64,000 nt of DNA from assembly GCF_001661075.1 (NCBI RefSeq), contig NZ_CP014870.1, forward strand, positions 5,399,703 through 5,463,702, in the 5' to 3' direction. Position numbers and translations under genes: made by a program. The notes under the pieces are model-generated. The model did not search any database, was not told the DNA's origin, and was given only the letters and a program-made list of their open reading frames with translations. Numbering within the stretch: the stretch's first letter is position 1; every line of letters begins with the position of its first letter. Source of the DNA: Pseudomonas silesiensis. Lineage in GTDB: Bacteria > Pseudomonadota > Gammaproteobacteria > Pseudomonadales > Pseudomonadaceae. Shown in pieces: positions 1 through 64,000 of the stretch.

Positions 1-427
1 CCTCCAAAAGACTGAGATATCGGGACTTCCTTGCTAAAAACCCCTGCGACTCAGTGAGTCTGACGCGCGTACCATTGACATCAAGCTCCATCCCAAACAC
101 GTCACTGATTTTTTTCTTCAGCAGCGGTTCGGCAAATTCAACAAGCTCCGTCATTCCCGCCATCGCTTCGCTCAGTGCCGTATGCGCAGTCACACTCGCC
201 TCGACAAGTCGCCTTGCTTCGGCGCGCTGCTCTTGCGAAGCGATCCTCAACCAATCGGGCAAAGCGGGGGTAAAACTTTTCAACGTGGCGTGATTATGCT
301 TCGACATATTCAACAGTGCCGGAGGCGTTGCCGCCTTGATGATTTCCAGATATTGATCACCCCTCGCGTTGAGGGTGTCGACGGACGCCGGACCGGCATT
401 TTTTATTGAAGTGGACTGATCAGCCAT
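1..427 (-). CDS. Toxin-like protein, N-terminal part (runs off the left edge)
   Basis: An open frame starts with ATG at 427 and stays open to the window edge, giving the first 142 residues (MADQSTSIKNAG...). An AAGGA ribosome site lies about 8 bases upstream. The same arrangement precedes the large toxin-like gene at 4093. The two N-termini also look alike: an early YxxIK motif, a LPxW motif near residue 55, and a FAxPLLxxK segment followed by a G(I/M)E(H/L)DV motif. I infer that both belong to the large Pseudomonas family of dermonecrotic-toxin-like, leucine-rich-repeat proteins. The rest of the gene, including any catalytic domain, is outside the window. It is transcribed away from the penicillin-binding-like gene at 783. 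Confidence 0.7.
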   Translation of the reverse strand, partial: MADQSTSIKNAGPASVDTLNARGDQYLEIIKAATPPALLNMSKHNHATLKSFTPALPDWLRIASQEQRAEARRLVEASVTAHTALSEAMAGMTELVEFAEPLLKKKISDVFGMELDVNGTRVRLTESQGFLARKSRYLSLLE

Positions 428-782
428 AACATCATCCTTGATGTAAAAAAAGTAATTCGAGTAAATACCCTCCTTGCCGAGACAGACAGTCCTGGATGAT
501 TACCAAATATTATTCATCCGTTTTTTGACTGATGATTGACGCCAGCAGCATCCCCGTTGGACTTGAATATTGATTGTTTGCCAAACAGAATGTCGAACGA
601 AGGCTATCCAGTCGTTGTCGAGCCGGCAACGCCTCCCTCGTGACCTCCACGTTTCGATCCCGACGCCGGCCCCCGCCTTTTTCCCCCACGCGCCGGATCG
701 AAAAAAATCGACAACGCTCACAATTTTTTCACCAACGCCAACCACCGTCTAAGCTTCAATCAAGTCAGATCAATCTGCGGGA
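428..782. other. Divergent intergenic region
   Basis: This 355-base gap separates two divergent genes and presumably holds both promoters. I see no convincing RNA gene, REP element or conserved ORF in it. The small open frames here overlap one another on both strands and have no good ribosome sites. Confidence 0.6.
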
Positions 783-3700
783 ATGGATCAGTCGACTATG
801 GGTGTTTTATGGCAAACCGATTCGAGTAAAACTGTGGTTCCGACTGAACGAGTGGATGAAGCGCCTTTACCTGAAAAACCTGGTCGTTCCCGGCACGGCT
901 GGGGGGCATTTTGGTTGTTGCTGCTAATTATCGCGATTGTCGTGGGGTTGGCTGCCGCCAAGGAAATGCGCACCTCGAAATTTCAATCCCGGGAAGTCAG
1001 CAAATTTGCCGCGTCCCTGACATACGGCATGCAACCCGGCCCCAGCAACGCCATTCACTACCCTGGCGCAGGCCCGTTCGACCTGCGTCTGGGCTACAGC
1101 TCGCTGGATGAGTTCCTGCCACGGCTGCTCAAGCGCGACTACGTGATTGCCTCGCAGACCCGCTTTTCCGATGCGCTGATGAACTACAGCGACAAAGGCT
1201 TTTTCGTGCCCTATCCAGAGAAGATTCAAGCTGGATTGTCGATCACCGATTGCCGTGCGGCGCCGCTTTACCAGTACAACTACCCGCAACAACTGTACTC
1301 AAGCTTTGAGGCGATCCCGCCAGTGGTGGTGAACAGCCTGCTATTCATTGAAAACCGTTTCCTGCTCGACCCCCGTCAGCCCCAGGCCAACCCCGCGGTG
1401 GATTGGCCTCGGTTCGGCATGGCGGCCTGGTCCCAGGTCGCTAAATTGCTGCACCTGCCGGGCCAGTCGGCGGGGGGCAGTACCCTGGCGACGCAACTTG
1501 AGAAATACCGGCACTCGCCCGATGGCTTGACCGTTTCGGGCGCGGAAAAAATTCGCCAGATGATTTCCGCCAGCGTGCGCGCCTATCAGGACGGACCGGA
1601 TACCCTCGTGGCCCGGCAGAAAGTGGTTCGCGATTACCTCAACAGCGTGCCCCTGTCGGCCGTACCGGGTCACGGTGAAGTGCATGGCATGGCCGAAGGT
1701 TTGCGCGTCTGGTACGGCGCCGACTTCAATGAGGCCAACGAGCGGCTGAACAGCGCCGCGACAGACCCGAAAAGCATGGCGGAAAAAGGTCTGGCCCTGC
1801 GTGAAATGCTGTCACTGATGATTGCCCAGCGCCGCCCTTCCCATTATCTGACCAAGGGCCATGATGAATTGGCCAGCCTTACCGACAGCCACCTTCGCCT
1901 GCTGGCCCAGAATGGCGTGATCGATGCGCCCCTCGCGAAAGCGGCATTGGCCAGCCAGGTGACCTACCGCGACTGGCTGACCCAACCCACTATCCAGCCG
2001 ATCGAAACCAACAAGGGCATCAGTGTGGCGCGCAGTCGTCTGGCCGGATTGCTCAATCGTCCGCTGTACGATCTCGACCGCCTCGATCTGTCGGCGACCA
2101 GTACCTTGCAAGGCGAGCTGCAAACCCAGGCCACCGAGTACCTCAAGCGCCTGGCCGACCCGGAGTTCGCGGCACAGACCGGCTTGATCGGCGAACGCCT
2201 GCTGACCCCCACCAGCACCACGCAGGTGCGCTACAGCTTCACCCTGTTCGAGCTGACACCGGACGGTTCGCGGGTGCGGGTGCAGACCGACAGCACCGAC
2301 CAGCCGTTCGACATCAACGAAGGCAGCAAGCTGGAACTGGGCTCCACGGCAAAAATGCGCGTGCTCACCACTTATCTGCAGATCATTGCCGAACTGCACG
2401 ATAAATACGCCACGATGAGCGTCCCGGAATTGAAGAAAGTCGATGTCCCGGACCAGGATCGCCTGAGTCGCTGGGCGGTCGATTACCTGATCCAGAATAA
2501 AGACCGCAATCTGTCGGCCATGCTCGGCGCCGCGCTCGACCGCAAATACTCCGCAAGCCCCGGGGAAGCTTTTTTCACCGGTGGCGGGCTGCACACCTTC
2601 GTCAACTTCCGCAAGGAGGACAACGGCCGCCTTCCGACGCTGCGCGATGCCCTGCGTGAGTCGATCAACCTGCCGTTCATTCGGCTGATGCGTGACGTGG
2701 TGCGCTACACCACTTATTCAGGTCCCAACAACAGTGCCGAACTGCTCAAGGACGATCACGACCCGCGACGACAGGAATACCTGGCCTCGTTCGCTGACCG
2801 AGAGGGCTCCTCGTTCCTGCTGAAATTCTGGAAGAAGTACAAGAACAAGGACACTCGCGCGCGGCTCGAGACGTTTCTTGACGGCATGCGCCCGACCCCG
2901 ATTCGCATGGCCGCCGTGCATCGTTATCTATTCCCACAGGCCGACCAGGCAAGCTTCAACAGCTTCGTGCGCTCGCACCTCAAAGGCGCCAAGCTCACCG
3001 AAAAACTCACCGACGAACGTCTTGAGCGGCTGTACCTGAGTTACGGGCCCGGCGCCTATGACCTGCCGGACCAGGGCTTCATTGCCAAGGTGCACCCGCT
3101 GGATTTGTGGCTGATCGGCTACCTGTTGAATCATCCCGACGCCAAGTTCAGCCAGGTCGTCAAAGCCAGCCAGTTCGAACGCCAGGAAGTCTACAGCTGG
3201 CTGTTCAAAAGCCGGCACAAGGGTGCCCGCGACAGTCGCATCCGCACCATGCTGGAAATCGAAGCGTTCCTCGACATTCACCAGCGCTGGCAGAAAGTCG
3301 GCTACCCCTTCGATCACCTGGTGCCGTCACTGGCCACCGCCATCGGCAGCTCGGGCGATCGCCCGGCGGCGTTGGCCGAACTGATTGGCACCATTCTCAA
3401 CGACGGGGTACGGATGCCGACACTGCGCATCGACAGCCTGCACTTCGCGGCGAACACCCCGTATGAAACCAAGCTGATCAGTAATCCGGACGCCGGCAAA
3501 CGGGTGATGCCGTCCGAGGTGGCCACGGCCATGCGCGAAGCCTTGTCGCAGGTGGTGGACGCCGGCACGGCCAAACGTGTCTCCGGCAGTTTCATCACGC
3601 CCGATGGCAAACCGTTGGCCATGGGCGGCAAGACCGGCACCGGCGACAACCGCATCGAAGCCATCGGTTCCGGCGGGCGGATTCTCAGCTCGAAATCGAT

Positions 3701-3935
3701 CAACCGCACCGCGACCTTCGTGTTCTTCATCGGCGATACACACTTCGGCACCATGACCGCGTTCGTGCCCGGGCGCACGGCCGAAGCGTTCAAGTTCACT
3801 TCGGCGTTGCCGGTGCAGGTGCTCAAGGGCATGGCGCCGATTCTGACGCCATATCTGCAACCGGGCAGCGCTTCAAATTGCCGCCCGGTGGAGGGTTCGT
3901 CCCTGGCGGCGGCCGGTGCGAAACCGCAACCCTGA
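783..3935 (+). CDS. Bifunctional penicillin-binding-like protein (GT51 transglycosylase plus transpeptidase-like domain)
   Basis: 1050 residues. A short cytoplasmic tail is followed by one membrane anchor (about 42-60). A family 51 glycosyltransferase domain follows, with catalytic-type Glu190 in IENRF and GGSTLATQ near residue 230. The C-terminal domain has the penicilloyl-serine signature Ser521-T-A-K524 and a K950-T-G-T motif. These place it with class A penicillin-binding proteins that polymerise and cross-link peptidoglycan in the periplasm. The roughly 425 residues between SxxK and KTGT are much longer than usual, so this is a divergent member rather than PBP1a or PBP1b. An ATG at 798 (MGVLWQ...) is an alternative start; neither has a strong ribosome site. 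It stands alone between two toxin-like genes. Confidence 0.85.
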   Translation: MDQSTMGVLWQTDSSKTVVPTERVDEAPLPEKPGRSRHGWGAFWLLLLIIAIVVGLAAAKEMRTSKFQSREVSKFAASLTYGMQPGPSNAIHYPGAGPFDLRLGYSSLDEFLPRLLKRDYVIASQTRFSDALMNYSDKGFFVPYPEKIQAGLSITDCRAAPLYQYNYPQQLYSSFEAIPPVVVNSLLFIENRFLLDPRQPQANPAVDWPRFGMAAWSQVAKLLHLPGQSAGGSTLATQLEKYRHSPDGLTVSGAEKIRQMISASVRAYQDGPDTLVARQKVVRDYLNSVPLSAVPGHGEVHGMAEGLRVWYGADFNEANERLNSAATDPKSMAEKGLALREMLSLMIAQRRPSHYLTKGHDELASLTDSHLRLLAQNGVIDAPLAKAALASQVTYRDWLTQPTIQPIETNKGISVARSRLAGLLNRPLYDLDRLDLSATSTLQGELQTQATEYLKRLADPEFAAQTGLIGERLLTPTSTTQVRYSFTLFELTPDGSRVRVQTDSTDQPFDINEGSKLELGSTAKMRVLTTYLQIIAELHDKYATMSVPELKKVDVPDQDRLSRWAVDYLIQNKDRNLSAMLGAALDRKYSASPGEAFFTGGGLHTFVNFRKEDNGRLPTLRDALRESINLPFIRLMRDVVRYTTYSGPNNSAELLKDDHDPRRQEYLASFADREGSSFLLKFWKKYKNKDTRARLETFLDGMRPTPIRMAAVHRYLFPQADQASFNSFVRSHLKGAKLTEKLTDERLERLYLSYGPGAYDLPDQGFIAKVHPLDLWLIGYLLNHPDAKFSQVVKASQFERQEVYSWLFKSRHKGARDSRIRTMLEIEAFLDIHQRWQKVGYPFDHLVPSLATAIGSSGDRPAALAELIGTILNDGVRMPTLRIDSLHFAANTPYETKLISNPDAGKRVMPSEVATAMREALSQVVDAGTAKRVSGSFITPDGKPLAMGGKTGTGDNRIEAIGSGGRILSSKSINRTATFVFFIGDTHFGTMTAFVPGRTAEAFKFTSALPVQVLKGMAPILTPYLQPGSASNCRPVEGSSLAAAGAKPQP

Positions 3936-4092
3936 GTTTTTCTTGCCGAAGGCGGTAATTAATTATTTTTCAGATTCGAATATTCAAAGGTTTACCCGCA
4001 AAAGACGCCGATTGAGCGCAGTTATTCAGACTTTTTTTTTGAGCGTCGTCCGATAGGCTGGTCATCCTTAAAACCAATCAAGGATGATTGTC

Positions 4093-7000
4093 ATGACCGA
4101 CACCACCACGCCTGCCCAAAACACCGATAAAGGCCGGCACTACGCGTTCATCAAGAACACCACCAGCGACCACTTCAAAACCGCTACCCTCGGCAGGGGG
4201 CTGGCTCTGGCGGCCACCCCACTGGCAATGCCGTCGTGGTACACCACAGCGCCCGCCTCCCACCATGACAAGCTCAAAGCCGCCAACCTCAAGGCGTGGG
4301 CCTCGCAAAACCAGGTCGACAAACTGTTCGGGAATCTGCAGGACGTCCATTCGTTCGCGGCGCCCCTGCTCCAGGCGAAACTCAAGGAACGCTACGGGAT
4401 CGAGCATGACGTCAGCACGACCTACCTGCGCCTGTACCTGCCCGCGAAATTGCCTTGGTATGCGATTGATGTCACGGGCGGCGCCACCCTCCGGACCGTC
4501 TCCCTGCTGGAGGCGGCACTGCACAACTTCGCCAAGTCCGAAACGGTCCTTGCCGACTCGCAATACATCACCAAACCCGACGATCTCGGGCACTTCGATG
4601 TCATTGCGATCAAAGACAAAATGACCATCAGCCAGTTCCAGGCGCTGTGCCGTGAGCTGGACATCGGCGCGTTGTACAAGAAACATCTCGAAAGCTTTCT
4701 GCTTCCCGGCGAACCCGTAGCCGAAGCCGTCATCAAACTCAGGGTCACCGAAAGCCAGAAAGACGCCCTCATCGTCGCCGCGCAATTGGCGTTGACCCTC
4801 GAGGATATCCAGTACGACGCCTACAAGCTGATGCTGAGCCTTGCCCAGGATGAAGCACCTGAGCTGCTGCTCAATGGCAGAAAAATGCTGTGCTGCGACC
4901 TGTCGTTGATGGAGACCCGTCTGACCGGCATTCTCCTGCTGACTCCTGCCGTGAAGGACAGCCGAGGGATTCAGCGCCTTATTGCCTACGTGCCCCATGA
5001 CCCGGATCACCCGCTCAAGGAATACGACTCCACCAAAGCGTTCATGGATGAATTGTCGCGTCAGCTGCGCGAAGACAAGGTCGGCGCCTCATCGAAGCAG
5101 CGTTATCGACAATTTTTCAGTCAATTCGTCGATCAGCAGCAACGCGGGCATTTTTTCGCCGATCTCGATCAACGCCTGGTGACGGTCAGGTGGCATGAGC
5201 AAGAGGATACGACGGATCAACGCCCCACCTGGCGCGAAGACCCTGTGTCCAGCCCGCACCTGCAGTTCCAGGCCCTGCCGGTGTCACGGGATTACTGGAC
5301 ACATGCCTACCGGCAAAAGCTCAACAAGATTCTTAACGACGCACGGGAAATCGCCGTGTCCACCGCCGACACGGACAGCAAGGCGCGTTGGGCCTGGTGG
5401 GACAACTTCAAGAAAATCGTCTCGGACATCTTCAATGTCGCGCTGTTGGTTGCCACACCGTTCGTGCCGGGGTTGGGCGAGCTGATGATGGCCTACACCG
5501 TTTACCAGATGACCACTGACGTCATCGAAGGCATCGTCGATCTGGCCGAAGGCCTTGGCCTTGAAGCCGCCGAACATGTGATCGGTGTGGTCACGGACGT
5601 GATTCAACTGGCGGCGTTTGGTGCGGGCGCTGAAATAGGCAACGCTTTCAAGCTGAAACTGTCACCGCTGGTCGACGGCATGAAACCGGTCAAGTTGCCT
5701 GACGGCAAACAAACCCTGTGGCACCCGGATCTCGCCCCTTACGAACAAAAAAACCTCACCCTGACGCCCGATTCGAAACCCAACGAACACGGCCTGCATC
5801 AACACGCCAATCAGCACATCCTGCCACTGGACGACAAACTCTACTTCGTCGACAAGGCGTCGCCAGAGCCGACCATCACGACTCACCGTGTCAAACATCC
5901 CACTCGCTCCAATGCCTATTCGCCCGAAGTCGAACATAACGGTCACGGCGCCTGGGTACACGAGGCGGAAAATCCGGGTGACTGGGAAGGCGAAACATTG
6001 ATGCGTCGCCTTGGTCACAGTGTCGATCGCTTTACGCCCACGGAACGGGAGCAGATCCGCATCAGCAGCGGCACCGACGACAATGCGCTGCGCCGTATGC
6101 ATGTCGAGAACGCTGCGCCTCCCCCCATGCTGACCGACACCATCAAGCGCTTCAGTGCTTATGACGACGTCGGGATCGCGAGTGCCAATATTCGCAAAGG
6201 GCAGCCCATCGATGCCTCCTCCAATTGGTATGAAACGATACTGACGGCGTTGCCAGGCTGGCCTTCCGAGCGGGCACTGGAGGTGTTTGAAAGCGCTGAC
6301 CTGACAGGGATGTCGCACAGGTATGGCAACGCCGATGCAACCCCTGCCAATACATTGAGCATCAGTGTCGCCGAGCTCACCTCAGGCAAACTGCCTGAAC
6401 GTGTGCTGGGCTTTTTGAATGAAAGCGAGATCAACGCCTTGCTGGCCGACGCTCCGGACGCCGAACGTACCCAGGCATTGCGAGATCGATTGGCCGACGC
6501 CGTCGACGCCCGTAAAGGCGAGATATCAAAACGCATGTATCAGGCCAAGGAAAGGTCTGGCAAGGCGCAGGTCCGCCTGCTGCGGCAACCCTTCCCGGAC
6601 ATGCCGCTCACCCTCGCTGAAACTGTTCTGGCTAATGCCAAGGCCGATGAGCAAAAGATAATGGCCGATGAAGATCGCCTGCCGCTGCGCTTGAAAACCC
6701 AGGCCCGCGAATTCAATTTCGAAGCCTCGACCGCCCGCGCTTACGACGGTTTCTATCACGACAAGCTCGTGACCCCGGATACCGAACGGCTTGCACTCAA
6801 CACCCTCAAATTCAACACCGACACGTTCAGCGACCTGCGCATCGAAGTGCGTGACGACACCTATGACGGCACATTGCGTTGCAGCGCAGGCCCGGATGAC
6901 GCCGCAACGGTTCGCCGACTGATCAGGAATGAACAGGGCCAATACGAGGTGCTCGACAGGGACAATAAGCAACTGCACAAAGCCGACGACTTCTACGAAT

Positions 7001-9228
7001 CGATCCTGCGCGCCCTGCCTGAAGACAAACGCGCGGCATTGGGTTACCAACGCGGTCAGGGTCATCCGTTCAAAGTCTGGATCATGGAGAAATCCGCGGC
7101 ACCTGCCGAACGCCGCACGGCGCTGGCAGAACCGCCTATTCGTGCCGTGGCGGACATTGAAACCGTTAAACTGCTGCGTGGGCCGTCGAGCTCCAAAAAC
7201 GCGGCAACGCCGCAAGAAAGAGTCATGAATCTGTATACCGACTTTAGCGAACAGCAAGCGCAAGCCTTCGTCGAGGCCTTACGGGCCAAGGGCGATCCTG
7301 ATCAGGCAATTGACAGGCTTAGGGATGAACTCCAGGCATTGCGCGAAACGTTACGCGACTGGAGTTATAACTATCATCCCAGCCTGGAGACCGTGGATGC
7401 ACTCAACTCCAACAGTGATTGGCATGACTTCAAGTTCAACGGCGGCAGCTTCATTCAAGAACGATTGATTGATTGCTTCGAACGCAAAGGCCAGGCATTC
7501 GGTGAAAGCAGCATCCATCCGGAAAACGGCTACACGCTGGACTTGTCGTCCGACCTGATGGGCCCCCAGCTCGATCGTTGGTGGGCAGACCTGAAAAAAC
7601 AGCCAAAAATCAAAAAATACCTCGACCAGGTCACCGTGCTGAATCTGGACAACGCGCGTTTTTCCACCGACGCCGGGGGCCTGCTGAGCGACTTCTCCAA
7701 TGTTCGTCACTTGAGCGCCCGGTACAGCGATCTGAACGCCCTGCCGCCCGCTATCGGCAAGATGCATCTTCTCGAAACCTTGCGTTTGTCCAACAACAGA
7801 ATCCGGTTGACGCCCGACTCCGCCAGACAACTGGGAGGCCTGACCCGCCTTGAAACGTTGAGACTGGATGGCAATCCCTTGATGCAGCCGTTGGATGTCG
7901 GCCGCATGCCTGGATTGCGAGTGTTGAGCCTGAGGACAACGGGGCTTGATACCTGGCCGGAACGCCTGTTCATGGACGGCGTATTCAGAAAGTCCCGCCC
8001 ACGCGGTTTTTCTCTCGACCTGCGGGGCAGCCCGATCACCACCGTCCCTGACGTAGTGCCTGGCTCGGACCATGCGCTCATCGTGGCACGTGCGCGCCTC
8101 GACGCGACGAAGCTTTCCGATCTCGACCGACTTCGCTTGGGAACGTACCGCGAGTCCGTGGGCCTGGCCGCTCAACAGGTTTATGAGCCGGCGGCGACCG
8201 ATGAAATCAAGCACTGGAGAATGTTACCTGACGACACGGCACCTTACAGTGCCTCGACGGGAGTCGGCACCTACAGGGATGAATCGTGGCACGACCTGGC
8301 GTCCGAGCCTGGCGCTGCTGATTTTTTCAGAGTCATCAGAAAGCAAAGAGAAAGCCAGGATTATCAGTACAGTGACTCACGCCAACAACTGACGAAACGG
8401 GTCTGGGAAATGGTCGATGCCGCCGCTCTGGACGCCGACCTGCGCGTAGAACTGTTCCAGCTGGCCAGCCAACCCGATACCTGCGGTGACGCCGGGTCGC
8501 AACTGTTCAACAGCATGGGACTGAAAGTACTGGTATCGAAGGCGCGCACAGAGTCGACGTCGGCTCTGGAACTGGAAAACCGACTGGTCAAATTGGCCAA
8601 AAGCACTGCTCGCCTGGAAAAGGTTGGAGACATTGCCAGAGAGGAGATTCTCGCTCAGCGCGACATGAGTCAACGTGTTCCGCCCATACCGGATTACCAC
8701 GCACCCGATGAAGTGGAAGTTCACCTGGCGTACGAAACGGGGCTGGCCAAGCGACTGGATTTACCTTGGCAGTCTGACGGCATGTTGTATCAGGGTACCT
8801 CGCGGGTGACCCCGAGCATGATTGACGCGGCCTATAAGAAAATCATCGCCGATGAAGCAGGCGACGGACTGGTCAACTCAATGATTAACTCCTTCGAAAA
8901 TCCGTTTTGGGAACGCCATTTAAAAAGTACTCATCCTGGCGAAATCGAGGCTGATGAACGCTCTTTCGCGTCAAAACACCTTGATCTGGAGTCTTTGCGC
9001 GAGGCCCAAAACGATTTGGCGAACGAAACGGACCCGATGCAATTGGCCTCACGCCAGAAAACGCTGGAGGACTTGGCCAATAAGATGAATATTGCTCACA
9101 CCGACGTCTTTACCGGGGAAGAAATGAGCAACGACTTCTATGATCCGCTGATCTTTGAGTTGGAAAAGGAGCGAAACCAGGTAGCCAGAAAACTGACCCG
9201 CGAAGCAATGGCCAGAGCCGGGCTCTGA
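4093..9228 (+). CDS. Leucine-rich-repeat protein with NEL-type E3 ubiquitin ligase domain (effector/toxin-like)
   Basis: 1711 residues from ATG 4093, chosen over ATG 4084 because AAGGA lies 8 bases upstream of it, as at the related gene starting at 427. The first roughly 1100 residues resemble the N-terminal region common in Pseudomonas dermonecrotic-toxin-like proteins and include a hydrophobic, glycine-rich stretch (about 455-520). Leucine-rich repeats follow at about 1177-1320, with repeated LxxLxLxxN-type units. The segment QPDTCGDAGSQLFNSMGL places Cys1464 in a CxD motif, the catalytic signature of the NEL domain in IpaH/SspH effectors that ubiquitinate host proteins. I see no signal peptide, so export by type III or another dedicated route is inferred. 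The ligase function is inferred from the motif and repeat order. Confidence 0.8.
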   Translation: MTDTTTPAQNTDKGRHYAFIKNTTSDHFKTATLGRGLALAATPLAMPSWYTTAPASHHDKLKAANLKAWASQNQVDKLFGNLQDVHSFAAPLLQAKLKERYGIEHDVSTTYLRLYLPAKLPWYAIDVTGGATLRTVSLLEAALHNFAKSETVLADSQYITKPDDLGHFDVIAIKDKMTISQFQALCRELDIGALYKKHLESFLLPGEPVAEAVIKLRVTESQKDALIVAAQLALTLEDIQYDAYKLMLSLAQDEAPELLLNGRKMLCCDLSLMETRLTGILLLTPAVKDSRGIQRLIAYVPHDPDHPLKEYDSTKAFMDELSRQLREDKVGASSKQRYRQFFSQFVDQQQRGHFFADLDQRLVTVRWHEQEDTTDQRPTWREDPVSSPHLQFQALPVSRDYWTHAYRQKLNKILNDAREIAVSTADTDSKARWAWWDNFKKIVSDIFNVALLVATPFVPGLGELMMAYTVYQMTTDVIEGIVDLAEGLGLEAAEHVIGVVTDVIQLAAFGAGAEIGNAFKLKLSPLVDGMKPVKLPDGKQTLWHPDLAPYEQKNLTLTPDSKPNEHGLHQHANQHILPLDDKLYFVDKASPEPTITTHRVKHPTRSNAYSPEVEHNGHGAWVHEAENPGDWEGETLMRRLGHSVDRFTPTEREQIRISSGTDDNALRRMHVENAAPPPMLTDTIKRFSAYDDVGIASANIRKGQPIDASSNWYETILTALPGWPSERALEVFESADLTGMSHRYGNADATPANTLSISVAELTSGKLPERVLGFLNESEINALLADAPDAERTQALRDRLADAVDARKGEISKRMYQAKERSGKAQVRLLRQPFPDMPLTLAETVLANAKADEQKIMADEDRLPLRLKTQAREFNFEASTARAYDGFYHDKLVTPDTERLALNTLKFNTDTFSDLRIEVRDDTYDGTLRCSAGPDDAATVRRLIRNEQGQYEVLDRDNKQLHKADDFYESILRALPEDKRAALGYQRGQGHPFKVWIMEKSAAPAERRTALAEPPIRAVADIETVKLLRGPSSSKNAATPQERVMNLYTDFSEQQAQAFVEALRAKGDPDQAIDRLRDELQALRETLRDWSYNYHPSLETVDALNSNSDWHDFKFNGGSFIQERLIDCFERKGQAFGESSIHPENGYTLDLSSDLMGPQLDRWWADLKKQPKIKKYLDQVTVLNLDNARFSTDAGGLLSDFSNVRHLSARYSDLNALPPAIGKMHLLETLRLSNNRIRLTPDSARQLGGLTRLETLRLDGNPLMQPLDVGRMPGLRVLSLRTTGLDTWPERLFMDGVFRKSRPRGFSLDLRGSPITTVPDVVPGSDHALIVARARLDATKLSDLDRLRLGTYRESVGLAAQQVYEPAATDEIKHWRMLPDDTAPYSASTGVGTYRDESWHDLASEPGAADFFRVIRKQRESQDYQYSDSRQQLTKRVWEMVDAAALDADLRVELFQLASQPDTCGDAGSQLFNSMGLKVLVSKARTESTSALELENRLVKLAKSTARLEKVGDIAREEILAQRDMSQRVPPIPDYHAPDEVEVHLAYETGLAKRLDLPWQSDGMLYQGTSRVTPSMIDAAYKKIIADEAGDGLVNSMINSFENPFWERHLKSTHPGEIEADERSFASKHLDLESLREAQNDLANETDPMQLASRQKTLEDLANKMNIAHTDVFTGEEMSNDFYDPLIFELEKERNQVARKLTREAMARAGL

Positions 9229-9248
9229 CCTAGACTGCCTCAGCGTGA

Positions 9249-9280
9249 GGTCAGCCAGCCCCTGCAAGGGCTGGCTGACC
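9249..9280. other. Perfect 13-bp stem-loop between convergent genes
   Basis: Two perfectly complementary 13-base arms (GGTCAGCCAGCCC and its partner) enclose a 6-base loop, 20 bases after the stop of the NEL gene. The next gene converges from the other strand. It lacks a T-run on either side, so it may stop transcription only weakly or protect 3' ends. Confidence 0.6.
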
Positions 9281-9422
9281 GGCAACACGACCATCCCGCT
9301 TTCTGCCTGATGCGTTCACACTTGCGCATCCCAAATCACGGTGATGTCGCCTTTGTAAGGTCTGTCTTTGGCGTTTTTTATCAACCAGTCTAGAGTGAAC
9401 AACGCTGGGGGCGCAGGAACCA

Positions 9423-9917
9423 TCATGCGTCCGGCGCTGTTGCGTTGAAGAACAGGAACACGTTGCCGTGGTAATCCCCGGCTCGGTAACCACCGAGCGG
9501 CTTGACCGGATCGATTTGAAGCGGCACGCGCTTGCCCGTCGCCGCCTCTTCCCGGGAGAGCACTTGTTGGGCCGAGGTCTGCAACTCCACACCATTGAAG
9601 CTGACCCGCAACTGGATCTCTTCCCCAGGCCGGCCATTGGTCAAGTAAGGCATGGCGTCCAGACGCGCTTCAATGGCGCTGCTCTCATGCCGTACATCGA
9701 AGTTTTTTTGCACACTGCCCATAGTTGCAGTGGGGTAATCCCATTCCAGCCGCTGAGGGCGGTGAATCCAGTCCGGCTCCGCCGGGATGACGTAAAACGG
9801 GCGGCTGGGGATGGTCAGGGACACCTCGAAGGTGTGCTCTTCCCGGGCTGCCCACGCCACAGCGCCGGTCAGGCCGGTGGCAGCCAGCAGCGCGACGGCG
9901 GTGCATTGCTTGATCAT
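9423..9917 (-). CDS. CS1/alpha-type fimbrial major-subunit-like pilin
   Basis: 164 residues from ATG 9917. A TTG 21 bases upstream is open but less likely. The signal peptide ends near WAA. The mature start has the motif EVSLTIPSRPFYVIP, typical of CS1/CFA-I (alpha-fimbrial) major subunits. It is the last gene of the minus-strand fimbrial cluster, 33 bases after the chaperone. Because the upstream pilin gene at 13503 is broken, this copy would be the only intact major subunit in the locus. Confidence 0.85.
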   Translation of the reverse strand: MIKQCTAVALLAATGLTGAVAWAAREEHTFEVSLTIPSRPFYVIPAEPDWIHRPQRLEWDYPTATMGSVQKNFDVRHESSAIEARLDAMPYLTNGRPGEEIQLRVSFNGVELQTSAQQVLSREEAATGKRVPLQIDPVKPLGGYRAGDYHGNVFLFFNATAPDA

Positions 9918-9950
9918 GTTGGTTACCCGATGCGTCAATGGAAAACAGAC

Positions 9951-10694
9951 CTAACGGCTGGCGGTCTTCAGGACTTTTTTATCGGTGCCCTCGATCAGGA
10001 AGAAGCGATACTCGCGGCCCTTCTCCTTGTCGAAGGCGAATGTCTTGCCCGCCAGCACATGGTGTTTGGTGGTCGCGCCACAATCGGTTTCTTTGGTCAG
10101 CGAGCAGCTTTTGAACTCGTCGACGATCACCACCGTGTTGCCGTTGTTGCGTAGCTCGTAGCGATTGTCGGTGTCATTGATGACTGTGGCGAAACGTGCG
10201 TCTTTGGGCCGCACGAAGAAAATCGTGCCGAAGCCGGTCATCACGTTGACCCCTGCTGTCAGTGACTTTTTGTACTCTTCACGCTCTTCGCCGCTGACCA
10301 CAAAATCGTCTTCCTGTTCGGGCACGACCGGGACGAAACGCACGCGAAAATAACGTTCGCGATCACGCTCGCCCATGTACAACAGGCGGGTGCCCTGCAT
10401 GCCCTGGGCCGGTACGATCAGACGTGCCGGGCTGGCCATCAAGCCGTTGCGCGAGGCACCGTCGGCGGCGTTTTCGACGGGAATTTCCTGCGGTGTACCA
10501 TCGGTACCGTAGACAATTTCCAGCACGTTGACCTTGACGAAAGCGGTGCTGTCGCCGCTGTTGAACACCCGCTTGAGGTAGGTGCTTTTATCGGCATCCA
10601 GATAGTCGTATACGGTGCCGACATTGATCTGTGGACCGGCCTGCGCCGTCAGGCACAACACGCTGAGCACGCCCAGCAGAAAACCACGGTTCAT
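9951..10694 (-). CDS. CS1/alpha-type fimbrial periplasmic chaperone
   Basis: 247 residues from ATG 10694, with AGGGAG 9 bases upstream. A signal peptide ends near TAQAG and is followed by INVGTVYDYLDADKSTYLKR, resembling CooB/TcfB-type chaperones. These cap pilin subunits in the periplasm before delivery to the usher. It lies between the tip-adhesin gene and a pilin gene. The chaperone itself looks intact. Confidence 0.85.
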   Translation of the reverse strand: MNRGFLLGVLSVLCLTAQAGPQINVGTVYDYLDADKSTYLKRVFNSGDSTAFVKVNVLEIVYGTDGTPQEIPVENAADGASRNGLMASPARLIVPAQGMQGTRLLYMGERDRERYFRVRFVPVVPEQEDDFVVSGEEREEYKKSLTAGVNVMTGFGTIFFVRPKDARFATVINDTDNRYELRNNGNTVVIVDEFKSCSLTKETDCGATTKHHVLAGKTFAFDKEKGREYRFFLIEGTDKKVLKTASR

Positions 10695-10738
10695 CGTCTT
10701 CAACTCCCTGAGTATTGGAAATGGCTTGTGCGCAGCGA

Positions 10739-11959
10739 TCATGCTTCCGAGTCCCAAATAATGGTGATGTTGCCGCTCAGCCTGTCGGCCATGCCGGGAC
10801 GAAGGAGAAAATCGATAGAAAACGGGGTCATCTCGAAAAGCAGCGATCCGGCCTTGCGGTCAACATACAATCCTGGCTGGAAAGGTCCGGCCCAGTTGTT
10901 GTAGCGCAATGGAAGTCTAGTGACGTTGCCGTCGGGGCCGCCGGGGCCGGAGATACCCGCAGGTAAGGTAAGGAAGACTTCGACCCCCGTGGTATTACCC
11001 TTCGGGCTGCCCAGCTTGCATTCCGTACCACCCGTTGAATTGCACAGCATCAGCACCTTGAAGCGTGACGACGCAGAGAGGTAGAACGGTTGTTCGCGGT
11101 AGATCCTCGTAGGCTTTCGCCCGCCTTCGATCCAGCGCGTCCATCCGCCTTCGGGTTCCAGCGCCACTTTGTTACCACCCGGCGGCAGATCGACCTTCAA
11201 GGTGTGCTGCACATCCAGGACAAAGTCGAGGGTCAGGTTGGCGTCATCCGGTGTCATCAGCGGCCCCAGATCGAAATCGCCGAGAGATCCAAGGGTGTAG
11301 GGCATAGAGCCGGTATAAAGGCCAGAAGACATGCCCAACGGGTTGGGCGTACGCAGCTCATAGGCGAAATCGAGGGTCTCGAAATACATCGACGGAATGG
11401 GGTAAGCCGTTCGCTTGACACAAGATTCCTCTGCCGGTGTTTTCCAGAAAAACCGGTAGCGTTCAGGGCCGTATGCCCCGACGCCGCTGTACTGGCAGGG
11501 TGCGGGCGCATAGACCCAACTGCTGCTGGTCCATAACTTACGATGGCCCTCAATGACGTCGCTGATCCCCACCAGCTCGTGAGCCGGATGACTCAGAACA
11601 TAATTCGAACCGATGCCGGTGATGCGCACTTCAACGGTTTCCGTTTCCTGCGTTTCAGCATTGGTCACCGTCAGTCGCCGCCAGTTGGCGGGAACCTTGA
11701 TCGGGATCACTTCACCTTGATAGAGCGCGCGCGTGGAACTGAAACGAACAGGCAGTTGAATACTGAACATATTGTGTTGCTCGCATTCGCCCGGATAGGT
11801 CGCGCAATAACCACTGTTCGGCGTTTTGTTGATAAACACGTTTTTGCTCGGCTGCGCCGGATCCGGCTGAAAAGTCGCGCGGATTTCCCGATTCACCGCC
11901 TCAACGTCAGGCACGATCAGCGCAAGGAACAACCCCAGGGAACACATAGACTTTTTCAT
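10739..11959 (-). CDS. CS1/alpha-type fimbrial tip adhesin / minor subunit
   Basis: 406 residues from ATG 11959, which lies 4 bases after the stop of the usher remnant and so suggests coupled translation. It starts with a signal peptide (MKKSMCSLGLFLALIVPDVEA) and contains several cysteines. Size, position after the usher and overall character match CooD/CfaE-type tip proteins, which start assembly and bind receptors. The first half would be the binding domain; the C-terminal half, with N-x-T-R-L-P-L-R-Y-like strands, would be the pilin domain. The reading frame is intact. Confidence 0.8.
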   Translation of the reverse strand: MKKSMCSLGLFLALIVPDVEAVNREIRATFQPDPAQPSKNVFINKTPNSGYCATYPGECEQHNMFSIQLPVRFSSTRALYQGEVIPIKVPANWRRLTVTNAETQETETVEVRITGIGSNYVLSHPAHELVGISDVIEGHRKLWTSSSWVYAPAPCQYSGVGAYGPERYRFFWKTPAEESCVKRTAYPIPSMYFETLDFAYELRTPNPLGMSSGLYTGSMPYTLGSLGDFDLGPLMTPDDANLTLDFVLDVQHTLKVDLPPGGNKVALEPEGGWTRWIEGGRKPTRIYREQPFYLSASSRFKVLMLCNSTGGTECKLGSPKGNTTGVEVFLTLPAGISGPGGPDGNVTRLPLRYNNWAGPFQPGLYVDRKAGSLLFEMTPFSIDFLLRPGMADRLSGNITIIWDSEA

Positions 11960-11963
11960 AGGG

Positions 11964-13364
11964 TCAGCCCGCCGTCCGTTCAATATTCATCACATCCGCC
12001 AGGGTGTCCGGCGTGCAGCGCAGATCCCCGATCATCAACACGTTGTTTTCACTGCGATGTCGGCTGGCATCGAGACGGAACTGGCACAGCAACTGATTGC
12101 CCTGGCGCACTTCCAGCGTCGGTGAGCCGGCATTCATTTCCATTGAAAAGAAACCATCGACTTCCGTCACCCCGCGACTGGCGTGGTTGATCACGTGATG
12201 GCCCTTGAGCGGCTGCCCTTTGGCATCGACCAGCCGGCCGAGCACGGTCAGGGTTTTCATCACGCGGACCTTGCGGTACTCCACCCCGCCCTTGTTCAGG
12301 TGATAGCGGGTACGCGCCGGTTCGATGGTCGCCGCCGGAACGTGGTTACCCTCGAAGTCGAAACTCACCGAACTGTTCTGATACGCGGTGATCGGGATGA
12401 AGTTGCGTCCGGGCTTCAACGCCGCACCGCCGCCGCTGTAGTCGTCTGCGCGCAGGATGATGTCATCGATGTCCGACTCCACATCGACAATCAGTCCCGC
12501 GCCGCGCATCTCATGCTGACTGGTCAGCATCATTTTCTGTGCGCCGATGGCCAGCGTGCTGTCCAGGTTCAGGCCACCGGTGTAGTTGCCGTTGTAGGAC
12601 GAACGCTGGACAAAAGCATCGCCATTGATTTGATCGGTGCGAAAATTCGCCAGGCTGGACATGCCGACACCGTAGGTGTCGGTCAGCGCGGTCACCGATA
12701 CGTTTTGCAGTACATGGTCTTTGAGATCCTTGCGCCAACCGATCGAGCCATTGTTGTCGCGGCTGCCATCGCGGGCCGTGCGCGAACCGATGCTGCCGGT
12801 GATCTGCTGGCCGGGCGCGCCCACTGCCAGGTTGACGCTCAGGTCCACCCCACGATTGCGCGCACTGCCACTGCTGTAGCTGCCCGGCCGGTCGAACACC
12901 GACAGTCGCCAGTTGCCATCGCTGCCAAACAGCGTGGTGCGCTGGTTCCAGCCCAGGTCCAGGCCGACGCCTTCGACATTGCCCTCGCTGTGTGAAACCC
13001 GGGCGTTGATCGAGCTTTTGCTGTTCAGCCGATGGTTGAGCGCCAGGGATGAGTTGCTGGTCTTGCCGACGAACACATTTCGCTGGCGTATCCGCGTGCC
13101 GTCCGGCAGGGTTTCATAGAGGTCCGTGGTGTCCAGCCAGCTGCGGTTGTGGCTGACCACCAGGCTACCGGATCCATAGTTGAAGAGGCTTTGCAGATCC
13201 ACGCCGGTGCCATGATCCTGCGTCTGGTACACGTTGGCGAACAGGCTGATGTGATTGGCCAGGGTCCAGTCGATGGAGCTGCCGTATTGCAGTTTTTCGC
13301 GAATCTGCCGCGCCGACAGCCCGAGAATCACCCGAGGGTGCATCAGGTAATTGACTGCGGCGCC
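11964..13364 (-). pseudogene. Fimbrial outer-membrane usher, C-terminal half only
   Basis: The open frame encodes about 466 residues, starting abruptly at GAAVNYLMHPRVILGLS. They resemble the second half of CooC/TcfC-type ushers: beta-barrel strands, plug region and a C-terminal carboxypeptidase-like region with VLGRLVDAKGQPLKGHHV. Full ushers of this family are about 850-900 residues, so some 400 N-terminal residues, including the signal peptide, are missing. Directly upstream the frame runs into a TAG formed at a junction with a pilin gene. Without a signal peptide the fragment cannot reach the outer membrane, so the fimbria is probably not made unless another usher serves it. Confidence 0.85.
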
Positions 13365-13365
13365 T

Positions 13366-13503
13366 GGGCACTACGTAGAAACCGTTGGTCGGCACGTGCG
13401 CAATGACGCTGATCGAGTGAGCCGCTTCACCGGCAGCAAATGCCCCGGACGAACCCAGTGCCAGAAGAGCCAGAGGAGCAGCGATTGCGAATTTCTTGAA
13501 CAT
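13366..13503 (-). pseudogene. Fimbrial major subunit, first 46 residues only (fused to usher remnant)
   Basis: ATG 13503 begins an intact signal peptide (MFKKFAIAAPLALLALGSS...) and a CS1-type pilin start, ISVIAHVPTNGFYVVP. The pilin then stops resembling itself. After the CCC codon at 13366 the DNA is usher sequence in a different frame, so translation continues as out-of-frame residues to a stop at 13165. A deletion removing the rest of the pilin and the first half of the usher explains this. Confidence 0.85.
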
Positions 13504-14003
13504 TGTTAAGTACCTGTTTTTTAGTGGGATCGATTCATTGAAAGTTGAAACGTGCCGCCTCTGGTCGGGCCGCTTTATTTCAACTTTCAACGCCGGTGCA
13601 TCTTCGGCTACACGACCCGGAAAGTAAGCAGGCAACTTCCGATGAGCGCGTAGTTCAACCGCCTCACGACTGGAAGGAAAAAGATACAAAAAAACCAAAT
13701 ACTAAAAGATGACTGTAAGTTGCGACCTACAGACAGTTTGGTAGAAAAAACCATACAGCAGTTTGCACTATATAACATAGTAACCTGGCGACTTTTAGAA
13801 TACTAACTCTAAACCTATTAGAGTAATAACTTCAACTTTCCAGAAAAATCCTTCCGTGCGAAATATCCTGCCGGCCCCTTCTAATTTCCATCGGTTGGTG
13901 CAGCGCCGCTGGTCAGCTGACGTCGGCGTTGCTGAAAAAACGTCTTCCGCCTCGATAAGATATATCTTACGCTGTATCTAAAAACGACACAGAGAAGGAA
14001 AAA
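13504..14003. other. AT-rich divergent intergenic region upstream of the fimbrial operon
   Basis: About 500 bases with no convincing gene. The stretch from about 13690 to 13860 is clearly more AT-rich than its surroundings and probably holds the fimbrial promoter and regulator sites. The right end holds the palindrome and ribosome site of the PadR-type gene. Confidence 0.6.
13956..13969. promoter_or_regulatory. Candidate operator of the PadR/NfeR-like regulator
   Basis: TAAGATATATCTTA is a perfect 14-base palindrome 34 bases before the regulator start. PadR proteins bind as dimers to AT-rich palindromes of this sort and often repress their own operon, so autoregulation is inferred. Confidence 0.6.
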
Positions 14004-14579
14004 ATGAGAGACCATCATTCCCCCCACCGCGAACACGGTGACGGCCGCGACGGCTTTGAGAAACGCCCGGGCCGCGAACGCGGTGGACGCGGCCCGCGGG
14101 TATTTGCCCCCGGCGACCTGAAATTGCTGCTGCTGGCGCTGATTGCCGAACAGCCGTGCCACGGCTACGACCTGATCCGCCAGATCGAGGGCATGTTCGA
14201 CGGCGCCTACAGCCCCAGCCCCGGTGTGATCTACCCGACCCTGACCTTTCTGGAAGAAAGCGAAATGATTCAGGGCGACGCCGAGGGCGGGAAAAAATGC
14301 TACCGCGTGACCGACGCCGGTCGCGTTTCCCTGGAGGAGCAAGCCATTGCCCTGGAGGGCGTACGCATGCGCATTGACGTCAGCAAACGTTCATTGCGCG
14401 GCTATGACCGCCCGGCCGAGATCCACGAAGCCGTGCATAACCTGCGGCATGCCCTGCAACTGCATCACGGGCGCTGGAGCGCGGAAGAAATCCACCGGGT
14501 GGCCGCCTTGCTCAATGACACCGCCAAAGCCATCGTCGACGGCCCCGCCGTTGTCACTGCATCGGAGAAAAGCGAATGA
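14004..14579 (+). CDS. nfeR: PadR-family metal/iron-responsive regulator (NfeR/YqjI-like)
   Basis: 191 residues, with GAAGGA 6 bases before the ATG. The first 30 residues are rich in His, Arg and Gly and could bind metal. The PadR winged helix follows (about 37-115) with GYDLIRQIEGMFDGAYSPSPGVIYPTL and EGGKKCYRVT. This order, and the 4-base overlap with a siderophore-interacting reductase, match E. coli YqjI/YqjH (NfeR/NfeF). There YqjI represses the reductase and itself and is inactivated by nickel. The same role is inferred here, acting at the palindrome just upstream. The symbol is by homology of motif and neighbourhood. Confidence 0.8.
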   Translation: MRDHHSPHREHGDGRDGFEKRPGRERGGRGPRVFAPGDLKLLLLALIAEQPCHGYDLIRQIEGMFDGAYSPSPGVIYPTLTFLEESEMIQGDAEGGKKCYRVTDAGRVSLEEQAIALEGVRMRIDVSKRSLRGYDRPAEIHEAVHNLRHALQLHHGRWSAEEIHRVAALLNDTAKAIVDGPAVVTASEKSE

Positions 14580-15361
14580 CTGAAGTGATCGCGCACACCA
14601 TTCACCGCGTCATGCATGAAATCAAACGTCGTCGCCTGGAAGTAGTGCGGGTGGTCGACCTGACCCCGAGGATGCGCCGGATTACCTTGGGCGGCCCTGA
14701 GCTGGCAGGTTTCGTCAGCCTCGGCACGGACGATCACGTCAAACTGTTTTTTCCACAGAACGCAGCGGAGCAGGCGACGCTGGAAACCCTGGTGATCGGC
14801 GCCGGCAAAGACAATGGACCGATGCCAGCGATGCGCGACTACACCCCGCGGCGCTACGACCTTGACACGCTGGAGCTGGACATCGACTTCGTGCTGCACG
14901 GCGACGGCCCGGCCGCCACCTGGGCCGAGCAAGCCAGGCCCGGTCAGTTCCTGCACATCGGCGGGCCACGGGGTTCGATGATCGTGCCGGATATGTTCGA
15001 CAGCTACCTGCTGATCGGCGACGAAACCGCCCTGCCCGCCATTGCCCGGCGCCTGGAAGGCCTGGCGGCCAACCGGCGGGCACTGGTCATTGTGGAAGTG
15101 GAGAACGGCGCCGAACAGCAAAAACTCGAAAGCCCGGCGCAGGTCAATGTGATCTGGGTCTTGCGCGAAGGCGGCCGGAATAACCTGCTGACCACGGTGA
15201 AAGAACTGCAAGTGCCCAGTGGCAATCTGTACGCCTGGGTGGCGACCGAAAGCAAAGTGTCGCGGCAGATTCGCCGGGTGCTGCTGGATGAGCATGGGCT
15301 GGACGAGCCGTTCGTCAAGGCGGTCGGCTATTGGCGGCTGGACGACACCACCGAAGAATAA
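14576..15361 (+). CDS. nfeF: Siderophore-interacting protein, NADPH-dependent ferric-chelate reductase
   Basis: 261 residues, overlapping the regulator by ATGA. An FAD-binding domain (about 15-125) shows RRRLEVVRVVDLTPRMRRITL and PRRYD. An NAD(P)-binding SIP domain follows, with FLHIGGPRGS, LLIGDETALPA and a C-terminal VKAVGYWRLD. Family members release iron from ferric siderophores in the cytoplasm by reducing Fe(III). Coupling to the PadR gene suggests expression tied to metal supply. Confidence 0.88.
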   Translation: MTEVIAHTIHRVMHEIKRRRLEVVRVVDLTPRMRRITLGGPELAGFVSLGTDDHVKLFFPQNAAEQATLETLVIGAGKDNGPMPAMRDYTPRRYDLDTLELDIDFVLHGDGPAATWAEQARPGQFLHIGGPRGSMIVPDMFDSYLLIGDETALPAIARRLEGLAANRRALVIVEVENGAEQQKLESPAQVNVIWVLREGGRNNLLTTVKELQVPSGNLYAWVATESKVSRQIRRVLLDEHGLDEPFVKAVGYWRLDDTTEE

Positions 15362-15372
15362 ACCCGCCCCCC

Positions 15373-15490
15373 CCTGTAGGAGCGAGCTTGCTCCGGGCGG
15401 CGTTCCGACGATGGTCGTCAACGAAAACGCTGGGAAACTGACACCCCGCGGCGTTCTCAGGTTTTTCGCGAGCAAGCTCGCTCCTACAGG
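15373..15490. repeat. REP pair (inverted, Pseudomonas type)
   Basis: CCTGTAGGAGCGAGCTTGCTCC at the left faces GAGCAAGCTCGCTCCTACAGG at the right. They form a BIME-like pair between two convergent genes. Confidence 0.85.
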
Positions 15491-15502
15491 GGCCTTGGTG
15501 AT

Positions 15503-16144
15503 TCAGGGATTACGCCGCCACCGATCCAGGCCAACCACCAGCAAGCCAATCCCCACAAACCCCACCAGCAATCCCCCCGCATTGATGAACACCTGTGGAT
15601 AACCCAGCTTGTCGACATTGATGAACGGATACGGATACGCGGCCAGCATATGCCCACGCAGCAACGCATAAGCGAAGTACACCAGCGGATAAATCAACCA
15701 CAGCACGATGTGCCACAGACGCAAGGTGCCTTTGGGCACACAGCACCACCACCAGCCCAGAAACAGCAGCGGCATCACATCATGCATCAACTCGTCAGCC
15801 AGGAATTGCCAGCCTTCGGGGTGCCATAAATGGCGCAACAACAGGCTGTAGGCCAGCCCCACCAAAGCCATGCTCACCGCTATGCCACTGCTCACCCCCG
15901 GCAGCAAAAACCAGCGTCGCGCCGCCGACTCGCGGGACGTCAGCTCACAGGTCAGCACAGTGGCCACCAGCGTGTTGGTCAGCACCGTGAAATAGCTGAA
16001 GAAACTCATCAACCCGCCCAGCAGGCTGGCTTCGATACTCCAGCGCAGGTAGAGAATCAGGTACAACTGAATGCTCAATCCCGCCCAGCCGAGGAAGGCC
16101 GCCACGGCAACGAAACGACGTCGCGCAACGGAGGGTTTGAGCAT
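15503..16144 (-). CDS. Pr6Pr family integral membrane protein
   Basis: 213 residues from ATG 16144, chosen because longer starts would overlap the VF530 gene completely. About six hydrophobic segments cover the protein. FFSYFTVLTNTL near residue 47 and the later HDVMPLLFLGWW and YPLVYFAYALLRG motifs match the Pr6Pr/FAR-17a-like membrane family. Its function is not known. It starts 2 bases after the stop of the VF530 gene, so the two are probably cotranscribed. Confidence 0.75.
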   Translation of the reverse strand: MLKPSVARRRFVAVAAFLGWAGLSIQLYLILYLRWSIEASLLGGLMSFFSYFTVLTNTLVATVLTCELTSRESAARRWFLLPGVSSGIAVSMALVGLAYSLLLRHLWHPEGWQFLADELMHDVMPLLFLGWWWCCVPKGTLRLWHIVLWLIYPLVYFAYALLRGHMLAAYPYPFINVDKLGYPQVFINAGGLLVGFVGIGLLVVGLDRWRRNP

Positions 16145-16146
16145 GC

Positions 16147-16377
16147 TCAGACCGGGCGCTTGGTGCGCATCAATTTCACGTACAAGCGTTCGACCTTCTC
16201 CCGTGCCCAAGGGGTTTTGCGCAGAAAGGTCAGGCTCGATTTAATGCTCGGGTCGCTTTTGAAGCAGCGGATATCGATGCGCTCGGCCAGCCCCGGCCAC
16301 TCATAGTGCTCAACCAGGGCATTGAGGATCTGCTCCAGCGTCACGCCGTGCAGCGGGTTGTTGTTCTGTTCGGTCAT
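16147..16377 (-). CDS. VF530 family DNA-binding protein (DUF2132)
   Basis: 76 residues from ATG 16377. The motifs [25 protein letters not shown] and [16 protein letters not shown] are diagnostic of the small VF530 family, known from a Vibrio fischeri structure and described as DNA-binding. The longer frame upstream is not supported. It heads a two-gene unit with the membrane protein downstream. Confidence 0.85.
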
Positions 16378-16492
16378 GCCAGGCCTTCGAGCGAAGTGGG
16401 AATTGGAAGCCGCGCACATTAGCCGAGGGCTTCGTTGGGGGGAAGCGATGTGTGTCCGTCTGTTAAATGTAGTCCGATCCAACATCATTCAA

Positions 16493-16610
16493 CTGTAGGA
16501 GCGAGCCTGCTCGCGAAAAATCTGCAGGCGGCGCGGTCATCCAGACAGCACGCGTCATCGTTCACGCCCATCGTCGGAACGCCGCCCGGAGCAAGCTTGC
16601 TCCTACTGTT
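16493..16610. repeat. REP pair within the oprB upstream region
   Basis: CTGTAGGAGCGAGCCTGCTCGC at the left faces GGAGCAAGCTTGCTCCTAC at the right. It lies in the gap 16378-16763, between divergent genes. The remaining bases probably hold the oprB promoter, but I see no clear motif. Confidence 0.8.
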
Positions 16611-16763
16611 ACCAATTCCGAAACGCTGCATGTCAGTAAAAGCCCTTTCTCTATTTGTAACAGGACATTATCCTTACACCCGCCAAGCTGAAACGCTTCT
16701 GCCGCCCGCTTCATCCTGCTGCTTTCAGTTCATCCCCAGAAAAAGATCAAGAATTCCTTCTCT

Positions 16764-18146
16764 ATGCCTTATTTTCAATCTACGCGAGACAGCGCTGTCT
16801 GCACGACTGTTGCCAGCCGAAAAGTCCTGAACCTGATGGGCGGTTTCGCCGCTTTAAGCCTCGCTACCTGCGTCCAGGCTGCCCCGGCTTTCGACAGTGA
16901 CTCACCGTGGATGCTCGGCGACTGGAACGGCACGCGAACCGAGCTATCGGAAAAAGGCTACGACTTCAAAGTCGATTACACCGGTGAAATGGGCAGCAAC
17001 CTGCACGGCGGCTACGACCACGATCGCACCGCCCGCTACAGCGATCAGTTCGGCTTCGGCACCCATCTGGACCTGCAGAAAATCCTCGGGTGGGACGACG
17101 CCGAATTCCAGCTGACGATCACCGAGCGCAGCGGCAACAACATCAGCAACGACCGGATCAATGATCCACGGGTCGGCGGCTTCACTTCGGCCCAGGAAGT
17201 CTGGGGCCGTGGCCAGACCTGGCGCCTGACGCAGATGTGGTATCAGCAGAAATTCTTCGACCAGAAGCTCGACATCAAGGTCGGCCGCTTCGGTGAAGGC
17301 GAGGACTTCAACAGCTTTCCCTGCGATTTCCAGAACCTGGCGTTCTGCGGCTCCCAGGTCGGCAACTGGGTCGGGGGCATCTGGTACAACTGGCCGGTCA
17401 GCCAGTGGGCGATGCGGGTCAAATATCACCTGACACCCGAGCTTTACGCACAGATCGGCGCTTACGAGCAAAACCCGTCGAACCTGGATCGCGATAATGG
17501 ATTCAAGCTCAGCGGCAGCGGCACCCAGGGTGCAATCCTGCCGGTGGAGCTGGTGTGGTCGCCGAAGCTCAATGGCCTGCCGGGGGAATACCGCGCCGGT
17601 TACTACTACAGCAACGCCGACGCCACTGATGCCTACAAGGACAGCAATGGCCAGCCGGCCGCCCTGAGTGGCGAGGCTTACCGCAGCGCATCCAGCAAGC
17701 ATGGCGTGTGGCTCGGCGTGCAACAGCAGCTGACCAGCCGCGCCAGCGACCATTCTCGCGGCTTGAGCGTGTTCGCCAACGGCACGATGCACGACAAGAA
17801 GACCAACGCCATCGACAACTATGTCCAGGCCGGCGTCGTCTACAAAGGCCTGTTCGATGCCCGCGCCCGGGACGATATCGGTTTCGCCCTGGCCCGCGTC
17901 CACGTCAACCCGGCCTACCGCAAGAACGCCGAGGCGACCAACCAGGCGCGTGCGGTATCTGATTACAACGACCCGGCGTTCCTGCCACCGCAAGACACCG
18001 AATACAGCGCCGAACTCTATTACGGCGTGCACGTCACGAACTGGCTGACCGTGCGCCCGAACCTGCAATACATCCGCCACCCCGGTGGCGTGGACCGGGT
18101 CGATGACGCGCTGATTGGCGGGATCAAGGTCCAGTCATCGTTCTGA
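16764..18146 (+). CDS. oprB: Carbohydrate-selective porin OprB
   Basis: 460 residues. A long N-terminal segment ends in a signal peptide (GGFAALSLATCVQAAPAF). The mature protein has the OprB features WMLGDWNGTR, VDYTGEMGSN, KVGRFGEGEDF and a C-terminal phenylalanine in KVQSSF, typical of outer-membrane barrels. It admits glucose and similar sugars to the periplasm. The glucose dehydrogenase gene follows 213 bases downstream, so imported glucose can be oxidised at once in the periplasm. Pairing of oprB with gcd is common in Pseudomonas. Confidence 0.9.
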   Translation: MPYFQSTRDSAVCTTVASRKVLNLMGGFAALSLATCVQAAPAFDSDSPWMLGDWNGTRTELSEKGYDFKVDYTGEMGSNLHGGYDHDRTARYSDQFGFGTHLDLQKILGWDDAEFQLTITERSGNNISNDRINDPRVGGFTSAQEVWGRGQTWRLTQMWYQQKFFDQKLDIKVGRFGEGEDFNSFPCDFQNLAFCGSQVGNWVGGIWYNWPVSQWAMRVKYHLTPELYAQIGAYEQNPSNLDRDNGFKLSGSGTQGAILPVELVWSPKLNGLPGEYRAGYYYSNADATDAYKDSNGQPAALSGEAYRSASSKHGVWLGVQQQLTSRASDHSRGLSVFANGTMHDKKTNAIDNYVQAGVVYKGLFDARARDDIGFALARVHVNPAYRKNAEATNQARAVSDYNDPAFLPPQDTEYSAELYYGVHVTNWLTVRPNLQYIRHPGGVDRVDDALIGGIKVQSSF

Positions 18147-18159
18147 TCCACACGAAACC

Positions 18160-18253
18160 CCTGTAGGAGCTGGCTTGCCAGCGAAAGCGGTGTGTCAGCC
18201 AGCGCAGATGTCGACTGACAGTCCGCTTTCGCTGGCAAGCCAGCTCCTACAGG
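18160..18253. repeat. REP inverted pair between oprB and gcd
   Basis: The outer arms, CCTGTAGGAGCTGGCTTGCC and its exact complement, are perfect and continue into CAGCGAAAGCGG. The resulting hairpin could separate oprB and gcd transcript levels. Confidence 0.85.
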
Positions 18254-18359
18254 AGGCCGCATTCAACCGAAGCATTTTTATATGAACCCTGCCCGCACAG
18301 GATCGTCATCTACAGTGAACTTGCGCGGGACTACTTGAAACGTCACGGAGAACCACACT

Positions 18360-20771
18360 ATGAGCACTGATGGTGCTTTGAGTCGAAGCCGTCTGCTGCC
18401 GAGCCTGCTCGGCATCCTGCTTCTGCTAATGGGCCTGGCCATGCTGGCCGGGGGAATCAAGCTGAGCCTGCTCGGCGGCTCGCTATATTACCTGCTGGCC
18501 GGCATCGGCCTGGCACTCACCGGCGTGCTGCTGATTGCCGCGCGCCGCGCTGCGTTGGGCCTGTACGCACTGGTGCTGTTCTCCAGCACGGTGTGGGCCC
18601 TGTGGGAGGTCGGCCTCGACTGGTGGCAACTGGTGCCGCGCCTGGCCATGCTGTTTGCGCTGGGCATCGTCATGCTGCTGCCATGGTTCCGTCGTCCGCT
18701 GTTGCGCGCAGGCGCCGCGCCGATGGGCACCGGCGCACTGAGCGTGGCCGTGGTGCTCGCAGGTGCCACTGCATTGGCCAGCCAATTCAGCAACCCCGGT
18801 GAAATCAAAGGCCAACTGGACCGCGACAGCGTGCCGGGCATGACCAACACCGCCCCGGCCATGCCGGACGGCGACTGGAATTCCTACGGCCGCAGCGCCC
18901 ACGGCGATCGTTACTCGCCCCTGGCCCAGATCACCCCGCAGAACGTGAACAAACTGGTACCGGCCTGGACCTACCGCACCGGCGACCTGCCAGGGCCGAA
19001 CGACCCGGGTGAAACCACCGCCGAAAACACCCCGCTGAAAGTCAACGGCATGCTTTACGTGTGCACGCCGCACAGCCAGGTGATCGCCCTGGACCCGGAC
19101 ACCGGCAAGGAAATCTGGCGTTTCGATCCGAAGCTCTCCACCCAGAACGCGGAGAACTTCAAGGGTTGGGCGCACATGACCTGCCGTGGCGTGACCTATC
19201 ACGATGACGCCGTCTACGCCTCCGAGCAGAGCCCGACCGGCACCGCCAGCACGACGCCCGTCAGCACCGTCTGCCCACGTCGCATCTTCCTGCCGACCGC
19301 CGATACGCGCCTGATCGCCCTCGACGCCGACACCGGCAAGATGTGCGAAGACTTCGGTGACAAAGGCCAGGTCGACCTGCGCGCCAACATCGGCGGCTTC
19401 ACCGCAGGCGGTTACTACTCCACCTCCCCTCCAGCGGTCACCAAAGACCTGGTGGTGATTGGCGGCCACGTCACCGACAACGTCTCCACCGACGAGCCCA
19501 GCGGCGTGATCCGCGCGTTCGACGTGCACACCGGCAAGCTGGTGTGGAACTGGGACAGCGGCAACCCGGACGACACTACCCCTATCGCTGCAGACGAGGT
19601 CTACACCCGCAACTCGCCGAACATGTGGTCCATGTTCGCGGTCGACGAAAAGCTCGGCATGCTCTACCTGCCGATGGGCAACCAGACCCCGGATCAGTTC
19701 GGTGGCGATCGTACGCCTGAATCGGAACTGCATGCCGCGGGCCTCACCGCCCTCGATATCGCGACCGGCCAGGTGCGCTGGCACATGCAGTTCACCCACC
19801 ATGACCTGTGGGACATGGACGTCGGTGGCCAGCCCACCCTGATGGACCTGAAAACCGCCGACGGCGTGAAGCCGGCGGTACTGGCGTCCACCAAGCAAGG
19901 CAGCATCTACGTGCTGGACCGCAGCACCGGCGAACCCATCGTGCCGATCCACGAAGTGCCGGTGCCACAAGGCGCTGTCGAAGGCGATCGCACCTCGCCG
20001 ACCCAGCCGAAATCCGAGCTGAACCTGATGCCGCCGCCGCTGCAAGAGCGCGACATGTGGGGCGTTACGCCGTTCGACCAGTTGATCTGCCGGATCGACT
20101 TCAAGTCCATGCGCTACGACGGCCCGTTCACCCCGCCATCGCTGCAAGGCTCGATCGTGTATCCCGGTAACTTCGGCGTGTTCGACTGGGGCGGCATCGC
20201 GGTTGACCCGGTGCGCCAGATCGCTTTCGTGAACCCGAGCTACATGGCGTTCAAATCGAAAATGATCCCGGCATCGGAAATCGCCGCCCAAGGCCCGCGC
20301 AAGAGCGAAACCGAAGGCGTGCAGCCAAACAAAGGCGCGCCATACGGCGTGGTCCTCGAAGCACTGCTGTCGCCCATGGGCCTGCCATGCCAGGCGCCAG
20401 CCTGGGGTTACGTGGCGGCGATCGACCTGACCACCAGCAAAACCATCTGGATGCACAAGAACGGCACCGTGCGCGACAGCTCACCGGTTCCAATCCCCCT
20501 GAGCATGGGCGTGCCAAGCCTGGGCGGGACCGTCACCACCGCCAGTGGCGTGGGCTTCCTCAGCGGTACGCTTGACCAGTACCTGCGTGCCTATGACGTG
20601 AAAAACGGCAAGCAGTTGTGGGAAGGCCGCCTGCCAGCCGGCGCACAAACCACGCCGATGACTTACACCGGCAAGGACGGCAAGCAATATGTGCTTGTGG
20701 TCGCCGGCGGTCACGGGTCGCTGGGCACCAAGCAGGGTGACTATGTGATTGCGTACAAACTGTCCGAGTAA
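18360..20771 (+). CDS. gcd: Membrane-bound PQQ-dependent glucose dehydrogenase
   Basis: 803 residues. The first roughly 140 hold five membrane segments, as in membrane glucose dehydrogenase. The periplasmic PQQ beta-propeller follows with the motifs DGDWNSYGRSAHGDRYSPL, ALDPDTGKEIWRFDP, GVIRAFDVHTGKLVWNWD and THHDLWDMD. It oxidises glucose to gluconolactone and passes electrons to ubiquinone. GGAG lies just before the start. A strong terminator follows the stop. Length and domain order are normal. Confidence 0.95.
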   Translation: MSTDGALSRSRLLPSLLGILLLLMGLAMLAGGIKLSLLGGSLYYLLAGIGLALTGVLLIAARRAALGLYALVLFSSTVWALWEVGLDWWQLVPRLAMLFALGIVMLLPWFRRPLLRAGAAPMGTGALSVAVVLAGATALASQFSNPGEIKGQLDRDSVPGMTNTAPAMPDGDWNSYGRSAHGDRYSPLAQITPQNVNKLVPAWTYRTGDLPGPNDPGETTAENTPLKVNGMLYVCTPHSQVIALDPDTGKEIWRFDPKLSTQNAENFKGWAHMTCRGVTYHDDAVYASEQSPTGTASTTPVSTVCPRRIFLPTADTRLIALDADTGKMCEDFGDKGQVDLRANIGGFTAGGYYSTSPPAVTKDLVVIGGHVTDNVSTDEPSGVIRAFDVHTGKLVWNWDSGNPDDTTPIAADEVYTRNSPNMWSMFAVDEKLGMLYLPMGNQTPDQFGGDRTPESELHAAGLTALDIATGQVRWHMQFTHHDLWDMDVGGQPTLMDLKTADGVKPAVLASTKQGSIYVLDRSTGEPIVPIHEVPVPQGAVEGDRTSPTQPKSELNLMPPPLQERDMWGVTPFDQLICRIDFKSMRYDGPFTPPSLQGSIVYPGNFGVFDWGGIAVDPVRQIAFVNPSYMAFKSKMIPASEIAAQGPRKSETEGVQPNKGAPYGVVLEALLSPMGLPCQAPAWGYVAAIDLTTSKTIWMHKNGTVRDSSPVPIPLSMGVPSLGGTVTTASGVGFLSGTLDQYLRAYDVKNGKQLWEGRLPAGAQTTPMTYTGKDGKQYVLVVAGGHGSLGTKQGDYVIAYKLSE

Positions 20772-20791
20772 GTTTTAGCGGCAGTCAAATC

Positions 20792-20824
20792 AAAGGCGAC
20801 TCCTGCGAGGGAGTCGCCTTTTTT
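20792..20824 (+). terminator. Rho-independent terminator after gcd
   Basis: Arms AAAGGCGACTCC and GGAGTCGCCTTT enclose a 6-base loop and are followed by a T-run. Confidence 0.92.
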
Positions 20825-20858
20825 ATGAACTCAATTTTTTGCCACACTGCCGAATTAA

Positions 20859-20977
20859 TGTGGGAGCGGCGGTGCGGCGATCCGACTTGCTCGCGAAAGC
20901 GGTGTGTCAGCCAACTCAGATGCGGAATGTTAAACAGCCTTCGTCGGAACGCCGCCCGGAGCAAGCCCGCTCCCACA
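20859..20977. repeat. REP element, first copy of the duplicated unit
   Basis: TGTGGGAGC at the left faces GGAGCAAGCCCGCTCCCACA at the right; the left arm is partly scrambled (CGGCGGTGCGGCGATCCGAC). It opens the first REP-leader-DUF6124 unit in the gap 20772-21337. A further conserved hairpin, GTCGCTGA/TCAGCGAC, lies at 21098-21116. Confidence 0.75.
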
Positions 20978-21202
20978 TTTGATCGTGATCGGCTCGAAAT
21001 AATTTGCGCACGTCCTACAGATTTAGCGGTTACCGGGAAGTATTCCGACAACTTCTATCGGTTGCCGCGTCGGAAGTCGGCGAGATAGGCTTTGGAAGTC
21101 GCTGAAAATCAGCGACCGGGCGTCGCGGCTCGAATTAGCTTACTTGGTGCATAATCACCCACCCCAATCGACAATCCTTCAATGCTTGTCGTTTGGTCTT
21201 AT

Positions 21203-21282
21203 GGTGGCTGTGCGTGGGATACCTTCGGGTATGCCGGGTTTTCCAAGTAGCTCGGTCCGCGAACCTGCGCACAGCTGCCACC
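21203..21282 (+). ncRNA. Structured three-way-junction leader RNA, copy 1
   Basis: Closing stem: GGTGGC/GCCACC (21203-21208 with 21277-21282) and TGTGCG/CGCACA (21209-21214 with 21268-21273). Inside are a hairpin ATACC-TTCG-GGTAT (21219-21232) and a second stem GCCGGG/CTCGGT (21233-21238 with 21251-21256). The second copy at 22053 keeps all three helices with compensatory changes, which supports a functional RNA fold. It ends 55 bases before the downstream start codon, so a cis-regulatory leader is likely. I cannot name a known family. Confidence 0.7.
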
Positions 21283-21337
21283 TTTGATTGCGTCGCGGCG
21301 ATCAATGGCAGCTCCATTACCTACTTGGAGCTTCACC

Positions 21338-21706
21338 ATGTTCAAACCCTCCCCGAATCCCCCCGAAAACGACGCCGTCTCCCCCTACGCCGCCGATTCG
21401 AACAAACTCAACGAAGCCGCCGAACGCGCCCTCGATCTCCACTTCCCGTCGACTGCCGACATCAAAGCCACCCCGCGCACGCCCAACACCCTGTTCACGG
21501 TGGACCCAAAGGCCACGACCGAAACCCTCGTGGTTTATCTGGTCGAGACGCTGGCATCGGTCGATGTGATGGTCCATCACCTGGTGGATCATCTGGACGG
21601 CGGATCGCGCAATGCTCTTCTGGGTATTTCAAATAGCATCATGCTCGCGGAGATCACGGCGAATCGGGTGCTGGATCAGATCGAGTCACCTGCATCGGCA
21701 CGGTGA
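21338..21706 (+). CDS. DUF6124 family small protein, copy 1
   Basis: 122 residues from ATG 21338, with GGAG 7 bases upstream. It has a Pro-rich start (MFKPSPNPPEN), a helical middle (NKLNEAAERALDLHF) and a C-terminal helical region (TTETLVVYLVETLASVDVMV, then LLGISNSIMLAEITANRVLD). It resembles the Pseudomonas DUF6124 family, whose function is unknown. The protein is nearly identical to the copy at 22186, apart from the first 25 residues and the tail. It sits downstream of the structured leader. Confidence 0.85.
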   Translation: MFKPSPNPPENDAVSPYAADSNKLNEAAERALDLHFPSTADIKATPRTPNTLFTVDPKATTETLVVYLVETLASVDVMVHHLVDHLDGGSRNALLGISNSIMLAEITANRVLDQIESPASAR

Positions 21707-21754
21707 CAATAACCAGTTTTTGCCGCTTCTAATTTGAATGATTTGCTGCCCTTA

Positions 21755-21864
21755 TGTAGGAGCGAGACCGGCTTGCCGGCGAAGGTCGTCAACGATAACG
21801 CGTCGTGCCTGATACCCCGTAGCGTTCTGACGTTTTTCGCCGGCAAGCCGGTCTCGCTCCCACA
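21755..21864. repeat. REP inverted pair, second copy of the duplicated unit
   Basis: TGTAGGAGCGAGACCGGCTT at the left faces AAGCCGGTCTCGCTCCCACA at the right. It opens the second REP-leader-DUF6124 unit in the gap 21707-22185. The rest of that gap is leader sequence similar to 21000-21330. Confidence 0.85.
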
Positions 21865-22052
21865 TTTGTACGTGATCCGTCTGAAAAATTTGCGCACGTC
21901 CTACAGATTTAGCGGTTACCAGGAAGGATTCCGACAACTTCTATAGGTTGCCGTGTCGGAAGTCGGGAGGATAGGCTTCGGGGTCGCTGCAAATTCAGCG
22001 AACGGGTTTGGTCGCCCAGGTTTAGAATGGCGCACTTTTCGTGCTTGCTTCA

Positions 22053-22129
22053 TGGCGAGCTGTGCGTGGGAGGGCTTCGGCCCTGCCGGGTTCCATTCCC
22101 TGGTCGACCAACCTGCGTACGGTTCGCCA
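22053..22129 (+). ncRNA. Structured three-way-junction leader RNA, copy 2
   Basis: A continuous closing stem of about 14 pairs joins 22053-22066 to 22116-22129, with some G-U pairs. Inside are the hairpin AGGGC-TTCG-GCCCT (22071-22084) and the stem GCCGGG/CCTGGT (22085-22090 with 22099-22104). Three of the five UUCG-hairpin pairs differ from copy 1, and all remain paired. It ends 56 bases before the gene at 22186. Confidence 0.7.
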
Positions 22130-22185
22130 CCCAACTGCTTGGTCGCAGTCGTGGCGAACTCTCTTTCTTCGAATGGAGCTTCACC

Positions 22186-22548
22186 ATGTTCAAACCAACC
22201 CCGAATCCCCCCGAAACCGACGCCGTCTCCCCCTGCGAATCCGCCGATTCAAACACACTCAACGAAGCCGCCGAACGCGCCCTCGATCTCCATTTCCCGT
22301 CGACTGCCGACATCAAAGCCACCCCGCGCACGCCCAGCACCCTGTTCACGGTGGACCCAAAGGCCACGACCGAAACCCTCGTGGTTTATCTGGTCGAGAC
22401 GTTGGCATCGGTCGATGTGATGGTCCATCACCTGGTGGATCATCTGGACGGCGGATCGCGCAATGCTCTTCTGGGTATTTCAAATAGCATCATGCTCGCG
22501 GAGATCACGGCGAATCGGGTGTTGGATCAAATTGATCCATCGCAATAA
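22186..22548 (+). CDS. DUF6124 family small protein, copy 2
   Basis: 120 residues from ATG 22186, with TGGAG 7 bases upstream. It matches the copy at 21338 almost completely from residue 25 to residue 115. The differences cluster at the N-terminus (ETDAVSPCESADSNT) and the last few residues (DQIDPSQ). DNA identity is also very high, which points to a recent tandem duplication or gene conversion. Function is unknown. Confidence 0.85.
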   Translation: MFKPTPNPPETDAVSPCESADSNTLNEAAERALDLHFPSTADIKATPRTPSTLFTVDPKATTETLVVYLVETLASVDVMVHHLVDHLDGGSRNALLGISNSIMLAEITANRVLDQIDPSQ

Positions 22549-22670
22549 GCGTTCAATAACCAATCGATCTAAAAAACTGGCAACAATGACAGTAGCTGTC
22601 GTCTGCGCCCCCAAGGAAGATCCATAGCAAGCGCACAACCGTTCGCACTCGCTGATCCTCGGAGCCCGCC

Positions 22671-23897
22671 ATGTCCCACACCCAATTTCGCACTCATTGG
22701 ACAGAGGCGTTGGTCAAGGGTGATATCGGCTTGCACCAGTTGCCTGCGACGCTGTCACGCAAGGAAGCCTCACGCGTGCGCCGTGAGGCTTTGCAACGTA
22801 TCACCGGATCGCCGCTCGGCACGATCGGTGACTACACCTTCGATCCGCAGTCCGCCAAGTGCGAGAACTTTATCGGTGCCATCCAGATTCCCGTGGGGGT
22901 CGCCGGCCCCCTGCGGGTCAATGGCCGGGCCATCACCGCTCGAGAACCGGTCTTTGCACCGCTTGCCACCACCGAAGGCGCGTTGATCGCCAGTGTTTCC
23001 AGGGGGTGCAGCGCGTTGCGTGCTGCCGGCGGTGCGGTAGTCCGGGTCGACGATGTCGGGATTACTCGAGCACCGGTCTTTCGCTCCAGCGGCATCATCC
23101 AGACCCAGGCTTTCCTGGCGTGGGTACACACCCACTTCGACGAGATCAAACAACTGTGCGAGCGGGACAGCCATCACTTGACGTTGCAGGACATCGCACC
23201 GGCTACGGTTGGCTGCACGATCTACCTGCGTTTTCGCTTCAACAGCGTCGATGCAATGGGCATGAATATGGCGAGCATCGCTTGCGACAGAGCCATTACT
23301 GAACTGATCAGCCCGGCAACGGGCGTACCCTGCATCAGCATCTCGGGCAATTACTGCACCGACAAAAAACCCGCCATGGTCAACTTCCTCAATGGTCGGG
23401 GCAAACGCATTTATGCCGAAGCCTGCCTGAGCGCCGACATCGTGCGCGACATCCTGAAAACCGATGCCGCATCGCTGTGTGAAGTCCAGTACCGCAAGAA
23501 CTTGCTCGGTTCGGCCATGGCGGGTGCGATTGGCTGTAACGCCCATCATGCAAATATTCTTGCAGCCTTTTTTATCGCCACCGGACAAGACGTTGCCCAA
23601 GTGGCGGAAAGTGCCATGGGCATTACCTGCATCGAAGACAGGGGAAACGGGGCCCTGTATGCGTCGATCCTGTTGCCGGATACGCCCCTGGGCACCGTCG
23701 GAGGCGGCACCGGCCTCGGGACTCAACGAGAAGCGCTGGCGTTGATGGGGATCGTCCCCGGGGCCAAGGCGCCGGGCGTCGACACCTTGCGCCTGGCCGA
23801 AATACTCGGCGCGCTGGTGTTGGCCGGGGAACTGTCGATCATGGCGGCCCAGGCGTCTCATCATCTGGTCCAGGCCCATGTGCAACTGGGCCGCTGA
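22671..23897 (+). CDS. hmgA: Class I hydroxymethylglutaryl-CoA reductase
   Basis: 408 residues, with GGAG 7 bases before the ATG. It reduces HMG-CoA to mevalonate with NADPH. All catalytic positions of the class I enzyme are visible: Glu102 in PLATTEGAL, Asp231-Lys232 in SGNYCTDKKPA, Asp307 in TGQDVAQ, and His403 in the C-terminal HLVQAHV. DAMGMNM is the cofactor-binding segment. It is the soluble catalytic part only, with no membrane domain. Class I form means the archaeal/eukaryote-like biosynthetic type, unlike the class II degradative enzyme known from P. mevalonii. It is the first gene of a three-gene operon, 3 bases before mevalonate kinase. Confidence 0.92.
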   Translation: MSHTQFRTHWTEALVKGDIGLHQLPATLSRKEASRVRREALQRITGSPLGTIGDYTFDPQSAKCENFIGAIQIPVGVAGPLRVNGRAITAREPVFAPLATTEGALIASVSRGCSALRAAGGAVVRVDDVGITRAPVFRSSGIIQTQAFLAWVHTHFDEIKQLCERDSHHLTLQDIAPATVGCTIYLRFRFNSVDAMGMNMASIACDRAITELISPATGVPCISISGNYCTDKKPAMVNFLNGRGKRIYAEACLSADIVRDILKTDAASLCEVQYRKNLLGSAMAGAIGCNAHHANILAAFFIATGQDVAQVAESAMGITCIEDRGNGALYASILLPDTPLGTVGGGTGLGTQREALALMGIVPGAKAPGVDTLRLAEILGALVLAGELSIMAAQASHHLVQAHVQLGR

Positions 23898-23900
23898 ACA

Positions 23901-24944
23901 ATGACATCGATGACCATCCAGGCGCGCGCGCCCGGCAAGATAATCCTGATGGGCGAGCACGCCGTCCTGCATGGATGCCCTGCCATTGCCACTGCGCTGG
24001 GCCTGTATTGCACGATCAAGGTGCAACCGCGCGGGGACGGGCAGATAGAGCTGCAATTGCCCGACCTCAACCTTCATCGGTGCTACACCTTTCAAACCCT
24101 GCTCGACTACGTGGGGCGCGTGCGCCAATCGTCCGCACAGGGTTTTGCCTATGAAGTGGCCACCGACGCCGACCATCTGATCAAATGCGCCATCGGCGAA
24201 CTCCTGCTCAGGCTGGCGCCTGAAGACTGGCGAGGTTTTTCTCTTCGAGTGGAATCGAGCATTCCGGCCAACGCCGGATTCGGCAGTTCGGGTGCATTGG
24301 CCGTCAGCCTGGCAGCGGCGCTGTTGCGTTTTTTCAACCTGAAACCGCCCCGGCACCCGCTGGAGCCGCTGGCGATGAGTATCGAACGCTACCAGCACGG
24401 CCAACCGTCGGGGATCGATCACAACACCAGCCTCCGAGGTTCGACAATCGAACGGCGCCCCATGGCAAATGGCAGTTTCAAGCTGATTTCCTGGCCCAAA
24501 AGTGCGGCGTGGCTGCAACTGCGCGACGTCGAGCTCTACGACACCGGTCCCGCTCGCGAGAGTACGGGACAGGTGATCGCCGCCACCCGCTACCGGCTCG
24601 AAGGCCCCGACAATCCGCTGCTGGAAAGCATGCGCCACAGTGCCGAACGCTTTCGAAGCCTGTTGCAACGGCCCGTCCTGATGCCCGAAACCCTCAAGCA
24701 CCTGCTACGTGACTATGAACAGGCGCTGGAGTGTCTTGGCGTGGTGCCGAAGAAGATTGCCAAGGTCATTCGGGCCATCGAAAGGGTCGGCGGTGCGGCA
24801 AAAATCTGCGGCGCCGGTGCACTCTCCGGCGACCAGGCGGGCGCGCTGCTGGTGATCGGCGCACCGGCCCTTCCGGAACTGGCGCAATTTCGCAGAATCA
24901 ACGCGCCACTGGCCGTCGATGGTTTGGAGGTCTGCGAAACATGA
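23901..24944 (+). CDS. mvk: Mevalonate kinase (GHMP family)
   Basis: 347 residues from ATG 23901; ATG 23910 is possible. It phosphorylates mevalonate at position 5. GHMP motifs are present: ARAPGKIILMGEHAVLHG at the start, the ATP loop IPANAGFGSSGALAVSL (about 127-143), and the mevalonate-kinase catalytic Asp in HGQPSGIDHNTS (about 169-180). The third motif, KICGAGALSGDQAGALLV, is present with fewer glycines than usual. It starts 3 bases after the reductase stop and overlaps the next gene by ATGA, so the operon is translationally coupled. Confidence 0.9.
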   Translation: MTSMTIQARAPGKIILMGEHAVLHGCPAIATALGLYCTIKVQPRGDGQIELQLPDLNLHRCYTFQTLLDYVGRVRQSSAQGFAYEVATDADHLIKCAIGELLLRLAPEDWRGFSLRVESSIPANAGFGSSGALAVSLAAALLRFFNLKPPRHPLEPLAMSIERYQHGQPSGIDHNTSLRGSTIERRPMANGSFKLISWPKSAAWLQLRDVELYDTGPARESTGQVIAATRYRLEGPDNPLLESMRHSAERFRSLLQRPVLMPETLKHLLRDYEQALECLGVVPKKIAKVIRAIERVGGAAKICGAGALSGDQAGALLVIGAPALPELAQFRRINAPLAVDGLEVCET

Positions 24945-25942
24945 ATAAGGTGAGCGTGTCCTCGCCCAGCAATATTGCGCTGATCAAATACTGGGGCATG
25001 AGCGATGCCCAACGGACTTTGCCCAACAATGCCTCTCTCTCGATGACCCTGAACCAGTGCGTCAGCTATTGCACGTTAGCGCGACAAACGAGCGGCACGA
25101 GCGATGAGATTTTGTGGAAAACAGCCAGCGGTTCACTGATACCTGCTCAAGCGTCCATGCGCCGCGGGATCGAACAGCATCTACAGCAATTGCGTCAACA
25201 CTTCGACGATTGGCAGCCGTTGCGCATTGCAACCGTCAACAGCTTCCCGACCGGTGCGGGCATTGCCTCATCGGCCTCCGGGTTCAGTGCGCTGGCACTG
25301 GCGTTCGCGTTGCGTTGCGGGCAATCGTTCAACAGTCCCGACCTCAGCCAACTGGCACGTCTGTCCGGCTCCGGCTCGGCAGCGCGCTCGGTCATAGGCG
25401 GGTTCGTGCAGTGGCCAGGCCATCCTGGCCAACTGCACTGCCCCGCAGAACAGTTCGCACCCGCGCAGCATTGGCCCCTGCATGACCTGATCGCTGTCGT
25501 CGATGCCGGGCACAAAAACATCAGCTCCCGAGAAGGCCATCGCCTCGCCGCCAGCAGCCCTTTTTACGCGGCTCGCCTGACCCAGTTGCCCGAGCGACTC
25601 AATACCCTGCGCGAAGCCATCCTGAACCGCGACTTCGACACATTGGCCGATACCGTGGAGCGCGAAGCCGTGGAAATGCACATGATCGCCATGACTTCAA
25701 AACCCGCGATCTTTTACTGGCAACCGGTGACGCTGGAGATTCTGGCGCGGGTTCGACAACTGCGGCGCGACGGCTTGCAAGTGTGCTCGACGGTGGATGC
25801 CGGCCCTAACGTGCATGTGCTGTGCACGTTGCAAGATGTCTCGGCTGTCTACACGGCCTTACGAAAATTGCCGGGGGTGGAGCAATGGATCTTCGATCAG
25901 GCGGGCGATGGCCCGAGGCAACTGGCACGCCATCTGTTTTGA
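24941..25942 (+). CDS. mvaD: Diphosphomevalonate / phosphomevalonate decarboxylase family protein
   Basis: 333 residues. It carries the family signature SPSNIALIKYWG, the ATP loop FPTGAGIASSASGFSALALA (102-121), LSGSGSAARSVIGGFVQW (141-158), and catalytic Asp286 in STVDAGPNVHV. The residue after KYWG is Met20, where diphosphomevalonate decarboxylases have a Lys that, as I recall, contacts the substrate diphosphate. No phosphomevalonate kinase gene is adjacent, so the substrate may be mevalonate 5-phosphate, giving isopentenyl phosphate. This is inference; the canonical reaction on the diphosphate, giving isopentenyl diphosphate, is the alternative. It overlaps the kinase gene by 4 bases. Confidence 0.85.
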   Translation: MNKVSVSSPSNIALIKYWGMSDAQRTLPNNASLSMTLNQCVSYCTLARQTSGTSDEILWKTASGSLIPAQASMRRGIEQHLQQLRQHFDDWQPLRIATVNSFPTGAGIASSASGFSALALAFALRCGQSFNSPDLSQLARLSGSGSAARSVIGGFVQWPGHPGQLHCPAEQFAPAQHWPLHDLIAVVDAGHKNISSREGHRLAASSPFYAARLTQLPERLNTLREAILNRDFDTLADTVEREAVEMHMIAMTSKPAIFYWQPVTLEILARVRQLRRDGLQVCSTVDAGPNVHVLCTLQDVSAVYTALRKLPGVEQWIFDQAGDGPRQLARHLF

Positions 25943-26066
25943 ACCCGCCACACCGACGATTGACGACCTGTCCAAACCCTGAACAGAGCGCACGAATTGC
26001 CCCTGCCATTGAAACCACCCTCCACCTGCCCCATCTAAGACCCATACTCCATTGCGCAGGTGCCCC

Positions 26067-28484
26067 ATGAGCGACCAGCAAGAATTCCCTGAAGACCCCA
26101 GCGAATACGCCGACCCGGAGAACGTTGAACATCATTCCACCGGCAAAGGCCTCGCCCTGCCAGGCCAGAACCTGCCGGACAAGGTCTACATCATCCCGAT
26201 CCACAACCGCCCGTTCTTCCCGGCCCAGGTACTGCCGGTTATCGTCAATGAAGAACCCTGGGCTGAAACCCTGGATCTGGTGAGCAAATCCGATCACCAC
26301 TGCCTGGCCCTGTTCTACATGGACACGCCCCAGGAAGATCCGCGCCATTTCGACACCTCGGCCCTGCCGCTCTACGGCACGCTGGTCAAGGTGCACCACG
26401 CCAGTCGCGAAAACGGCAAACTGCAATTCGTCGCCCAGGGCCTGACTCGTGTACGTCTCAAGACCTGGCTCAAGCACCATCGCCCGCCGTATCTGGTGGA
26501 AGTCGAGTACCCGCACCAGCCCACCGAGCCGACCGACGAGGTCAAGGCCTACGGCATGGCGCTGATCAACGCGATCAAGGAGTTGCTGCCGCTCAACCCG
26601 CTGTACAGCGAAGAGCTGAAGAACTACCTCAACCGCTTCAGCCCCAACGACCCGTCGCCGCTGACCGACTTCGCCGCCGCGCTCACGTCGGCAACAGGCA
26701 GCGAACTGCAGGAAGTGCTCGACTGCGTGCCGATGCTCAAGCGCATGGAAAAAGTCCTGCCCATGCTGCGCAAGGAAGTCGAAGTCGCGCGCCTGCAGAA
26801 AGAGATTTCCGCCGAGGTTAACCGCAAGATCGGCGAGCATCAGCGCGAATTCTTCCTCAAGGAACAACTCAAGGTCATACAGCAAGAGCTGGGGCTGACC
26901 AAGGATGACCGCAGCGCCGACATCGAACAGTTCGAGCAACGTCTGGAAGGCAAAGTGTTGCCGGCCCAGGCGCAGAAACGCATCGACGAGGAAATGAACA
27001 AGCTGTCGATCCTCGAGACCGGCTCGCCGGAGTACGCGGTGACCCGCAACTACCTCGACTGGGCGACTGCAGTACCGTGGGGCGTGTACGGCGAGGACAA
27101 ACTCGACCTCAAGCATGCGCGCAAGGTGCTGGACAAACACCATGCCGGTCTCGACGACATCAAGGACCGCATCCTCGAATTCCTCGCGGTGGGTGCCTAT
27201 AAAGGCGAGATCAGCGGTTCCATCGTGCTGTTGGTAGGCCCGCCGGGCGTGGGCAAGACCAGCGTCGGCAAATCCATCGCCGAATCCCTGGGCCGGCCGT
27301 TCTACCGCTTCAGCCTCGGCGGCATGCGCGACGAAGCCGAGATCAAGGGCCATCGCCGCACCTACATCGGCGCGCAGCCGGGCAAACTCGTCCATGCGCT
27401 GAAAGACGTCGAAGTGATGAACCCGGTGATCATGCTCGACGAGATCGACAAGATGGGCCAGAGCTATCAGGGCGACCCGGCCTCCGCGCTGCTGGAAACC
27501 CTGGACCCGGAACAGAACGTCGAATTCCTCGACCACTACCTGGACTTGCGCCTGGACCTGTCGAAAGTGCTGTTCATCTGTACCGCCAACACCCTGGATT
27601 CGATCCCGGGCCCGTTGCTGGACCGGATGGAAGTGATTCGCCTGTCGGGTTACATCACCGAAGAAAAAATCGCCATCGCCAAGCGACACCTGTGGCCCAA
27701 GCAGCTTGAAAAAGCCGGCGTGTCCAAAGGCAGCCTGGCCATCAGCGACAGTGCGTTGAAAGCCTTGATCGATGGCTACGCCCGTGAAGCCGGGGTGCGC
27801 CAGCTGGAAAAACAACTGGGCAAACTGGTGCGCAAGGCCGTGGTCAAGCTGATCGACGACCCGAAAGCGGTGATCAAGCTCGGACCGAAAGACCTCGAAG
27901 CGTCCCTCGGCCATCCGGTGTTCCGCAACGAGCAGGTACTGTCGGGCACCGGTGTCATCACTGGCCTGGCCTGGACCAGCATGGGCGGCGCGACCCTGCC
28001 GATCGAAGCGACGCGGATTCATACCTTGAACCGTGGTTTCAAACTCACCGGGCAGCTGGGTGATGTCATGAAGGAGTCGGCGGAAATCGCCTACAGCTAC
28101 GTCAGTTCCAATCTGAAGTCGTTTGGCGGTGATCCGAAATTCTTCGACGAAGCCTTCGTCCACCTCCACGTTCCTGAAGGCGCCACCCCGAAAGACGGCC
28201 CGAGCGCGGGCGTGACCATGGCCAGCGCCCTGCTGTCCCTGGCCCGTAACCAGCCACCGAAAAAAGGCGTGGCCATGACCGGCGAACTGACGTTGACCGG
28301 GCATGTGCTGCCGATTGGCGGGGTGCGCGAGAAGGTGATTGCGGCGCGGCGGCAGAAGATCTTTGAGTTGATCTTGCCGGAGCCGAACCGTGGCAGTTTC
28401 GAGGAATTGCCGGATTATCTTAAGGAAGGGATAACCGTGCACTTTGCCAAGCGCTTTGCGGATGTGGCGAAAGTGTTGTTCTAA
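26067..28484 (+). CDS. lon: Lon-family ATP-dependent protease (second Lon, AsrA-like)
   Basis: 805 residues from ATG 26067, with AGG 6 bases upstream. It has an N-terminal substrate domain (about 40-240), a coiled region, an AAA+ domain with Walker A GPPGVGKTS (about 391-399) and Walker B MLDEIDK. The protease domain has catalytic Ser in KDGPSAGVTMA and Lys in GGVREKVIAA. It degrades regulatory and damaged proteins. The neighbours are not the clpX/hupB context of the main Lon, so this is probably the second pseudomonad Lon, similar to AsrA of P. aeruginosa, which has been linked to stress responses. A terminator follows. Confidence 0.92.
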   Translation: MSDQQEFPEDPSEYADPENVEHHSTGKGLALPGQNLPDKVYIIPIHNRPFFPAQVLPVIVNEEPWAETLDLVSKSDHHCLALFYMDTPQEDPRHFDTSALPLYGTLVKVHHASRENGKLQFVAQGLTRVRLKTWLKHHRPPYLVEVEYPHQPTEPTDEVKAYGMALINAIKELLPLNPLYSEELKNYLNRFSPNDPSPLTDFAAALTSATGSELQEVLDCVPMLKRMEKVLPMLRKEVEVARLQKEISAEVNRKIGEHQREFFLKEQLKVIQQELGLTKDDRSADIEQFEQRLEGKVLPAQAQKRIDEEMNKLSILETGSPEYAVTRNYLDWATAVPWGVYGEDKLDLKHARKVLDKHHAGLDDIKDRILEFLAVGAYKGEISGSIVLLVGPPGVGKTSVGKSIAESLGRPFYRFSLGGMRDEAEIKGHRRTYIGAQPGKLVHALKDVEVMNPVIMLDEIDKMGQSYQGDPASALLETLDPEQNVEFLDHYLDLRLDLSKVLFICTANTLDSIPGPLLDRMEVIRLSGYITEEKIAIAKRHLWPKQLEKAGVSKGSLAISDSALKALIDGYAREAGVRQLEKQLGKLVRKAVVKLIDDPKAVIKLGPKDLEASLGHPVFRNEQVLSGTGVITGLAWTSMGGATLPIEATRIHTLNRGFKLTGQLGDVMKESAEIAYSYVSSNLKSFGGDPKFFDEAFVHLHVPEGATPKDGPSAGVTMASALLSLARNQPPKKGVAMTGELTLTGHVLPIGGVREKVIAARRQKIFELILPEPNRGSFEELPDYLKEGITVHFAKRFADVAKVLF

Positions 28485-28502
28485 GCCGGCAAACCCGACA
28501 CT

Positions 28503-28534
28503 AAAAAGGCCAGGCTATTGCCTGGCCTTTTTTT
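28503..28534 (+). terminator. Rho-independent terminator after lon
   Basis: Arms AAAAAGGCCAGGC and GCCTGGCCTTTTT flank a TATT loop and end in a T-run. Confidence 0.93.
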
Positions 28535-28658
28535 GCCTTGAACAATACCCTGCAAACTGAAACATCCTTACGTACAACCTGTTAATTCCAATAGTATTCC
28601 GGATTCATCATTGACGGTAAATTCAAGGCTCCAACGATCCTTGAAAGAGATGAACCCC

Positions 28659-29117
28659 ATGAATATCCAACTACGAAGAAGCCTTGTCGATCAGTGCATC
28701 AATGACGAAAGAGCGTTCCACCGTTGCTGCCAGAAAAACTATTTGAGTGCCACCGTTCAGGACCGTGGCCCATTCGACTCTGAAGAGTTTTACAGCAGCG
28801 TCGGCTCCCGGGAAATCCTGGCTATTTTCAAAGCCGGTGAAAAATACACCCCTGAAGATCGTGCCTTAGATATTTACCTGCCGAAGAACATTGAAACCGG
28901 CACTTACCCATTAAATTCGCCCGATCAATTGATCGAGATCGCTTTTACAGAGTTCCTGCCGCCTTATACCAGCTACTGGGCATCTGAGGGTGTCATGAAC
29001 CTGTCCGTGAACGCTGACACGCGAGAATATGCCGGCACATTCGACGTCAAATTCAAAGACAGACAAAATCATGAGTTTGTAGCCGAAGGCACGTTTTGTT
29101 TCTGCCTGGAAAACTAA
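28659..29117 (+). CDS. Hypothetical small protein, related to the next gene
   Basis: 152 residues from ATG 28659 (MNIQLRRSLVDQ); AGAG lies about 9 bases upstream. I do not recognise the family. There is no signal peptide or membrane segment. The second half looks beta-rich, ending EYAGTFDVKFKDRQ...FVAEGTFCF. The base composition is clearly lower in GC than neighbouring genes, which suggests acquired DNA. A similar YAGTF...F...EGE arrangement ends the protein at 29282, so the two look like diverged paralogues. Confidence 0.7.
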   Translation: MNIQLRRSLVDQCINDERAFHRCCQKNYLSATVQDRGPFDSEEFYSSVGSREILAIFKAGEKYTPEDRALDIYLPKNIETGTYPLNSPDQLIEIAFTEFLPPYTSYWASEGVMNLSVNADTREYAGTFDVKFKDRQNHEFVAEGTFCFCLEN

Positions 29118-29281
29118 CCAAGTTATTTTCCACCTCTATCGAAATTGCCACTTCGCATAAAAACCGGCAAATTACCGAAATTTAAATATAAAAAACTAGC
29201 ACAATTGACAGTATCCATTCAAAAAGAGTGATGCTAAATTTTCAATTCAAACTTAATTCCTATTTATTCACAGGCCCACTC

Positions 29282-29677
29282 ATGACCCACCTAAAACCGA
29301 CGACTCGATCACAGGCTACCGGTTACTTCAAAGCCAAAAGAAACGATCAAGAATTCTTCAATTCCGAGATGGTTTTCGCAAGCCGCTCTGGCAAATGGAT
29401 TGTCATTGAGGCGCATGTCAACCCAGGCTTTCCAGACGGGATGTCTTTCGAGTTGGATATCGATGAAGCCACGCCAGGCGGAGAACAAAACTTTGTGCGT
29501 GAAGGGTATTTGCGTTCCGTTAAGTATTACAGCGGCAGCATGATGCAATCCGCGTACGCCGGAACGTTCACCGCCACCTTAAACAATGCCACTAAAAGGT
29601 ATCAACTAACGTTTAACCTGAAGTTCTATAGCCCGGACAACCTCGAGATTGAAGGCGAGCTCGACATTACGGGCTAA
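29282..29677 (+). CDS. Hypothetical small protein, related to the previous gene
   Basis: 131 residues from ATG 29282 (MTHLKPTTRSQ); an upstream ATG at 29228 is open but has no ribosome site. It is predicted soluble and beta-rich. The C-terminal half, YAGTFTATL...LTFNLKFYSPDNLEIEGELD, parallels the protein at 28659. The surrounding DNA (29118-29281) is strongly AT-rich. No function can be assigned. The pair may be small beta-barrel binding proteins, but this is speculation. Confidence 0.65.
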   Translation: MTHLKPTTRSQATGYFKAKRNDQEFFNSEMVFASRSGKWIVIEAHVNPGFPDGMSFELDIDEATPGGEQNFVREGYLRSVKYYSGSMMQSAYAGTFTATLNNATKRYQLTFNLKFYSPDNLEIEGELDITG

Positions 29678-29811
29678 ATGCTTAATCAGCTCCACAGTTT
29701 CCCCCGCTCCAGAGCCTGATCCACCAGCATTCTCTTCCAAGGCTCTGGTCACACTTTGTATCGTCTTAAGCTATGCTCGCCGTTCGTCGTGAACGCCGGA
29801 GCTGCTGACTT

Positions 29812-30204
29812 ATGTCCCCTACCCGCTTGTTAGTTCCCCTCGCCCTCACCCTGCTGGCCGCTTGCGCCACGCAACCGGCCCAAAACGTGACCGTGGAGAA
29901 ACAAAGCGAATGCCCGGTGCAACTGCACAGTGGGCAAAATTTGATCGTGATCCTGCCGAGCAACCCGACCACGGGTTACCGCTGGGCGATACAGGATTCC
30001 GCCGGTGGCGTGTTGCGCTCACTGGGGCCGGAGGTATATCGGAACCCGGAGGATGCGGGCGTTGTCGGTGCCGCCGGTGTGTCGACCTGGCGCTTTCAGA
30101 CATTCGCTACCGGCACGGGACGCTTGCGTTTGACCTCCCAGCAGCCCTGGGCGCCGGAAGTATTGCCGGTGGAAACCTTCGACTGCGCGATCTCGGTTAA
30201 CTGA
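29812..30204 (+). CDS. Chagasin-like (I42 family) protease-inhibitor lipoprotein
   Basis: 130 residues. A lipoprotein signal ends LTLLAAC, with Cys18 as the lipidation site. The mature domain has the inhibitor motif NPTTGYRW (about 53-60), a GxxG-containing central loop, and the later TGTGRLRLTSQQPWAP. These match the I42 family, which inhibits papain-like cysteine proteases. It would act in the periplasm or at the membrane. It lies 2 bases before the lysoplasmalogenase gene. Confidence 0.85.
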   Translation: MSPTRLLVPLALTLLAACATQPAQNVTVEKQSECPVQLHSGQNLIVILPSNPTTGYRWAIQDSAGGVLRSLGPEVYRNPEDAGVVGAAGVSTWRFQTFATGTGRLRLTSQQPWAPEVLPVETFDCAISVN

Positions 30205-30206
30205 TT

Positions 30207-30842
30207 GTGGGCTGGCTGATTCTGGCGTTGATGGGCGCGATAACGTTTCTTTACGGCCTGAGCGTGCACGCCACCTTGATGTGCCTGTTGGTGAAGCCGC
30301 TGCCGGTACTCGCCTTGCTCGGCTGGCTGCACGACGCACCGCCTGGCGAGTATCGACGCTGGATCAGCCTTGGCTTGATGTGCTCCCTGCTCGGCGATGT
30401 GCTGCTGGCGTGGCCGGGGGATTTGTTTGTGTTCGGCCTCGGTGCGTTTCTCCTGGCTCACCTGGCGTATCTGAAAGCCTACTTGAGCGATTGTCGGCGG
30501 TTGGCGGTGGTGCCGCTGATCCTGGCGCTGGTTGTCGGTGCAGCACTGCTGGGGGTTCTGATTGCTCACGGGTTGGGGACATTGCTGATCCCGGTGATCA
30601 TCTATGGCCTGGCCATCACTGCAATGCTCTGGAGGGCGCTGGCCCGACTCGGCAGCGACGTACCCCAACGCTCGGCGCTGCTGGCGGCGGCGGGCGCGGT
30701 GGCGTTTGTGTTTTCTGACAGCGTAATTGGCATAGACAGGTTTGTCGCGCCGTTCCATTCGGCGCCTTATGTGATCATCCTCAGCTATTGGCTGGGGCAA
30801 TGGGGAATCACAGCGTCGGCGTTCACTCAGAAACCGCGCTGA
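30207..30842 (+). CDS. Lysoplasmalogenase (YhhN/TMEM86 family membrane protein)
   Basis: 211 residues from GTG 30207, just after the stop of the inhibitor gene; ATG 30231 is an alternative. Six to eight hydrophobic helices span the protein. The motifs SLLGDVLLAWPGDLFVFGLGAFLLAHLAYL and AFVFSDSVIGIDRF carry the acidic residues conserved in YhhN proteins, which cleave the vinyl-ether bond of lysoplasmalogens in animals. The bacterial substrate is not settled. Confidence 0.82.
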   Translation: MGWLILALMGAITFLYGLSVHATLMCLLVKPLPVLALLGWLHDAPPGEYRRWISLGLMCSLLGDVLLAWPGDLFVFGLGAFLLAHLAYLKAYLSDCRRLAVVPLILALVVGAALLGVLIAHGLGTLLIPVIIYGLAITAMLWRALARLGSDVPQRSALLAAAGAVAFVFSDSVIGIDRFVAPFHSAPYVIILSYWLGQWGITASAFTQKPR

Positions 30843-30933
30843 AGGGTAAACACGGTTTATCAGACAACCCGCGCATCCCCGCGCCAAGTTGGCTAAAATG
30901 CCGGCCTTTTCCACCTACGCCGCTGGAACCGCC

Positions 30934-31677
30934 GTGAGCAAAGAACCCGATCGCCTATTCGCCCAGCCTTTGGCCCAGGTGCCCGACTTCGCCTTTAACG
31001 AGGACGTGGTGCGGGTGTTCCCGGACATGATCAAGCGCTCGGTGCCGGGTTATCCGACCATCGTCGAAAACCTCGGTGTGCTCGCCGCGCAGTTCGCTCA
31101 GCCGAACAGCGTGCTTTACGACCTGGGTTCGTCCCTCGGTGCCGTGACCCAGGCCTTGCGCCGCCATGTGCGCACAGACGGTTGCCGGGTGATCGCTGTG
31201 GATAACTCCGCCGCCATGGTCGAGCGCTGCCGCGAGTATCTCAACGGCCAGGACTCGATGTTCCAGGAGTTGCTGCCCGTCGAAGTGATCGAAGGCGACA
31301 TCCTCGCCCTGCAATTCCAGCCAGCCTCGGTGGTGGCGCTGAACTTCACCCTGCAATTCATTGCCCCGGACCAGCGCACCGCGTTGCTCGCGCGCATCCG
31401 CCAGTCGCTGCTGCCCGGCGGCGCGCTGATCCTTTCGGAAAAGCTGCGTTTCAATGATCCGCAAGAGCACGCGCTGCTCACCGAGTTGCATGTCGCCTTC
31501 AAACGCGCCAACGGCTACAGCGAACTGGAAATCGCCCAGAAGCGCAGCGCCATCGAAAACGTCATGAAGCCCGACAGCCTCGAAGAACACCGCGAACGCC
31601 TGCTGGCGGCCGGGTTCTCGAAAGTCGTGCCGTGGTTCCAGTGTCTTAACTTTGCCTCGTTGATTGCCTTGCCATGA
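30934..31677 (+). CDS. cmoA: Carboxy-S-adenosyl-L-methionine synthase
   Basis: 247 residues from GTG 30934 (SKEPDRLF), chosen because GGAA precedes it and the family starts there. A longer frame opens at 30889. A class I methyltransferase fold shows [11 protein letters not shown] (SAM loop) and [14 protein letters not shown]. It converts SAM and prephenate to carboxy-SAM, the donor used by CmoB. The product is cmo5U in the wobble position of tRNA. It overlaps cmoB by ATGA. Confidence 0.93.
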
Positions 31678-32630
31678 TTGATCTGTCCCCCCTCGCCCGC
31701 CGACTGGCCGGTACTCCCCTGGCTGCCTGGGCCAACACCCTGCAAGCGCAACTCGACAAGAAAATGGAAAAGGGTCATGGCGACCTGGAGCGTTGGCAGA
31801 GCGCGCTGGACGCCTTGCCGAAGATCCAGCCGAGCGAAGTCGATTTGTTGAACGGCTTGACGCTGGACACCGATTGCGACGTTGAAACCCGCACGCAGAT
31901 GCGCACGGCCTTGATGGGTTTGTCGCCCTGGCGCAAGGGGCCGTTCGATCTGTTTGGCGTGCATGTCGACACCGAATGGCGCTCGGACTGGAAGTGGTCC
32001 CGGGTCGCGCCGCACTTGAACCTCAAGGGCAAACGCATCCTCGATGTCGGTTGCGGCAACGGCTATTACATGTGGCGCATGCTCGGTGCCGGGGCTGACA
32101 GCGTGATCGGCGTCGATCCGAACTGGCTGTTCTTCTGCCAGTTCCAGGCGGTGCAGCGCTACCTGTCCGAGCCCAACGCGTGGCACCTGCCGTTTCCCTT
32201 TGAGGATCTGCCGGCCAATCTGGAAGGCTTCGACACGGTGTTTTCCATGGGTGTGTTCTACCACCGCCGCTCGCCGATCGAGCACTTGCTGGCGCTGAAG
32301 GATTGCCTGGTCAAGGGTGGCGAACTGGTGCTGGAGACGCTGGTGATCGAAGGTGATCGGCAGCAGGTGCTGGTACCGGAAGATCGGTATGCGCAGATGC
32401 GTAATGTGTGGTTCCTGCCGTCGGTGCCGGCGCTGGAGTTGTGGTTGCGACGTGCCGGGTTCAGCGATGTGAAGTGCGTGGATGTCAGCGTGACCACGGT
32501 CGAGGAACAGCGCGGGACGGAGTGGATGAAGTATCAGTCGTTGAGCGATTTCCTGGATCCGCAGGACCACAGCAAGACGATTGAAGGGCTGCCGGCGCCG
32601 ATGCGGGCGGTGATTGTCGCCCGCAAATAA
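31674..32630 (+). CDS. cmoB: tRNA U34 carboxymethyltransferase
   Basis: 318 residues. The N-terminal helical region precedes a methyltransferase domain with [19 protein letters not shown] (about 120-138) and [18 protein letters not shown]. It transfers the carboxymethyl group from carboxy-SAM to 5-hydroxyuridine 34 of tRNAs. The pair with cmoA is the standard arrangement. A REP element follows. Confidence 0.94.
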
Positions 32631-32655
32631 ATTCAGCACCCCAGACACTGAAAAA

Positions 32656-32752
32656 CCCTGTGGGAGCGAGCTTGCTCGCGATGGCGTCCCGTCAGTCAAC
32701 GATGATGTTGAATGCCAGTCCGCTATCGCGAGCAAGCTCGCTCCCACAAGGG
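32656..32752. repeat. REP inverted pair between cmoB and tadA
   Basis: CCCTGTGGGAGCGAGCTTGC at the left faces GCAAGCTCGCTCCCACAAG at the right, with CGCGATGG/CTATCGCG inside. It lies between convergent genes. Confidence 0.87.
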
Positions 32753-32760
32753 TTTGGTGT

Positions 32761-33258
32761 TCAGTCTGCGGGTTTTGCGCGGCGGGCCTTGAAGAACTCG
32801 CTTAGGGCCGCCCCACACTCCTCCGCCAACACCCCGCCTTCAAACAGCACCCGATGATTCAAAAACCCTTGGGTAAAAAACTGCCCCTGGCTCTGCACAA
32901 TCCCCGCCTTGGGCTCCAGCGCGCCATACACCACCCGCGCGATCCGCGAATGCACGATCAACCCGGCGCACATGCTGCACGGTTCAAGCGTCACGTAGAG
33001 CGTGCTGCCCGGTAAACGGTAATTGCTCGCGGCCTGGGCGGCGGCGCGGATCGCGACCATCTCGGCGTGGGCGCTGGGATCGTTGCCGCTGATCGGGCAG
33101 TTGAAGCCGCGACCGATGATCTTGCCGTCCTGCACCAGCACCGCGCCCACCGGCACTTCGCCCAGCGCTGCGCCTTGGGCGGCGAGCGCCAGGGCTTCAC
33201 GCATGAAATCACGATCACGGCTGCGATCGATGATCGCCACGGGACGAATCTGCCGCAT
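32761..33258 (-). CDS. tadA: tRNA-specific adenosine-34 deaminase
   Basis: 165 residues from ATG 33258, which overlaps the stop of the multicopper oxidase gene. Zinc ligands and catalytic Glu are in HAEMVAIRAAA (about 70-80) and EPCSMCAG (about 100-107). It converts A34 to inosine in tRNA-Arg(ACG). An in-frame extension to 33327 lies inside the oxidase gene and is not needed. Confidence 0.93.
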   Translation of the reverse strand: MRQIRPVAIIDRSRDRDFMREALALAAQGAALGEVPVGAVLVQDGKIIGRGFNCPISGNDPSAHAEMVAIRAAAQAASNYRLPGSTLYVTLEPCSMCAGLIVHSRIARVVYGALEPKAGIVQSQGQFFTQGFLNHRVLFEGGVLAEECGAALSEFFKARRAKPAD

Positions 33259-34634
33259 CACGCCACCTCGATAGCGGCCATGAGGCCGGTTTCCATGTGG
33301 TCGATCACATGGCAATGGAACATCCACACCCCCGGATTATCCGCCACCAGCGCCACCTGGGCGCGTTCGTTCTTGCCCAGCAGGTAGGTGTCGGTGAAGT
33401 ACGGAATCACCTTGTGCCGGTTCGAAGCGATCACTTTGAAACTCATGCCGTGCAGATGAATCGGGTGCTGGTACTGAGTCATGTTCTTCAATTCGAAAAT
33501 GTAGCTCTTGCCCTTTTCGAGCTTGGCGATCGGGCGGTCGGCGCAGGTCTTGTCCGTAATGTCCCAGGCCTTGCCGTTGATCTGCCACAGGCTCGGCGGC
33601 CGGCCATTGTCGACGTTCACCGATACCGAGCCCACCCATTCGAAATTGAAGTTGAGTTTCTCCGCATTGGCCAGGTCCGGCTCGGCCACCGGGTTGGCGG
33701 GCAGCGCCGGTGGCCATGCGGTCGGTGCATCGGTGTTCGCCACCGAACGCAAGGTGCCCAGGCGTACCGGGCCGTTGCGCAGGGACAGTTCTTCACCGGC
33801 TGGCGGCGCCTTGATCGCCAGGCAAATGCGCATGCCGGGGCCAAGCCAGTATTCCTTGCCCAGTGGCCGCGGCTCGATGGGGTTGCCGTCCAGCGCGTAG
33901 ATCTGCGCTTCAACCCCAGGGATGTTGAGGCGGTAAGTCAGGGTGTTATCGAGATTGAGCAGACGCACACGGGTGATCTGCCCGGCGGGCAAGTCGATCA
34001 CCGCTTGCGACACGCCATTGATCGTCGACAGACGCCCCGCCGTACCGCCGCGGGCCGCTTCGCGAGGAATGCTGAACGCGACGAACGCGCCCGCTTCATC
34101 GACGTGCCAGCTCTTGAGGCTCAAGGTCTTCTCGTACTTGAAACCGGTGGGCTCGCGCTCTTCGACGATCAGCGGACCGACCAGCCCGCGACCCAGTTCT
34201 TCGCTGCTGTTCACATGCGGGTGATACCAGTAGCTGCCGGCGTCGGGCACGCGGAATTTGTAGTCGAAGTATTCCCCCGGCAACACTGGCAGCTGCGACA
34301 CGTAGGGCACGCCGTCCATTTCCAGCGGCAGGCGGATGCCGTGCCAGTGGATGGTGGTCGCGACCGGCAGGTGGTTGATGAAACGCACCCGCAGCCATTC
34401 ACCCTGACGCACGCGCAACTCGGTGCCCGGCGCCGACGGGCCGAACGCCCAGGCTTGGGTTGTGTGCCCGGCCACCAGTTCGACGTCCAGCGGTGCCGCG
34501 ATCAGCTCATAGTCATGACCCGCGTCGGCGTCGGCCATTTTGCCCAGCCAGTACCGCGACGCGCCCCCCGCTCCGACGCCTACGACAACAAGACCGGCCA
34601 GGCCACCGAGGATTTGGCGACGGGTAAAGGACAT
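33258..34634 (-). CDS. Tat-exported multicopper oxidase
   Basis: 458 residues from ATG 34634. The start SFTRRQILGGLAGLVVVGVG is a twin-arginine signal. Copper ligands are in HWHGIR, WYHPH, HPIHLHG and HCHVIDHMETGLM. The order of cupredoxin domains is that of laccase/CopA-like enzymes acting in the periplasm. The substrate is unknown. The 4-base overlap with tadA implies cotranscription, although no shared function is evident. Confidence 0.9.
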   Translation of the reverse strand: MSFTRRQILGGLAGLVVVGVGAGGASRYWLGKMADADAGHDYELIAAPLDVELVAGHTTQAWAFGPSAPGTELRVRQGEWLRVRFINHLPVATTIHWHGIRLPLEMDGVPYVSQLPVLPGEYFDYKFRVPDAGSYWYHPHVNSSEELGRGLVGPLIVEEREPTGFKYEKTLSLKSWHVDEAGAFVAFSIPREAARGGTAGRLSTINGVSQAVIDLPAGQITRVRLLNLDNTLTYRLNIPGVEAQIYALDGNPIEPRPLGKEYWLGPGMRICLAIKAPPAGEELSLRNGPVRLGTLRSVANTDAPTAWPPALPANPVAEPDLANAEKLNFNFEWVGSVSVNVDNGRPPSLWQINGKAWDITDKTCADRPIAKLEKGKSYIFELKNMTQYQHPIHLHGMSFKVIASNRHKVIPYFTDTYLLGKNERAQVALVADNPGVWMFHCHVIDHMETGLMAAIEVA

Positions 34635-34760
34635 GAACTCAACTACCTCACGTATCAGCGACAGGCGCGGGGCCTGTAAAAGGCGAATACGATACACCTG
34701 CGGATGAGAAACAGTAAGGGTGGCGCGGCGGTTGGTCACATCACGTCATGGCAGATGCCC

Positions 34761-34848
34761 GGTGGGAGCGAGCTTGCTCAGGGCGGCGTTCCGAGGATGG
34801 CGTCTTCGGGAACACCAAAAGCATCGCGAGCAAGCTCGCTCCTACAGG
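34761..34848. repeat. REP pair beside the trehalose PTS operon
   Basis: GGTGGGAGCGAGCTTGCTC at the left faces CGCGAGCAAGCTCGCTCCTAC at the right. It is just beyond the end of the IIB-like gene. Confidence 0.8.
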
Positions 34849-34854
34849 AATACC

Positions 34855-35145
34855 TTATGCTTGCAGGCCGGTGATCAGATGCACGACACCGCCGTCCAAC
34901 GTCATCACCCCCGGTATCCCCGCCGCCGTCAAAGCCTGCCGATCCACCCGCGCCACATCCCGCAACTCCACCCGAACCCGGGTCAGCGCCACGGCCTTCT
35001 GCGACTTGAGGTTATCCACACCGCCCAGCGCCGCCACGATGTTTGCGGCCAACCCGGCAACCGATTGCGGTATCACCTTGGGCTCGTCCACCACCAGATC
35101 CGGGGTCAACGCCTTCCAGAACGCCCGCTGCATTTTCTCGAACAT
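34855..35145 (-). CDS. Free-standing PTS IIB-like protein lacking the catalytic cysteine
   Basis: 96 residues from ATG 35145, with GGAG in the end of the upstream gene. It aligns by eye with the glucose-family IIB domain of TreP: IVAALGGVDNL and LTRVRVEL here, against LLHSLGGSDNL and CVTRLRLAL there. The phosphorylated Cys position is Ala53, and the protein has no cysteine at all. It therefore cannot carry phosphate in the usual way. It is the last gene of the trehalose PTS unit, 2 bases after the EI gene. A structural or regulatory role is inferred. Confidence 0.75.
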   Translation of the reverse strand: MFEKMQRAFWKALTPDLVVDEPKVIPQSVAGLAANIVAALGGVDNLKSQKAVALTRVRVELRDVARVDRQALTAAGIPGVMTLDGGVVHLITGLQA

Positions 35146-35147
35146 GT

Positions 35148-37676
35148 TCAGTTCTCCAGAACCAGTGAAGTATCGACCGTTGCCTCGTGGTACAACCGCA
35201 GCGCCTCGCGCACCTGCTGGGCGCTCTCCAGGCCCAGCACCTGCTGGGCGATGGCCTGGCAGTCCACCAGGTCCACTTCGCGAACCGCGGCCTTGATCGC
35301 CGGAATCAACGGCACGCTCACCGACAGTTCGTCCACCCCAAGGCCCAGCAACAACGGCACCGCCAGTGTCTCGGAAGCCATGGCCCCACACACGCCGACC
35401 CATTTGCCGTGGGCATGGGCGGCCTTGACGGTGCTGGCGATCAGGCGCAGCACCGACGGATGGAAGCTATCGGCCTGAGCGGCCAGCCGTGGGTGATCGC
35501 GGTCCATGGCCAGCGTGTATTGGGTCAGATCGTTGGTACCGATCGAGAAGAAATCCACCTCCGGCGCAAACAGGTCGGCCATCAGCGCCGCAGCCGGTAC
35601 CTCGATCATGATCCCCAGCTTCGGCAGTTCAGCGAGCCCCAATGCCATCGCCTCTTCCTCAAGCAGCTGCCGGGCCAGTCGCAGCTCCGACAGCTGCGTG
35701 ACCATCGGCAGCATGATGTGCAGTTGCGCCAGCCCTGCGCAGGCAAGGATGGCCTTGAACTGATCGCGCAACAGTTGCGGACGCTCCAGACACAAGCGAA
35801 TGCCACGCATGCCGAGGAACGGGTTGGTTTCGGCGTCCATCGGTACGTAGGCCAGAGGTTTGTCGCCGCCAACATCCAGGGTGCGCACTACCAGGCTGCG
35901 AGTGGGTCCCAGGGCACGCGCGATGGCGCTGTAGGTGGAGGCCTGTTCTTCATGGCTCGGCGCGTGGTTGCGATCCAGATACAGAAACTCCGAACGCAAC
36001 AGACCGACGCCCTCGCCGCCCAGGGACATGGCCTGCTCGGCCTCGCCCAGCGAGGCGATGTTGGCCGTGACTTCGACGTGATGACCATCTCGGGTGCAGG
36101 CGGCCAGCGTTGCGTGCGCCAGGACATGCTGATGGCGTTGCTCCTGGCGCTGGCGATCGACCCGCAGTTGCTCGATGGCGGCCAGTTCCGGGTCCAGGTG
36201 CAGTTCGCCCTTGTCGGCGTCGAGCAACACCAGGCTGCCGTTCCTCAGCGAGAGTACCTGGATGGGCAAGCCGCAGATCGCCGGCAAACCGGCAGCCCGT
36301 GCCAGAATCGCGACGTGACTGGTGGCACCACCACCGACCGTGGCAAAACCCAGGACCTTGCGGGTATCGAGCCCGGCGGTCTGGGATGGCGTCAGTTGAT
36401 CGGCGATCAGAATCGCCCCTTCGGGCAGCTCGATCGCTTGATCCTGCACGCCAAGGATCAGCTTCAGCACCCGCTGGCCGACATCCGCCAGGTCCGCCGC
36501 CCGCTCGGCCAGCAACGCACTGCCCAGACCTTTGAACAAGGCTGCCGTCGCCTCGGTCGCGGCGCGCCAGGCAAACGCCGCGCTCTTGCCTTCGCTGATC
36601 AGCACATTGGCCTGATCCAGCAGGCTCGGGTCTTCGAGCAATTCCTGATGGGCCTTGAAGATCTCTACCTGGGCATCCCCGGTAGCCTTGTCACGCAAAA
36701 GCTGCAAAGCCAGATCCGCTTGGGCCAAGGCACGCGAGAGTTGCTCGCGCTCAACCTGCGCCCCTCTGCCGGGCTCGCTCACCTCAAGCCGCTGTTCAGC
36801 GATCTGCACCACCTGACCAAAGGCCGACCCCGGTGACGCACACACGCCGCGCAACACCTTCGAGGATGAAGGCTCCAGCGCCTCGACTTGCGCCGACACC
36901 GACACTGTTTCCCCACAGCCAGAGGTCAGCAATTTCTCCAGCGTATCGATCGCCTTTTCAGCATCCTGGCCCGCCGCGCTGACTTGCACGGTGTCGCCAA
37001 AAGCCGTCTGCAACGCCATGATTGCCACCAGGGATTTGGCGTTGGCGCTCTCCTGCTGTTTATGCAGATAAATGCTCGCCGAAAAACCTTTGGCAGCCTG
37101 GGCGAACACTGCGGCGGGACGGGCATGCAAGCCATTTGGATTGGCCAGCGTCACGGTCCTGGAGAACAGCGCCTCGCCCTCTTCCGGTGCCGGCTCATCG
37201 GCTATCTGCTCGACGCAATGCAAGCTCAGCAGCGGCTGGCCCCCGTCCACCATGCCGGTTTCAGGCGATAACCACGCAAAGGGCTCACCGCTGACCACCA
37301 GCATCAAGGTCAACAGACTACGGGCGTGCAAGGCGATGTAATCGGCATCGAATTCGATCAGCGCCTGCCCTGCCTCAACCCGCTGGCCTTCCTCCACCAA
37401 CCGGGTAAAACCCTTGCCGGCCAGGTTCACCGTGTCGAGCCCGATGTGCATCAACACCTGCACGCCATTGTCGTCGGTGATGCTGATGGCATGCCCACTG
37501 GCCTGGACATTGCTGATCACCCCGGCCAGCGGCGCACTAAGGGTTTGCGAGGTTGGGTCGATGCACAGGCCGTCGCCGATCACCCGGGTCGAGAATACCG
37601 GGTCCGGTACCTGATCCAGTGGCATCAGCACGCCGGACAAAGGTGCCAGCAGTTGTAATAGTTGGGGTGTAGCCAT
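35148..37676 (-). CDS. Fused PTS protein IIA(Glc)-HPr-enzyme I
   Basis: 842 residues from ATG 37676. Three phosphocarrier domains are fused. IIA(Glc) comes first, with active His77 in VLMHIGLDTV. HPr has His184 in NPNGLHARPA. Enzyme I has His454 in GGGATSHVAILAR and the later PEP-binding region IGTNDLTQYTLAMDR. It passes phosphate from PEP to the IIB domain of TreP, so the whole soluble relay for trehalose is in one protein. An in-frame extension to 37742 overlaps the porin gene and is not supported. Confidence 0.92.
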   Translation of the reverse strand: MATPQLLQLLAPLSGVLMPLDQVPDPVFSTRVIGDGLCIDPTSQTLSAPLAGVISNVQASGHAISITDDNGVQVLMHIGLDTVNLAGKGFTRLVEEGQRVEAGQALIEFDADYIALHARSLLTLMLVVSGEPFAWLSPETGMVDGGQPLLSLHCVEQIADEPAPEEGEALFSRTVTLANPNGLHARPAAVFAQAAKGFSASIYLHKQQESANAKSLVAIMALQTAFGDTVQVSAAGQDAEKAIDTLEKLLTSGCGETVSVSAQVEALEPSSSKVLRGVCASPGSAFGQVVQIAEQRLEVSEPGRGAQVEREQLSRALAQADLALQLLRDKATGDAQVEIFKAHQELLEDPSLLDQANVLISEGKSAAFAWRAATEATAALFKGLGSALLAERAADLADVGQRVLKLILGVQDQAIELPEGAILIADQLTPSQTAGLDTRKVLGFATVGGGATSHVAILARAAGLPAICGLPIQVLSLRNGSLVLLDADKGELHLDPELAAIEQLRVDRQRQEQRHQHVLAHATLAACTRDGHHVEVTANIASLGEAEQAMSLGGEGVGLLRSEFLYLDRNHAPSHEEQASTYSAIARALGPTRSLVVRTLDVGGDKPLAYVPMDAETNPFLGMRGIRLCLERPQLLRDQFKAILACAGLAQLHIMLPMVTQLSELRLARQLLEEEAMALGLAELPKLGIMIEVPAAALMADLFAPEVDFFSIGTNDLTQYTLAMDRDHPRLAAQADSFHPSVLRLIASTVKAAHAHGKWVGVCGAMASETLAVPLLLGLGVDELSVSVPLIPAIKAAVREVDLVDCQAIAQQVLGLESAQQVREALRLYHEATVDTSLVLEN

Positions 37677-37732
37677 GACGTCACCTGCTGTTTGTTCTTT
37701 ATAAAAGACTGGCGGTTGCGGGTAGGCGGCCT

Positions 37733-39052
<1,320 letters not shown>

Positions 39053-39063
39053 TTAGCGGTCGG

Positions 39064-40710
39064 TCAGTCGGTCAGGTGTAAAACCAGCGACTCATAAGGC
39101 CGCAAAGAGACCTGCCGGTTTCGCGGCGGACAGTCCGGGTAGTTGCTGATGACCAGACGCTGGGCCATCGCCTCGCTGATCACTTCATCCGGCAGCAGGA
39201 CTTCGCAGGACGTGCCGTAGAAGTTGTTCAGCACCAGTAAACGCTCGCCCTGGCCTTCACGCAGATACACCCAAAGTTGCGGATGTTCCGGTAACAATTG
39301 CCGGTAGATGCCATCGGATATCAGCGCTTCGGTGCGACGCAAGGCGATCAGCCGACGGTAGTGATGCAGCACGGAATCGGGGTCATCGAGTTGGCTGGCG
39401 ACGTTGATCTGTGCCGAGTTGGCCGGCACGCCGATCCAGGGCTCGGCCGCACTGAAGCCTGCGTTCGGCTCGGCGTTCCAGTGCATCGGCGTACGGCCGT
39501 TGTCCCGGGACTTCTGCATGATCGCCGCCATGTTGTCGGCGTCACTGGCACCCGCCTCACGCTTGAGCCGGAAGATATTCAGCGTCTCGACATCACGGTA
39601 CTGATCGATGTGATCGAAGCCCGGATTGGTCATGCCCAGCTCTTCGCCCTGGTACACGAATGGCGTGCCCTGGAGGAAATGCAGCGCGGTGCCGAGCATC
39701 TTCGCCGACATCACCCGATATTCGCCGTCATGGCCAAAACGCGAGACCACCCGTGGCTGGTCGTGGTTACACCAGAACAGCGCATTCCAGCCACCGCCGG
39801 CCTGCATGCCGGTCTGCCAGTCAGAGAGGATGCGCTTGAGTTCGAGGAAGTCGTAGTCGGCGCGAATCCACTTCTGCAGGTTCGGGTAATCGACCTTCAG
39901 GTGATGAAAGTTGAAGGTCATCGACAGTTCTTTCGACTCCGGCCGCGAGTAACGAATGCAGTGTTCCAGGCTGGTGGACGACATCTCGCCGACGTTGATC
40001 AGGTCATGGCCCTCGAACACTTCGCGGTGCATTTGCTGCAGGTATTCATGGACGTTCGGGCCGTCGGTATAGAAGCGTCGACCATCGCTGTCGTCGTCGG
40101 GGAAGTCCGCCGGTTTCGAGATCAGGTTGATCACGTCCAGGCGGAATCCGCCGACGCCCTTGTCCCGCCAGAAACGCATCATCTTGAAGACTTCGGCGCG
40201 CACCTGGGGGTTGTCCCAGTTCAGGTCGGCCTGGGTGTGATCGAATAGGTGCAGGAAGTACTGACCGGTCTGGGCCTCGTACTCCCAGGCCGAACCGCCG
40301 AACTTGGATTCCCAGTTGTTCGGCTGGTCGCGCCAGATATAGAAGTCACGGTACGGGTTGTCGAGGCTGCTGCGGGCCTGCTGGAACCAGCTGTGTTCGA
40401 TGGAGGTGTGGTTGACCACGATATCGAGCATCAGCTTGATCCCGCGCTTGCCGGCCTCGGCGATCAGCAACTCGCAGTCGGCCATGGTCCCGTAGCTCGG
40501 ATCGATGGCGTAGTAATCACTGATGTCGTAACCGTTGTCGCGCTGGGGCGAACGCAGGAACGGGGTGATCCACAGGCAATCGACGCCCAGCCAGCGCAGG
40601 TAGTCGAGCTTGGCCACGACACCGAGCAAATCACCCGTGGGGTTGCCGGCGTGGCTGTGGAAGCTTTTCGGGTAGATCTGGTAGATCACCGAACGTTGCC
40701 AGTCTTGCAT
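39064..40710 (-). CDS. treC: Trehalose-6-phosphate hydrolase (GH13)
   Basis: 548 residues. GH13 features are clear: VIYQIYPKSF at the start, LDIVVNHTS, the nucleophile Asp in GFRLDVINL, the acid Glu in NVGEMSS, and Asp in CNHDQPR. It splits trehalose 6-phosphate, made during PTS uptake, into glucose and glucose 6-phosphate in the cytoplasm. It follows treP in the same direction, separated by a REP element. Confidence 0.92.
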   Translation of the reverse strand: MQDWQRSVIYQIYPKSFHSHAGNPTGDLLGVVAKLDYLRWLGVDCLWITPFLRSPQRDNGYDISDYYAIDPSYGTMADCELLIAEAGKRGIKLMLDIVVNHTSIEHSWFQQARSSLDNPYRDFYIWRDQPNNWESKFGGSAWEYEAQTGQYFLHLFDHTQADLNWDNPQVRAEVFKMMRFWRDKGVGGFRLDVINLISKPADFPDDDSDGRRFYTDGPNVHEYLQQMHREVFEGHDLINVGEMSSTSLEHCIRYSRPESKELSMTFNFHHLKVDYPNLQKWIRADYDFLELKRILSDWQTGMQAGGGWNALFWCNHDQPRVVSRFGHDGEYRVMSAKMLGTALHFLQGTPFVYQGEELGMTNPGFDHIDQYRDVETLNIFRLKREAGASDADNMAAIMQKSRDNGRTPMHWNAEPNAGFSAAEPWIGVPANSAQINVASQLDDPDSVLHHYRRLIALRRTEALISDGIYRQLLPEHPQLWVYLREGQGERLLVLNNFYGTSCEVLLPDEVISEAMAQRLVISNYPDCPPRNRQVSLRPYESLVLHLTD

Positions 40711-40755
40711 GGGGCTATTCCTTCAGTAAGTTTTGTATCGGCCTTGGGGCCTCTT

Positions 40756-40832
40756 CGCGAGCAGGCTCGCTCCCACAGGTGATCGCATTCCCATGTGGGA
40801 GCGAGCTTGCTCCGGGCGGCGATCCGACGATT
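40756..40832. repeat. Two half-REP elements between treP and treC
   Basis: GCGAGCAGGCTCGCTCCCACAG and TGTGGGAGCGAGCTTGCTCC face outward, with 15 bases between them. Readthrough past this pair is required if treP and treC share a promoter. Confidence 0.75.
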
Positions 40833-40840
40833 GCGATCTA

Positions 40841-42283
40841 TCAGGCGACGCGATAGCCAGGTCGGACAATCTTCATGCTCAACCCACAGGTCAAAACAAA
40901 CGGTACGACCATGGCAATCACCATCCCGATCACGAACACCGGAATGAACTGCGGAATGATCGAGATGAAACCCGGTAACCCGCCAACGCCGATCGCCGAG
41001 GCCTGGACCTTGTTCAGCGACAGGAAGATGCTTCCCAGGGCCGAGCCGATCAGCGCGGCATAAAACGGGAACTTGTAGCGCAGGTTGACCCCGAACATGG
41101 CCGGTTCGGTAATGCCGAAGTAAGCGGAAATCGCCGAGGTCGAGGCCATGCTCTTGTCCCGCACATTACGGGTCATGTAGAACACCGCCAGTGCCGCGCT
41201 GCCCTGGGCGAGGTTGGACATGACGATCATCGGCCAGATGAACGTGCCGCCCTGGGTGGAGATCAGCTGCAAGTCGACCGCGAGAAACATGTGATGCATG
41301 CCGGTGATCACCAGCGGCGCATAGAGCAGACCGAAGATCGCGCCACCAACCATCGGCGCCAGGTCGAACAGCATGACCACCCCTTCGGTGATGAGGATGC
41401 CCAGGTGTCGCGTCACCGGGCCGATAACAGCCAGCGCCAGCACACCGGTGACGACGATGGTGGTGATCGGCACCACCAGCAATTGCACCGCGTTCGGCAC
41501 CCGCGCCCGCAGCCATTTCTCGATGACGCTCATGACGTAGGCGGCCAGCAGGATCGGCAGGATCTGCCCCTGATAGCCGACCTTCTCGATCTGGAACAAT
41601 CCGAGGATGTCGAAGTACGGCAGGCTCTGCCCTTCCAGCCCGGCCACCGCCTTGCCGTAGTTCCAGGCGTTGAGCAGGTCTGGATGCACCAGCATCAGGC
41701 CGAGCACGATGCCGAGGATTTCGCTGCCGCCAAACCGCTTCGCCGCCGACCAGCCCACCAGCGCCGGCAGGAACACGAACGAGGTGTTGGCCATCAGGTT
41801 GATCAGGCTCCATAGCCCGTCAAGTTTCGGGTAGGCGTCCAGCAGGGTCTGACCCTCGATGAACATGCCCCTGGCGCCGATCAGGTTGTTGATGCCCATC
41901 AGCAGGCCGGCAATGATCAGCGCCGGCAGGATCGGCATGAACACATCGGAAAACACCCGAACCAACCGTTGCATGGCGTTGATCTTGTCGGCGCTTTTCT
42001 GTTTGACGTCGGCGATGGTCGAGGCTGCGAGACCAGTTTGACGGCGCAATTCGGCGTAGACCTTTTCCACCTCGCCGGGACCGATGACCACCTGGAACAG
42101 CCCCCCGGTAAAGAACGACCCCTTGACCAGGTCAATCCGGTTCAGCGTGGCGCTGTTGACCAGGCTCGGGTCCTTGAGGGCCAGGCGCAGCCGTGTGACA
42201 CAGTGCGCGGCCTGCTCGAGGTTGTCGCTGCCACCGAGGCTGTGCAGCAGCTCGGTGACGATGTTCGGATAGTCGTGGCTCAT
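40841..42283 (-). CDS. treP: Trehalose-specific PTS permease IIBC
   Basis: 480 residues from ATG 42283, with GGAAGA upstream. The IIB domain carries phospho-Cys28 in AAHCVTRLRLALKD. The IIC domain follows with about ten membrane segments, including IAGLLMGINNLIGA and GMHHMFLAVDLQLI. It imports trehalose as trehalose 6-phosphate. The IIA domain is absent and is supplied by the fused protein at 35148. Two TreR operators precede the gene. Confidence 0.93.
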   Translation of the reverse strand: MSHDYPNIVTELLHSLGGSDNLEQAAHCVTRLRLALKDPSLVNSATLNRIDLVKGSFFTGGLFQVVIGPGEVEKVYAELRRQTGLAASTIADVKQKSADKINAMQRLVRVFSDVFMPILPALIIAGLLMGINNLIGARGMFIEGQTLLDAYPKLDGLWSLINLMANTSFVFLPALVGWSAAKRFGGSEILGIVLGLMLVHPDLLNAWNYGKAVAGLEGQSLPYFDILGLFQIEKVGYQGQILPILLAAYVMSVIEKWLRARVPNAVQLLVVPITTIVVTGVLALAVIGPVTRHLGILITEGVVMLFDLAPMVGGAIFGLLYAPLVITGMHHMFLAVDLQLISTQGGTFIWPMIVMSNLAQGSAALAVFYMTRNVRDKSMASTSAISAYFGITEPAMFGVNLRYKFPFYAALIGSALGSIFLSLNKVQASAIGVGGLPGFISIIPQFIPVFVIGMVIAMVVPFVLTCGLSMKIVRPGYRVA

Positions 42284-42337
42284 GCTTGATCTTCCGCTGT
42301 AGTTTTTTGTTATTGGCAGCACGCCGAGATGAAAAGT

Positions 42338-42353
42338 ACTCGTCTGTACGAGT
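42338..42353. promoter_or_regulatory. TreR operator 1
   Basis: ACTCGTCTGTACGAGT has six-base complementary arms (ACTCGT/ACGAGT). It is the reverse complement of operator 2, 10 bases away. A GntR-family repressor gene is adjacent, so TreR is the likely ligand. Confidence 0.8.
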
Positions 42354-42363
42354 TAAAGCAACA

Positions 42364-42379
42364 ACTCGTACAGACGAGT
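42364..42379. promoter_or_regulatory. TreR operator 2
   Basis: ACTCGTACAGACGAGT repeats operator 1 in opposite orientation. Centre-to-centre spacing is 26 bases, about two and a half helical turns. Both lie between treP and treR and could control both. Confidence 0.8.
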
Positions 42380-42522
42380 TTCAATTTGTTTAAAATCCCC
42401 CAAGCCTACAGACCATGAAATTTCCTACGCCCGAAAGGGATGAAATCCAAACCCGCATGGACAATTCCCTACCCTACCCTTAAGGTTCAAACCCTTGAGC
42501 ATTGCGGCACAGAGCCATCCCC

Positions 42523-43227
42523 ATGAGTAAATACAACCAGATCTACAGCGATCTGCTTGCCAGTATCACCACCGAACGCCTGGAACGCGGCGCCCGCTTG
42601 CCTTCCGAAACCGAATTGATGGACAGCTACCAGGCCAGTCGCGGCACCGTGCGCAAGGCCATCGAACAACTTCAGGAGCGCGGTTTCGCCCAGAAGGTCC
42701 ACGGCAAAGGCACCTTCGTGCTGTCGACCAACCCGATCGAATTTCAGCTCGGGGGCATCGTCAGCTTCCAGGAGACCTACCCGCGGCTGGGCAACGACGT
42801 CAGTACCGAGGTGGTGGAATTCACGCAGTTCCCTCTTGAAGGTACTCTGCTGGAACACATCCAGGCTGAAGAAGGCAGCCTGATCACCCGGATCAAACGC
42901 GTGCGGCGGATCGACGGCAAACGGGTGATCCTCGACATCAACCATTTCGTCAGCGACGTGATCCCCGGCCTGTCCCGCGACATCGCCGAGCACTCGATCT
43001 ACGCCTTCATCGAGCAGACCCTGCAACTGCAAATCGCCTATGCCCAGCGCACCATCGAAGCGGTGCCGCGGAGCAAGGATGACCAGCAACACCTGGACCT
43101 GGATGGCCAGAGTCATGTGATCGTGGTCAGCAACCAGACGTTTTTGCAGGATGGCAGGCAGTTCGAGTACACCGAATCGCGGCATACCCTGGACAAGTTC
43201 TACTTTTCGGATGTGGCACGGCGCTGA
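42523..43227 (+). CDS. treR: Trehalose operon repressor, GntR family
   Basis: 234 residues from ATG 42523. The N-terminal winged helix (about 3-68) shows ARLPSETELMDSYQASRGTVRKAIEQL, and the C-terminal UTRA effector domain ends SRHTLDKFYFSD. It is divergent from treP and sits beside two matched palindromes. Trehalose 6-phosphate is the usual inducer of this subfamily. A TTG or GTG further upstream is not needed. Confidence 0.92.
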   Translation: MSKYNQIYSDLLASITTERLERGARLPSETELMDSYQASRGTVRKAIEQLQERGFAQKVHGKGTFVLSTNPIEFQLGGIVSFQETYPRLGNDVSTEVVEFTQFPLEGTLLEHIQAEEGSLITRIKRVRRIDGKRVILDINHFVSDVIPGLSRDIAEHSIYAFIEQTLQLQIAYAQRTIEAVPRSKDDQQHLDLDGQSHVIVVSNQTFLQDGRQFEYTESRHTLDKFYFSDVARR

Positions 43228-43237
43228 GAGGGTGACC

Positions 43238-43756
43238 TCAAACCAGGGCCTGCCACTCGGCGCCCAGGGCGACGACCCGGCGCGATTCCTTGACGAGATT
43301 GACGCTTTGCGCGATACGGGCGACCTCGATGACCGGTTGCTCAAGGTTGTAGCCGCCCTTGGCATCCAGCCAGCTCAGTACCTCAGCCAGGTGCCAGACC
43401 GAGGCCTTGCCCTCATGCACGGCCAACGGGAAGCTGCTGCCGTGAGTGAGCATCAGTTTGCGCATGTTCTGTCGCGAAACGCCGACGATGTCGGCAATGT
43501 CCGTCAGACCGACGAAGTCCGGCGCTACCTCCACCAGACGCGCGTCAGGAATGATGCGCTTGATGTCCATCAGCGCGCTCAACAGCGCCGCCTCGGCAGT
43601 CGCGGCCTCGCGGGTAAACTCCAACGCCAGTCGGCCGGGTAAACCGACACCGACCAACGCGTCATCGCATCCTTCGGTGTATAGGCGTTCGACCAATACG
43701 TCAGGATCGCTATCGCCCTGGGCGAGTTGATATTTGAGGGTGAAAATGTAGTCCAT
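43238..43756 (-). CDS. Helix-turn-helix protein, putative antitoxin partner
   Basis: 172 residues from ATG 43756, with AAGGAG 8 bases upstream. The N-terminal half (MDYIFTLKYQLAQGD...RLALEFTREA) looks like a small alpha/beta domain. The second half has a helix-turn-helix, LTDIADIVGVSRQNMRKLM (about 92-110), followed by a wing-like VHEGKASVWHLAEVLSWL. It begins 4 bases after the stop of a HicA-like gene. The gene order and the DNA-binding domain suggest an antitoxin that represses its own operon. No activity is proven. Confidence 0.7.
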   Translation of the reverse strand: MDYIFTLKYQLAQGDSDPDVLVERLYTEGCDDALVGVGLPGRLALEFTREAATAEAALLSALMDIKRIIPDARLVEVAPDFVGLTDIADIVGVSRQNMRKLMLTHGSSFPLAVHEGKASVWHLAEVLSWLDAKGGYNLEQPVIEVARIAQSVNLVKESRRVVALGAEWQALV

Positions 43757-43760
43757 TGAA

Positions 43761-44039
43761 TTACTCCTTGAGCCGAGGTGCCGACTTCCCGTCAATCACC
43801 TGCTGCGTCGTACAGTTATCGACCACTCGCCGTAGTGCCCTCGCGTGGTTGAAAGGATTCCTCGGCGTGCTGCACACACTGGTGATACAGAATTCGCCAC
43901 AGCGACAAAGGTCATGCCTGAAAGGGCAGTAGATCTTTCCCCAGGCGTGACTGCCGCCAACTTCTATCCGCCAGCCTCGTTCTTCGGCGTGACGCAGGGC
44001 CATTTCGATTTCTTTTTTCGGGTGAGATGCACGAGCCAT
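43761..44039 (-). CDS. HicA-like small protein, putative toxin
   Basis: 92 residues from ATG 44039, with GGAGG 7 bases upstream. It begins MARASHPKKEIEMALRHAEE and has GWRIEVGGSHAWGKIYCP, close to the GSH catalytic loop of HicA mRNA interferases. Unlike typical HicA it has an added Cys-rich stretch (CPFRHDLCRCGEFCITSVC), which might bind metal. It is encoded immediately before the helix-turn-helix protein. Confidence 0.65.
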   Translation of the reverse strand: MARASHPKKEIEMALRHAEERGWRIEVGGSHAWGKIYCPFRHDLCRCGEFCITSVCSTPRNPFNHARALRRVVDNCTTQQVIDGKSAPRLKE

Positions 44040-44275
44040 CCATAGCCTCCAGTCTCCGCAGTATTTCAATGGTTGTCAACTGACAACCTTGAACAAAAAA
44101 TCCACCTGCCTTCCTCGGACGGCAACGGCAGTCCGGACAGGCCAGGAAGATTGTCCCGAAGAGAGTACAGACGAGGCTGCGAATAGGGATGACGCATGTC
44201 TTTCAGGGCATTGCCAAGGTATTTTCTGCTTACACATAACCGAGTCTAGTGCCTGATTTTTGCCTGACCGACAAA

Positions 44276-44305
44276 ACAAAACCCCGGCCTGAGCCGGGGT
44301 TTTGT
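44276..44305 (-). terminator. Rho-independent terminator after guaA
   Basis: Perfect 13-base arms (ACAAAACCCCGGC and its complement) enclose a CTGA loop; the minus-strand transcript ends in TTTTGTTTTG. The rest of the gap 44040-44346 shows no gene; it would hold the promoter of the HicA-like pair. Confidence 0.9.
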
Positions 44306-44346
44306 GTGTCGGTTAACGACCTGTTTGCCAGGGCGTCAGCGCGGGA

Positions 44347-45924
44347 TCACTCCCACTCAATGGTCGCTGGCGGCTTGCTCGACACGTCATAAGTGACGCG
44401 GGAGATGCCTTCGATTTCATTGATGATCCGGCCGGAAACAGTTTCCAGCAGTTCGTAAGGCAGGTGTGCCCAACGCGCGGTCATGAAGTCGATGGTTTCC
44501 ACGGCACGCAGGGCCACGACCCAGGCGTAACGACGGCCGTCGCCGACCACGCCAACCGATTTCACCGGCTGGAACACCACGAAGGCCTGGCTGACCTTGT
44601 GGTACCAGTCGGCCTTGCGCAGTTCTTCGATGAAGATGTGGTCGGCGCGACGCAACAGGTCGGCGTATTCCTTTTTCACTTCACCGAGGATCCGCACGCC
44701 CAAGCCCGGGCCTGGGAACGGGTGACGGTAGACCATGTCGTACGGCAGGCCGAGTTCCAGGCCCAGACGACGGACTTCGTCCTTGAACAGCTCGCGCAGG
44801 GGTTCAACCAGCTTGAGGTTCATTTCTTCCGGCAGGCCACCCACGTTGTGGTGCGACTTGATCACGTGGGCCTTGCCGCTTTTGGCGCCAGCCGACTCGA
44901 TCACGTCCGGGTAGATGGTGCCCTGGGCGAGGTACTTGATGTTGTCCAGTTTGTTGGACTGGGCATCGAACACGTCGATGAAGGTACGGCCGATGATCTT
45001 GCGCTTCTTCTCCGGGTCGGACTCGCCGGCCAGGTTGTTCAGGAACTGGTCTTCGGCGTTGGCACGGATCACCTTGACGCCCATGTTCTCGGCGAACATG
45101 GCCATCACTTGCTCGCCTTCGTGCAGTCGCAGCAGGCCGTTGTCGACAAAGACGCAGGTCAACTGGTCGCCGATGGCTTTGTGCAGCAGTGCGGCGACCA
45201 CCGAGGAGTCAACGCCACCGGACAGGCCGAGCAAGACGTTGTCGGTGCCCACTTGGGCGCGAATATTGGCGATGGCGTCTTCAGCGATCTTCGACGGCGT
45301 CCACAGCGCTTCACAGCCGCAGATATCGAGGATGAAGCGCGACAGGATGCGACCGCCCTGCTTGGTGTGGGTCACTTCCGGGTGGAACTGCACGCCGTAA
45401 TAGCCGCGGGCATCGTTGAACATGCCGGCAATCGGGCAGCTCGGGGTGCTGGCCAGGATGTGGAAGTCTTCCGGCATCTTGGTGACCTTGTCACCGTGAC
45501 TCATCCACACGTCGAGGCCGAACAGGCCGTCGGCGTCGATGTGGTCTTCGATGCCGTCGAGCAGGCGGCTCTTGCCGACCACGTCGACACGGGCGTAACC
45601 GAACTCACGCAATTCGGAACCTTCGACCTTGCCACCCAGCTGTTCAGCCATGGTCTGCATGCCGTAGCAGATACCGAAGACCGGTACGCCCAGGTCAAAC
45701 ACCGCTTGCGGGCAGCGCGGGCTGTCGGCGACGTGCACGGACTCGGGGCCGCCGGCGAGAATGACGCCTTTGGGAGCGAATTCGCGAATCGCTTCGTCAT
45801 CCATATCGAACGGATGCAGTTCGCAGTACACGCCGATTTCACGCACGCGGCGAGCGATCAGCTGGGTGTACTGGGAACCGAAGTCGAGGATCAGGATGCG
45901 GTGGGCGTGAATGTCGAGGGCCAT
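44347..45924 (-). CDS. guaA: GMP synthase (glutamine-hydrolysing)
   Basis: 525 residues. The class I glutamine amidotransferase domain has catalytic Cys in FGICYGMQ and His in VQFHPEV. The ATP-pyrophosphatase domain has [15 protein letters not shown], and the dimerisation domain ends PPATIEWE. It converts XMP to GMP. It lies 98 bases after guaB, with a hairpin in between, as in the standard guaBA operon. Confidence 0.97.
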
Positions 45925-45970
45925 GATTCAGTCTCGTCTAGAAATTCAGAAACAGTCGTGATTCAGAAAC

Positions 45971-46000
45971 AACTCGGGGCTGAATAGAACAGCCCCGGTT
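45971..46000 (-). other. Stem-loop in the guaB-guaA spacer
   Basis: CGGGGCTG and CAGCCCCG pair around AATAGAA. There is no strong T-run, so it is more likely an mRNA-processing or partial-termination site than a full terminator. Confidence 0.6.
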
Positions 46001-46022
46001 GCTTGATGATTTGCTTGAAGCC

Positions 46023-47570
<1,548 letters not shown>

Positions 47571-47613
47571 CTAATATCAATACGGTGATCGACGGGGATT
47601 TTGTTATACAAAT

Positions 47614-47706
47614 CCCGTAGGAGCGAGGCTTGCCCGCGAAGGCGTCATCACTGGCGCTAAAAGCTTCGCGGGCAAGTCGGATCGCCGCACCGCTCGCTCC
47701 TACGGG
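47614..47706. repeat. REP pair upstream of guaB
   Basis: CCCGTAGGAGCGAGGCTTGC at the left and CGCTCGCTCCTACGGG at the right are imperfect inverted copies. The right end touches the hexamer array starting at 47705. Both lie in the 47493-47796 gap, together with the guaB promoter region. Confidence 0.8.
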
Positions 47707-47800
47707 TTTCGGTTTCGGTTTCGGTTTCGGTTACGGTTACGGCGACGGTTACGGTATCGCTATCGGCATCGGTTTCGCCTTCGGTTTCGGTTTCCGTTAC
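47705..47800. repeat. Degenerate hexamer tandem array (GGTTTC)16
   Basis: Sixteen consecutive six-base units, GGTTTC with variants GGTTAC, GGCGAC, GGTATC and GCCTTC, run without a break from the REP element to the last codon of the next gene; the final unit (CGTTAC) contains its stop codon. A plus-strand frame would read Gly-Phe/Tyr/Ile repeats, but I do not think it is translated. Confidence 0.85.
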
Positions 47801-48345
47801 AACTCGACCTTAACCCAACTCACCGGCTGATCCAGCCAATCGGCAAACTCGTCGATAAAGCTCTTCTTGAACCCGGCCTCGGCCCAATTGTTGAAAATGA
47901 ACCCCAGGTTGGAAAAGCCGCACTCCTGCAGGAACAGGAAGCCGTTGATGTCGTCTTCATGCCCGCACTCGGGGCAGGTGAAATTATCGGTGCGCCCCGG
48001 CATCCAGTCTTCCAGGCTTTCGAACAACGCTTCGCCGACTTCCTTGCGGCACTCGGCGCAGCCGGCTTCTTCGAGGAAGCCCTTGGCCGGTGTATAGATG
48101 CAGCGCTTGGTGATGATCTCCAGGCCATTGATCGGCTCGCCGAACGGCAGGGCTTGCGGATGCAGCACCACGGCGCGGGCGCCGTCCGCGATGGCGTGGG
48201 CCATGCGGTTGCCGGTGCGGCCGCAGGTGGTCAGTTCTTCCTTGATGATGTTCTTGCGCACCAGCCAACGCACGACCGCCCGGGCCCGGGGTTCGTGCAC
48301 CGGCAGCGTGGAGATTTTCGGGACGATGATGCTTTGAGAGTTCAT
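47797..48345 (-). CDS. Conserved zinc-ribbon-like protein, function unknown
   Basis: 182 residues. Two CxxC pairs (CAECRKEVG and CPECGHED) suggest a zinc-binding region (about 97-127). The start, SQSIIVPKISTLPVHE, is soluble and there is no ATPase motif, although homologues in pseudomonads are often labelled sugar ABC transporter ATPase, a name I would not trust. The C-terminal DQPVSWVKVEL may bind proteins. The hexamer array meets its stop codon. Confidence 0.75.
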   Translation of the reverse strand: MNSQSIIVPKISTLPVHEPRARAVVRWLVRKNIIKEELTTCGRTGNRMAHAIADGARAVVLHPQALPFGEPINGLEIITKRCIYTPAKGFLEEAGCAECRKEVGEALFESLEDWMPGRTDNFTCPECGHEDDINGFLFLQECGFSNLGFIFNNWAEAGFKKSFIDEFADWLDQPVSWVKVEL

Positions 48346-48395
48346 GGTGCAAGCCTACTGCATAAAATGGATGTTTCTGCGGTGTGTCGTTTGAC

Positions 48396-48490
48396 GCCTT
48401 CGCGGGCAAGCCCGCTCCCACAGGATCTCGGTCGTACACGCGGGTGTGCTCACCTGAGATCCCTGTGGGAGCGGGCTTGCCCGCGAAGGC
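48396..48490. repeat. REP inverted pair
   Basis: GCCTTCGCGGGCAAGCCCGC at the left faces GCGGGCTTGCCCGCGAAGGC at the right, both extended by CCCACAGG/CCTGTGGG. It separates two minus-strand genes. Confidence 0.87.
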
Positions 48491-48529
48491 GCCAGGGCGG
48501 CCGGCAGCTTAATCCCTGACGAAATCCGG

Positions 48530-49297
48530 TCAAGTGCTCAAATACCGCCCGATCAAGGCAATCCCGCTGGCAAGCACCAACCAGGTCACCAGCCGCACGA
48601 ACGCCTCGCGGGACAACCTCATGGTCAACCGCCGACCGATCCACAGCCCCACTGCCATGGCCGGCAACAAACACAGCGCCAGTACCAACAAGGGTAGCTC
48701 GGCATACACACCCGCGACGGCAAACAGGCTCAAACGCACCACGGTGCTGCAACTGATCAGCGCGCTCTGCGTCGCCCTCGCCGCCTCCTTGGGCAGCCGG
48801 CTGTTCAAATAGATCGCATATAAAAAGCCGCCACTGCCAAACAACGCCCCGAACATCCCGCCCACCGTCCCCATCGGCACCGCCCAGGCGACAGACAGTT
48901 GCGTCGGACGGGTTTTGACCCACAGGCTGTAAATCGCATAGGCGCTGATAAACAACCCCATCAACAGCAGCAGCACATCGGAATGCAGGTTCAGCAGGAA
49001 AATCACCCCCAGGGTGCAGCCCACTGCCATGCAGGGCAACAAACGCAGCAACTCGGGCCTGGCCACATCCCGCCGTGAGGGCAGCAGGTTGCCAAAGGCC
49101 GCGACGAAATCCAGCAGCACCAGCAGCGGCACGATCTTCGACAGCGGCATGAACAGGATCAGTATCGGCCCCGCCACCAGTGCGGTGCCAAAACCGGCGA
49201 TGCCGAACACGATATAGGCCAGGGCGATGCCGAGGCCGATCACCAGCCAGTCGGTGGCGCCGAAGGGCCATTGGTGCAACAGTTCAAACACGTCCAT
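48530..49297 (-). CDS. TauE/SafE family sulfite/organic-anion exporter-like membrane protein
   Basis: 255 residues from ATG 49297, with AGGAAGA upstream. About eight hydrophobic segments appear as two similar halves, with the glycine-rich motifs GIAGFGTALVAGP and GGMFGALFGSGGFLYAIY characteristic of the TauE/SafE (DUF81) family. The transported compound cannot be told from the sequence. A REP element separates it from the zinc-ribbon gene. Confidence 0.87.
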   Translation of the reverse strand: MDVFELLHQWPFGATDWLVIGLGIALAYIVFGIAGFGTALVAGPILILFMPLSKIVPLLVLLDFVAAFGNLLPSRRDVARPELLRLLPCMAVGCTLGVIFLLNLHSDVLLLLMGLFISAYAIYSLWVKTRPTQLSVAWAVPMGTVGGMFGALFGSGGFLYAIYLNSRLPKEAARATQSALISCSTVVRLSLFAVAGVYAELPLLVLALCLLPAMAVGLWIGRRLTMRLSREAFVRLVTWLVLASGIALIGRYLST

Positions 49298-49332
49298 TCC
49301 CGATCTTCCTTGAATTCAGCGCCTGACTGTAT

Positions 49333-49424
49333 CCCTTGTAGGAGCGAGCTTGCTCGCGAAGGTGTGTCAGCCAGATCAGTGTCAACTGACACACCTTCGC
49401 GAGCAAGCTCGCTCCTACAAAGGG
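49333..49424. repeat. REP inverted pair upstream of xseA
   Basis: CCCTTGTAGGAGCGAGCTTG and CAAGCTCGCTCCTACAAAGG are perfect inverted arms, continuing into CTCGCGAAGGTGTGTCAG. It lies between divergent genes. Confidence 0.87.
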
Positions 49425-49476
49425 ATTTGCGTTGACTCATGGAGATTCAGCGCCGAATGCCTTTAAACTGCGCCCC

Positions 49477-50856
49477 ATGATTAAAGATCCCTTTGCAAGA
49501 CTCGGCCTGGACCGGGAAGTCCTGACTGTCAGCCAGCTCAACGGCCGCGCGCGGGTGTTGCTCGAAGACGTGTTCAGCAATATCTGGGTCGAAGGCGAAA
49601 TCTCCAACCTCGCGCGCCCGGCGTCCGGCCATGTGTATTTCACCCTCAAGGACAGCGGCGCCCAAGTGCGTTGCGCGCTGTTCCGGCAGAACGCGGCGCG
49701 GGTGCGCCAGGCGTTGAAGGACGGCCTGGCGGTCAAGGTGCGCGGCAAGGTCTCGCTGTTCGAGGGCCGTGGCGATTATCAGCTGATCCTCGACACCGTG
49801 GAGCCGGCCGGCGACGGCGCACTGCGCCTGGCCTTCGATGCGCTGAAGGAAAAGCTCAGCGCCGAGGGCCTGTTCAGTGCCGAGCGCAAGGTGCCGCTGC
49901 CGGCGCATCCGCAACGCATCGGCATCATCAGTTCACCCACTGGCGCAGTGATCCGCGACATCATCAGCGTGTTCCGCCGCCGCGCGCCGCAGGTGCAACT
50001 GACATTGATCCCCACCGCCGTACAAGGCCGCGAAGCCACCGCGCAGATTGTCCGCGCGCTGAAACTGGCGGATGCCCGTGGCTTTGACGCACTGATCCTG
50101 GCCCGTGGCGGCGGTTCGCTGGAAGACCTCTGGTGTTTCAACGAAGAAGCCGTGGCCCGCGCCGTGGACGCTTGTGTGACGCCGATTGTCAGCGCCGTCG
50201 GCCATGAAACCGACGTGTCGATCAGCGACTTCGTGGCCGACGTTCGCGCCCCGACGCCTTCCGCTGCCGCCGAACTGCTCGCGCCGGACTCCAGCGACCT
50301 GGTGCGTCGGGTGGAGAGCCTGCATCGACGGCTGGTGATGCGTATTCGCGACCGCTTGATGCGTGATCGGCTGCGCCTGGAAGGCATGTCCCGCCGCCTG
50401 CGACATCCTGGCGAACGCCTGCGTCAGCAAGCGCAGCGCCTGGACGACCTGGACATGCGCCTGCGCCGCGCGTTCGAACGCAGCCTCAATACCCGTCGCG
50501 AACGCCTGATCCGCCTGGAAACCCGCCTGGCCGGGCAACATCCCGGTCGGCAGCTGGCGATGCTGCGCCAACGCCTCGACAGCTTTGCCGAGCGCCTGCC
50601 CCGGGCCATGCGCGAAGGCCTCAAAAGCCGCCGCTTGCAACTGCAAAGCCAGATGCAGACGCTGCATGTGGTCAGCCCGCTGGCGACCCTCAGCCGTGGC
50701 TATAGCATTCTGCTGGACGAGCGCGGCAACGCGATCCGCAACGCTGCGCAAACCCACACTGGCCAGCGCCTCAAAGCCAGATTGGGCGAAGGCGAACTGC
50801 AAGTCCGGGTGGAAGACAATCACCTGACGCCTGTCACCCTCTCTTTACTGGATTGA
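49477..50856 (+). CDS. xseA: Exodeoxyribonuclease VII large subunit
   Basis: 459 residues from ATG 49477 (MIKDPFARLG); an earlier in-frame start is not needed. The N-terminal OB fold contains ISNLARPASGHVYFTLKD, and the catalytic core shows RIGIISSPTGAVIRDI, LARGGGSLEDLWCFNEE and SAVGHETDVSI. A long coiled coil follows. With XseB it degrades single-stranded DNA. It is divergent from the TauE-like gene and 3 bases before the M23 gene. Confidence 0.95.
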   Translation: MIKDPFARLGLDREVLTVSQLNGRARVLLEDVFSNIWVEGEISNLARPASGHVYFTLKDSGAQVRCALFRQNAARVRQALKDGLAVKVRGKVSLFEGRGDYQLILDTVEPAGDGALRLAFDALKEKLSAEGLFSAERKVPLPAHPQRIGIISSPTGAVIRDIISVFRRRAPQVQLTLIPTAVQGREATAQIVRALKLADARGFDALILARGGGSLEDLWCFNEEAVARAVDACVTPIVSAVGHETDVSISDFVADVRAPTPSAAAELLAPDSSDLVRRVESLHRRLVMRIRDRLMRDRLRLEGMSRRLRHPGERLRQQAQRLDDLDMRLRRAFERSLNTRRERLIRLETRLAGQHPGRQLAMLRQRLDSFAERLPRAMREGLKSRRLQLQSQMQTLHVVSPLATLSRGYSILLDERGNAIRNAAQTHTGQRLKARLGEGELQVRVEDNHLTPVTLSLLD

Positions 50857-50859
50857 TCC

Positions 50860-51681
50860 ATGCCGCGCTTTCTCGCTCCGCTGCTGTTGCTGTGCCTGAC
50901 CTTCAACGCCCATGCCGACAGCTACATCACCCGCCTGTTGAACAAACCGGTGCCGGGGGGCGTGGCGGTCGTGGATCTGGGCTCCGCCGCCCAAGCGCCG
51001 AAGGCCAGCTATCAGGGCAAACCGGTATTAGTGGTCAAGGAACAGAACAATTGGCTGGCGATTGTCGGCGTGCCGTTGACGGTCAAACCGGGCACGCAGC
51101 AAATCAGCAGCGGTCATCGCAATCTGAGTTTTACCGTTGGCAACAAGAAATACCCGGAACAGCGCATCACCCTGAAGAACAAACAGCAGGTCAATCCGGA
51201 CCCGGACAATCTCAAGCGCATCGAGGGCGAGCTGGCCGAACAGCTCCAGGCCTACCGCAGTTTCAGCCCGAACACCCCGAGCAACCTGTTGCTGGACAAA
51301 CCGGTCAACGGGCCGTTGTCGAGCAAGTTTGGCGTGCGCCGCTTTTTTAATGGTGAAGAGCGCAATCCCCATGCGGGCCTGGACTTCGCGGTGCCGGCGG
51401 GTACGCCGATCAAGACCCCGGCGGCGGGCAAGGTGATTCTGGTCGGCGACTACTTTTTCAATGGCAACACGGTGTTTGTCGATCATGGGCAGGGCTTTAT
51501 CAGCATGTTCTGCCATATGTCGAAGATTGATGTGAAGGTTGGGCAGCAGTTGGCGCGCGGTGGGGTGGTCGGGAAAGTCGGGGCCACCGGGCGGGCGACC
51601 GGGCCGCATATGCACTGGAATGTCAGCCTGAATGATGCGCGGGTGGATCCGGCGATCTTTATAGGTGCGTTTCAGCCCTGA
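50860..51681 (+). CDS. M23 family metallopeptidase
   Basis: 273 residues. A signal peptide (PRFLAPLLLLCLTFNAHA) leads to an N-terminal beta domain, then the LytM/M23 domain: zinc ligands are in NPHAGLDFAVPAGTP (about 166-180) and GPHMHWN (about 247-253), with FCHMSKI between. It should cut peptidoglycan peptide bridges in the periplasm. It starts 3 bases after xseA and is likely cotranscribed. Confidence 0.9.
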   Translation: MPRFLAPLLLLCLTFNAHADSYITRLLNKPVPGGVAVVDLGSAAQAPKASYQGKPVLVVKEQNNWLAIVGVPLTVKPGTQQISSGHRNLSFTVGNKKYPEQRITLKNKQQVNPDPDNLKRIEGELAEQLQAYRSFSPNTPSNLLLDKPVNGPLSSKFGVRRFFNGEERNPHAGLDFAVPAGTPIKTPAAGKVILVGDYFFNGNTVFVDHGQGFISMFCHMSKIDVKVGQQLARGGVVGKVGATGRATGPHMHWNVSLNDARVDPAIFIGAFQP

Positions 51682-51699
51682 ATGTTGAGTGAAGCGGCT

Positions 51700-51806
51700 G
51701 GCCTCTTCGCGAGCAAGCCCGCTCCCACAGTTGATCTTTGGCGTTCACAAAATTTGTGCTCACAGAAGATCAACTGTGGGAGCGGGCTTGCTCGCGAAGG
51801 CGGCCT
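51700..51806. repeat. Long REP inverted pair
   Basis: Arms of almost 40 bases, from GGCCTCTTCGCGAGCAAGCC to TTGATCTT, are near-perfect inverted copies around a short AAAATTTGTG centre. It lies between convergent genes, where it could act as a two-way terminator. Confidence 0.88.
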
Positions 51807-51818
51807 CATTAGCGCCGT

Positions 51819-52175
51819 TTATTCCGCCTCCAGATCCTCGATCCCATGAATTTCCCTATGCGCCAGACACTCCTCGATCCAGGCCCGGGTTTCCTCGGAG
51901 AAGCCAGCCAGTTCCTCAGAGGTGATCAGCTCATGCGTACACAACCCCAGCAAATGAGCCGGCGCTTCACTGCGTGAATGACTGAAAACCCCAAACGCCC
52001 AATACAGCTCCTGCTGACCGGCCTTCAGCCTCTCCTCACTGGCTTCGATACGCTCATAAGGCGTCAGGCTTTTATCCAGCACCATACGCTCGACCTCTTC
52101 CATGATCCGGATGCACATCCGCTCATGAGCCACCGGACGCAGCGCGCTATATAACTTCCAATCCGATTCGTTCAT
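51819..52175 (-). CDS. Conserved hypothetical protein
   Basis: 118 residues from ATG 52175 (MNESDWKLYSALRP). It is predicted soluble, mostly helical and acidic (YERIEASEERLKAGQQELYW, then ETRAWIEECLAHREIHGIED). I recognise no catalytic motif or family beyond a conserved Pseudomonas protein. An upstream extension to 52241 has no ribosome site. Confidence 0.75.
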   Translation of the reverse strand: MNESDWKLYSALRPVAHERMCIRIMEEVERMVLDKSLTPYERIEASEERLKAGQQELYWAFGVFSHSRSEAPAHLLGLCTHELITSEELAGFSEETRAWIEECLAHREIHGIEDLEAE

Positions 52176-52406
52176 TGCCGACCCCGTGCTTTCCAAGTCG
52201 CCTGATTCAGGCTTTAAGCATAGCTGCGTCGACTGGAACAAAAGGTTGAAACTTTCAATTGCGCATCGCTCAAACCTCGCGCAAACATCAATACGATCAG
52301 CATCATTTGCCGCAATAAAATCTTGATAAGCTCACCTTTTCGAGTATTCCTCTCAATTTTTTCCCACTGCTTGCCATCCTTTCTTCCCGCGGTTAGGGTT
52401 GAAGAC

Positions 52407-52484
52407 ATGAAAACCTCTCACACCCTCATTCAGCGTCGCCAGCACCGCAGCCTGTGCCTTGTCAGTGCACGACTGCCGGGCTGA
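52407..52484 (+). CDS. Short upstream ORF in the leuA leader
   Basis: 25 codons (MKTSHTLIQRRQ...SARLPG) with AGGG 7 bases before the ATG, ending 90 bases before leuA. It has four Leu codons, not clustered, and many Arg and Gln codons, so it is not a classic leucine attenuator peptide. A GGCCG/CGGCC hairpin (52537-52554) lies between it and leuA. The rest of the 52176-52574 gap shows no gene. Confidence 0.45.
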   Translation: MKTSHTLIQRRQHRSLCLVSARLPG

Positions 52485-52574
52485 ATCGCGGTGCCTCGCC
52501 CCACGCTTTCCCCAAGAACATTTTGATCCACCGGCAGGCCGCCTCTTTTCGGCCCACACAACAAGGATTTCCCG

Positions 52575-54254
52575 ATGAGCATGCTCAAAGACCCGTCTTC
52601 GAAATACCGCGCGTTCCCGACCATCGACATCCCGGACCGCACCTGGCCGTCGAAAACCATCACCGCGGCGCCGATCTGGTGCAGTTCCGACTTGCGTGAC
52701 GGTAACCAGTCGCTGATCGAGCCGATGGACGCGACCAAGAAGCTGCGTTTCTGGAAAACCCTGGTGCAAGTGGGCGTGAAAGAAATCGAAGCCTCGTTCC
52801 CGGCCGCTTCGCAAACCGACTTCGACTTCGTGCGCAGCCTGATCGAAGGCGGCCACATCCCGGACGACACCACCATCCAGGTGCTGACTCAAGGCCGAGA
52901 AGACTTGATCGAGCGCACCTTTGAATCCCTGCGCGGGGCGAAGAAAGCCATCGTTCACCTGTACAACGCGACCTCCCCTTCCTTCCGCCGGATTGTCTTC
53001 AATCAGGACAAGGACGGGATCAAGGCCATTGCCGTGGACGCGGCCAAGCTGTTCGTCAAATACGCCGCCCAGCAGCCGGACACCGAGTGGACTTTCGAGT
53101 ACTCGCCGGAAACCTTCAGCGCCACTGAACTGGAGTTCGCCAAGGAAGTGTGCGACGCGGTGATCGAAGTCTGGAACCCGACGCCCGAGCACAAGATGAT
53201 CCTCAACCTGCCGGCTACCGTCGAATGCGCCACCCCGAACATCTACGCCGACCAGATCGAATGGTTTGGCCGTCACATCAACCGTCGTGACAGCGTGATC
53301 ATCAGCCTGCACACCCACAACGACCGTGGCACCGGCGTTGCCGCCACCGAGCTGGGCCTGATGGCCGGCGCCGACCGTGTCGAAGGCTGCCTGTTCGGCA
53401 ACGGCGAGCGCACCGGTAACGTCGACCTGGTGACCGTGGCCCTGAACCTTTACACCCAGGGCGTGCACCCTGAGCTGGACTTCTCCGACATCGACGGCGT
53501 GCGCAAAGTCGTCGAAGAGTGCAACCAGATCCAGGTGCACCCGCGTCATCCGTACGTCGGCGACCTGGTGCACACCGCGTTCTCCGGTTCGCACCAGGAT
53601 GCGATCCGCAAGGGCTTCGCCCAGCAAAAACCGGACGCCCTGTGGGAAGTGCCATACTTGCCGATCGACCCGGCCGACATCGGCCGCAGCTACGAGGCGG
53701 TGATCCGCGTCAACAGCCAGTCGGGCAAGGGCGGCATCGCTTACTTGCTGGAACAGGAATACGGCATCAGCCTGCCGCGTCGCATGCAGATCGAGTTCAG
53801 CCAGGTCGTGCAGCGTGAAACCGATCGTCTGGGCCTGGAAATGACCGCCAAGCAGATCCACTCGCTGTTGATCAGCGAATACCTGCAAGCCAATACCCCG
53901 TACGCGCTGGTCAGCCATCGCCTGCAGGAGGAAAACGGCAACAGCGCCGTCGAAGTGGAAGTGGCCAGCAAAGGCCAGGGCGAAACCAACCTGCACTGGC
54001 GCGGCAAGGGCAATGGCGCCCTGGAAGCACTGGTGGCCGGCCTGCCGATCCCGGTGGAAATCATGGACTACAACGAACACGCCATCGGCGCGGGCACCAA
54101 TGCCAAGGCCGCGGCCTACATTGAACTGCGAGTGAACGGTGAGCGTGCGGTGCATGGTGTGGGGATCGATGAGAACATCACTACCGCCAGCTTCAAGGCG
54201 CTGTTCAGTGCGCTGAACCGCTCGTTGAGCCAGCCGGAAGCGAAAGCGGCGTAA
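52575..54254 (+). CDS. leuA: 2-isopropylmalate synthase
   Basis: 559 residues, with AAGGA about 8 bases before the start. It is the long (type 2) form: the catalytic TIM barrel has [33 protein letters not shown] and [10 protein letters not shown], and the C-terminal regulatory domain binds leucine. It condenses acetyl-CoA with 2-oxoisovalerate in leucine synthesis. The gene stands alone with its own terminator. Confidence 0.96.
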
Positions 54255-54272
54255 ACACCGTCACTGAAATGC

Positions 54273-54307
54273 AAAAGGCCCCTTGGTGAAAACCTTGGGG
54301 CCTTTTT
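54273..54307 (+). terminator. Rho-independent terminator after leuA
   Basis: Arms AAAAGGCCCC and GGGGCCTTTT enclose a small GGT-GAAA-ACC inner hairpin and lead into a T-run. Confidence 0.92.
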
Positions 54308-54342
54308 GTTTGCCTGCGGGTTTGTATTGGCTGTCAAGGCCT

Positions 54343-54436
54343 CATCGCGAGCAAGCTCGCTCCCACAGTTGATTGGTGTGAACCCAGATCTTGTGTACAC
54401 ACAAGATCCACTGTGGGAGCGAGCTTGCTCGCGATG
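54343..54436. repeat. REP inverted pair
   Basis: CATCGCGAGCAAGCTCGCTC and GAGCGAGCTTGCTCGCGATG are perfect inverted arms, between the convergent leuA and omega-amidase genes. Confidence 0.87.
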
Positions 54437-54460
54437 ACGGCAGATCAGACAACGAAGGCT

Positions 54461-55252
54461 TCAGGTGAACTCAAAGGTATCGGCATCCAGATTCGCCGGA
54501 AACCGCGTACGGTAGGCTTGCAGATCCGCCGCATTGAGCACCACCTGAAACACCCCATCCGCCTCCCCCGCACTCAGCAACGTCTCACCCTGGAAATCCA
54601 GCACCTGACTGTCGCCGGTATACGCAAAACCTTTGCCATCAGTCCCTACGCGATTCACCGCCGCCACATAGCACAGGTTCTCGATCGCCCGTGCCGGCAG
54701 CAACCGGTTCCAGTGCTGACGTCGCGCCCCCGGCCAGTTGGCGGTGTACAGCAGCAGGTCGGTGTCCTGGGCGTCGCGGCTCCACACCGGGAACCGCAGG
54801 TCGTAGCAAATCAGCGGCCGGATGCGCCACCCCTTGAGCTCGAACTGCACTTGGCGCTCGCCGGGGGTGAAGTGGTTATGCTCGCCGGCCATGCGGAACA
54901 GATGGCGCTTGTCGTAGTGCAACACCTCCCCGTCCGGCCGCGCCCACAACAGGCGATTGCGATGACTGCCGTCGGCGGCCTGGACGATAAGGGTGCCGGT
55001 GATTACCGCGTCGAATTTCGCCGCCTGCACCCGCAGCCATTTGCTGGTCGGACCGTTTTCTGGCTCGGCCAATGTTTCCGAGTCCATGGAGAAACCGGTG
55101 GTGAACATTTCCGGCAGGATGATCAGGTCGGCACCGCGAGCCTGTTCCAGCAACTGCTCGAAATGCTCCAGGTTGGCCTGGCGGTCGTGCCAGGCCAGGG
55201 TTGTCTGGATCAATGCAATGTTCAGATTGGGCAGTGCACTCAGATCACGCAT
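54461..55252 (-). CDS. Omega-amidase (YafV-like nitrilase family)
   Basis: 263 residues. The nitrilase triad is visible: Glu in LPEMFTTGFS, Lys in YDKRHLF and Cys in LICYDLRFPVWSR. YafV-like omega-amidases hydrolyse alpha-ketoglutaramate or ketosuccinamate. Its start overlaps the end of the aminotransferase gene by 13 bases. Together they fit transamination of methionine's keto acid with glutamine, with omega-amidase pulling the reaction forward. Confidence 0.88.
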   Translation of the reverse strand: MRDLSALPNLNIALIQTTLAWHDRQANLEHFEQLLEQARGADLIILPEMFTTGFSMDSETLAEPENGPTSKWLRVQAAKFDAVITGTLIVQAADGSHRNRLLWARPDGEVLHYDKRHLFRMAGEHNHFTPGERQVQFELKGWRIRPLICYDLRFPVWSRDAQDTDLLLYTANWPGARRQHWNRLLPARAIENLCYVAAVNRVGTDGKGFAYTGDSQVLDFQGETLLSAGEADGVFQVVLNAADLQAYRTRFPANLDADTFEFT

Positions 55253-56388
55253 AATTTTTCCGCTGCTTCACGCAGGGTCTCCTCGCGTTTGGCGAAGCAC
55301 AGGCGCACCAGGCGCTGGCCGACCGGTGGAGTCTGGTAGAACACCGAGATCGGGATGCTCGCCACGCCGTGCTCGCGGGTCATCCACAGCGCCATCTCGA
55401 CGTCATTGAGGTCCGGGCGGATCTGCGAATAATCGACCAGCTGGAAGTAAGTGCCAACCACTCGGGTGAAGCTGAAGCGCGATGGCGTCAGCAGGTCGCA
55501 GAACAGATCACGCTTGGCCTGATAGAAACCCGGCAGTTCGTCCACATGTTCCGGGTGTTCGGCCATGTAATCGGCCAAGGCGTATTGCAACGGCGTCACG
55601 CCGCAGAAACTGACGTACTGGTGCACCTTGCGCAGTTCGGCGGTGAGGGCTGGCGGTGCGACCACATAGCCGGTTTTCCAGCCGGTGACGTGATAGGTCT
55701 TGCCGAAGGAGCTGACCACGAATGCACGCTGATACAGCTCTTCATGGGCCAGCACGCTGGCGTGCGGCACGCCGTCGAACACCAGGTGTTCATAGACTTC
55801 GTCGCTGACCACATAGATGTCACGGTCGCGGATCAAGGTCGCCAGCCGATCCAGCTCGGCATGACTGATCAGTGCACCGCTGGGGTTGTGCGGGGTATTG
55901 AGAATGATCATCCGCGTGCGCGGTGTGATGGCTTCGGCAAGTTTCTGGAAGTCGATGGAGAAGTCCTTCAGGCCCAGCTGTACATGCACGCAACGACCAC
56001 CGGCCAGCTCCACCGAAGGCTCATAACTGTCGTAGGCTGGATCGAACACGATCACTTCGTCGCCGCTGTGGATAACTGCCTGAATGGCACAGAAAATCGC
56101 CTGAGTCGCGCCGGGCGTGACCGTCACTTCCTCGTCGGCATCGACCTCGACGCCATAGCTGCGGGCAATCTTCGCCGCAATCTGCTGGCGCAATACCGGC
56201 AGGCCGGTCATCGGTGAATACTGGTTGTGGCCAATGGCGATATGCCGGCCGACTGCATCGCGCAGGGCCTGCGGGCCATCGAAATCGGGGAAACCCTGGG
56301 ACAGGTTCAACGCTCCGGTCTGCGCCGCGAGCTGAGACATCTGCGTGAAGATAGTGATGCCGACATTCGGCAGCTTGCTGGTGATCAT
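55240..56388 (-). CDS. PLP-dependent aminotransferase (methionine aminotransferase, YbdL-like)
   Basis: 382 residues from ATG 56388, with AAGGGG 6 bases upstream; a frame to 56415 is not needed. Fold type I features include LSQGFPDFDGP, YSPMTGLPVLR, TPHNPSGALIS, and the PLP Lys in SSFGKTYHVTGWKTGY. It probably transfers amino groups between methionine/glutamine and keto acids. Its coupling to omega-amidase supports this. Confidence 0.88.
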   Translation of the reverse strand: MITSKLPNVGITIFTQMSQLAAQTGALNLSQGFPDFDGPQALRDAVGRHIAIGHNQYSPMTGLPVLRQQIAAKIARSYGVEVDADEEVTVTPGATQAIFCAIQAVIHSGDEVIVFDPAYDSYEPSVELAGGRCVHVQLGLKDFSIDFQKLAEAITPRTRMIILNTPHNPSGALISHAELDRLATLIRDRDIYVVSDEVYEHLVFDGVPHASVLAHEELYQRAFVVSSFGKTYHVTGWKTGYVVAPPALTAELRKVHQYVSFCGVTPLQYALADYMAEHPEHVDELPGFYQAKRDLFCDLLTPSRFSFTRVVGTYFQLVDYSQIRPDLNDVEMALWMTREHGVASIPISVFYQTPPVGQRLVRLCFAKREETLREAAEKLCVI

Positions 56389-56404
56389 CGGTAGCCCCTT
56401 GCAG

Positions 56405-56527
56405 GTGAGCTGCAAGTTTCAAGCTGCAAGCTGCAAGTGGTCAAGCAGCAAACCATCAGACACAAAAAAGGGTCCCTGACAGGACCCTTTATTGCTTTAG
56501 CTTGAAGCTTGCAGCTTAAAGCTGCTT
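56405..56527. repeat. Extended inverted repeat flanking the der terminator
   Basis: GAGCTGCAAGTTTCAAGCTG at the left pairs with GCTTGAAGCTTGCAGCTTAA at the right with few mismatches. Within the left arm AAGCTGC is repeated several times in tandem. The terminator sits at the centre. Confidence 0.7.
56464..56490 (-). terminator. Rho-independent terminator after der
   Basis: Arms AAAGGGTCC and GGACCCTTT flank CTGACA; the minus-strand transcript ends in TTTTTT. Confidence 0.9.
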
Positions 56528-57997
56528 CTATTTCTTGTCGCGGCGCTTTTTGTCGGCCTTCTTGTGGTGCGACATCATGCGGCGCTTCTTGTTGACCTGA
56601 CGGTCGGTGAGCGAGTTCTTGTTGCCTTCGTACGGGTTCTCGCCACCCTTGAACTCGATGCGGATCGGCGTACCGACCAGCTTCAAGACACGACGGTAAG
56701 TGTTTTCCAGATAACGGACGTACGACTTCGGCACTTTTTCGATCTGGTTACCGTGGATCACGATGATCGGCGGGTTCGCACCACCCAAGTGGGCATAGCG
56801 CAGCTTGATCCGGCGGTTGTTGACCATCGGTGGCGCGTGCTCACCAACCGCATCTTCCAGAATCGTGGTCAGGCGGTTGGTTGGCCAACGGGTGACCGCA
56901 GACTTGAACGAGTTCTGTACGGAGGCGTAGAGGTTGCCCACGCCCGTGCCGTGCAGGGCCGAGATGAAGTGAATGTCGGCGTAATCAACGAAGAACAGTC
57001 GACGTTGCAGCTCGACCTTCACGAAGTCGCGCTCGCTCGGCGTCATGCCGTCCCACTTGTTGATCGCGATCACCAGCGCACGACCCGACTCAATGGCGAA
57101 GCCCAGCAGGTTGAGATCGTGATCGACCACGCCTTCGCGGGCGTCCATCACGAAGATCACCACGTTGGCGTCTTTGATCGCCTGCAGGGTTTTGACCACG
57201 GAGAATTTTTCGACTTCTTCGTGGATCTTGCCGCGCTTGCGCACGCCGGCGGTGTCGATCAGCGTGTACTTCTCGTCGTTACGCTCGAACGGGATGTAGA
57301 TACTGTCGCGGGTGGTGCCGGGCTCGTCATAGACGATTACCCGGTCTTCACCGAGCATGCGGTTGACCAGGGTCGACTTGCCGACGTTCGGGCGACCGAT
57401 GATGGCGATCTTGATCCCGTCTTTTTCGCTCGGGCCAGGAATGCGCTTGGCTTCCTCGCCTTCGGCAACGATCTCTTCCTCGCCTTCTTCCAGTTCGTCA
57501 TCGTCTTTCGGGAAGTCGCTGAGGGCGATTTCCAGCATCTGGGTGATGCCACGACCATGGGCACCGGCGATCGGGATCGCGTGGCCCATGCCCAACGGGG
57601 CGAATTCGGCGCGGGCCATTTCCGGGTCGATGTTGTCGACCTTGTTGGCAACCACGTAGGAGCGCTTGTTACGTTTGCGCAAATGCTCGGCGATCATCTG
57701 GTCGGCGGCGGTGAAACCGGCCTTGGCATCTACCAGGAACAGAACGACATCCGCTTCTTCAATGGCCAGCAGCGACTGCTCGGCCATTTTTTCGTCCATA
57801 CCGTGCTCGTCACCGGAGATACCGCCGGTGTCGACCAGAATGTAGGAACGCCCTTGCCACTTGGCCTCACCGTACTGGCGATCACGGGTCAGACCGGACA
57901 AGTCGCCGACGATGGCGTCGCGAGTCCTGGTCAGGCGGTTGAACAAGGTGGACTTGCCGACGTTCGGTCGGCCCACCAGGGCGATTACGGGAACCAT
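56528..57997 (-). CDS. der: Ribosome biogenesis GTPase Der (EngA)
   Basis: 489 residues from ATG 57997. Two GTPase domains in tandem each show [13 protein letters not shown] or DTAG, and NKVD or NKWD motifs. A KH-like C-terminal domain and a Lys/Arg-rich tail ([13 protein letters not shown]) follow. It assists 50S subunit assembly and is essential in most bacteria. It is the last gene of the bamB-side cluster. Confidence 0.96.
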
Positions 57998-58027
57998 GCG
58001 GCTCTCCACTTCGTTATTTCAGAAAAT

Positions 58028-58053
58028 ACAAAAGCCGCTGCTAGGCAGCGGCT
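58028..58053 (-). terminator. Terminator-like hairpin just upstream of der
   Basis: AGCCGCTGC-TAG-GCAGCGGCT followed on the minus strand by TTTTGTATTTTC. It stands about 30 bases before the der start, so der must be read through from upstream or start from a promoter inside the short spacer. Confidence 0.75.
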
Positions 58054-58083
58054 GGTGCTCGGGGCAATCACCATGGGGCTTTT

Positions 58084-58183
58084 TGTGGGAGCGAGCTTGC
58101 TCGCGATAAACGCATAGGCACCGCGTTCATCCAGGACGCAAACGTAATCGTTGACGTCCTTCGCGAGCAAGCTCGCTCCCACA
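58084..58183. repeat. REP inverted pair between bamB and der
   Basis: TGTGGGAGCGAGCTTGCTCG and CGAGCAAGCTCGCTCCCACA are perfect inverted arms. Confidence 0.88.
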
Positions 58184-58204
58184 TTAATACCCACAAGTGA
58201 AGCC

Positions 58205-58226
58205 GCTTGGGGGTTAAACCCCAAGC
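58205..58226 (-). other. Stem-loop just after bamB
   Basis: GCTTGGGG and CCCCAAGC pair around GTTAAA, a few bases past the bamB stop codon. No T-run follows; it may protect the 3' end. Confidence 0.6.
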
Positions 58227-58233
58227 ATAGTTG

Positions 58234-59385
58234 TTACTTGATGGTCAGGGCTTCCAGTTTGCCACTGTTGCCATATACATAAATCATGTCACCCACCACC
58301 AGCGGACGGGCGCGCAGGCCGTCGCTGTCGATGCGTTCGCGGCCGACGAAACGACCGTCCACCTGACTCAGCAGGTGCAGGTAACCTTCCAGGTCACCGA
58401 CTGCCACGTAGCTGGAGAACACCTCTGGCGCCGACAGTTGACGGCGAGCCAGCGAATCGTTGCTCCACAAGGCTGTGGTGGAACGTTCGTCGATGCCTTC
58501 AACAGTGCCCGAAGACAGGCTCACATAGACGCTGCCAAACCCCTGGGCGACACCGGCATAGCTGGAAGCATCACGCTGCCAGAGCTGACGACCGCTATCG
58601 AGGTCCAGTGCCGCAACGCGACCCTGGTAGCTGGCGACATACAGCGTACTGCCGGACAACAGCAGCCCACCGTCGATATCGACCACACGTTCCAGTTCCG
58701 AACGGCCTTGCGGGATCGCTACACGCTGTTCCCACACCGGCACGCCGTTGGAAATATCCAGAGCGACCACTTTACCAGTCGACAGGCCAGCCACCGCAAG
58801 GCGATTGGTGACGATCGGCGCACTGGTGCCGCGCAGGGTCAGGACCGCTGGCGTGCTGTCATACAACCAGCGTTGGGTGCCGGTAGCGGCGTCCAGGCCG
58901 ATCAGACGGTCGTCCTGAGTCTGGACCACCACCACGTCGCCGTTGTTGGCCGGCGGCGCGAGCACTTCACTGGACACGCGTGCGCGCCATTTCTCTTCGC
59001 CGCTGCTGGCGTCCAGGGCAACGATTTCACCCTTGAGCGTGCCGATCGTGAGCAACCCGTAAGCCACGCCAACGGCGCCGGAAACAGGCAGATCCAGATC
59101 TTTCTCCCATTTGACGTCGCCATTGCTGCGATCCAGCGCCATCACCTCACCGGTGACGTCGGCGGCATAGATGGTATCGCCATCGATCGCCGGAACCAGC
59201 ATGTTGTAGGTTTCGCCCTGACCGTCACCGATCGAACGACTCCACTGCTTTTGCAGAACCACTTCTTCCTTGAAGTCGGTCAACTCGGCCGGCGGCAGTT
59301 CTTTCTTGCTGTTGCTGCTGCAACCCGCGGCCAGTACGGCCAGAGCCAGCAATGCTGCATGTTTCCAACGAATCACGTCACGCAT
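58234..59385 (-). CDS. bamB: Outer membrane assembly lipoprotein BamB
   Basis: 383 residues. The lipoprotein signal ends LAVLAAGC, with Cys22 lipidated. Eight-bladed propeller repeats follow, of the form ALDLDSGRQLW and ALDASSGEEKW. It is a subunit of the BAM complex that inserts outer-membrane barrels. Its start overlaps the yfgM end by 8 bases. Confidence 0.95.
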   Translation of the reverse strand: MRDVIRWKHAALLALAVLAAGCSSNSKKELPPAELTDFKEEVVLQKQWSRSIGDGQGETYNMLVPAIDGDTIYAADVTGEVMALDRSNGDVKWEKDLDLPVSGAVGVAYGLLTIGTLKGEIVALDASSGEEKWRARVSSEVLAPPANNGDVVVVQTQDDRLIGLDAATGTQRWLYDSTPAVLTLRGTSAPIVTNRLAVAGLSTGKVVALDISNGVPVWEQRVAIPQGRSELERVVDIDGGLLLSGSTLYVASYQGRVAALDLDSGRQLWQRDASSYAGVAQGFGSVYVSLSSGTVEGIDERSTTALWSNDSLARRQLSAPEVFSSYVAVGDLEGYLHLLSQVDGRFVGRERIDSDGLRARPLVVGDMIYVYGNSGKLEALTIK

Positions 59386-60019
59386 CCCCTTTGGCCAGAT
59401 CGTCCAGCTTGATTTGCAGGCCGCCTACCGCCGCTTCATCCGACAGTGCCGCCTTGGCTTTTTGATACGCCGCGTTCGCTTCGTCGGTACGACCCAACTG
59501 CACCAGCAGGTCGCCCTTGAGTTCCTCGCGAGTAGCCAGGAAAGCGGTATCGGCATCGCCTTCGAGCAGTTTCAGGGCTTCATCGGCCTTGTCCTGCGCA
59601 GCCAGCACCTGCGCCAGGCGCTGACGGGCGATTTCGCCCAGTGCCGGGTTGGCCGGTTTGGCGACGATGGCTTTCAGCTCGGTGGCGGCATCGTCCAGCT
59701 TGCCGCTGTCGACCGCGACTTTCGCCACGAACAGGCTGCCATACTGCGCGTAAGCGCTGCCGCCGAACTCGCTGTTGAGCTTGCCGGCCAGGTCCGAAAC
59801 TCGGGCGGCATCGGGCTTGCCGCTTGGCGTCAGCGTGGTTTCCAGCAACTGTTGATAGAGAATCGAGGCGCCTTGCGACTGATTGCTCTGATATTTCTGC
59901 CAGGCCTGCCAGCCGAACACGATGACCAGCGCCAACAGGCCGCCAGTAACCAGGGGCTTGCCGTTGCGTGTCCACCAGTCCTTCAAATCCGCCAGCTGTT
60001 CGTCTTCGGTACTCGACAC
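59378..60019 (-). CDS. yfgM: YfgM family periplasmic chaperone-like protein (TPR, SecYEG ancillary)
   Basis: 213 residues. A short cytoplasmic start (SSTEDEQLADLKDWWTRNG) precedes one membrane helix (LVTGGLLALVIVFGWQAW) and a periplasmic domain of TPR-like helices. E. coli YfgM associates with the Sec translocon and PpiD. Its place between hisS and bamB is the classic gene order. Confidence 0.92.
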   Translation of the reverse strand: MSSTEDEQLADLKDWWTRNGKPLVTGGLLALVIVFGWQAWQKYQSNQSQGASILYQQLLETTLTPSGKPDAARVSDLAGKLNSEFGGSAYAQYGSLFVAKVAVDSGKLDDAATELKAIVAKPANPALGEIARQRLAQVLAAQDKADEALKLLEGDADTAFLATREELKGDLLVQLGRTDEANAAYQKAKAALSDEAAVGGLQIKLDDLAKGDA

Positions 60020-60059
60020 CCCAATACTCCTTAATCGCTAAATCGGCTGTTTGACAGCT

Positions 60060-61349
60060 TCAACCCTGCACGATGCAGGTGGCCAGGTGTGCAGCAAGCG
60101 CATCCCAGGCAATGCTTTGTTGTTCGCCCTGGCCACGCAGGGGTTTGAAACCTACCACTTGCTGGGCCATTTCGTCGTCACCGAGGATCAGCGCATACAG
60201 CGCACCGCTCTTGTCGGCTTTCTTGAACTGGCTTTTGAAGCTGCCGGCGCCGGCATTGACTTGCAGGCGCAGGTTGGGCAATTGGTCACGCACCCGCTCG
60301 GCCAAAGCCAGACCGGCCAGTTCGGCGGCTTCGCCGAAAGCGCACAGATAAACGTCGACCTGCCGGGAGATCTCTTCCGGGATCTGCTCCAGGGTTTCCA
60401 GCATCAGCACCAGGCGCTCGATGCCCATGGCGAAACCGACGCCCGGGGTCGGCTTGCCGCCCATCTGCTCGACCAGGCCGTCGTAGCGACCACCGGCACA
60501 CACGGTGCCCTGGGCGCCCAGCTTGTCGGTGACCCATTCGAAAACGGTCTTGCTGTAGTAATCCAGCCCGCGAACCAGCTTCGGGTTGATCACGTAAGGA
60601 ATGCCGACCGCATCGAGGCGAGCCTTGAGGCCCTCGAAGTGCAGGCGGGATTCTTCGTCGAGGTAGTCGGCCATTTTCGGCGCGTCTGTCAGGATCGCCT
60701 GGGTATCGGCGTTCTTGGTGTCCAGGACCCGCAACGGGTTGGTTTTCAAGCGGCGCTGGCTGTCTTCGTCCAGCTTGTCCAGGTGCGTGGACAGGAACGC
60801 GACCAGCGCTTCGCGATAGCGCCCGCGGGATTCGCTGGTGCCGAGGCTGTTGAGTTCGAGCTTGACCGCATCACGGATGCCCAGCTCGCCCCACAGGCGC
60901 CAGGTCAGCACGATCAGCTCGGCGTCAATGTCCGGACCGTCGAGGTTGAACACCTCCAGGCCGATCTGGTGGAACTGGCGATAGCGGCCTTTCTGCGGAC
61001 GTTCGTGGCGGAACATCGGGCCGACGTACCAGAGTTTCTGTACCTGGCCACCGCCGGTGATGCCATGTTCCAGCACCGCACGCACACAGGCCGCCGTGCC
61101 TTCGGGGCGCAGGGTCAGGGAGTCGCCGTTGCGGTCGTCGAAGGTGTACATCTCTTTTTCGACGATGTCGGTCACTTCACCGATCGAGCGCTTGAACAGC
61201 TCGGTGAACTCGACGATCGGCATGCGGATCTGCTTGTAACCGTAGTTATCCAGCAGACGCGCGACGGTGCCTTCGAAATGACGCCACAGGGGTGTCTGTT
61301 CGGGCAGGATATCGTTCATGCCACGGATGGCTTGCAGGGACTTGCTCAC
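60060..61349 (-). CDS. hisS: Histidyl-tRNA synthetase
   Basis: 429 residues. Class II motifs include the start [12 protein letters not shown], motif 2 [20 protein letters not shown], and [14 protein letters not shown] with CAGGRYDGL. The anticodon-binding domain is C-terminal. It charges tRNA-His. It lies between ispG and yfgM in the same direction. Confidence 0.97.
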
Positions 61350-61386
61350 TTTAAATCCTTAAATTCGTTCGGCGCTTCAGTCGGGC

Positions 61387-62496
61387 TTAGCCACGCGCGA
61401 TAACGGCTGCGTCGGCTTCGACCTTTTCGGCCGCTTTCTGGCGGATCAAGCGTTCAAGCTCATCCACCAGATTGTCATTGGTCAGTTTCTGCGACGGCTT
61501 GCCGTCGATGTAAATCAGGTTGGGCGTGCCGCCGGTCAAGCCGATATGGGCTTCCTTGGCTTCGCCCGGCCCGTTGACCACGCAACCGATGACCGCGACA
61601 TCCAGCGGCACCAGCAGGTCTTCGAGGCGCCCTTCCAGCTCGTTCATGGTCTTGACCACATCGAAGTTCTGCCGCGAGCAGCTCGGGCAGGCGATGAAGT
61701 TGATGCCACGGGAACGCAGATGCAGGGACTTGAGAATGTCGTAGCCGACTTTCACTTCCTCGACCGGGTCGGCCGCCAACGAGATGCGGATAGTATCGCC
61801 AATCCCTTCGGCAAGCAGCATACCGAGGCCCACGGCGGATTTCACCGTGCCTGAACGCAAACCACCGGCTTCGGTGATCCCCAGGTGCAGCGGCTGGACG
61901 ATTTCCTTGGCCAGCAAGCGGTAAGCGGCGACGGCCATGAACACGTCGGACGCCTTCACGCTGACCTTGAAGTCCTGGAAGTTCAGGCGCTCCAGGTGCT
62001 CGACGTGACGCAAGGCGGACTCGACCAGCGCGGCCGGGGTCGGCTCGCCGTATTTCTTTTGCAGGTCTTTTTCCAGGGAACCGGCGTTGACGCCGATACG
62101 GATCGGAATCCCGCGATCGCGGGCCGCGTCGACCACCGCGCGCACACGGTCTTCGCGACCGATGTTGCCCGGGTTGATCCGCAGGCAGTCGACGCCCAGT
62201 TCGGCTACGCGCAAAGCGATCTTGTAGTCGAAATGGATGTCGGCCACCAGGGGCACCTTGACCAACTGCTTGATCTTGCCGAACGCTTCGGCGGCGTCCA
62301 TATCCGGTACGGAAATCCGCACGATATCGACGCCCGCGGCTTCCAGGCGGTTGATCTGGGCCACGGTGGCGGCCACGTCATTGGTGTCGCTGTTGGTCAT
62401 GCTCTGCACAGCGATAGGCGCATCGCCGCCCACAGGCACGTTACCGACCCAGATCTTGCGGGATTCGCGACGTTTGATTGGAGATTCGCCGTGCAT
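61387..62496 (-). CDS. ispG: 4-hydroxy-3-methylbut-2-enyl diphosphate synthase (MEP pathway)
   Basis: 369 residues. Fe-S cluster ligands are in CPSCSRQNF and [10 protein letters not shown]; the start shows [21 protein letters not shown]. It makes HMBPP from MEcPP in the MEP isoprenoid pathway, showing that this organism has the MEP route. That makes the mevalonate cluster at 22.7-25.9 kb unexpected. rodZ lies 3 bases upstream. Confidence 0.97.
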
Positions 62497-62499
62497 GAC

Positions 62500-63516
62500 T
62501 TATTGACCCAACTTCAGGCGAGCAGTCTCGCCACTGGTGAACGGAGCGGCATCGACCACCTGCCCGTTGTAACTGACCTGCGCGCCACGGGCATAGCCCA
62601 GGCGCACGGTGAACGGCGGCTTGCCACTGACGGAAACGTTTTCGCCTTTGCGCTTGAGACCACTCAACAGCACCTTGCCGGTACCGTCGGTGACTTGGGT
62701 CCAGCAATCGGCGGTGTAACGCAATTGAACCTGGCCCTGCCCGGCCACTGGAGCCGCGGCGGCTGGCGCCGGAACGGTCGGCGCCACCGGCGCGGTGACC
62801 ACCGGTGCCGGCACCGCGGGAACAGCCGGCGCTGGCGTTGCCGGCGTAGCGACAACCGGCGCGGCGCTGCGTGCCGGTGCGGCAGGCGCTTGAGCAGCGG
62901 GGGCGGTAGCTTCAGCGGCGGTCGAAGTGTCAGTCGACGTCTCGGCCTGCGGCAAGGCGAGCGCGGTGGCGCCTTCGGCCTGGCCCTGCGCGACGGCCTG
63001 GTCTTCCGGCTCGTCCAGCGGATGAATCTGGGTCGTGCCGTCGGCGCCTTCGACTTCCACGTGTTCCGGGCTCAGCGTGACCGGCTCCTTGGTGCGCGAG
63101 GACGTCTGATCCTGCCACCAGATGAAACCGCCACCGATCACCGCGATCAGCAACAGCAGGCTGACGATCCGCAAAATGGTGTGGGACACCCGAACCGGCT
63201 CTTCGATACGACCCAGGCTGTGGACGTCGCTGCCCCGGGAGTCGGAGCCGGTGGACTGGTCGAACTGTTGCACCAGCACGGTTTGATCCATGCCCAGCAA
63301 TTTGGCGTAGGCGCGGATGTAACCGCGGGCGAAGGTATGCCCCGGCAGCTTGTCGAACGCGCCGGCTTCCAGATTGCTCAGGGAATTGACGGTGAGGTTG
63401 AGCTTGAGGGCCACTTCGGCCAGCGACCAGCCATTGCTTTCGCGAGCCTGGCGCAATGTCTCACCGGGATTAACGCGATTCGCTGCTACAACTTCGGGAT
63501 GCGCCGCTTTCATCAT
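62500..63516 (-). CDS. rodZ: RodZ-like helix-turn-helix membrane protein
   Basis: 338 residues; start at 63516 or the adjacent ATG at 63513. A Cro-like helix-turn-helix (GETLRQARESNGWSLAEVAL, about 18-37) is cytoplasmic. A membrane helix follows (IVSLLLLIAVIGGGFIWW). Then comes a long Ala/Pro-rich periplasmic linker with APAVPAVPAP-type repeats, and a C-terminal beta domain (DCWTQVTDGTGKVLLSGL). RodZ links MreB to the cell-shape machinery. It overlaps the pilW gene. Confidence 0.9.
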   Translation of the reverse strand: MMKAAHPEVVAANRVNPGETLRQARESNGWSLAEVALKLNLTVNSLSNLEAGAFDKLPGHTFARGYIRAYAKLLGMDQTVLVQQFDQSTGSDSRGSDVHSLGRIEEPVRVSHTILRIVSLLLLIAVIGGGFIWWQDQTSSRTKEPVTLSPEHVEVEGADGTTQIHPLDEPEDQAVAQGQAEGATALALPQAETSTDTSTAAEATAPAAQAPAAPARSAAPVVATPATPAPAVPAVPAPVVTAPVAPTVPAPAAAAPVAGQGQVQLRYTADCWTQVTDGTGKVLLSGLKRKGENVSVSGKPPFTVRLGYARGAQVSYNGQVVDAAPFTSGETARLKLGQ

Positions 63517-64000
63517 TGCTCCGACAGGTATTGCTGATATTCCGGCGTACCGGGATAGAGTCGTTTTAGTTGCAGGCCAAAACTGGCAGCCTTGTCGCGA
63601 TCTTCGAACACTTTTGCCAGCCGGACGCCGAGCAATAGACTACGTGCATTTTGCTCGGTGAGCTGGCTGAAACGGTCGTAGTAGTCACGCGCGGGCACAT
63701 AATGCCTGTCTTCGTAAGACAACTCAGCCATTTCCAGCAAGGCACGTGGCTGTTGGCGGTTCAAGCGCAGGGCTTTTTCCAGTTGTTGCTGGGCCAGATC
63801 ACGCTGGCCAAGCTTGGAAGCGGTCATGCCCAGGTTTTCGAATACTCGCGAACGCTCAGGATACAGGGTATCGGCGGCGGCCTGCTCGAAGCGTTCGTAA
63901 GCCTCTTTGTAACGTTTCTGTTCGAAAAGAAAACTGCCGTAGTTATTGAGGATTCGCGCATCGTCGGGACGGCCGGACAGCGCCTTGCGAAAATGCTGGT
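63513..64000 (-). CDS. pilW: Type IV pilus stability lipoprotein PilW/PilF, C-terminal part (runs off the right edge)
   Basis: The frame is open from the window edge to the stop at 63513. The visible 161 residues contain TPR units such as RPDDARILNNYGSFLFEQKR and KLGQRDLAQQQLEKALRLNR. With rodZ-ispG-hisS downstream, this is the usual pilW context. PilW helps assemble the PilQ secretin. The lipoprotein start is beyond the window. Confidence 0.85.
   Translation of the reverse strand, partial: QHFRKALSGRPDDARILNNYGSFLFEQKRYKEAYERFEQAAADTLYPERSRVFENLGMTASKLGQRDLAQQQLEKALRLNRQQPRALLEMAELSYEDRHYVPARDYYDRFSQLTEQNARSLLLGVRLAKVFEDRDKAASFGLQLKRLYPGTPEYQQYLSEQ

Follow-up and report, generated by a model that had tools for sequence, protein, structure and literature searches.

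Three genes in a Pseudomonas genome that also carries dxr and ispG encode a class I HMG-CoA reductase (HMGR), a mevalonate kinase (MK) and a decarboxylase in operon-like packing, at positions 22671-25942 of the window (the whole 64-kb stretch of DNA analysed). All three are uninterrupted, hold their active-site motifs and are under purifying selection. They are probably a horizontally acquired cassette that would lead from HMG-CoA through mevalonate and mevalonate 5-phosphate to isopentenyl phosphate (IP) and stop there. HMGR would convert HMG-CoA from the leucine breakdown of the host into mevalonate, MK would convert mevalonate into mevalonate 5-phosphate, and the decarboxylase would release IP from the latter. 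This enzyme chain is well supported as a prediction from the protein sequences, and IP is probably the end of a dedicated pathway. Published notice of the Pseudomonas operon was absent from the matches listed in our search of the open literature, which covered PMC13001223 without its supplementary table.

Operon structure and gene assignments

The predicted HMGR (22671..23897, + strand, 408 aa), which would convert HMG-CoA to mevalonate, matches PF00368 with 374.6 bits and the class I model TIGR00533 with 414 bits, under the curated cut-off of the latter (441.8). Its best solved relative is 6hr7 (337 bits), and the catalytic motifs TTEG, DKKPA, GQDVAQ and HHLVQAH are present. A degradative class II HMGR was ruled out, with TIGR00532 reaching 22 bits against the 414 bits of the class I model. 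The predicted MK (23901..24944, + strand, 347 aa), which would form mevalonate 5-phosphate, scores 116 bits against TIGR00549 (curated cut-off 163.05) and 55.8 bits against PF00288, and its solved relatives listed are all mevalonate kinases (11/11). The HMGR and MK of the haloarchaea-type pathway are both represented here, at scores under the NCBIfam cut-offs.

The MK start follows the HMGR stop at a spacing of 3 bases, and MK and decarboxylase share an ATGA overlap (24941..24944, + strand). The earlier note, made from the DNA letters, had described a three-gene operon with such junctions in an organism with the MEP pathway and with ispG in the same window; coordinates, overlap and Pfam matches agree with this description, as do the presence of dxr and an ispG at 61387-62496 (- strand), which was called from sequence by motif scan and not by family model. 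A chance arrangement can be set aside: other phyla also show HMGR, MK and decarboxylase in this order, and dN/dS values in comparison with relatives are low. In the intergenic stretch 5' of the operon (22549..22670, + strand) a sigma-70 consensus scan found no promoter-like site, its yield not exceeding that of shuffled sequence, and a search of positions 21000-27000 with Rfam at the gathering threshold returned C4 RNAs only and no riboswitch. The neighbours examined beside the Pseudomonas cassettes include no conserved extra gene. A DUF6124 gene is frequent in the gcd-lon interval, yet missing from some of the genomes with the cassette.

Substrate of the decarboxylase

The third gene (24941..25942, + strand, 333 aa) encodes a probable mevalonate 5-phosphate decarboxylase (MPD type), predicted from its closest sequences, structures and residues to form IP. 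The protein matches PF22700 (134.4 bits) and PF18376 (75.1 bits) and has the fold and the catalytic Asp and Arg common to MPD and the diphosphate enzyme (MDD), with Asp286 and Arg149 conserved in 120/120 of its best relatives. It passes TIGR01240, the diphosphate decarboxylase model (222 bits, cut-off 171.35), and falls short of NF040704, the NCBIfam MPD equivalog (144 bits, cut-off 475). The same pattern is found in relatives with isopentenyl phosphate kinase (IPK) in the locus: two from Chloroflexi and three others also fail NF040704 (147-185 bits), which indicates that this model is narrow. NCBIfam names were set aside as evidence on the substrate, the models not separating MDD from MPD.

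Both the signature residues and the structural comparison favour the monophosphate. The closest sequence and structure are those of the Anaerolinea MPD (6n0x/6n0y/6n0z); an AlphaFold2 model (pLDDT 92) has 6n0y, 6n0z and 6n0x as its top structural matches, and the first 17 matches are all A. thermophila MPD, among them the N20K H194M mutant 6n0z. Met20 stands where MDD has a Lys, a residue present in 29/29 other decarboxylases fetched from its class and in none of the best 120 relatives (one gap). His200, the counterpart of His194 in A. thermophila MPD, is conserved in 119 of these relatives (one gap), though it is less telling than the Lys, being found also in two of the 29 Lys-bearing class members. 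Table 4 of PMC3857490 (Dellas 2013) gives Lys for MDD at the first position and Leu (Chloroflexi) or Met/Tyr (haloarchaea, Thermoplasmatales) for MPD, and Arg/Thr in Chloroflexi at the second. Only two of the six signature positions in our protein (Met20 and Thr26) differ from MDD; Tyr17 and Ser146 are common to both enzymes and non-separating, and Ser144 and Ser196 agree with MDD and haloarchaea but not with Chloroflexi. Thr26 and His200 fit MPD. Taken together, these signs suggest that the enzyme is very probably specific for the monophosphate, as the earlier note had raised conditionally.

Were the decarboxylase instead to act on mevalonate diphosphate, a phosphomevalonate kinase elsewhere in the genome would complete the classical pathway. 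The TIGR01240 score is consistent with this, and four of the six signature positions do not count against it; moreover, our search for further relatives of HMGR, MK or the decarboxylase (tblastn, E<=0.01), which found none, covered the 64-kb window, so a phosphomevalonate kinase could lie outside it. Nevertheless, the lost diagnostic Lys, the MPD-type structural match, the relatives with IPK and the fact that HMG-CoA synthase and isomerase are likewise missing make this canonical route highly improbable.

Missing partner enzymes and the supply of HMG-CoA

Homology searches extended to the whole genome what the earlier note had seen near the operon, namely a set of mevalonate genes without HMG-CoA synthase, IPK or IPP isomerase. 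For HMG-CoA synthase, the genome has no PF08540 match at E<=1 and no TIGR00748 match at 1e-5; across the 12 Pseudomonas genomes with the cassette (hereafter carriers), PF08540 is matched in 0/12 and TIGR00748 solely below its cut-off, in 3/12 (26-46 bits against 353). IPP isomerase models reach at best 42 bits (IDI2, against 281) and 27 bits (IDI1, against 106) in the genome of the window. IPK was not found in any of the 12 carriers by homology, a search that would pass over a non-homologous IP kinase: the IPK model gives partial matches of 20-23 bits, compared with 390-425 bits in five genomes of other phyla, and the match in our genome lies inside glutamate 5-kinase. An IPK hidden among the amino acid kinases of this genome was also ruled out; the six genes over the cut-off look, from their sequences, like lysC, proB, argB, pyrH, arcC and argA. 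PMC3857490 notes that one strain of P. syringae has a divergent homologue of IPK, probably a fosfomycin kinase.

The cassette might still feed IPP synthesis if an unrecognised, non-homologous host kinase turned IP into IPP, which would give the cell a further, conditional source of isoprenoids in addition to MEP. The same enzymes sit in IPK-bearing clusters of other phyla, and an isomerase would not be needed, because MEP supplies DMAPP. Set against the low, partial IPK matches and the apparent identities of the six amino acid kinase genes, we regard such a supply as rather unlikely.

Because no HMG-CoA synthase was found, the leucine/isovalerate breakdown of the host is the most likely source of HMG-CoA, a source that the earlier note had thought possible. 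HMG-CoA lyase and dxr are each present in 12/12 carriers, and in the genome of the window an MCC/acyl-CoA dehydrogenase/hydratase set lies near HMG-CoA lyase.

Distribution and selection

The operon is not peculiar to this genome but part of a clade of transferred genes that includes all 12 carriers and is patchily spread (9/398 genomes of the genus). Viral contigs contained no relative, which removed a phage origin from consideration; a plasmid origin was likewise rejected, with no DNA match in plasmids and a best protein match, among 24 plasmid records, of 39% in Streptomyces.

Against relatives, dN/dS was 0.08-0.18 for HMGR (8 comparisons, leaving out the damaged HMGR of L015 and L133 and that of L014), 0.14-0.44 for MK (11 comparisons) and 0.08-0.21 for the decarboxylase (11 comparisons). 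These values exceed that of lon, which, with the patchy distribution and two damaged HMGR copies, would be expected of a decaying remnant that has no present function. All three genes have dN/dS well under 1, however, and all three frames are open in 10/12 carriers, and we find such decay very improbable. The two damaged copies are those of L015/L132, which lacks about residues 125-314, and of L133, where a frame shift near residue 46 could be a sequencing error. As MK and decarboxylase are open in both of these carriers, the pair could conceivably salvage mevalonate from plants or fungi with HMGR dispensable. This we consider improbable: HMGR is uninterrupted in 10/12 carriers, its dN/dS lies below those of MK and decarboxylase in 7/8 comparisons, and no transporter common to carriers was seen beside the operon.

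Relation to known mevalonate routes

The nearest large group of relatives, for both decarboxylase and HMGR, comes from Acidobacteriota/Gemmatimonadota clusters (e.g., L017, L019, L046) that have the same three genes in the same order within FPS-IDI2-HMGR-MK-MPD-IPK-squalene/phytoene-synthase-like arrays. (The decarboxylase tree omits 25 Chloroflexi-type loci and L045, lacks L036, in which no gene was called, and uses 10 of the 29 class decarboxylases; rows of the HMGR tree were filtered to 330-560 aa.) Unlike the Pseudomonas cassettes, where none of seven loci has IPK, these clusters keep it: IPK lies in 34/36 loci of relatives from Acidobacteriota, Gemmatimonadota, Bacteroidota and two further bacteria, and IDI2 in 24/36. 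Of five such cluster genomes tested, some of them MAGs, dxr is missing in four (G401, G403, G405, G406) and present in G402.

With the haloarchaea-type pathway (MPD + IPK) of Roseiflexus, other Chloroflexi and haloarchaea, as described in PMC3857490, the cassette shares MK and a decarboxylase of MPD type that would act ahead of any second phosphorylation; it differs in the lack of a detectable IPK, isomerase or HMG-CoA synthase, in a host with MEP and in a class I HMGR inside the operon. The mevalonate catabolism of Pseudomonas mevalonii also involves an HMGR in Pseudomonas, but that enzyme is class II and NADH-dependent, whereas the class I HMGR of the window is placed with the kinase and decarboxylase of a biosynthetic route.

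The cassette is best read, by analogy, as a naturally occurring equivalent of the IPP-bypass route engineered in P. putida. According to PMC9743605, P. putida strains with HMGR, MK and a decarboxylase likewise leading to IP produced isoprenol, and its authors attribute the final step to phosphatases of the host; that route was engineered, included HMG-CoA synthase and relied on promiscuous decarboxylase activity, whereas the genes described here are natural, encode an MPD-type site and come with no HMG-CoA synthase that we could find. The view that IP has no known role in Pseudomonas needs correcting to the extent that PMC9743605 states a fate for it, isoprenol, in the engineered strains. The broader proposal of the earlier note, a cut-down mevalonate route with a special product, is partly supported, by the absent HMG-CoA synthase, IPK and isomerase, by the presence of MEP and of a leucine-breakdown gene set, and by the signs of monophosphate use. 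Because no IPK was found, dephosphorylation would be the likeliest fate of IP, with host phosphatases yielding isoprenol (3-methyl-3-buten-1-ol) to be released or re-used; we put isoprenol forward tentatively, and no report of it from a carrier was among the matches listed in our literature search.

Related decarboxylases occur also in Serratia, Enterobacter, Luteibacter and Streptomyces, known there from the decarboxylase alone. A wider possibility, which we offer as speculation, is that a family of mobile three-gene cassettes, present in at least two phyla of bacteria that use MEP (Pseudomonas, Phytomonospora), is dedicated to making IP from leucine-derived HMG-CoA as its final product. IP, or isoprenol formed from it, would then serve as a volatile or signal released by the cell rather than as an isoprenoid precursor. 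Should the main reading hold, the alternative mevalonate pathway cut at IP would have passed to bacteria already making IPP by MEP, and many 'diphosphomevalonate decarboxylase' annotations of the clade would name the wrong substrate. The cassettes would then also offer natural monophosphate-type decarboxylases and a natural IPP-bypass route free of HMG-CoA synthase, and IP would gain a biological role beyond that of an IPP precursor.

Operon structure and genomic setting

The three genes form a compact forward-strand operon on the single 6.82-Mb contig of the P. silesiensis genome (window at 5399703–5463702): a class I HMG-CoA reductase (HMGR, 22671–23897), a mevalonate kinase (MK, 23901–24944) and a decarboxylase (24941–25942), with a 3-base gap at the HMGR/MK junction and an ATGA overlap between MK and the decarboxylase. 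They lie in the gcd–lon interval (both flanks named from sequence), downstream of two DUF6124 genes. HMGR matched TIGR00533 at 414 bits versus 22 bits for the degradative class, and MK its NCBIfam model at 116 bits; because these scores fall under the curated NCBIfam cut-offs (441.8 and 163.05, respectively), we regard both as divergent family members, with Pfam backing each. A tblastn search of the 64-kb window found no further relatives of the three genes. The closest named relatives at the locus are P. fluorescens PS862 and PS833, whose decarboxylases are 95–96% identical.

Just upstream of the DUF6124 genes, the Rfam C4 antisense RNA (RF01695; 56–72 bits, gathering cut-off 45) occurs twice on the forward strand (21197–21285 and 22048–22134), and it recurs in four of five further scanned DUF6124 loci (L009, 7095–7183; L011, 11198–11286; L131, 4725–4811; L134, 8901–8989; none in L135); L131 also shows an a1/b1 target match. 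These predictions pair a phage-type antisense RNA with a chromosomal DUF6124 gene. Variable small genes, differing between relatives, occupy 21332–22548 in the gcd–lon interval and 28611–29677 after lon, and comprise DUF6124 and two ORFs without a Pfam match.

Missing pathway steps

The absence of HMG-CoA synthase, IPP isomerase and isopentenyl phosphate kinase (IPK) that the earlier note saw in and near the operon held genome-wide by homology, with at most sub-cut-off or partial matches. For HMG-CoA synthase, neither PF08540 at E ≤ 1 nor, at 1e-5, the archaeal TIGR00748 model gave a match; type 2 and type 1 IPP isomerases (IDI2 and IDI1) reached at best 42 bits versus a cut-off of 281 and 27 versus 106. 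The host has the MEP route, as that note had also stated, with dxr in the genome and ispG at 61387–62496. The main rival to a pathway ending at isopentenyl phosphate (IP) is that a hidden kinase phosphorylates IP. Six AA-kinase genes in the genome scored over cut-off, and by sequence we take these to be lysC, proB, argB, pyrH, arcC and argA; an IPK profile aligned from eight proteins of relatives gave a sole, partial match of 21.6 bits, within proB.

The decarboxylase was found in 9 of 398 Pseudomonas genomes, including P. silesiensis itself (E ≤ 1e-20); with the genomes of L009, L011 and L014 there are 12 distinct carriers. Neither IPK (matches of 20–23 bits) nor PF08540 was found in any of the 12, and TIGR00748 gave only weak matches in three (26–46 bits versus a cut-off of 353); all 12 have dxr and HMG-CoA lyase. 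The operon lies within a few kb downstream of gcd in ten carriers, nine of them with lon downstream of it (in L012 separated from it by about 9 kb holding other genes); in L011 the contig stops before any lon, and in L013 and L014 the operon is located away from this site.

Substrate of the decarboxylase

Residues and predicted structure favour the earlier proposal that the decarboxylase may act on the monophosphate; by its cut-off, NCBIfam would name it a mevalonate diphosphate decarboxylase (MDD). Excerpts of Dellas and others (PMC3857490) describe six positions separating mevalonate 5-phosphate decarboxylase (MPD) from MDD. Where MDD has its Lys (Lys21 in S. epidermidis), Chloroflexi MPD carries Leu, and the haloarchaeal and Thermoplasmatales enzymes carry Met/Tyr; at a second diagnostic site Chloroflexi have Arg/Thr. 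The window decarboxylase has Met20 and Thr26 at these two sites. The remaining four are undiagnostic, Tyr17 and Ser146 being common to both enzymes and Ser144 and Ser196 of the MDD/haloarchaea rather than Chloroflexi type. Among 78 related loci (79 with a called gene, minus one truncated), only two CPR loci (L050 and L059) have the Lys, and it occurs in none of the 120 best database relatives (1 gap). In the host's class, Gammaproteobacteria, 50 other genomes of 369 searched match a decarboxylase, and all 29 of those fetched keep the Lys. His200, found in 119 of the 120 best relatives (1 gap), is less diagnostic: 2 of the 29 Lys-bearing decarboxylases also have His, and 11 have Met.

The first 17 PDB matches of the AlphaFold2 model (pLDDT 92) are A. 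thermophila MPD, with MDDs ranking lower. They include the N20K H194M mutant (6n0z), and Met20 and His200 align to wild-type N20 and H194; mutagenesis moved specificity of this enzyme toward that of MDD, as stated in excerpts of PMC9254496. Against MPD identity, the decarboxylase scores over the MDD cut-off (TIGR01240) and under the MPD model (NF040704). These models cannot decide the substrate, because the same pattern of scores is seen in L016, L035, L053, L061 and L069, five relatives whose loci hold IPK.

Relatives and descent

Eighty loci were fetched from named genomes. Thirty-six of these belong to Acidobacteriota, Gemmatimonadota, Bacteroidota/Salinibacteraceae or two further bacteria, and several contigs in this group end early; IPK is present in 34 of them, HMGR in 29, IDI2 in 24, and the full set of HMGR, MK, decarboxylase and IPK in 26. 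A common order in the group is FPS-IDI2-HMGR-MK-MPD-IPK-squalene/phytoene-synthase-like (FPS, IDI2 and synthase named from sequence). IPK occurs in 12/34 Chloroflexi-type and 0/2 CPR loci; neither IPK nor IDI2 was found in the seven Pseudomonas loci or the Phytomonospora locus. Five of six tested genomes of the 36-locus group or Chloroflexi lack dxr (G401, G403, G405, G406 and G407; present in G402); the Phytomonospora genome has dxr, and IPK was not found in it. In G401–G403, Acidobacteriota/Gemmatimonadota with HMGR, decarboxylase and IPK (L016, L023 and L035), both HMG-CoA synthase models were under cut-off and HMG-CoA lyase was not found at 1e-10; G402 and G403 are MAGs. In Phytomonospora endophytica (L039, 2033–12681), the three-gene set adjoins an IclR regulator, aromatic amino acid lyase, P450 and ketoacyl synthase, perhaps a natural-product cluster.

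In the decarboxylase tree (76 sequences), all 11 rows from Pseudomonas fall in a single clade (100/99), sister to Serratia and Enterobacter (99/97). These belong to an 18-row group (99/79), with Streptomyces, Luteibacter, Phytomonospora and one further row, which nests among lineages with mostly IPK-bearing loci, away from the ordinary MDDs of the class. The HMGR tree is broadly alike, grouping Enterobacter mori and Pectobacterium brasiliense with Pseudomonas (100/99); its Pseudomonas rows do not resolve into a single clade (18% of bootstrap trees), and the long branch of Phytomonospora is placed elsewhere.

Against the window genes, dN/dS was 0.08–0.18 for HMGR (8 comparisons), 0.14–0.44 for MK (11) and 0.08–0.21 for the decarboxylase (11), with 0.02–0.07 for lon (7) and 0.05–0.08 for cmoB (4) as references. 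HMGR is damaged in two carriers, with MK and decarboxylase open beside it: one lacks about residues 125–314 (L015, 8308–8939; L132, 7069–7700), and the other (L133, 5858–7070) has a frame shift near residue 46, possibly a sequencing error. To L131 and L133–L135, dS was about 1.1–1.35 for the operon and about 0.44 for lon, a gap to which codon bias in lon may contribute. Since operon and lon dS are unequal there and alike to the close relatives L009 and L010 (0.13–0.23 and 0.18–0.29), our data suggest that the operon was inherited together with its flanks among close relatives, and not simply so in more distant carriers.

Proposed pathway and product

Leucine or isovalerate breakdown would supply HMG-CoA, which HMGR would reduce to mevalonate; MK would then form mevalonate 5-phosphate and the decarboxylase IP. 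The leucine source raised in the earlier note is consistent with a gene set lying within about 10 kb of sequence in the P. silesiensis genome (MCC alpha, carboxyl-transferase, enoyl-CoA hydratase, acyl-CoA dehydrogenase and HMG-CoA lyase families), which probably serves this breakdown. Leucine carbon enters sterols in T. brucei, according to excerpts of PMC5993337.

By descent, the operon looks like a truncated version of the haloarchaea-type mevalonate pathway. IPK, isomerase and HMG-CoA synthase, each a defining feature of that pathway, were not found, and we therefore class it as a new variant rather than a member. The main text of a 2026 review on isoprenoid routes in bacteria (PMC13001223) does not contain the word 'Pseudomonas'. 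Functionally, the operon resembles the engineered IPP-bypass of P. putida. Excerpts of PMC9743605 report that IPP-bypass strains yield isoprenol, ascribe IP hydrolysis to endogenous phosphatases, and state that P. putida natively consumes isoprenol. We therefore favour IP as the end of the dedicated pathway and, more tentatively, suggest isoprenol as its possible fate.
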